This document shows positions 1 through 24,716 of a DNA stretch of 24,716 nucleotides, one piece after another; the first letter of the stretch is position 1; the number at the start of each line of letters is the position of its first letter. The position numbers and the translations under genes were made by a program. The notes beneath the pieces were generated by a model that made no database searches, was not told where the DNA came from, and was given only the letters and a program-made list of their open reading frames with translations. Source of the stretch: a virus; the IMG/VR virus record IMGVR_UViG_3300043436_000661, positions 1-24,716 of that record, one strand, 5' to 3'.

Positions 1-56
1 AATGCTGATAATGCTATCAACGCTACTACTAAATTTTCAATTGTTTCTTTTTTCAT
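1..56 (-). CDS. Small membrane protein, partial (runs off left edge)
   Basis: An ATG at 56 (minus strand) opens a frame that stays open to the edge of the window. The 18 visible residues begin MKKETIENL and continue into a hydrophobic run (VVALIALSA), which suggests a membrane segment starting near residue 9. The start follows an A-rich leader (AAAAACGAAAAACG) of the kind used in this genome in place of a Shine-Dalgarno site. It lies 12 bases after the stop of the 63-aa gene upstream and is probably co-transcribed with it. The remainder is missing, so no function can be given. Confidence 0.5.
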   Translation of the reverse strand, partial: MKKETIENLVVALIALSA

Positions 57-68
57 CGTTTTTCGTTT

Positions 69-260
69 TTAATTAAGATTATCTAAACTTTCTACCGCTT
101 CAGATTTTGAATAAAATCCTATCTCATATTCATCAGTACAATTAATGTCATTAAAAATATTCCACATTGTTCTTAAACTTCCCTCAAATTTAGAAATGTA
201 TTTATTTGATTCTAAATGTAAGTAAATGCTACTTGATATTTTTTTTGTTTTTGCTTTCAT
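69..260 (-). CDS. Hypothetical 63-aa protein, first gene of a promoter-driven module
   Basis: I do not recognise this 63-residue protein. It is basic at the N-terminus (MKAKTKK), then mixed and partly aromatic (YLHLES, TMWNIFND, YEIGFYSK), with no clear membrane segment or metal motif. The start is supported by an excellent Bacteroidota-type promoter at 290-319 and an A-rich leader ending AGAAATT directly before ATG. The same leader ending and the first codons ATGAAAGCA recur at the 70-aa gene starting at 23870, although the proteins do not look related. It is the first gene after the terminator of the lysis operon, so it is transcribed independently of the late genes. Confidence 0.65.
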   Translation of the reverse strand: MKAKTKKISSSIYLHLESNKYISKFEGSLRTMWNIFNDINCTDEYEIGFYSKSEAVESLDNLN

Positions 261-289
261 AATTTCTATTTGTTTCGTTGTTTGTTTGA

Positions 290-319
290 CAAATATATGT
301 ATTAAATTTAATACGACAA
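290..319 (-). promoter_or_regulatory. Bacteroidota-type promoter (TTG-N19-TATATTTG)
   Basis: On the minus strand the -33 element TTG (317-319) is followed by exactly 19 bases and then TATATTTG (290-297), which matches the TAnnTTTG -7 consensus of Bacteroides and Flavobacterium. The start codon at 260 lies about 30 bases downstream across an AAACAAAC-type leader. The spacer holds a perfect 16-bp palindrome (299-314), a candidate operator. A promoter with the same two elements and the same 19-bp spacing sits at 23899-23928. Confidence 0.8.
299..314. promoter_or_regulatory. Perfect 16-bp palindrome inside promoter, candidate operator
   Basis: The 16 bases GTATTAAATTTAATAC read the same on both strands. 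They fill most of the spacer between the -33 and -7 elements of the minus-strand promoter, a place where a bound dimeric repressor would block RNA polymerase. The twin promoter at 23899-23928 carries a related inverted repeat (ATTAA-TT-TTAAT) at the equivalent place. AT-rich DNA makes chance palindromes more likely, so an operator role is an inference. Confidence 0.45.
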
Positions 320-322
320 TAG

Positions 323-365
323 TTATTTACAATTTATTTACAATTATTTTTAATTTATTTTTGAA
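323..365. repeat. 11-bp phased AT-rich direct repeats upstream of promoter
   Basis: Two perfect tandem copies of TTATTTACAAT (323-333 and 334-344) are followed by two looser units, TATTTTTAAT (345-354) and TTATTTTTGAA (355-365). The period of about one helical turn places T-tracts on one face of the DNA, directly upstream of the -33 element of the minus-strand promoter at 290-319. Intrinsic bending, an UP-like element or a regulator site are all possible. Only the repeat itself is directly seen. Confidence 0.45.
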
Positions 366-405
366 AGTATTGATTTTAAAGGGTTTCAGAACGAAACTTT
401 TTTAA

Positions 406-438
406 TAAAAAAAACCGCTATTAATTAAAATAACGGTC
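406..438 (-). terminator. Rho-independent terminator ending the late/lysis operon
   Basis: On the minus strand, ACCGTTATT pairs with AATAGCGGT (9 bp, one G-U) around a short TTAATT loop, followed by a run of eight T. It lies about 40 bases past the stop of the M15 endolysin gene and before the separate promoter at 290-319, so it marks the end of the leftward late transcript. Confidence 0.8.
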
Positions 439-476
439 TTTACAAACAAACTAACGATGAAATTAGTGCCTCAAAG

Positions 477-926
477 TTAACGAATATATTTAGAATAAAC
501 GGTTTTACCTGCTTTTTTTGTTGCTCTTAATACTTCCTTTCTATTCTTTGTGCGTGTGTAGCTTATGTGAAACCATGCAAATTGTGTGTCAGTTCCAAAC
601 TCAGCGATTAATTGGTCGAACTCAAGGTTATCTATAATCCAATCAAATAGCTTTTTGTCGCTTAAGTCTAAGTCCATTGCTTGTCCTTTACAATGCTGTG
701 AATTACTGCTACTTGAACCGATAGCCCTATTCAAAGAGGGACTTCTAAATCCTGAATTAATCTTAATCGGTTTACCTACGTGCGCCCGTAATGGTTCGAA
801 TACTTTCTCACAAAGTAATTCAGCATTATCTAATTGCTCAAGGCTCATTACGTTTTTAATTCCTGCTCTTATTGCAGTAGGAGAAAAGCAAAACTCTTCG
901 ACTGTTACGTGTTTACTTAAATTCAT
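477..926 (-). CDS. Peptidase M15-type endolysin
   Basis: This 149-residue protein matches the small single-domain M15 (VanY/DacB-like, M15_3) zinc peptidases used as phage endolysins. The core SGFRSPSLNRAIG (about 58-70) leads into SQHCKGQAMDLDL, where H78 and D85 are the expected zinc ligands, and WFHISY supplies the third ligand, H120. The family cleaves peptide cross-links in peptidoglycan, here presumably during host lysis. There is no signal peptide or membrane segment, so export would depend on the holin encoded at 2934-2503. The gene is last in the lysis cassette, 3 bases after the metallophosphoesterase, and is followed by a terminator. The ATG at 926 has AAGAT before it and begins the domain at its usual place. 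Confidence 0.9.
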   Translation of the reverse strand: MNLSKHVTVEEFCFSPTAIRAGIKNVMSLEQLDNAELLCEKVFEPLRAHVGKPIKINSGFRSPSLNRAIGSSSSNSQHCKGQAMDLDLSDKKLFDWIIDNLEFDQLIAEFGTDTQFAWFHISYTRTKNRKEVLRATKKAGKTVYSKYIR

Positions 927-929
927 ATC

Positions 930-1964
930 TTAAAAATTGTGTGTTATACGTGCAACTTGACCATGTACTTTGTGATGTACAAATCCTTCAACTGCTTTTG
1001 GTGAATACTGAAAACCTTTTCTATGATGCCATGAATCCGTACCGCTTGGGCTTCGTAATGCTTCAAATGTTACTCCGATGTAATCCTTAGCAACTTTATG
1101 GTGTAAATGGTGCGAATAGATATACCGTCTTTCAGTAGTCGACCACATCAAAGGGAACTCAGTCGCTAATAAGATTGGAAGGTTATCCGTCTTTGCACCA
1201 TCTCCGTGCGTTGTACCAATTAGGTTATTATAGTACTTGTACGCTTTGCGATGCCTTAAATTAACATCAAAAGAAATATGTTTACAGTTGGTAAAGTATG
1301 CTTCAATCAATTGCATTAAAAAGAACCCATGCGTATAATCATGATTGCTTGGATTGTACATTACACGAACCTCAGCAATTGACATCAAACTTTCAAGTAA
1401 TTCAATGTAAAGTTGTTTCGCTTTTAAAAAGTTTTCGTACCACATTCCGTCAGTGTCCTGAGGTGTTCCGCTTGTTGTTGTTGAACGTGTGTTGTCAGTG
1501 TGCAAAATATCGTTTCCAGCAACGAAAAGAATCATGTCAATCTCAAAACCTTTTGACTTGTCAAGTATTCCTTGCATACCCTCTTTTGCTCTTCGTACTG
1601 CTATCTCTTGGTTGTATTCTTCGCCTGTTTCAAACACGGAACTTAACTTTCCAATATGCAAATCTGCAATGTCAATTACTAATAAGTGACCGTCCTCGCA
1701 TTTATTACGTTTTAACTCGGGGTATTTAGGTGCTGAATCCTTTACAATTTCTACAATACCTTGTTTAAGTATTTCAAAATCTTTGTGGTTCTTGTTTTTG
1801 TAGTCAGGATTTGCAAAAAATAAACTTGCGTTCTTTGATTTTAACCAACCGTGTTTTACATCTTGGTGGTCTATTCCCATCTCATTCGATTCTTCTTTAA
1901 TTGCACGGTACTGCTGTACAATTTCAAATTCCTCGTTTGTAATTCGTGGTCTAATTTTAGCCAT
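930..1964 (-). CDS. Calcineurin-like metallophosphoesterase
   Basis: The 344-residue protein carries the ordered motifs of the calcineurin-like phosphoesterase fold: D-x-H (D101, H103 in IADLHIGK), GND (150-152, in VAGNDILHTDN), NHD (207-209, in NPSNHDYTHG), THGDG (252-256) and a closing H-x-H (about 286-288, in YSHHLHH). These residues bind two metal ions in phosphodiesterases such as SbcD/Mre11. The first 90 residues are charged and may be a separate recognition part. The substrate cannot be read from sequence; nucleic acid or a host nucleotide are options. Its place between the spanin candidate and the endolysin is odd for a DNA enzyme, although late-expressed accessory genes do occur in lysis cassettes. 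The fold is clear and the role is unknown. Confidence 0.85.
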   Translation of the reverse strand: MAKIRPRITNEEFEIVQQYRAIKEESNEMGIDHQDVKHGWLKSKNASLFFANPDYKNKNHKDFEILKQGIVEIVKDSAPKYPELKRNKCEDGHLLVIDIADLHIGKLSSVFETGEEYNQEIAVRRAKEGMQGILDKSKGFEIDMILFVAGNDILHTDNTRSTTTSGTPQDTDGMWYENFLKAKQLYIELLESLMSIAEVRVMYNPSNHDYTHGFFLMQLIEAYFTNCKHISFDVNLRHRKAYKYYNNLIGTTHGDGAKTDNLPILLATEFPLMWSTTERRYIYSHHLHHKVAKDYIGVTFEALRSPSGTDSWHHRKGFQYSPKAVEGFVHHKVHGQVARITHNF

Positions 1965-1996
1965 ACGTTAATTATTTTGCGTGAAAGATACGCTTT

Positions 1997-2506
1997 TTAT
2001 TTGAATCGAAAAGCTAAAACGATTATAATCAGTAAGACAGCTATAATAATAGGGAACGCAAAACGATTGTTTTTACTTCGTGTTTCTTTTATCTTAACCT
2101 TAGAATCCGTTTTAACATTGATTTTATGCGTTTTAAAAGCATATCGTAATGAATCAGTATATTTACTTAACTCGAATTTCAAACTGTCTTTAAATCGTCT
2201 TATTTCAAGTCTTTGAATAAAGCGTGTTTTCGGGTATAAAAATACGTTTTGTTTTACTATTGTATCTTTTTGGGTATAATAGTACTGGAAATAAGTAGTG
2301 TCTTTAGTTCGGATTAAAACCGAATCTTTTTGAAAGTAAGTCAATGTGTCGGTAACGTGTTCTATTTTACCGCCTTTCTTTTCGTATTTTTTTAAATGGT
2401 ATGAAGCTGAACAACTGAAAAGAAACCCCCATGCTATCGCAGAAGCTACAATAAACAAAACTAATTTAGCAACGTCTAAGTGTGGGAAGTTTCCTTTTGT
2501 TGTCAT
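1997..2506 (-). CDS. Lipoprotein-like bitopic protein, candidate unimolecular spanin
   Basis: This 169-residue protein has a hydrophobic N-terminal stretch (about 13-31) ending LFSC (C32), which resembles a lipobox, and a strong C-terminal transmembrane segment (about 149-167, PIIIAVLLIIIVLAF) with a short basic end. The middle, about 33-148, is hydrophilic, rich in Thr, Tyr and Lys, and predicted by eye to be periplasmic. An outer-membrane lipid anchor plus an inner-membrane C-terminal helix is the plan of one-protein spanins (u-spanins, such as T1 gp11), which fuse the two membranes in the last step of lysis. The gene overlaps the holin stop by 4 bases (ATGA) and precedes the endolysin. Phe at the -2 position of the lipobox is atypical. 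An ordinary two-TM protein is the alternative. Confidence 0.6.
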   Translation of the reverse strand: MTTKGNFPHLDVAKLVLFIVASAIAWGFLFSCSASYHLKKYEKKGGKIEHVTDTLTYFQKDSVLIRTKDTTYFQYYYTQKDTIVKQNVFLYPKTRFIQRLEIRRFKDSLKFELSKYTDSLRYAFKTHKINVKTDSKVKIKETRSKNNRFAFPIIIAVLLIIIVLAFRFK

Positions 2507-2934
2507 AGTTCTTTTTTTATGTTCTTAGCTTTTATAATTAAATCAACTGCTTTGTTGATGAATGAATATCCTTTGACTTTTTCAAATGATTCGTCCATTG
2601 ACTTAACCTCAATCGATATTAATACAAGTGCGATTAACTTAGTGAATAAAAACTCAACTGATACTACTGATTTTGTAAGTTCGTTAACGATAAAATAATC
2701 TGAAGCATACACTAACATAGTAGCCGTAACGTAGCTTAGTATCTTAGGTATAAATCCATGTCTAAAGTTTTTCGATGTAACACCTTGACGCAATTGTTTA
2801 GCTTTCCAAACACCGAAGCACGTATCTAAAACAGTCGATAACGCTACCAGTATTATAATGCCTTTAATAGGTGCGAAAAAGACGAACAACGCTTGTAAAA
2901 AGTAGGTATAATAAGAGGCAATAAAAGACTTCAT
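2503..2934 (-). CDS. Phage holin
   Basis: This 143-residue protein has hydrophobic segments at about 11-37, 63-85 and 93-111 and a charged, lysine-rich C-terminus (IIKAKNIKKEL). The stretch FGVWKAKQLRQGVTSKNFRH between the first two segments resembles the loop of phage holin family 4 (toxin secretion/phage lysis holin) proteins. Holins form lesions in the inner membrane at a set time and release or activate the endolysin. The gene sits at the head of the lysis cassette. It overlaps the connector gene upstream by 4 bases and the spanin candidate downstream by 4 bases, so the three are translated as a coupled unit. Confidence 0.8.
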   Translation of the reverse strand: MKSFIASYYTYFLQALFVFFAPIKGIIILVALSTVLDTCFGVWKAKQLRQGVTSKNFRHGFIPKILSYVTATMLVYASDYFIVNELTKSVVSVEFLFTKLIALVLISIEVKSMDESFEKVKGYSFINKAVDLIIKAKNIKKEL

Positions 2935-3440
2935 ATAAACAAAATACTATCGTTAAATCCGTTTTCTTGTGTTTTTAATGGTTTAATGTCGCTATCTGTA
3001 TTCAAGTGACTTGTAAATTGTGGGTACAAATCTTTGTAAGCACGTAAATAGTTAATCAAACGAACCTCATAGAATGACGCTTTTTGTGCATAGTGGTCTT
3101 GAGCAAAAGCCACCTCGCTTTGTGTTACTGAGTTAGAATAGTCTCCATTCTGAACTTGTAAACCTTTGTTTTTAAGCTGGTAACTCAATCCAAAAACCGC
3201 ATCTTCAGCACTTCGCCACGCTACAATTGGCTTAATATATTCGACAAGTGTTTCTTCGTCTGTTGTTAATGTCTCAGCGTTGTACTTAGCTAACAAATAT
3301 TTGTAAAAGTAAGTGCCTAAAATAGGCTGTACTCTTAAATCTGACTGAGTTCTAATGTAAGGAGTAACGTCTTTAACATCGACATTTGCTGTTATCGGTG
3401 TTTGGTTTTTTAAGTATGCTTCAGTTATAAAGTAATTCAT
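2931..3440 (-). CDS. Head-tail connector, DUF6712-like
   Basis: The 169-residue product resembles the DUF6712 proteins of Bacteroidota phages. The N-terminal part (ITEAYLKNQTPITANVDVKD) and the region PYIRTQSDLRVQPILGT, followed by YIKPIVAWRSAEDA, are typical of that group. I infer a helical adaptor that joins the portal ring to the neck. Genes of this type usually sit beside the portal, and this one follows the portal stop with a 1-base overlap. It ends in a 4-base overlap with the holin. The family assignment is from memory of its pattern; the connector role is inferred mainly from position. Confidence 0.7.
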   Translation of the reverse strand: MNYFITEAYLKNQTPITANVDVKDVTPYIRTQSDLRVQPILGTYFYKYLLAKYNAETLTTDEETLVEYIKPIVAWRSAEDAVFGLSYQLKNKGLQVQNGDYSNSVTQSEVAFAQDHYAQKASFYEVRLINYLRAYKDLYPQFTSHLNTDSDIKPLKTQENGFNDSILFI

Positions 3441-4777
3441 TATACAGTAGTTGTAGTTGTTATTGTTTCAGTTGCTATCTGTGATTTCGTTTTGTCGCCA
3501 CCATCAACAGGCGGTAAACTTGCTAAAGCACGTACCTCATTTTCTGTCATTGACTCAAGTACTTTTGTAGCAACTAACGGAGACATTGCGTTTAAAGCAT
3601 CTGTCGTTTTCTTACCCGTTCCCTCTAATTCAACGATTGTTTCATTAACAATTTGGTAGTTGTTTAGTGTGAATGTAGCTTTAATCTTAGCGATTTTAAA
3701 CAAGTCGTTTACTATCTTTTCAATCTTATGACGTTGTGGATAGATTACGTTCTTTTCAAAAATGATATACGACTGTTTGATGTCAGACCCTGAGCCAAGT
3801 TTACCGCTTACACGAATACCCATCAAAATAGGGTCGATTGTATGCGCTTGACATATCTTACTATCGATGCTTTCAGTTGTTACTTGAAATAAGTTGTCGT
3901 TGTTGTTGGTTGGTATTGCTTCAATTTTCGGTAGTTGGTCTGCATTGTTAGCAAAGAAACTTAAAACTTTACCGCCATTTCTTGCACCTTTTCCGCTCTC
4001 AATTGTTTTTCTTAATCCTGCTTTTTCCTCTTCGCTTTGTGGCTTTTTAGGGAACATAAAAGCAAATGACGGGAAGATAGCGTTTAAGATATTAGACTTT
4101 TGTAAGTATGACATTTCGCCATCTAAGAAAGCCCAATTAAATGCACTTGTATAACTCGGTAAAGGGTAAACGTCTTGCCCTACACAGTTCTTTTCGTACA
4201 CATATAAACATTCTCTTTGGTAAATCTTACGGTCATAAGGGTAAATAGTCTCAATGTCGATTTGACTTGTCCAATCGTCACAAATAAAGTAAGTTAATTT
4301 ATCTTTTGACGTTCTAACTTTCTCAGCTCCTATGTGCTTAACACGAATTAAATCATTATTTGAGTTAAATACAAGCCTAAAATAAACGCGGTTGTGTAAA
4401 ATGTCGTCTTTTGTTATCTTATCGAGTAATGATTCTAAGTCTACTTTTTTTTCAAAAGCGTAAACTTCCATCTTTTCAACTGCTGTAACGCTTGAATCCG
4501 TCTTAATTTCATAACCCCCGCCAATTGTTGCGTTTGTTTTAAAGTCAACTATCGCACCATGTAACGGAGACGTGTAGTAAAGTTGGTTAATTAATTGTGG
4601 GTAAAGGTTATCTACTCCAAAACGGATATATCCGCTAACCTGTTGACGTGCATTAACGTAAGGTAGTGACAAATTACCCTCGCCTACTTTCATGAATGGA
4701 CTTGAAAACGATTGATAGTTGTTACTTTCAACGCTCACGCTTTCGCTTTTTCCAATGTTAAAACCTAAAAATTTCAT
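3440..4777 (-). CDS. Portal protein
   Basis: This 445-residue protein has the length and composition of a phage portal of the PBSX/SPP1-like type. Its features include an early FGVDNLYPQLINQLYYTSPLHGAIVDF-type region (about 53-80, shown here only in part as NLYPQLINQL), an internal YPLPSYTSAFNWAFLDGEM-type block near the middle, and GIRVSGKLGSGSDI (about 322-335) before a helical C-terminal part with NVIYPQRHKI. Portals form the dodecameric ring at the capsid vertex through which DNA enters and leaves. The C-terminus is threonine-rich (ETITTTTTV), probably disordered. The start overlaps the stop of the 116-aa gene by 4 bases, and a DUF6712-like connector follows. The portal lies far from the terminase genes, which is unusual. 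Confidence 0.8.
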   Translation of the reverse strand: MKFLGFNIGKSESVSVESNNYQSFSSPFMKVGEGNLSLPYVNARQQVSGYIRFGVDNLYPQLINQLYYTSPLHGAIVDFKTNATIGGGYEIKTDSSVTAVEKMEVYAFEKKVDLESLLDKITKDDILHNRVYFRLVFNSNNDLIRVKHIGAEKVRTSKDKLTYFICDDWTSQIDIETIYPYDRKIYQRECLYVYEKNCVGQDVYPLPSYTSAFNWAFLDGEMSYLQKSNILNAIFPSFAFMFPKKPQSEEEKAGLRKTIESGKGARNGGKVLSFFANNADQLPKIEAIPTNNNDNLFQVTTESIDSKICQAHTIDPILMGIRVSGKLGSGSDIKQSYIIFEKNVIYPQRHKIEKIVNDLFKIAKIKATFTLNNYQIVNETIVELEGTGKKTTDALNAMSPLVATKVLESMTENEVRALASLPPVDGGDKTKSQIATETITTTTTV

Positions 4778-5124
4778 TCGTAAATTGAGTTAGTTAAGAC
4801 ACCATCGACAACCATTCTACCCTCTTCAATTTCATGCAATCCCTCAACTGGGTTTGGCAAACTAAGATTTGGAACTGTTGCACTTTCATATACCTTATAA
4901 CTGTATTGACCTATTACAAAAGTCACATCAACTCCTTCAGCTAATTCGAATTTATTGTATCGTGGTTTAGAACTCGACAAGTCAGGCGCATAGAAGTATA
5001 TAGGTTCTGTCGCTGTGTTAAAATCGTTTTCAAACTCAAATACATAATAAGGATTAGATAGCGTTGAGCTTTCTGTAAGCGTCAAAACAATTGTGTTAAG
5101 TATATCTTTTTCAATGTATATCAT
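4774..5124 (-). CDS. Small conserved virion protein, probably head- or neck-associated
   Basis: This 116-residue protein appears all-beta, with alternating polar and hydrophobic runs (NPYYVFEFEND, GQYSYKVYES) and the C-terminal EEGRMVVDG. I recognise this pattern from structural operons of Bacteroidota phages but cannot name its function; a decoration, fibre or neck protein is possible. It lies between the tail tube and the portal and overlaps the portal start by 4 bases. It is the first gene after the terminator at 5156-5190. Its ATG is directly preceded by AACATTATAGTT, a copy of the motif found before three other late genes, which supports this start. Confidence 0.65.
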   Translation of the reverse strand: MIYIEKDILNTIVLTLTESSTLSNPYYVFEFENDFNTATEPIYFYAPDLSSSKPRYNKFELAEGVDVTFVIGQYSYKVYESATVPNLSLPNPVEGLHEIEEGRMVVDGVLTNSIYE

Positions 5125-5136
5125 AACTATAATGTT
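5125..5136 (-). promoter_or_regulatory. Copy of the ACATTATAAGT start-adjacent motif (variant)
   Basis: On the minus strand AACATTATAGTT sits immediately before the ATG at 5124. It is the most divergent of four related copies (others at 7675, 11920 and 17879). This gene follows a terminator, so a nearby signal for new transcription or for translation would be expected here. Confidence 0.4.
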
Positions 5137-5155
5137 AATCTTAAAAAAAAGTTCA

Positions 5156-5190
5156 CAAAAAAAGGGAAGCTATTAACTCCCCTCTCTTTA
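5156..5190 (-). terminator. Rho-independent terminator after the tail tube gene
   Basis: On the minus strand GGGGAG pairs with CTTCCC (one G-U) around TTAATAG. The stem extends outward through AAAGAGA pairing with the T-tract, and eight T follow the GC-rich core. It starts shortly after the stop of the tail tube gene at 5204. It probably limits read-through from the abundant tube message into the portal genes. Confidence 0.75.
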
Positions 5191-5203
5191 TTTACAAGGT
5201 ATT

Positions 5204-5713
5204 TTATGCAAGTAATCCTGCAATGATTGTAGGGTCAACTTCGTAAGCTAAGTTCTCGTTTTCTGCGATGAATGTAACAGAATATTTTGAACCGTCTGCT
5301 TTTGCTGTTCCTGAACCCTCAGCAGTTGCTGAAAGTTGAGCATAAGGGAAGTACCAAAATTTACCGTTTGCATCTTTAACGATGATAGCTAAGTCTCTTT
5401 GTCCCTCTGAAAGGATTTTGATAGCCTTAGATTTTGAAGCCTCACGTCTGTGGAACATTAAAGTAATTGTAGCTGTAACGAATGAAGAACCGTTAGCAAA
5501 GTCTACTGCTGATTCTTCGGTAAAATTACCTGTGTTACGTCTAAATTCAAATACTTCGTATGGTTCTGTGACTGTTTGAGCGTCAACCATGTAAGCAGTT
5601 TGGTCAATTGTTGGTATTCCTACGTTATCCATGTCATTGATATAGATAGCTGTAATCCCTCCGATGTTATTATCACACCCTTTTGTGATTGCTGTAAGTG
5701 TTGTACAAGACAT
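5204..5713 (-). CDS. Major tail tube protein (probable)
   Basis: The 169-residue product begins MSCTTLTAITKGCDNNIGGI and contains the tube-like run YEVFEFRRNTGNFTEESAV (about 52-70), a beta-rich middle (SSFVTATITLMFHRREASKS) and a C-terminal strand region (YSVTFIAENENLAYEVDP). The length and beta content fit siphovirus tail tube proteins, which stack as hexameric rings around the tape measure. The gene lies between the major capsid gene and the portal and is isolated by a strong terminator on each side, as expected for a highly expressed structural protein. The assignment rests on pattern and position. A head decoration protein is the main alternative. Confidence 0.72.
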   Translation of the reverse strand: MSCTTLTAITKGCDNNIGGITAIYINDMDNVGIPTIDQTAYMVDAQTVTEPYEVFEFRRNTGNFTEESAVDFANGSSFVTATITLMFHRREASKSKAIKILSEGQRDLAIIVKDANGKFWYFPYAQLSATAEGSGTAKADGSKYSVTFIAENENLAYEVDPTIIAGLLA

Positions 5714-5726
5714 ATTTAAAAGTATT

Positions 5727-5762
5727 AAAAAAGGGAGGGAGATTTAACGCCCTCCCCTTTTG
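5727..5762 (-). terminator. Strong rho-independent terminator after the major capsid gene
   Basis: On the minus strand GGGAGGG pairs perfectly with CCCTCCC, extended by one G-U and about four A-U pairs, around a 10-base loop (CGTTAAATCT) and followed by six T. It lies between the capsid stop (5781) and the tail tube start (5713). It is the most GC-rich hairpin in the window. Confidence 0.9.
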
Positions 5763-5780
5763 GTTAAAATATTAATCGGA

Positions 5781-6698
5781 TTATGAGTATAAAACGATTT
5801 CTGTTGGATTAACATAAGAGAAACCAACTTTCAAGTTTGCACGTGAACGTAAGTAAGGTTCTGCAACTGTATCAGCTAAGTTAACAGCTTTGATTGCTTT
5901 TCCGTCTCCTTCGCCATCGAAAGCGTAAATCATGTTATTCTTAACAGTAGCAACCATGTGGTTGTTTGGCATACCCTCAGCAACTACTACTTTGATACCT
6001 AAGAAAGTCAAAGCTAATGGAGTAGTGATGTATGTTTGAGTGTTACCTGAAGCAGTAGCCAATTCTAAAGCGTTAGCTACGTTAGAAGCAACGTACAAAC
6101 GTAAGTCCGCTTTTTTACGAGAAACTGTTGATGGTAAAGCATTGATTACTTTTACGATTTCAGCAATAACATTTGAAGAAGTGATAGTAGCTTTTGCTAC
6201 GTCAATGATTGCTGTATCTGCTTTCATTTTTTTGATGTAACCATCACACAAAGCTAAAGTATCATCTTCGCTTGCTGTGTCTCCTTGCCAACGTAACAAC
6301 TCAACATCTTCGCCAATTTGTTTCGCCATTTCTCCCCAGTAGAAGTTCATGAAAGAAGCTACTGAAAAATCACCGTTTGAACCTTGAGCCATTTGCAAAG
6401 CTAAGAAAGATTGCTCTAAGTCGAATTGACAAAGTTGAGCCATAGCTGACAATGCACATACGTCGATGTCTACTGCGTCTAATGAATCAGTAGGAGCTGT
6501 AAAGTTACAAGTTGAAGCTTGTAAGATATTACCAAAAGTAACGTTTGCTAATTTAGTAGCACTTTTAATTCCCGGCAAAGTACGGTAGTTGTCTACTGTA
6601 TCTTCAGCTAAGTAAGAACGACCGTAAAACTCGTTCGGGTTTGGACACAATAATGCGTTTGTTTCGATGTCCAAGTCAAATTTTAAATTTCTTTCCAT
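5781..6698 (-). CDS. Major capsid protein
   Basis: This 305-residue protein fits the compact HK97-fold capsid proteins of Bacteroidota phages. It has an N-terminal arm (about 1-50), Cys-rich core strands (CNFTAPTDSLDAVDIDVCAL), a helical region with FYWGEMAKQIGEDVELLRWQ (about 119-138), and C-terminal strands that end YLRSRANLKVGFSYVNPTEI. The order of genes (protease with scaffold-like tail, then this gene, then a strong terminator) is the standard context of a major head protein. The codon choice looks rich in GCT, GTA and ACT, as expected for high expression. The start at 6698 lies 4 bases after the protease stop and follows the A-rich AATAACAAA. I am sure it is a virion protein and fairly sure it is the capsid. 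Confidence 0.85.
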   Translation of the reverse strand: MERNLKFDLDIETNALLCPNPNEFYGRSYLAEDTVDNYRTLPGIKSATKLANVTFGNILQASTCNFTAPTDSLDAVDIDVCALSAMAQLCQFDLEQSFLALQMAQGSNGDFSVASFMNFYWGEMAKQIGEDVELLRWQGDTASEDDTLALCDGYIKKMKADTAIIDVAKATITSSNVIAEIVKVINALPSTVSRKKADLRLYVASNVANALELATASGNTQTYITTPLALTFLGIKVVVAEGMPNNHMVATVKNNMIYAFDGEGDGKAIKAVNLADTVAEPYLRSRANLKVGFSYVNPTEIVLYS

Positions 6699-6702
6699 TT
6701 TG

Positions 6703-7674
6703 TTATTTTTTAGAAAATGCGTCTCTAAACGCGTTAAATTTTTCGTGAGCTGATAATTTAGTTTCTTTTAATTCCTCTTCGATAGGCTCAACTTCCACCT
6801 CTAAAGAATTTTTTAATTCTGCAATTACTTGCAACAATTCGTTAACTTTTTCATCTAACAAAGGTGTAACGATAGCAAGGATAGCTTCAGCGTCTGCTGT
6901 TGGGTCGACTGCCATTTCAACTTCTTCAGTTGCGACTTCTTCCTCAACAACTTCTTCCGTTGCCATTTCTACATCTTCTGTTACTTCTTCTTCGACTACT
7001 TCAGTTTCCATTACAACCTCTTCGGTTGGTGCATCTAATACCTCGATAACTTCTCCGCCTTTTACAACGTAGATTTTACCTTCGATTAAGTGCTCTCCAT
7101 CTGGTAACTTCATACTATATTGATTATTTAATTCCGTCTTTTGTTCGTTCAATTTCATACCTAAGAAACCTTCAATCGAAAATCCTACTTGGTTACTCTT
7201 TACAAGTTCGTTGTAGTAATCTTCGTCAGTTACTTGAGCTGTTAACATCAAAGTACCTTTTGGTACGTCAATTCCGTACGCTTTCGCTTTGTCGTTTTTA
7301 GGGTCTTGAACTATCCACGCTTCCAATACATAAGCAGGGACTTTATTTTCCGCATCATGTTCGATGTTAAAAATATCTTTGTTAGATAAGTTTGCCATAA
7401 ACTTAGCGTGTATCTTTTCAATCTCTTCGGCTGTAAATGAAACATAGTACTCTTCGCCCTCGTCGTTTCTGTAAATTTCCATAGGAATCATAGCAGGTGC
7501 AACGATACGCATTTTAACCTCGTCAGCGAAGTACATTTGTTCGTGTGAATTGAACGCTACTCCTTTAACTTTAACCGCAGGACGTGACGTAAAAGCAATC
7601 ATTTCGATTCCTAAGTCCTCGCCCTCGCTATATTCAGGGTCAATAGTAATTTTGTAAGTAGGCAATTTATCCAT
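6703..7674 (-). CDS. XkdF-like prohead protease with scaffold-like C-terminal extension
   Basis: The first 200 residues match the XkdF/Peptidase_S78_2 group. They include IAFTSRPAVKVKGVAFN (about 26-42), NIEHDAENKVPAYVLEAWIV with likely catalytic H106, and NQVGFSIEGFL with likely nucleophile S166. Residues about 217-255 are a repetitive acidic run of E, V and T. Residues about 260-300 look like a coiled coil (ILAIVTPLLDEKVNELLQVI), and a basic tail ends FRDAFSKK. I read the C-terminal third as a fused scaffold that is removed during head maturation. It is directly upstream of the capsid gene. The ATG at 7674 is preceded by ACATAATAAGT, one of four related start-adjacent motifs, and lies back to back with the rightward chaperone pair. 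Confidence 0.82.
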   Translation of the reverse strand: MDKLPTYKITIDPEYSEGEDLGIEMIAFTSRPAVKVKGVAFNSHEQMYFADEVKMRIVAPAMIPMEIYRNDEGEEYYVSFTAEEIEKIHAKFMANLSNKDIFNIEHDAENKVPAYVLEAWIVQDPKNDKAKAYGIDVPKGTLMLTAQVTDEDYYNELVKSNQVGFSIEGFLGMKLNEQKTELNNQYSMKLPDGEHLIEGKIYVVKGGEVIEVLDAPTEEVVMETEVVEEEVTEDVEMATEEVVEEEVATEEVEMAVDPTADAEAILAIVTPLLDEKVNELLQVIAELKNSLEVEVEPIEEELKETKLSAHEKFNAFRDAFSKK

Positions 7675-7685
7675 ACTTATTATGT
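7675..7685 (-). promoter_or_regulatory. Copy of the ACATTATAAGT start-adjacent motif
   Basis: ACATAATAAGT lies directly before the ATG at 7674 (minus strand) and differs at one base from the copies at 11920 and 17879. The protease gene is the first leftward gene after the inverted chaperone pair, so a local start of transcription may be needed here. Confidence 0.4.
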
Positions 7686-7713
7686 AGATATAAAATTATT
7701 TGTTCAAAAATTG

Positions 7714-7721
7714 TATATTTG
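7714..7721 (+). promoter_or_regulatory. Candidate -7 element TATATTTG for the rightward gene pair
   Basis: TATATTTG matches TAnnTTTG exactly and ends 15 bases before the ATG at 7737. No TTG lies at the usual 17-23 bases upstream (TTTG at 7699-7702 is only 11 bases away), so the promoter would be of the -7-only type or need an activator. The pair has no other visible source of rightward transcription. Confidence 0.45.
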
Positions 7722-7736
7722 TTAAAAAATTAGTAT

Positions 7737-8279
7737 ATGGTAACAATTGGAAAAAATGAAATCCCTAACAAATCAACTGAGTTGAGCGTTAAGCAATTTA
7801 CAAAAGTCAATGAAATTTTAAGAAGTGAAAACGAACCAATTGAAAAATGGTATCAAATCTTTACTTACTTAGGTGCGGACGAAAGCGACATTAACGACTT
7901 AGAATTTGACGAGTTCAAAGAGGTTGTTCGTCTTTTTAACGATAGCGAAAGTAAGGACTTAGAAATTCAACGCACTATTGAAATTGACGGATATACTTAC
8001 GAAGCGTATAAGGAAGAGTTTAAGGTATCTGTAAAAGACTTAAAAGCAATTGAAAAGCTAATCGCTAAAAATCCTAATTCGTACATCGCTGAAATGGTTG
8101 CAGTGTTGTATAAGCGTACCGACTTAACAGAAAAAGAACACTACGAACCTGCACACATCAAACACAAAACTACTTTGTTCGCTGACCAAAAGGCATCGTT
8201 TGCTTTACCTATCATTTGGCACGTTGCTAAGAAAATGACGAATGAAATAGAAAAAGCTGATGATGAAAGCGTGGCATGA
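7737..8279 (+). CDS. Probable tail assembly chaperone, first component
   Basis: This 180-residue protein is acidic and helical, with no membrane segment. The part VKQFTKVNEIL (about 19-29), followed by EKWYQIFTYLGADESDINDL and FDEFKEVVRLF, resembles the small chaperone encoded just ahead of tape-measure genes in many phages (lambda gpG-like). Such proteins coat the unfolded tape measure while the tail tube polymerises. The gene and its partner are the only genes on the plus strand, inside an otherwise leftward operon. The last 20 bases overlap the next gene, whose start (ATGATG at 8260) is in another frame. The function is inferred from pattern, pairing and nearby tail genes. Confidence 0.6.
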   Translation: MVTIGKNEIPNKSTELSVKQFTKVNEILRSENEPIEKWYQIFTYLGADESDINDLEFDEFKEVVRLFNDSESKDLEIQRTIEIDGYTYEAYKEEFKVSVKDLKAIEKLIAKNPNSYIAEMVAVLYKRTDLTEKEHYEPAHIKHKTTLFADQKASFALPIIWHVAKKMTNEIEKADDESVA

Positions 8280-8982
8280 CGTAACAGTCGAAACATTCAT
8301 GGAGTTAAGGGGGTTGGAAACAATCCCTTTCGATTCTCCATTTGATTTAGAACTTGAAAGGCTTTCAATCTTAACCGATACCGACATCGAAGAGTTGCAA
8401 AATTTAGACCTATCCGAGTTTAGCGCATTGACTAAAGAGTACGCTTGGGTAAAATCAGCACCTGCAAAGAACTTCAAACAAGAAATAAATGGGTTTCACT
8501 TCAAAGAATGGTACACGCTTGGGGAGTTTATCGACTTAAACCATCTATTTGAAAACGAAGCGCAAAACTTTGACAAGATTTTAAGCATTTTATTCCGAGT
8601 TTTTAAACAAGACGAATGGGGAAACCGTGTTTTTGAGCCTTTACAGTTTGACTTAGAACAACGCAAACACGAATTTAAAGACGTTCTAATCAACGATTGC
8701 TTTGGTGGTGTGGTTTTCTTTGTTGAGTTTAGGGATAACTTCTTAAAAGTGTACGAAAATCTATTTAATCCTGTTGTTGAAAGTGACGAATTAGACGAAA
8801 ACGAACTTGACCAAGAGGACATAAAAGCCGAAGAAGAGGAAAAGAAACTATCTAAGTTTAGCTGGGAACGTTTAATCTTTGATTTGAGCGGTGGGGATTT
8901 GACAAAGGTAGACCAACTTACTGACCTACCTATTATCTTAGTGTTTAATATGCTTTCAATGAAGCAAACTTACGGAATTTAA
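8260..8982 (+). CDS. Probable tail assembly chaperone, second component
   Basis: The 240-residue product overlaps the preceding gene by 20 bases in a different frame (+1 relative to it). The C-terminal 45 residues, with FSWERLIFDLSGGDLTKVDQ (about 200-219) and a final LPIILVFNMLSM, follow a W-x(7)-GGD-x-x-K pattern that I associate with the C-terminal part of tail assembly chaperones. An acidic linker (about 172-198, rich in D and E) precedes it. This two-part design recalls lambda gpG/gpGT, although here the second frame has its own ATGATG start, so translational coupling is simpler than frameshifting. Its stop shares the palindrome TTAA (8979-8982) with the stop of the opposing gene, and no terminator separates them. 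Confidence 0.58.
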   Translation: MMKAWHDVTVETFMELRGLETIPFDSPFDLELERLSILTDTDIEELQNLDLSEFSALTKEYAWVKSAPAKNFKQEINGFHFKEWYTLGEFIDLNHLFENEAQNFDKILSILFRVFKQDEWGNRVFEPLQFDLEQRKHEFKDVLINDCFGGVVFFVEFRDNFLKVYENLFNPVVESDELDENELDQEDIKAEEEEKKLSKFSWERLIFDLSGGDLTKVDQLTDLPIILVFNMLSMKQTYGI

Positions 8983-9419
8983 AAGAACGGTGTTTGTGGT
9001 GCTTTTGGTAAATTCGGATAAGGACTATCAATCCAATTGAATTGAATGCTAACTTTCGGGTTGTTAAGTATTCGAGCCATTTCCAAAAGAGGGTATTTCT
9101 TAAACTGCCATGCGATATATTCCTGAGTTACTTCAGCAAGAATAGCTTGTACATCGCTACGTCTTAACCAATTATCTGTAATCGAGTAAGGCGGTATCAT
9201 TTGTTTGCCATCTCTTTCTGTTCCCTCATCTAAAAATAAATAGTAAAACATAGCGTTAATCGTCATGTTAATCGTGTTTAATTCGTCCCCAGTCATCGCT
9301 GAAATTCTAATCGAATCATATAACGCACCATCAGCATACAACCCAAGCGATAAAATCTCTTGCTGTAATGCTCTCGCTAACTTGTTTCTTGTAGCGTATT
9401 GAACTTTAAAATTTGCCAT
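8979..9419 (-). CDS. Tail completion/neck protein, HK97 gp10-like
   Basis: The 146-residue protein has the general plan of HK97 gp10-type tail completion proteins. A basic helical N-terminus (YATRNKLARALQQEIL) is followed by LYDSIRISA (about 33-41), a strand pair (INMTINAMFYYLFLDEG) and IPPYSITDNWL. In other phages these proteins finish the head-proximal end of the tail or join it to the neck. It follows a tail-terminator-like gene by 2 bases in a leftward operon. Its stop overlaps that of the opposing chaperone gene by 4 bases, so the two transcripts converge with no spacer. The family match is moderate; that it is a virion gene is likely. Confidence 0.6.
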   Translation of the reverse strand: MANFKVQYATRNKLARALQQEILSLGLYADGALYDSIRISAMTGDELNTINMTINAMFYYLFLDEGTERDGKQMIPPYSITDNWLRRSDVQAILAEVTQEYIAWQFKKYPLLEMARILNNPKVSIQFNWIDSPYPNLPKAPQTPFF

Positions 9420-9421
9420 GT

Positions 9422-9865
9422 TTAATCTCCTATCTCAAATGGTATGTCCTCAACACAGTATTGGTCAACTTCAAACGTGATACTCATTTGCCACCCCGCT
9501 ACGTAATCTAAATCAAAATTATTGACGGGGATTAATGTAGGTGCTTGAGCGTCTATGCTTAAATCTGTCCCCTGACTAAAGTACAAATATAAGTCATTTA
9601 AAATTAAGTTCGTATCACTTAAAATAGTGTTTATATTAGCGCGGTCTTTTTGTATAATATCCACACAGTAAATATCCATAGCAAAGATATTTGTATTCTC
9701 GCCCATCGTTTGACTAATAGGAACGTAAAAAACAAGCGGATACTTTTCATTTAAGGTGCTAAAGTTTGGCATCTGTTCTCTGAACTCCCCCGCGTTTTTC
9801 TTAATCTGTAAATGTTGTTGACAAAACACGTCAATCGCATTTAATAGTTTTATGTAGCTTGTCAT
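9422..9865 (-). CDS. Probable tail terminator/minor tail protein
   Basis: This 147-residue protein has a helical N-terminus (YIKLLNAIDVFCQQHLQI), a beta-strand region around YPLVFYVPISQTM (about 40-52), AMDIYCVDIIQKDRANINTI, and a final strand WQMSITFEVDQYC. The alternating strand-helix plan and small size fit tail terminator proteins, which cap tube growth, but I cannot confirm the family. It lies between the tape measure gene (4-base ATGA overlap) and a gp10-like gene (2-base gap), which supports a role in tail completion. Confidence 0.55.
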   Translation of the reverse strand: MTSYIKLLNAIDVFCQQHLQIKKNAGEFREQMPNFSTLNEKYPLVFYVPISQTMGENTNIFAMDIYCVDIIQKDRANINTILSDTNLILNDLYLYFSQGTDLSIDAQAPTLIPVNNFDLDYVAGWQMSITFEVDQYCVEDIPFEIGD

Positions 9866-11919
9866 AGTGTAGAACCTAAATCAATTATTTTCATTTTATT
9901 TTGTGTCGCTGTAATTTCAGTCTCACTTACAACCGCCTGAACTGTTACCGTTTGATTTGATTGCATTGATTGACCTGTTAAATTGTTCGCGTTGTTTCCT
10001 TGTCCAAACATATTAATTGACGGTGTAGCTACCGAAGCACTTGAGGCACTTGCTGAAGTACCGCCACCACCACCCGAAGCCGATGCACTCGGGTTGCTTA
10101 ACAATGCTTTAGCCTTAGCTACGTTCGTTAAGATTTGAACGATACCCGAAGCATATTGTGCTATTCCTGCACCACCTGCTGTTACTGCATTTAATGGATT
10201 TGCTTGAGACATTGCAACGAGTGAACTAATAGCCTTTGCAGTATCGATTGCGATTTGAACTAAAGCAGTAGCCTTTTGGAATTTCTCGAGTTTCTTTTGG
10301 TCATTTATGAATATGTTTCCAAGTTGAGAAAGTCCCGAGTTAATATCACTTGCAAATTGAATCTTTGCGTCACGTTCTGCCTGTGCATCTGCTATCTTTT
10401 TAAGAGCGTATTTCTTTTGTATTTCGGCTGTCTCTTTTCCGATTTGCTCTTCGATTGCTGTTGTATCTTTTTCATACAACTTAGCCTCTTCGATTAACTT
10501 AGCATATTTAGCACGTACTGCATTTACTTCTTGTTCTTCAGCACTCAACTGAGCATTAGAAATGGTTTGTTGTTGTGTGTTGTAACGCTCTAAAAATTCG
10601 TTGTATGCTTCTATCTCTTTTTCTTGTTGTTCTTTTGTTAAAGCGTCTAACTTTTCTTGCTTAGCTTTTTCGATGTTTCCAAGTTCTAAAGCTTGTTGTG
10701 CTTCAAGTTGTTTTTTAATAGCTGTTCTTTCAGTATCTAAATATTTCTCATTTGCTAAAGTTTCTGCAATAGCACGCTTATACTTCAAATTTATAGTAGC
10801 AATTTCTTTAGCTTCGCCCTCTGCCATTATAGCTATTTTACCGTCTTCAAGTAAACGAGCTACTTCTAATCTATTTTTTGCGTCTTCCTTTTCTTCTTGT
10901 TTTCTTTTTTCTCTTGCTGATTTACCCGCTTCAAGACTTTTCTTATGCGCTTCGTCCTCAGTTTTTTGAGCATCTACAACGTGTTTCTTTTTAATGTACT
11001 GTATTTCATTGTTTGAGGTAGTCATTAAAGTACGTTGTTCTTTTAGTTTCGCTTTTAAATCTGCGACCTCTTTAGCGTCATAGTCTCCTGAAGCAACCAT
11101 ATTTTGGATTCGCATTTGGTAAGCCTTTGCATAAGCATAAGCAGTCGCTTTGATTAAGCGTTGTTTTTCAAGTTCTAACTTGTAAGTGCTTTTACCCTCA
11201 AGTTGAGCCATTCTTATTTCTTGGTCAATTGCTGTGATTCTTTTATCGGAAGCATCTTTGTAAGCATCTGCTTTTTTCTCTTGCGCTTGCATTGACCTTT
11301 CTGCAGCTTCTTCTTCAGCAAATGAAGTTAAGCCTAACCAATCTAAGAAATCTTTTATATTTTGAATTACTACCATAATAGCATCGCCAATAGCTCCGAA
11401 GAAATCGCCTATTGCTTTTAATACGGGTTTTAATAAACCAAGTTTAGACATCAACGCTACAATAATAGCAACAATACCCGCAATGATAGCACCTATTAAA
11501 AAAATTGGATTTGTTAAAAGTGTAGCACCAAACGAAACGAAAGCCTTTGCCATCGTTCCAACAATAGAAATCAAACCTTTCATTTGCGTCCCTATTTCTT
11601 GAGGGCTAATTGACTTTAAAGAAGTTGCAAATAATTTAGCTGAATTAGAAGCCCCGTCAAAATCTAAGTCACGTATTTGACTACCCATTAAGCCTAAAGC
11701 ATTGCTTGTACTTTCAAATTTTGAACCAGTTGAAAATACTGCTACTTGCTCGTTTGCGTCTTTTAGTCTATCGTTTAATTCCCCCGCTCTTTGTGCAAGT
11801 TGTTGCATTTGTTCGGGGTCGGTAGCACTTGCTAATTCCCCTTTTATTTCTCGTATTTCCTTTTTCAGTTGCTGTAACCCGCCTAACTTAATCGGAATTT
11901 CTATTGCTTGTTGTGCCAT
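9862..11919 (-). CDS. Tape measure protein
   Basis: At 685 residues this is a long, low-complexity helical protein. It has an N-terminal coiled-coil region (about 10-60, LQQLKKEIREIKGEL), a glycine- and isoleucine-rich hydrophobic segment (about 125-187, LIGAIIAGIVAIIVAL), then long charged coiled coils rich in K, E, A and Q (about 200-530). The end is Ala/Ser/Gly-rich and disordered, with SASASGGGGG. This is the classic plan of a siphovirus tape measure, which sets tail length and helps DNA entry. By the usual 0.15 nm per residue the tail would be roughly 100 nm. The ATG at 11919 is preceded by ACATTATAAGT, as in three other late genes. Confidence 0.92.
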   Translation of the reverse strand: MAQQAIEIPIKLGGLQQLKKEIREIKGELASATDPEQMQQLAQRAGELNDRLKDANEQVAVFSTGSKFESTSNALGLMGSQIRDLDFDGASNSAKLFATSLKSISPQEIGTQMKGLISIVGTMAKAFVSFGATLLTNPIFLIGAIIAGIVAIIVALMSKLGLLKPVLKAIGDFFGAIGDAIMVVIQNIKDFLDWLGLTSFAEEEAAERSMQAQEKKADAYKDASDKRITAIDQEIRMAQLEGKSTYKLELEKQRLIKATAYAYAKAYQMRIQNMVASGDYDAKEVADLKAKLKEQRTLMTTSNNEIQYIKKKHVVDAQKTEDEAHKKSLEAGKSAREKRKQEEKEDAKNRLEVARLLEDGKIAIMAEGEAKEIATINLKYKRAIAETLANEKYLDTERTAIKKQLEAQQALELGNIEKAKQEKLDALTKEQQEKEIEAYNEFLERYNTQQQTISNAQLSAEEQEVNAVRAKYAKLIEEAKLYEKDTTAIEEQIGKETAEIQKKYALKKIADAQAERDAKIQFASDINSGLSQLGNIFINDQKKLEKFQKATALVQIAIDTAKAISSLVAMSQANPLNAVTAGGAGIAQYASGIVQILTNVAKAKALLSNPSASASGGGGGTSASASSASVATPSINMFGQGNNANNLTGQSMQSNQTVTVQAVVSETEITATQNKMKIIDLGSTL

Positions 11920-11930
11920 ACTTATAATGT
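11920..11930 (-). promoter_or_regulatory. Copy of the ACATTATAAGT start-adjacent motif
   Basis: ACATTATAAGT lies directly before the tape measure ATG on the minus strand, identical to the copy at 17879. The gap to the upstream tail gene is 21 bases, whereas most neighbouring genes overlap. Confidence 0.45.
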
Positions 11931-11940
11931 ATAGTAAAAA

Positions 11941-14613
11941 TTAAATGTACAACGTAACTGTAATTATAAAGCTACGTGTGTAATCGCTTGGTAAGATATT
12001 GTTTTCGTGGCTTCCGCTTTTGTAGGTATTGATAAAAAGGTTATCGCCCTCGCAGTAATATTCTACCCAGTCCTTGTCTAAAATTCCGTTCGTGTTTTCA
12101 ATGCTGTAAACTACATTCTCAAACGAATCAGTAATCCCGTAATCCTCAAGGCTAAAACCTGACAAAGCGTATTCTCCTTTATCAATGTAACTTGGTGTGA
12201 TATTAAACCCAAAAGTATTAATCAACTCCACAACCTCAGGCGCATTAGTTCCGCTTTGTGTTAGCTTAGCTACATACACCTCTTTTTTAAGTTGTGGCAC
12301 ACCGTTAATGACATTCGCTGTAATTGACTTTACAAAACTTTCGCCATCGTTTGCTGTTTGTCCTATTTCTCCCGTTACAGAACCGCCACCGCTTACCACG
12401 TTGTTGTTTTTAAAGAACTTGTCAATCACATCGCCTATTACTTGAGTAGTTCCAGTATAAGGTTGTTTAGGTTTTGTCTTGAATGGTGGTAAGTCTACTT
12501 CGTCGTCAATTGTTAAAAGTTCAACTTTCGTTAGTTGGTTCGTGTTTGCGTTGTAATCATTGATTGAATTAATTGACCACCAACTGTTATTGATACGTAT
12601 TTTGTCATTCAACTTTAGATTAGCTATGTCGTTCGCTCTTAAATCAAAATAAGCGGTTAACATTTTACCCTTGTTTATTTGGTTTACTGTACGTCTCCAA
12701 TAAATATTATAAAGGTTATTCGCTGTAATGCTTAACGGATTGTAAAAATAATAATCACACGTTGCGTAGTTGATGTCAAATGTAGGTGTTAACGGATTGT
12801 CAAAGTGAGTAGCGTATGAATAGTGATTATCTGTTACCGTGCTACCTACGTAATTCTCAATGATATAATTTGCAGTCGAAGTAGTCAACTCTCCATCGTA
12901 CAAAATACGTATGTTAGTGTTCGGACTTGCACCGCTCAACGCAGGAACGTAAGCTCCAAAAGTGGTTTTTAAAATTGGTGTTGGGCTAAATGTTAATTCC
13001 TTGCGCTCTTCGTCTTTGATGTATTCGTTGTCAAAAGTAAATGATACTTGACCATATACTTCGTTAATCTGAGCAAAGTAAGTTTTGTTAATATCGTCCG
13101 AATCCTGCTTATATGAAAGTGTTAGTTTCTTTTTTGTTAGTTCGGGTAAGAATGTAATTGATTGCTCACGGTCTTTTGCGAGTTTCTTAGTCCAATCCTT
13201 AACAGCTCCGCTATCGTAGTAATTATCGCGTGTGATTAGTATTAAGTTATTCGGGTTTGTCGGGTCAATGTCAACGTACAAATTGTACATATTGAATATC
13301 GACTTAATGAAATCCGATTGACGAATCTTTTTAGGTACGTACAAATTGACATCAACTGTTGAGTTGTATCCTGTGATATTGGAACTTGGCGTGAGTGTAG
13401 CTTCGAATCCTGTAACGTCCCACTTAAAACCCATATTGTAAATTGTGCTTCCATTAACAAAAGAACCAATAGCTATATTTTCTAAAAACAATACAAATTT
13501 TATATCGTCAGTTGCTGAGATATTTGTTAGTTGTATGTTTGTTAAAACTGAAACGCTTATAATTTGAGTTAAACCAGTAGGTATAGAAGTTGTCGGTGTG
13601 TATGTAGTTTGGTTTGCTTGTACTGTTTGAACTAATACGTTGTTTTTGAAAACTCGTATTTTTAATTTGTGCGTTACATTTCCATTAGCCCCAAAATCTG
13701 ACAACGTCAAAGCTACTCCTGAAGTATTATTAAAACTAACACTATAAGAAATTGGAATCGATACGTTTATACTTTCGCCACTGCCTAAATTGAAAGGGCT
13801 ATTATATACGCCTGTTGTTGGGTCGAATAAGTTATAAGCGTCTTGCGTCTCAGTAACACCCGAAATACTTGTATTTGAGGTTTGAGACATATAAGAAATG
13901 TAATTATTACTTACTGTAAATGTTTTATTAAACACCACATTGTAAGGCGTGAAATCCGTCTTATTAACATCTCCATTAAAAGGAATTAACAACCTTTCAA
14001 AACGTTCGTTTGCTATTGTAGCCCATGAATAACTAAACCCAGCACGTGCAAAAATCCTATCGAAGTATTCTTTCGCAAAGATAGCAGGTTTAAACTCTTT
14101 TAGTGGGTATGTGTTTAACGGTGCGTATGGTAAAATATATTTGTATTTGTCCGTGTTTGAAAAGGTATTGATAACCTCATCAGCTGTGAGTAAGTGATTA
14201 AAGTCGCTAAAGTCTAAGTCAGTCAATTCAGCACTTCCCAACTTTGTAAAAAAATCACTTTGCGAATCTTTTACGATTACGCTATATTCTACGTCCTGCT
14301 CAAAGTTGCTTGTCGATTGTAATTTGTTTACCGCTATCAATTGTAAGTAAGCATCTTCGACGATTGGAATTTCGTCTTGTAATACCGTGCAACGTGTTAA
14401 GGCGTTTATGTTAAACGTACCAGTCTGAATGTTGATGTCGTATAAATGACCTAACAATTGATTGTTATTATCGTCCCCTACTAAAGTAATCGTTTTTGAA
14501 AACGTACCTTTTCGCGTACTTACATCTCGAATGTCGGAAACCTTAAACGTAATTGGAAAGTTTGACGTGTCCTTTACATTTAGGTATCCGTTTTCTATTT
14601 GTATCTTAACCAT
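11941..14613 (-). CDS. Large tail protein, probable tail hub/baseplate-like component
   Basis: The 890-residue product begins with a region I recognise from Bacteroidota phages, with IRDVSTRKGTFSKTITL (about 28-44) and NNQLLGHLYDINIQTGTFNI. This is followed by a long beta-rich body, and YVPKKIRQSDFIKSIFNMYN (about 425-450) resembles a tail-hub domain turn. The C-terminal part holds a Gly/Ser linker (NNVVSGGGSVTG) and further strands. The size, the position beside the tape measure and the beta content suggest a central part of the tail tip, possibly the distal tail/hub, acting at adsorption. No enzymatic motif is visible. It overlaps the preceding tail gene by 8 bases. Confidence 0.65.
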   Translation of the reverse strand: MVKIQIENGYLNVKDTSNFPITFKVSDIRDVSTRKGTFSKTITLVGDDNNNQLLGHLYDINIQTGTFNINALTRCTVLQDEIPIVEDAYLQLIAVNKLQSTSNFEQDVEYSVIVKDSQSDFFTKLGSAELTDLDFSDFNHLLTADEVINTFSNTDKYKYILPYAPLNTYPLKEFKPAIFAKEYFDRIFARAGFSYSWATIANERFERLLIPFNGDVNKTDFTPYNVVFNKTFTVSNNYISYMSQTSNTSISGVTETQDAYNLFDPTTGVYNSPFNLGSGESINVSIPISYSVSFNNTSGVALTLSDFGANGNVTHKLKIRVFKNNVLVQTVQANQTTYTPTTSIPTGLTQIISVSVLTNIQLTNISATDDIKFVLFLENIAIGSFVNGSTIYNMGFKWDVTGFEATLTPSSNITGYNSTVDVNLYVPKKIRQSDFIKSIFNMYNLYVDIDPTNPNNLILITRDNYYDSGAVKDWTKKLAKDREQSITFLPELTKKKLTLSYKQDSDDINKTYFAQINEVYGQVSFTFDNEYIKDEERKELTFSPTPILKTTFGAYVPALSGASPNTNIRILYDGELTTSTANYIIENYVGSTVTDNHYSYATHFDNPLTPTFDINYATCDYYFYNPLSITANNLYNIYWRRTVNQINKGKMLTAYFDLRANDIANLKLNDKIRINNSWWSINSINDYNANTNQLTKVELLTIDDEVDLPPFKTKPKQPYTGTTQVIGDVIDKFFKNNNVVSGGGSVTGEIGQTANDGESFVKSITANVINGVPQLKKEVYVAKLTQSGTNAPEVVELINTFGFNITPSYIDKGEYALSGFSLEDYGITDSFENVVYSIENTNGILDKDWVEYYCEGDNLFINTYKSGSHENNILPSDYTRSFIITVTLYI

Positions 14614-16096
14614 TGATTGCGTTTTGATTTGCTAATTTAACAGTTAGCTTTTGCTTAATAAGGTTCTTATTCTTTTGTTTAAACACTTCGAATGAATTAT
14701 CTTGTACTAAACAAGCAAAGTATTGACCGTTTACTTTTAAGTACGTCTGAGGGCTTGTAATTAACTCCTCGAAATAGATAGCCATTGCTTCGCTCATGTA
14801 GTTAGTATTGAGTTCGATTGTCTTATCTACTTTCGTGTTTAAGTAGGTCATTCCAAAATCGCTTGTTTCATATCCCCACTTACCGTCTGTAACTGCTCCT
14901 TGAATGTCACGGTTATAGCTGTCGCGTGTGACGTTGCCTTTATCGTATGCTCGTAATTGAAAAGCAAAAGAACTAAAAGACCCCATTCTATCCAAGAACA
15001 AAATTTCGTAATCTTCAATCTTACAACGTCTATCTATGCAAACATTATAAACCTCACTGTATTCAGTTACTAAGTCGTTGTTGACAAATTGGAATGTGTA
15101 CCATTCTGTATCGTCTTTGATTAGTCCCGCCGTCCCTGAAATTACTGTACTCGGATTTGCTGAAGCACCTACGTTAACCATGCTTGTAACATCGTCATTT
15201 GTTAGGTTGTACACTAACTCGTCCCCGTTGCTATTCACAAATAAAATCGAACCGTTTGTAATGTAGTTATTTGCTAAAGATAAATACAAGTCTTGAGTTG
15301 GTGTGATACAGAAACCGTCCAAAGGTTGGTTTGTTAAGAACTTAACCGTACTTGTAAGAACTGAATCCAAACATTGTAACGCTTCAAATGTGCCACCGTC
15401 TGCGATTACTCTATCGTAAAACTCCAAATTATATTGATTACTCAAATAGTTGTAGCTTGAATACGTTGTAAAGTCTGCGAAACTTTGCGCACCGTTAAAC
15501 ACTACCATGTCATCGAGTGTGATAATGTCAGTGTCAACCGTCTTTTGGTTGTTTGCGTATCTTACCGTCCCATCAATTGACGTACTCGTTACATCTGAAT
15601 AAGCTGAATTAACAATGATATAGCCTGAGCCTTGACCGATTACAGTAAAATATCCTTGTAGGTTTGGATTCGCTACACCCCCGTCTGCTTGGTCAATATA
15701 AACTTGGTCGCCTACAACAAACGGATTTGTAAATGTAATCTTTACGTTACCGCTGTCAGACGTTAAACTGCTTGTATAAGCGTAGCTCTCTACATACTCT
15801 TCGCCTACCTTTAGAAAGTATTTAAAGTTCGTGTTTAAAGCAGTCCCGAAGTTAGGAAACAAAGGATTGAAATCGTTTGTAACGTAAGATTGTAAAATAC
15901 GCGATAGGTCAATGTTCCCGTATCCGTTTGGATAGTCTGGCAACACTTTAAATTCCCCTATCTTTGCGCTTGTCGTTGCATTGTAAAGCGTGAATATATA
16001 CTTAAATCCGTCTTTGTTTTTGTTAGTCGAATCGTATATAAAACGCAATTGGTTAAATGCAGGACTAAAACTGTATGGAACTGCTATCGTATTCAT
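14606..16096 (-). CDS. Structural tail protein, distal tail-like
   Basis: This 496-residue protein is beta-rich and low in charge, with many aromatic and Asn/Thr residues. It starts with NTIAVPYSFSPAFNQLRFIY and carries FLDRMGSFSSFAFQLRAYDK (about 365-384), a block I have seen in tail genes of Bacteroidota phages. The C-terminus is basic (KNKNLIKQKLTVKL). I cannot name a specific function; a tail-tip or fibre-base role is likely given its place between the spike-like protein and the 890-residue tail protein. It overlaps both neighbours (4 and 8 bases), so the tail genes form one coupled translational unit. Confidence 0.6.
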   Translation of the reverse strand: MNTIAVPYSFSPAFNQLRFIYDSTNKNKDGFKYIFTLYNATTSAKIGEFKVLPDYPNGYGNIDLSRILQSYVTNDFNPLFPNFGTALNTNFKYFLKVGEEYVESYAYTSSLTSDSGNVKITFTNPFVVGDQVYIDQADGGVANPNLQGYFTVIGQGSGYIIVNSAYSDVTSTSIDGTVRYANNQKTVDTDIITLDDMVVFNGAQSFADFTTYSSYNYLSNQYNLEFYDRVIADGGTFEALQCLDSVLTSTVKFLTNQPLDGFCITPTQDLYLSLANNYITNGSILFVNSNGDELVYNLTNDDVTSMVNVGASANPSTVISGTAGLIKDDTEWYTFQFVNNDLVTEYSEVYNVCIDRRCKIEDYEILFLDRMGSFSSFAFQLRAYDKGNVTRDSYNRDIQGAVTDGKWGYETSDFGMTYLNTKVDKTIELNTNYMSEAMAIYFEELITSPQTYLKVNGQYFACLVQDNSFEVFKQKNKNLIKQKLTVKLANQNAING

Positions 16097-16389
16097 GCGA
16101 ATAAGTGTTTCGGGTTGTTTGGTGTTATTGCGTTATCGAACTTAATTTCTAAGTCAGTCATAACGTCAACGTGGTAACCTTTCAAGTAAGTAGCCTCTTT
16201 AATTACTTCCATATCTTCAACTACTGCAGGAGTGTCTACTATTTTACCTATGTAAACTACTGCGTGAGTACTTTGTGCGTACGTGTTAATCTCGTTACCG
16301 TCTTTATCAGTTGTGTTAATCAAAATGCCTTTAGCTAATAAATCAGTAATGGCTGTATCGTGGTCGGTGTATATTAGTTTGTAAATCAT
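16093..16389 (-). CDS. Small conserved tail-operon protein
   Basis: A 98-residue protein with an alpha/beta look: a strand start (MIYKLIYTD), a helix (AITDLLAKGIL), central strands (AVVYIGKIV) and a C-terminal block EATYLKGYHVDVMTD followed by ITPNNPKHLF. I recall similar small proteins from tail operons of Bacteroidota phages, without a known role. Four-base overlaps with both neighbouring genes (16386-16389 and 16093-16096) tie it to the spike-like and tail proteins; a fibre chaperone or adaptor is conceivable but not shown. Confidence 0.55.
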   Translation of the reverse strand: MIYKLIYTDHDTAITDLLAKGILINTTDKDGNEINTYAQSTHAVVYIGKIVDTPAVVEDMEVIKEATYLKGYHVDVMTDLEIKFDNAITPNNPKHLFA

Positions 16390-17513
16390 ATCGTAGTAAG
16401 TTGTGCGAGTTGTGTGTTAGTTAATCGTGTTTTCCAAAGGGCAACCGTGTTTTGTTTGTTTTTACCCGTTTGAGTCCAATGTAAATCAATGTAATCCATT
16501 AAACCGCTAACAGTTCCGCTTGTATCTGTTCCTATTTGAGTGCCGTTAATATATAAAACGAAATCATTGTTTTTATATCCAAACGCTATTTTGTATCTTC
16601 CTATTGGTTGACTTGCACCCGTTTCAATTCTCGCTTGTAATGCACCGCTACCATAATAACCTACCGCAATGATTCCCGAAGTCTCACGCTGTAAAAACAC
16701 GAATGTATCAAAGGTTGCATTTTCTTTTAAAAACCATGCATTTAAATCTGTCAATTCATCAATATAAGCATCTACAAAAAACGTCCCCTCAGTTTGTCCT
16801 ATCAAAGAGCTAATACCCGTCTTACTAATTACATCAGCGTTACGTGTTACACTTGCTGAAGTAGTAGGTATGTAAGAAGTAGCGTAAGAACCTGCTTCGA
16901 GTTGTGCGCCCCAAATAGCAACACTACCCGTTCCACTTACTCCACGAATAACAAAAAAACTAACTGCTACTGAAGCTGTAAACGTAAAATCATGACGAAC
17001 CCAGCTTGAAGTGGTGGGTATTGACTGAGTGATATCAGAGCCATCAACAACCATTCTAAATTCAATAGTTGGAGTTCCGCTTAATGACTTAACGTAAATA
17101 GAAGCCGTATAAGTTCCAGCTCCTAAAGTAAGCGTTTGAAATATACGGCTTGCGCTCGTGCTTATTGTCATTGTTTCAGCATCTTGAACACCACTCGGAG
17201 AGATAGTTGTATTTGCTGTTATAGTTGTATCAATTGCTCCCCAATCACTACTATTAAACTCTTGACTTCTTAAAACTAAATTAGTTCTTTGTGGCTCAAC
17301 TAATATACTTGGACAACTTCCGTTTGTGTAGTCTAAACGTGGTACGTTACTTGCTACGCTTTGAATTAATCCGCTTGAATTAACTCTTGTTGCTGTCGTT
17401 GCTCTTGTTACGTCTAAATCGCCCGCCCCTGAACTTGGAACAACCGAATATAACTTACCCGCTTTCGTTCCGTTTGGTGTTACAACTAAAGACGCTGTAT
17501 CTAATAAACTCAT
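16386..17513 (-). CDS. Head-spike/LamG-like fibre protein, candidate receptor-binding protein
   Basis: The 375-residue product has three visible parts. The N-terminal part (about 1-80) contains RATTATRVNSSGLI and ILVEPQRTNLVLRS, typical of the attachment region of phage spike proteins. A jelly-roll-like carbohydrate-binding domain follows (about 85-225) and ends in WGAQLEAGSYATSYIPTT, a hallmark of phage head-spike fibre domains. The last part (about 236-370) looks like a LamG/concanavalin domain, with VLYINGTQIG and a final WKTRLTNTQLAQL. The protein is Ser/Thr-rich and lacks Lys-rich stretches, as expected for an exposed virion protein. Binding host or environmental glycans is the likely role; whether it sits on the tail or the head is open. 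It overlaps the repeat protein upstream by 4 bases. Confidence 0.72.
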   Translation of the reverse strand: MSLLDTASLVVTPNGTKAGKLYSVVPSSGAGDLDVTRATTATRVNSSGLIQSVASNVPRLDYTNGSCPSILVEPQRTNLVLRSQEFNSSDWGAIDTTITANTTISPSGVQDAETMTISTSASRIFQTLTLGAGTYTASIYVKSLSGTPTIEFRMVVDGSDITQSIPTTSSWVRHDFTFTASVAVSFFVIRGVSGTGSVAIWGAQLEAGSYATSYIPTTSASVTRNADVISKTGISSLIGQTEGTFFVDAYIDELTDLNAWFLKENATFDTFVFLQRETSGIIAVGYYGSGALQARIETGASQPIGRYKIAFGYKNNDFVLYINGTQIGTDTSGTVSGLMDYIDLHWTQTGKNKQNTVALWKTRLTNTQLAQLTTI

Positions 17514-17878
17514 ATTTCTAAATTATTTAATGTTTGTACTAAGCAATTTTCAGCTTCTACCGTTCCGCTATCTGTTGCTATTCGTGTTTTAAAAGTGTTA
17601 ATCAATGTCATCGTTGCGCTAATCTCAGACGCTAAAGCCTCAATCCAAGAACCGTTCACAGTTCCCGTAGCACCAAAGTCCTCAGCTAAAGCCTGAATGA
17701 AACTTTCGCCTAAGTCTACGTTTGCATCGAAGTAAGTACACAACGCTTGTTGGTAGTTTCCGTTTTCAGCTACAAGACCAAAGTGTCCCGCTATCGTTTG
17801 CCACCAATCGCCATTCGTAGTCGTTTCTCCTAACACGTTTGCAATTTCTTGCACCCAATTTTTAAAAGTGTTTTCCAT
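17510..17878 (-). CDS. Repeat protein of unknown function (five ~17-residue repeats)
   Basis: I do not recognise this 122-residue acidic protein as a named family. It is almost entirely built of five degenerate units, at residues 7-23, 24-40, 41-57, 58-76 and 77-92. The common pattern is aromatic-x-x-x-[IL]-A near the start and a Gly, often Asn-Gly, at the end. Each unit probably forms one helix and a turn. The first gene after the large terminase, it is coupled by a 4-base overlap to the spike-like gene, so it may be an oligomerising base, a chaperone for the spike, or a virion protein. The start is supported by an ACATTATAAGT motif directly before the ATG. Confidence 0.6.
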   Translation of the reverse strand: MENTFKNWVQEIANVLGETTTNGDWWQTIAGHFGLVAENGNYQQALCTYFDANVDLGESFIQALAEDFGATGTVNGSWIEALASEISATMTLINTFKTRIATDSGTVEAENCLVQTLNNLEI

Positions 17879-17889
17879 ACTTATAATGT
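17879..17889 (-). promoter_or_regulatory. Copy of the ACATTATAAGT start-adjacent motif
   Basis: ACATTATAAGT directly precedes the ATG at 17878 on the minus strand, in the 32-base gap after the terminase gene. It is identical to the copy before the tape measure. The gap also holds ATTTG, but no full TAnnTTTG promoter. Confidence 0.45.
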
Positions 17890-17910
17890 TTTCAAATTTT
17901 GTTTAGTTCA

Positions 17911-19059
17911 TTAGAAACTAAAATACGAATTATCTGTGTAGTATTGTTCTTTAACAAAGCGTGTCGCGTACCTAATAGCGTCCATCGCATCGTCAAACAT
18001 TTTAACAGGTTCATCGATTATATTGTCTCCTACCTTTTTCCATTTATAGTTATCATATTCTCGTTTCATGTTCGGGTCGTTCTTACAAAAGATTCCGAAT
18101 GTCTTAACGTCATCAATCCCTTTTTTAACTTCCTTGTTTGCGTTGTTTACGTTGTATCCTGCCACTTGAAGTTCTGCTATTATTTCGGGACGTGAGTAAT
18201 CGGCAAGTATATCCGTGTTTTGGTCGATGCCTAAGTCCTGCATTTTTTGAATCAGTAACGAAGTAGTTAAGTAACTCTCGTATATAATCGGCTCGATGTA
18301 TAAGTCTTTTTCATTGTGCCACACTTTCACTAAGGCGGTAGGGTGGTTGTAACCAAAGTCAAGACCATACACAAACGATTGAAAGCGCAAAGGTCTTTCG
18401 TCTATGAATGTCCAATTGCTGTAAATATTCTGTTTGCTTATTGCTCGTTCTCCTAAAGCGTAGATTTGGTATAATGCTTCGTCTGTTCTTTTTAAGTCCT
18501 CTATTTGTCGTTTAATCGATTCAGGCAAAAACGGATTGTCTTTGTACGTGGATTTGATTATAGTCGTTTCGTCTTTTGGTAGTTCGTATAACCATGACGC
18601 ACTATCGGACGGATTGTAGTCGAATATCATTTTAGATTCAGTACGCATATTCAACTGTTGGAAATCTTCAAACCATAACTCATTCGCTTCATTACACCAG
18701 CCTAAGTCACGCTTTCGCCCTCTAATCTTTTGCTCGTCATCAACACTAAAGAACTCCACTATCGAACCATTCGGAAACTTGTAAATGTTTTCGCTCATGT
18801 TATGACTTGACTTATCGTATATTTCAAGCTCTTTCATGATTTCGAAAAAGTCTCTCATAACGGTAGCACGTAAAGCAGGAAACGTCTTACGAACAATTGA
18901 CACTACCTTATTCGGATTCTGTAAACACCATACTATAATTAACTGACAAAGGGAATAAGTTTTTGATGACCTACTTCCCCCTTGATTAACTACAAACCGA
19001 TTCTCGCTGTTTAAGGCTTCCCAGTTCTTTTGAAATATCTTAGTCGATTTGATTTTCAT
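17911..19059 (-). CDS. terL: Terminase large subunit
   Basis: The 382-residue protein is a complete Terminase_3-type packaging motor. The ATPase part has Walker A GGSRSSKT (27-34), Walker B LGWCNEAN (119-126, acidic residue E124) and DYNPS (147-151), the likely coupling motif. The C-terminal nuclease part has the acidic residues expected for two-metal cleavage: D234 in YGLDFGYNHPTAL, D287 in ILADYSRPE and the FDDAMDAIRY cluster (355-364). It cuts concatemeric DNA and pumps it through the portal. It overlaps the small subunit by 20 bases. The portal gene, usually next, lies more than 13 kb away in this window. Confidence 0.95.
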   Translation of the reverse strand: MKIKSTKIFQKNWEALNSENRFVVNQGGSRSSKTYSLCQLIIVWCLQNPNKVVSIVRKTFPALRATVMRDFFEIMKELEIYDKSSHNMSENIYKFPNGSIVEFFSVDDEQKIRGRKRDLGWCNEANELWFEDFQQLNMRTESKMIFDYNPSDSASWLYELPKDETTIIKSTYKDNPFLPESIKRQIEDLKRTDEALYQIYALGERAISKQNIYSNWTFIDERPLRFQSFVYGLDFGYNHPTALVKVWHNEKDLYIEPIIYESYLTTSLLIQKMQDLGIDQNTDILADYSRPEIIAELQVAGYNVNNANKEVKKGIDDVKTFGIFCKNDPNMKREYDNYKWKKVGDNIIDEPVKMFDDAMDAIRYATRFVKEQYYTDNSYFSF

Positions 19060-19459
19060 TCGTTACTATCTGAATTTCGATTTTGCTTATGTCTTTGCCA
19101 TTTGTTGTTACATCTGTTTTCTCAGTCAATCCGTTTAAGCGTTGTGTAATACTTGGGTTGAACTGTCCTACCATACCGCCCTCAATTTGGTCTGTTCTTA
19201 TTTCGTCCTCTATATGCGTACAGATTGTTCGATATTCAATATAAGCATTATCGGTATTTGCAAAATAATGTACAACAGTAATTCCTTTCTTATGGCAAAA
19301 TGTTCTAAATCCCGACATTGTCAAAGGTGGTTTGTGAAACTCTGAGACTACTCCTTTGGGTGTTGCCTTTTGTATTTCACGTGGTTTTAAGTTCTGTTTG
19401 TACTCTTCGAATAGTTCGTATAGTTTCTCGGGTGTTTCTATGTATTTATGCTTTGCCAT
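19040..19459 (-). CDS. terS: Terminase small subunit, gp3-like
   Basis: The 139-residue product matches the P22 gp3-like DNA-packaging family. The conserved region includes FRTFCHKKGI (about 52-61), AYIEYRTICTHIEDEIRTDQ (about 73-92) and the GGMVGQFNPSITQRLNGLTE block that follows. These proteins form a ring that recognises the packaging site and hands DNA to the large subunit. It precedes and overlaps the large subunit gene. The start codon lies within the end of the 51-aa gene upstream (14-base overlap), which ties packaging genes to the small-gene run before them. Confidence 0.88.
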   Translation of the reverse strand: MAKHKYIETPEKLYELFEEYKQNLKPREIQKATPKGVVSEFHKPPLTMSGFRTFCHKKGITVVHYFANTDNAYIEYRTICTHIEDEIRTDQIEGGMVGQFNPSITQRLNGLTEKTDVTTNGKDISKIEIQIVTNENQID

Positions 19460-19601
19460 TGTTCGTGTTTTTGTTGGTTATTTGATTGTATGCTAATATT
19501 AACATTTGTATTTGTCTTACATCGTTATACACTACCTGTTTATCAATTCGTATTTTAGTCGCTTTACGTTGGAATATATACTCTTCTATCGTTGCAACCA
19601 T
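19446..19601 (-). CDS. Hypothetical 51-aa protein
   Basis: A short frame from ATG at 19601 to TAA at 19446 encodes 51 residues, beginning MVATIEEYIFQRKATKIRID and ending NKNTNNGKA. It has the mixed charge and helical look of a small phage protein (VYNDVRQIQMLILAYNQIT) but no motif I can name. It fills the gap between the 58-aa gene and the small terminase and overlaps the terminase start by 14 bases, which is the tight packing seen throughout this operon. A role in packaging is possible by position only. Confidence 0.55.
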   Translation of the reverse strand: MVATIEEYIFQRKATKIRIDKQVVYNDVRQIQMLILAYNQITNKNTNNGKA

Positions 19602-19612
19602 TAAATCAAAAT

Positions 19613-19789
19613 TCACAGTGCGTAATGTGTTAGAAATTCGTCTTCGCTAATCATGTCTATTGATATGCTGTTATGGTCATCGGGAAAATTGTAAATAACG
19701 AAGTGTGTCTCGCTATCTTTTAGCATAGTCATTATTTCGTATGCTCTTTTCTGCATATTCTTACCGTAGCAAATTAGAAAGTATTTCAT
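19613..19789 (-). CDS. Hypothetical 58-aa protein
   Basis: ATG at 19789 to TGA at 19613 encodes 58 residues, starting MKYFLICYGKNMQKRAYEIM and ending DEFLTHYAL. It looks like a folded alpha/beta protein: strand (KYFLICY), helix (QKRAYEIMTMLKD), strand (HFVIYNF), then an acidic end. The start shares four bases (ATGA) with the stop of the 76-aa gene, the usual sign of translational coupling, which makes it more credible than its length suggests. The function is unknown. The 12-base gap to the 51-aa gene fits one operon. Confidence 0.62.
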   Translation of the reverse strand: MKYFLICYGKNMQKRAYEIMTMLKDSETHFVIYNFPDDHNSISIDMISEDEFLTHYAL

Positions 19790-20016
19790 TCTTCCTCTTC
19801 TTGTTGTGGTTTAGCTTTTCTTGTTCGTGTTTTTTTAGGCTTTTCCTCTTCAATCCCTACAAATTTTGTAGTTTCAAAGATATGACCGAAACCCATAGCA
19901 CGTAAATAGTTGTGTTGGCTTGGCTTTACCTTATCAATTTCGATTCTGACTTCGCCTAATATGCTATCGTATTTTGAAATAACCTTTCCGTAGTATTCCG
20001 CTTTAATTTTGCTCAT
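19786..20016 (-). CDS. Hypothetical 76-aa protein with charged tail
   Basis: The 76-residue product has a folded N-terminal part (about 1-55), with AEYYGKVISKYDSILGEVRI and PSQHNYLRAMGFGHIFETTK. It ends in a basic then acidic tail (KKTRTRKAKPQQEEEE), probably disordered and possibly nucleic-acid binding. I do not recognise the family. It lies 18 bases after the sigma-like gene and overlaps the 58-aa gene by 4 bases, in the run leading into the terminase genes. No metal motif or membrane segment is visible. Confidence 0.65.
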   Translation of the reverse strand: MSKIKAEYYGKVISKYDSILGEVRIEIDKVKPSQHNYLRAMGFGHIFETTKFVGIEEEKPKKTRTRKAKPQQEEEE

Positions 20017-20034
20017 CTCTTTTTCTTTAAAATG

Positions 20035-20583
20035 TTAATTTTTCAACAATTGTTCAAGTTCCCGAAGTTCCTTTTTAATTTCTGTTATCATTCCGTGTGC
20101 TGTGCCTACGCTAATGTCGAAATGACTTGCTAATTCTCTTATTGTGTATGCTTTTTCTTTCTGTTTTGACAACCTTAGGAACGTATCGAAGTACACTCGC
20201 TTTACTTTATCGGTTAAGCTATCTCTGTATATGTCTAAAATAGCTTTGTAACGGTTTATATTTAGTTCAACTATTATTGCGTTCGTGTTTTCGTCGTCTA
20301 CTATTTCAGCTATGTAGTCATTTTCTACGCTTGTTATTATTTCTAACTTGCTTTTGGACTGCCAAAGTAACTCACATTTGATTAAATGACTAAAATAATA
20401 CTTAACCTCATGGTCTAACGTAGGTGTTTTTCCTTTGGTGTCGTGTTCAATATACGAAAGGTAGGCATTGTTAATGACAGTATCGCAGTCGAGGTTGGAT
20501 TTTAGTCTACTCAGAAAGTAATGCGTGTACCGACTTACTTCGTTGTAGTTTTCTGTGAGTAGTTTATCGAGAATAGCTTTCAT
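20035..20583 (-). CDS. Sigma-70-like (ECF-type) transcription regulator
   Basis: The 182-residue protein has the two-part plan of small sigma factors. The N-terminal helical region (about 10-80) contains CDTVINNAYLSYIEHD, which recalls the region 2 core. The C-terminal helix-turn-helix (about 146-172, YTIRELASHFDISVGTAHGM) recalls region 4. The linker is acidic. It could redirect host RNA polymerase to phage promoters or act as a transcription regulator without being a true sigma. It lies just upstream of the packaging and virion genes in the same direction, a natural place for a late-gene activator. Region 2 conservation is weak by eye, so the sigma label is tentative, while the HTH is convincing. 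Confidence 0.62.
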   Translation of the reverse strand: MKAILDKLLTENYNEVSRYTHYFLSRLKSNLDCDTVINNAYLSYIEHDTKGKTPTLDHEVKYYFSHLIKCELLWQSKSKLEIITSVENDYIAEIVDDENTNAIIVELNINRYKAILDIYRDSLTDKVKRVYFDTFLRLSKQKEKAYTIRELASHFDISVGTAHGMITEIKKELRELEQLLKN

Positions 20584-20770
20584 ACCAATTGAAAAAATCT
20601 TTTAAATATTGCTTTCTCACTACTCCTGAGCAAAAGCATTTTGTAAAGTTCTCGTTTGTAATCCGTTCTTTTATCGTTTTTAGCTTGTTTAAGACACTTT
20701 TACTCTCTTGAACGTGCTGTGTTTCCAAGCGGATACTTTCGATGTATTCTATGTCAATTTCTGTAAGCAT
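20564..20770 (-). CDS. Hypothetical 68-aa protein with Cys-x-Cys motif
   Basis: I place the start at the ATG at 20770 (MLTEIDIEYIESIRLETQ). The frame extends upstream to 20857, but those extra residues overlap the membrane-protein gene and look unlike a protein start. The 68-residue product is helical and charged, then carries TKCFCSGVVRKQYLKDFFNW near the C-terminus. One C-x-C pair alone is too little for a classic zinc finger. It overlaps the membrane-protein gene by 22 bases and the sigma-like gene by 20 bases. The function is unknown. Confidence 0.6.
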   Translation of the reverse strand: MLTEIDIEYIESIRLETQHVQESKSVLNKLKTIKERITNENFTKCFCSGVVRKQYLKDFFNWYESYSR

Positions 20771-20997
20771 AAATCTAAGGTGTAAGATATTAAAGAAACG
20801 AGACAAGCATAAAAAAAGTTGCCCGTAATAATCCAAGCTGACCAAAACCCTACACATTTATAACATGAAAGTGAATGATGTATCCAATTTGTAACAAATG
20901 TCGGTCTAAAGAACTCAAAGATATAGTCAATTGCAAAGTGTAAAGGCTCAAATTTAACAAACCACCATGCGAACGCTACAAGTAAAATAATTGTCAT
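20749..20997 (-). CDS. Small membrane protein with CxxCxGFW motif, DUF1360-like
   Basis: I choose the ATG at 20997 (MTIILLVAFAWWFVKFEPLH) because the upstream extension would run through a terminator. The 82-residue protein has hydrophobic segments at about 2-14 and about 50-72 and a central SCYKCVGFWSAWIITG block. The C-x-x-C-x-G-F-W pattern resembles DUF1360-type membrane proteins, whose function is not known to me. Two cysteines beside a membrane helix could bind metal or form a disulfide. It is the first gene after the terminator at 21034-21061 and probably opens the transcript that leads into the sigma-like and terminase genes. Confidence 0.65.
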   Translation of the reverse strand: MTIILLVAFAWWFVKFEPLHFAIDYIFEFFRPTFVTNWIHHSLSCYKCVGFWSAWIITGNFFYACLVSLISYTLDLCLQKLT

Positions 20998-21012
20998 ATA
21001 TAATTTTTTTTG

Positions 21013-21020
21013 TAAATATA
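21013..21020 (-). promoter_or_regulatory. Weak candidate -7 element (TATATTTA)
   Basis: TATATTTA on the minus strand differs from TAnnTTTG only at the last base and lies about 16 bases before the ATG at 20997, between that gene and the terminator upstream. There is no TTG at the -33 distance. It is offered because the genes from 20997 leftward need a promoter if the terminator is efficient. Confidence 0.3.
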
Positions 21021-21033
21021 CAACTATTTTTAA

Positions 21034-21061
21034 ATAAAAAAAGCACCCCCTTAAGAGTGCT
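21034..21061 (-). terminator. Rho-independent terminator ending the recombination operon
   Basis: On the minus strand AGCACTC pairs with GGGTGCT (7 bp, one G-U) around TTAAGG, followed by seven T. The stop codon (TAA) of the HTH gene lies inside the loop, so translation runs into the hairpin. It separates the recombination/replication operon from the sigma-terminase genes. Confidence 0.85.
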
Positions 21062-21272
21062 TCCATTTTATGTTGTTAAGTGCCTTACCTATTCGCTGTA
21101 ATGTTTCCGTGTTTAGACCGCCCTCATGTCGTAAAAACTTGTTGAGCTGTCCTTGTTGTAACTTACTACGTTGGCAAAACGCTCTCGGACTTTCACACGT
21201 ATTCTCAAAATGAACTTGCATCGCTTTGCGTGTTATCTCCTCAATGTTTATTATTGCATCTATTGCTTTCAT
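21051..21272 (-). CDS. Small HTH DNA-binding protein (XRE/Cro-like)
   Basis: The 73-residue product contains a compact helix-turn-helix. SPRAFCQRSKLQQGQLNKFL (about 28-47) holds the two helices of the motif, and GGLNTETLQRIGKALNNI (about 51-68) supplies the closing helices of a lambda-repressor-like fold. It could repress or time the operon it ends, or bind the inverted repeats in the two twin promoters; that is inference. I take the ATG at 21272, one base after the SSB-like stop, giving MKAIDAIINIEEITRK; an upstream ATG at 21293 would add seven residues. Its stop codon sits in the terminator loop. Confidence 0.72.
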   Translation of the reverse strand: MKAIDAIINIEEITRKAMQVHFENTCESPRAFCQRSKLQQGQLNKFLRHEGGLNTETLQRIGKALNNIKWKHS

Positions 21273-21273
21273 G

Positions 21274-21516
21274 TTAGAAAGGTAAATCGTCAACTTCGTT
21301 TTTTTGTTGTGGCTTTGGTGCTTGAGTTGTTTCAGCTTGGTATGGTTCTGTAATCTTAACAGAAAAGAAAGGCTTACCGTCTTTTGTTTGTTTTACCCAC
21401 ATTGCGATTTGTTTGTCAATACCATCTACATTGATTTTCCCTCTGTAAGTTGGTTGGTTTCCTGTTGCTGTTTCGTTCTTGAAAATTGCGCCAGCGTTTT
21501 CGTTATTGTACTCCAT
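21274..21516 (-). CDS. Small SSB-like/DUF736-like protein with DDLPF tail
   Basis: The 80-residue protein has an N-terminal beta region (AGAIFKNETATGNQPTYRGK, INVDGIDKQIAMWVK, GKPFFSVKI) that resembles DUF736-type OB-like proteins. A short disordered linker rich in Gln and Pro (about 58-73) leads to a C-terminus ending EVDDLPF. An acidic stretch with terminal DDLPF is the signature by which bacterial SSB proteins recruit partner enzymes. I infer a minimal single-strand-binding protein, or a decoy for SSB partners, in phage replication/recombination. It lies in one operon with the annealing protein and the exonuclease. Full SSBs are about twice as long. Confidence 0.65.
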   Translation of the reverse strand: MEYNNENAGAIFKNETATGNQPTYRGKINVDGIDKQIAMWVKQTKDGKPFFSVKITEPYQAETTQAPKPQQKNEVDDLPF

Positions 21517-21534
21517 TTGTTATTTATTTATTTG

Positions 21535-21990
21535 TTAATTAATTACATGATATTTTTTCTTTGCATCTAAATAAGATTTTCTTGCATCTTCAGCTGTTTT
21601 GTAGCTACCTAAATGTATTGTGTTTTTATTTACTGTTATTCTTGAATAATATAAGTTATCTCTTTTACAAAAAGAATATCCTTTAGCTTTAGTCATATTC
21701 CAAGAATTTTCTTCTCTTGTAACAGACCTTAAATTTAAAATTGAATTATCATGTTTCATTCCATTTATATGGTCTATTTCATTTACTATTTCGTTATTAA
21801 TAATAAACCATGCAAAATGATGTCCAAGTAGTCTAAATTGTTTTTTGTTATTATAGAAGCATAAATATATATATCCATGATTATGCTTAGTTTTCATTTC
21901 GAGACCTGAAGCGTTAAATATTTTACCGTTTTCTTTATTGTATGTATAACCTTTGCTAATTAATAACTTACATTTTTCCTCACGTGTCAT
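21535..21990 (-). CDS. HNH homing-type endonuclease with AP2 domain
   Basis: This 151-residue protein has an HNH core: HHFAWFIINNE (about 57-67), then EIDHINGMKHDNSILNLR (about 71-88), where H57 or H58, H74 and the N of HNH/NLR are the active-site candidates. It is followed by an AP2-type DNA-binding domain (about 103-147, KGYSFCKRDNLYYSRITVN and HLGSYKTAEDARKSYLDAK). HNH-AP2 proteins are free-standing homing endonucleases that cut related genomes at their site of insertion. It overlaps the exonuclease by 4 bases, so it has become part of the operon. It is visibly more AT-rich than its neighbours, and it looks intact. Confidence 0.88.
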   Translation of the reverse strand: MTREEKCKLLISKGYTYNKENGKIFNASGLEMKTKHNHGYIYLCFYNNKKQFRLLGHHFAWFIINNEIVNEIDHINGMKHDNSILNLRSVTREENSWNMTKAKGYSFCKRDNLYYSRITVNKNTIHLGSYKTAEDARKSYLDAKKKYHVIN

Positions 21991-22664
21991 ATTAAACCTT
22001 TTAACATTTTATAATACTCTCTTGCTATTTCTACTTTCTCGATTATCTTTTCTATCGCTTTTTCGTCACGTTCAATGATGTAACGCTTTACACGTAGTTT
22101 ACTTGGTATGTTGTCGTAATTGTGTTTCGTTTGTACTTCGTGTCTTAAATCAATGTCTTCGTCAATTAATCCTGCTTTCCAATGCGCTCGTCTTACTTCG
22201 TCCTCAACTATTTGTAGTGGTGTGTTCATTAAACAATAAACTAATTCAGCTTGAGTCTTACTTGTTAGCCACATATAACCCTGTAACTGCCAATAGTAAT
22301 CCTTATTTTTTAAATCAGCTTCAAACATAGGATACGTATCTAAAGACCAACTGCACTTAATGTCTGCTAAAAGTAAATCCGTGTTTATGTCAGGTTCGCC
22401 TGTAATGTAATCATTTGTAAAACGCTCCGTGTTTTTAACTACAAAATCCCAATCGAATTGCTCACTTGCAAACTGAATAGCCTCGTCCTCCATTTCAAGT
22501 CCTTTGTCAGTATATCGTGAACTAAACTCTTTACGGTAACCAAACTCCAATTCATTGAATAAATCTTCGATGTAACTCTTTGCTGTTTGACTTAGAACCT
22601 CGCTTTTTGAACGAGGCTCAATCATCAACTTACCTAAACTTGAACAACGTACTACCATAACCAT
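21987..22664 (-). CDS. PD-(D/E)XK exonuclease, YqaJ/lambda-exo-like
   Basis: The 225-residue protein shows the motif order of YqaJ-type viral recombinase exonucleases. An early acidic motif GLEMEDEAI (about 55-63) is followed by GEPDI with D92, then LLADIKCSW with D101 and K103 (the D-x-K pair), and YYWQLQGYMWL (about 123-133) with Q126. Such enzymes digest one strand of duplex ends to give a tail for the annealing partner. The ERF protein two genes upstream is the likely partner, so the operon encodes a two-component recombination system. The MVMVVRCSS start overlaps the AT-rich orphan by 13 bases; a start two codons later is equally possible. Confidence 0.85.
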   Translation of the reverse strand: MVMVVRCSSLGKLMIEPRSKSEVLSQTAKSYIEDLFNELEFGYRKEFSSRYTDKGLEMEDEAIQFASEQFDWDFVVKNTERFTNDYITGEPDINTDLLLADIKCSWSLDTYPMFEADLKNKDYYWQLQGYMWLTSKTQAELVYCLMNTPLQIVEDEVRRAHWKAGLIDEDIDLRHEVQTKHNYDNIPSKLRVKRYIIERDEKAIEKIIEKVEIAREYYKMLKGLI

Positions 22665-23101
22665 TTTAAAAATTTACGTATTACACCTATTTCTTTTTGT
22701 GTTTTTACGTGTGTGAATTTTTCAATTTTTGTTTTGTCAACATTTGGTAAAGTAGTTTTTTTTATTTCTTTCTTATCAAAAACTATTTTTGTTTGATTAT
22801 TTAATTTAAAATTTTTACTTTTTTTATATTCTTCATATTGTTTATATTTAAACTCTCTAAATTTTTGTATCAATTTTACTGAGACTGGTATTTTTTTATT
22901 CCAACAATAAAAATTTGGATAAATACTTGTTTCTTTATAAATTACATTATTTTTAAGTAAAAAAGACAACCAATTTGTTGATACTTTATGTTCATCTAAA
23001 ATATTTCTTATATGATAATGATTTTCATTATCTAATTTATATTTTAAAGAATGTAAAAAGTTTAAATATTTTTGAGTTGTTTCTTTGTTAATCGTTCTCA
23101 T
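22652..23101 (-). CDS. AT-rich orphan protein of unknown function
   Basis: I do not recognise this 149-residue protein. It is very basic (a Lys-rich part from about 85 to 130), with a more folded N-terminal half (YHIRNILDEHKVSTNWLSFL, about 29-48) that could be a winged-helix or HTH-like DNA-binding region. The DNA is much more AT-rich than around it: only 7 of 60 bases at 22801-22860 are G or C. It overlaps the ERF gene by 4 bases and the exonuclease by 13. It is thus firmly within the recombination operon even though its base composition points to recent acquisition. A DNA-binding accessory role is a guess. Confidence 0.65.
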   Translation of the reverse strand: MRTINKETTQKYLNFLHSLKYKLDNENHYHIRNILDEHKVSTNWLSFLLKNNVIYKETSIYPNFYCWNKKIPVSVKLIQKFREFKYKQYEEYKKSKNFKLNNQTKIVFDKKEIKKTTLPNVDKTKIEKFTHVKTQKEIGVIRKFLKWLW

Positions 23102-23613
23102 AACATTGCTTTTTGCTCGGGTGTTAACTCGAATTTTAATAAATCGTCTTTCTTTGCTTTGCCCTCTTTGATTGCTTGTAATGCTTTTACAAAACGCTCA
23201 TCGTTGATTGGTTGCTTTTTTGGTTCGTGTTTTACTTGCTCTCCCGAAGCGTCAGTGTCTTTGTCAGTAACTAAACCAAGCATACTTGCTAACGCATAAC
23301 GTCTGTAGTAAGTTATCCCACTACCAAAAGACTGGTAATCATTCATGCCTTTTAATGCTACGGTTGGAATCAAAGTACTGCTTTCAATCTTTTCAGCACT
23401 CTCTGAATGGAAAATAACCGTGTTTAAATAGTTTACCCCATCATGTGAGTTAATAGATTGAATAAATCCTAAACCGTGTTTTTGCAGTAACGGATTAATC
23501 ACTTTGAAAATAGCAGGTAAATCTGAATAAGAGTAACCGTACCCTTGTGTTCCTTTGTGAATTACAGGCACTTCTTGTTGGAAGTCTGCAATCGCTTTAA
23601 ATAAATGTTTCAT
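23098..23613 (-). CDS. erf: ERF-family single-strand annealing protein
   Basis: This 171-residue protein matches the ERF family of phage annealing proteins. The N-terminal part has GYSYSDLPAIFKVINPLLQK (about 26-45), and the family hallmark GSGITYYRRYALASMLGLVT (about 97-116) is followed by DKDTDASGE. These proteins form rings on single-stranded DNA and promote annealing in genome circularisation and recombination. The partner exonuclease is two genes downstream and an SSB-like protein is nearby. The last 40 residues (charged, linker-like, ending LTPEQKAML) may be an interaction tail. The start at 23613 has an ACAAACAACG leader typical of Bacteroidota. Confidence 0.9.
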   Translation of the reverse strand: MKHLFKAIADFQQEVPVIHKGTQGYGYSYSDLPAIFKVINPLLQKHGLGFIQSINSHDGVNYLNTVIFHSESAEKIESSTLIPTVALKGMNDYQSFGSGITYYRRYALASMLGLVTDKDTDASGEQVKHEPKKQPINDERFVKALQAIKEGKAKKDDLLKFELTPEQKAML

Positions 23614-23657
23614 CGTTGTTTGTTTTAATTGTTAATTGTTTGTTGAATTATTTTTTT

Positions 23658-23870
23658 TTATACTGAATAGACATGAATACTACCGTAAGGAGAAAGTGGT
23701 AATGTAAAACTATCTATATTTTCAGTAGTAAAGCAACGGTCAAATCGTTCACATATATAAACACCTACAATTTCTTCGTATTTTTTCTTAACATCACTTA
23801 TTGAAACATTCTCTAAAATTGGATTAACTTCTAAAGTGCTTACCATTTTATAATTCTTAATTGCTTTCAT
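23658..23870 (-). CDS. Hypothetical 70-aa protein, first gene of the recombination operon
   Basis: I choose the ATG at 23870 (MKAIKNYKMVSTLEVNPI); an upstream ATG at 23912 would place the start inside the promoter region. The 70 residues look like a small alpha/beta protein, with ISDVKKKYEEIVGVYICERF (about 24-43), two cysteines and a final hydrophobic strand (GSIHVYSV). No family is recognised. Its promoter and leader (23871-23928) are the twin of those before the 63-aa gene at 260. It is the first gene of the operon ending at 21034. Confidence 0.65.
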   Translation of the reverse strand: MKAIKNYKMVSTLEVNPILENVSISDVKKKYEEIVGVYICERFDRCFTTENIDSFTLPLSPYGSIHVYSV

Positions 23871-23898
23871 AATTTCTCGTTTTGTTTGTTTGTTTCGA

Positions 23899-23928
23899 CA
23901 AATATAATACATTAATTTTAATACACAA
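23899..23928 (-). promoter_or_regulatory. Bacteroidota-type promoter (TTG-N19-TATATTTG) for the recombination operon
   Basis: On the minus strand TTG (23926-23928) is separated by exactly 19 bases from TATATTTG (23899-23906), matching the TAnnTTTG consensus. The leader that follows has AAACAAACAAAC and ends GAGAAATT before the ATG at 23870. An inverted repeat (ATTAA-TT-TTAAT, 23911-23922) lies in the spacer. The element, its spacing and leader are the same as at 290-319. Confidence 0.82.
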
Positions 23929-23952
23929 TACTTTTTTAAATATTTTTTTTAT

Positions 23953-24153
23953 TTATTCTAAAATTAAATTGTAATCACTTAACAATTCGTGTAGTCTATC
24001 TCTTATAATTTGAAGTTCTGTTTCATCTTTTTCTGAGTACTTAATGTGATTTCTTAAACTATGGTCTAAATCACGAACTAACTGATGCCAATCGTTTCCT
24101 CTCATTGCTGAAATAGCATCTTCTTTGTTTTCAAATTCAAGTGTTACTTTCAT
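23953..24153 (-). CDS. Small conserved phage protein (66 aa)
   Basis: The 66-residue protein begins with a strand (MKVTLEFENKEDAISAMRGN), then DWHQLVRDLDHSLRNHIKY and a helical acidic end. The pattern of a short strand, E/D-A-x-x-A helix and LD-x-x-LR block is one I have seen beside recombination genes in phages of several host groups, without a known function. It starts 17 bases inside the end of the ninG frame, so the two are co-translated. No membrane segment or metal motif is visible. Confidence 0.68.
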   Translation of the reverse strand: MKVTLEFENKEDAISAMRGNDWHQLVRDLDHSLRNHIKYSEKDETELQIIRDRLHELLSDYNLILE

Positions 24154-24679
24154 ATTCTTTTATTTTTAGTTTATATTCATTAATTAACTTTTTTAGTTCG
24201 TTTTTTGTCCATTTGCGAGTTTCATAAGCACGGTTGCGTAATAACTCAAATTCGTCTTTGCCGATTCGCTCGATTAGATTGTTTCCGTACTCAATTAGGT
24301 TGCCACTTAAAAAGCTATTGCAGTGTTCACATTGTAAGTGTACATTCATTTCATCAAATCTAACATTTGAGTGTCCGCCTTGTGAGTAGAAATGTCCTGC
24401 GTTTTTTTTACGTGGTGGTTTTTGACAACTTATGCAAGGTAATCCCTCATCTCTTTGACGTATATATTTGTTGAACACTTGCTGTGTTAACTTCAAATAG
24501 TCTTGAAGCGTAAGTAAATCTTCCTTTTGTTTCTTAACCTTTTCTTTTTTAATCTTTTCGAGGTTTTTTAAAGCAAGTTTTGTTTTGGAACATAGGTAAC
24601 AATATTTGTCCGTGCTTTTATAGGGTACAAAAACAGTTGAACACTCTCGACATTTCTTATCGTAATCAGTTTTCATCAT
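24137..24679 (-). CDS. ninG: NinG/Rap-like recombination endonuclease
   Basis: The 180-residue product matches the lambda NinG (Rap) family. An N-terminal zinc ribbon has C10, C13, C27 and C30. A Lys-rich helix leads to FNKYIRQRDEGLPCISCQ (C82, C85), then AGHFYSQGGHSNVRFDEMNV (about 94-113), HLQCEHCN (H114, C117, C120) and LSGNLIEYGNNLIERIG. The second half is an HNH-like zinc-bound nuclease core. Lambda Rap is reported to cut branched and Holliday-type DNA in phage recombination, which fits the ERF and exonuclease genes downstream. Two adjacent ATG codons (24679 and 24676) are possible starts. The 37 bases between it and the window end hold no complete gene. Confidence 0.92.
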   Translation of the reverse strand: MMKTDYDKKCRECSTVFVPYKSTDKYCYLCSKTKLALKNLEKIKKEKVKKQKEDLLTLQDYLKLTQQVFNKYIRQRDEGLPCISCQKPPRKKNAGHFYSQGGHSNVRFDEMNVHLQCEHCNSFLSGNLIEYGNNLIERIGKDEFELLRNRAYETRKWTKNELKKLINEYKLKIKEYESNT

Positions 24680-24716
24680 TCAATTTATTTAAAATGTTTA
24701 CAATCGTAAAGTAGTA

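Follow-up and report, generated by a model that had tools for sequence, protein, structure and literature searches.

A probable two-gene tail assembly chaperone encoded on the strand opposite to the virion operon in a group of environmental phages

Two overlapping genes, A and B, which are read rightward within an otherwise leftward virion operon of an environmental phage, very probably represent a real and conserved two-gene tail assembly chaperone (TAC) placed on the opposite strand. Judged by their sequences, A and B are paralogues replacing the G and GT proteins, and the usual frameshift is dispensed with. The same protein family includes more distant members that consist of a single gene with an invariant slip site.

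RESULTS

Layout of the inverted gene pair

The window, that is, the whole stretch of DNA analysed (24,716 nt), is a 24.7-kb IMG/VR virus contig, whose leftward genes include those of an XkdF-type protease (PF14550), the portal, the tape measure protein (PHROG 9483; 9862-11919) and a candidate major tail protein (5204-5713). Its terminase gene is closest to those of Parabacteroides and Flavobacterium phages, and the host of this uncultured phage is probably a Flavobacteriia-type bacterium. The original prediction placed two rightward genes amid a wholly leftward virion operon, and the gene calls agree with this: A and B are read rightward, and all other credible genes, from 477 to 24679, leftward. 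Gene A (7737-8279, + strand) encodes a 180 aa probable G-like TAC protein, the short form without T domain, and gene B (8260-8982, + strand) a 240 aa probable GT-like TAC protein carrying the G and T domains in one frame. Translation of B likely starts at 8260 or at the alternative ATG at 8263 (+ strand), inside A, and the two genes overlap at 8260-8279. The flanks described earlier were also reproduced. A 62-nt divergent intergenic region (7675-7736) lies between A and the protease gene, the start of which is at 7674, and the stop codon of B (TAA, 8980-8982) meets that of the leftward gene 8979-9419 end to end in a shared TTAA (8979-8982). Relative to the tape measure gene, the pair is on the opposite strand at a distance of two genes. 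Comparison with locus L012 gave dN/dS values of ~0.03 for A and ~0.12 for B, indicating purifying selection on both, and since both are also kept in relatives, they can be regarded as real genes.

Conservation of the arrangement

For the conservation analysis 119 loci were mapped by tblastn, and both A and B were found in 110 of them. In all 110 contigs carrying both genes, they are opposite to the protease and MCP genes, at identities down to ~40%. The stop overlap between B and gene 8979-9419 is 3, 10 or 11 nt long in 93 of 103 loci, and A and B overlap by 11-65 nt, with the start of B inside A, in 101 of 105. The tape measure gene of distant members is found on the far side of the portal gene, with A/B still located between the protease gene and gene 8979-9419. 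An identical layout was found in L253 (JAIXRY010000011.1), a 29.6 kb contig of a ~0.8 Mb pond MAG from which a reliable host was not obtained. No relative was confirmed when sequenced genomes were scanned with A; because L253, which was found through its terminase, carries the A/B pair, such pattern scans miss members.

The occurrence of the pair as a recent insertion, which would have spoken against the original prediction, was checked in the related contigs, and the inverted orientation kept in 110/110 loci rules out both this and an assembly artefact. The kept orientation, the stop overlap and the purifying selection taken together indicate that the layout is old and selected and therefore not accidental. 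The inversion persists wherever both genes occur in the contigs examined, which suggests that independent control of the chaperone may itself be under selection.

Two side observations concern other parts of these loci. The shift of the tape measure gene across the portal gene (L019, L023, L024, L033, L037, L045 and similar loci) is an unusual reshuffling of the virion operon, and in several shifted loci gene 9422-9865 was displaced together with the tape measure gene. A tail-fibre-like gene (16386-17513 in the window) shows only ~50% identity in contigs that otherwise mostly match the genes of the window at 85-99%, which suggests rapid exchange of its receptor-binding part.

Same-strand relatives carry one G gene with a slip site

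A single B-like gene lying on the virion strand was detected in four more distant groups, namely L034, L060/L252, L061 with its relatives, and the isolated Nonlabens phage P12024S (L120, NC_018271) with its relatives. In these genes the frame closes after the G part, and the T part follows in the -1 frame. An in-phase T_TTT_TTT is present at the Phe-Phe position in 73/73 same-strand relatives, and the slip site consists of eight T (T8) in all 18 lineages that are <80% identical. The probability of T8 arising by chance, calculated from codon usage, is 5e-14, a crude estimate that takes the lineages to be independent. RNA structure 3′ of the T8 site was inconsistent (z from -2.3 to +1.7). RNA polymerase might also slip on eight consecutive T, and the sequence cannot separate the ribosomal from the transcriptional mechanism. 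Weaker downstream slip sites considered in L034, L060 and L061 were dropped once the point of the shift had been settled by T8 and the -1 frame homology of B. The lambda G/GT chaperone is typified by one tail-module gene that yields a short product and another extended in the -1 frame (PMC5009743).

In P12024S the two frames correspond to gp38/gp39 (23136-23830), which are annotated as hypothetical and belong to PHROGs 32199 and 38404, both of unknown function; their sequence resembles that of a G/GT chaperone made by -1 frameshifting at a T8 slip site. The -1 frame peptide starting from T8, FFLSFRERLRDLYPELY...KWSWYHTF, aligns with the in-frame FFVEFRDNFLKVYENLF...KFSWERLIF of B. The G/T gene of L060/L252 lies directly 5′ of the tape measure gene, and in P12024S and L061 the G gene is situated between the large terminase gene and an HK97 gp10-like gene (the Pfam match of the latter in P12024S is below the cut-off). 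Thus, the expectation that such a chaperone normally adjoins the tape measure gene held for L060/L252 and failed for the other gene-mapped same-strand relatives, where the TAC follows the large terminase gene.

A and B correspond to G and GT

In hhalign comparisons B was colinear with the fused GT of the relatives over 225 columns (E 8.9e-36), the alignment running straight across the shift point, and A was colinear with the G of the same-strand relatives over 163 columns (E 3.6e-11). A and B also aligned colinearly with each other (E 6.5e-9), more weakly than A with G. The Phe-Phe codons of B (TTC TTT, 8716-8721, + strand) occupy the slip-site position of the relatives, but the heptamer is absent. 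The T-domain part of B (8722-8979, + strand) extends from VEFRDNFLKVYENLF after the Phe-Phe to the C-terminal SWERLIFDL..LPIILVFNMLSMK. An HMM built from B downstream of Phe-Phe matched the -1 frame peptides of the relatives (best E 1.6e-13), and the same HMM gave no match to their 0-frame peptides (best 0.18) or to shuffled sequences. The short tail of A matched neither the 0 nor the -1 frame of the relatives. An in-phase T_TTT_TTT was found in none of 105 A genes and none of 105 B genes. Because A is homologous to G and B to GT, and neither contains T_TTT_TTT, A stands for G and B for GT.

The pair consequently shows the sequence features of a two-gene TAC: a homologous G domain in both proteins, a T domain in frame in B, and no slip site linking them. 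Of the features of the lambda-type system, a predicted frameshifted long form occurs in the same-strand relatives and not in A/B, and a same-strand site before the tape measure gene is found in L060/L252 and not in A/B.

Evidence for a probable tail chaperone

Pfam and PHROGs scans of A and B assigned no functional family and returned no model named as tail chaperone; nor did they match any toxin, antitoxin or immunity family, and thus the profile searches gave no sign of the unrelated family that would have contradicted the chaperone assignment. A fold search against the PDB yielded no solved-structure match. The predicted structure of A is confident (AlphaFold pLDDT 86), and its BFVD matches are phage proteins, among them gp38 of P12024S (UniProt I6R9M9, 175 aa; E 3.7e-6). 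The T domain of B was modelled at low confidence. Searching isolated phages by tblastn with A, B, L061 G and L060 G gave no match, and the link to P12024S was reached through the protease search together with the fold search. As no named TAC profile or solved structure was matched, the assignment to the TACs is founded on architecture, synteny and the homology with frameshifting genes. The homology to the frameshifting G/GT genes of the same-strand relatives strongly supports the earlier guess of a two-part TAC, and we are highly confident that A and B form a siphophage TAC pair, in which gpG and gpGT would be encoded as two paralogous genes.

Expression signals around the pair

The sequence TATATTTG, a -7 box of the type TAnnTTTG (7714-7721, + strand), lies 23 nt before the ATG of A. 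TAnnTTTG is the -7 element of the Bacteroidota primary sigma factor. The box precedes A in 32 of 36 non-redundant loci, the nearest copy being 19-26 nt from the ATG, and on the other strand the motif occurred in only 1/36 loci. No other intergenic copy in the window closely precedes a rightward gene. The predicted own expression control of the pair is therefore borne out at the sequence level only, by this conserved promoter-like box. In one subgroup (L018, L019, L024, L043 and similar loci) an inverted repeat resembling GTTAA-N4-TTAAC, often TTTTGGTTAATTTTTAAAC, was observed 5′ of the box, ~40-60 nt before A, which could possibly be an operator or a -33 region.

In the gap at 7675-7736, ACATAATAAGT is found on the minus strand just before the ATG of the protease gene. 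The consensus ACATWATAAGTATG has three exact matches, all on the minus strand (7672-7685, 11917-11930 and 17876-17889), and each of them ends in the start codon of a leftward gene, that of the protease, the tape measure protein and gene 17510-17878, respectively. With ≤2 mismatches allowed, 6 sites were found versus 1.0 expected, and ACATWATAAGTATG may possibly be a late promoter or leader signal. Since ACATAATAAGT is found again, with every consensus position matched, before the tape measure gene and gene 17510-17878, the leftward genes may be equipped with separate signals.

The absence of a terminator between the convergent transcripts was confirmed insofar as a pattern scan found no terminator-like site at the junction of B and gene 8979-9419, where the stop overlap is conserved. 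A conflict between A/B transcription and the late operon appears plausible. The start of B inside A would fit weak or coupled translation of B.

DISCUSSION

If A and B act as G and GT, A would be made in excess and would coat the tape measure protein, and B would bind the same protein by its G part and recruit the major tail protein by its T part. The A:B ratio would then come from transcription and translation, with A made first and B starting inside A, and not from slippage. Being inverted and preceded by a promoter-like box, the pair may have its dosage regulated independently of the leftward virion operon. Transcription of that operon would have to pass A/B in antisense before it arrives at the head genes, unless a separate promoter serves the latter. 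The inversion itself might even set the G:GT ratio, as leftward late transcription would meet the 3′-end of B first, and converging polymerases or antisense RNA would truncate B more frequently than A. We consider this idea quite improbable; if it were true, the inversion would lead to a large excess of A over B and would be a transcriptional replacement for translational frameshifting. The simplest story for the origin of the two genes would be that a gene was duplicated and each copy was then fixed in one of the two frames. In the phylogenetic tree A forms one group (support 100/100) and B another (98/98); the two are separate in the best tree, and their union is neither rejected nor supported by the AU test (p 0.155).

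Other explanations of the pair were also weighed. It is conceivable that only B is a working chaperone, and A, though descended from a G gene, has acquired a new job as the chaperone of another tail or neck protein or as a regulator of B. The far divergence of A (branch length 2.08), its lack of a recognisable G tail and its position outside the operon under its own promoter-like box would fit such a change. However, a phage without A as G would miss the free short form, which is kept by all frameshifting relatives, and A stands beside B in every complete locus under strong purifying selection; we regard this explanation as unlikely, albeit less so than the other alternatives. The opposite strand, the promoter-like box and the small size and overlap of the two genes would also suit an accessory pair unrelated to tails, such as a toxin–antitoxin, immunity or other cargo module inserted opposite to the virion operon. 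The homology of A/B to the frameshifting G/GT genes that relatives carry in their tail modules, their presence in every related phage and not sporadically, and the failure of Pfam and PHROGs to match them with any family of this kind make this very unlikely.

Slightly less probable still is a degenerate frameshift system, in which B would continue to slip at another site. Other in-phase X_XXY_YYZ heptamers are indeed scattered in A and B, but each type occurs in at most 36/105 A and 23/105 B genes, no A or B gene has an in-phase T_TTT_TTT, and B already reads the T domain in frame in the loci examined. A pair of in-frame paralogues acting as G and GT is the reading that we prefer.

Tail chaperone frameshifting is among the most widespread phage recoding events. 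Within the family described here, some members use one gene with an invariant slip site and others two in-frame paralogues, and therefore the setting of the G:GT ratio without slippage becomes directly testable within it. The results also provide a likely function for the unannotated gp38/gp39 of P12024S, for two functionally uncharacterised PHROGs and for genes on hundreds of environmental contigs. In the openly licensed literature searched, we found no report of an inverted two-gene TAC, of a T8 slip site in this Bacteroidota-phage TAC family, or of the slip-site and two-gene solutions inside one protein family.

The principle of the two-gene TAC is already known from T4-like phages and Bacillus phage 0305φ8-36. 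According to the available description, T4-like phages have a short TAC gene and a fused long gene without frameshift (Vladimirov et al., 2022, via PMC10885494). Likened by this described layout, A/B similarly comprise a short gene and a long gene that fuses the short and downstream parts; they differ from it, as far as described, in that the pair is inverted and relatives of the same protein family still frameshift. The gp143/gp144 of 0305φ8-36 form a two-gene tail chaperonin whose paralogous domains recapitulate G and GT without frameshift, and the long form is thought to be weakly translated (PMC2147016). In contrast to A/B, this phage belongs to another lineage, its pair is one gene from the tape measure gene, and no frameshifting relatives of the family were reported (PMC2147016). 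The TAC ORFs of Microbacterium cluster EA phages are likewise apparently expressed without evident frameshift; the portion of the account considered here presents two separate ORFs and describes neither paralogues nor inversion (PMC7302621).

The lambda gpG/gpGT system (PMC5009743) resembles A/B in having a common G part, a T part added to one protein and a locus in the tail module. The lambda proteins are made by a programmed -1 frameshift, and the same-strand relatives of A/B likewise use a -1 slip site. Unlike in lambda, A and B are separate genes with no slip site, lie on the opposite strand away from the tape measure gene, and have no detectable sequence match to named TAC families. The closest counterpart in an isolated phage is gp38/gp39 of P12024S, with the same G fold and T domain, where gp38 is the equivalent of A and of the N-terminal part of B, and gp39 that of the T part of B. 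In contrast to A/B, they consist of a single gene plus an ORF entered in the -1 frame at T_TTT_TTT; they share the strand of the virion genes and follow directly on the large terminase gene.
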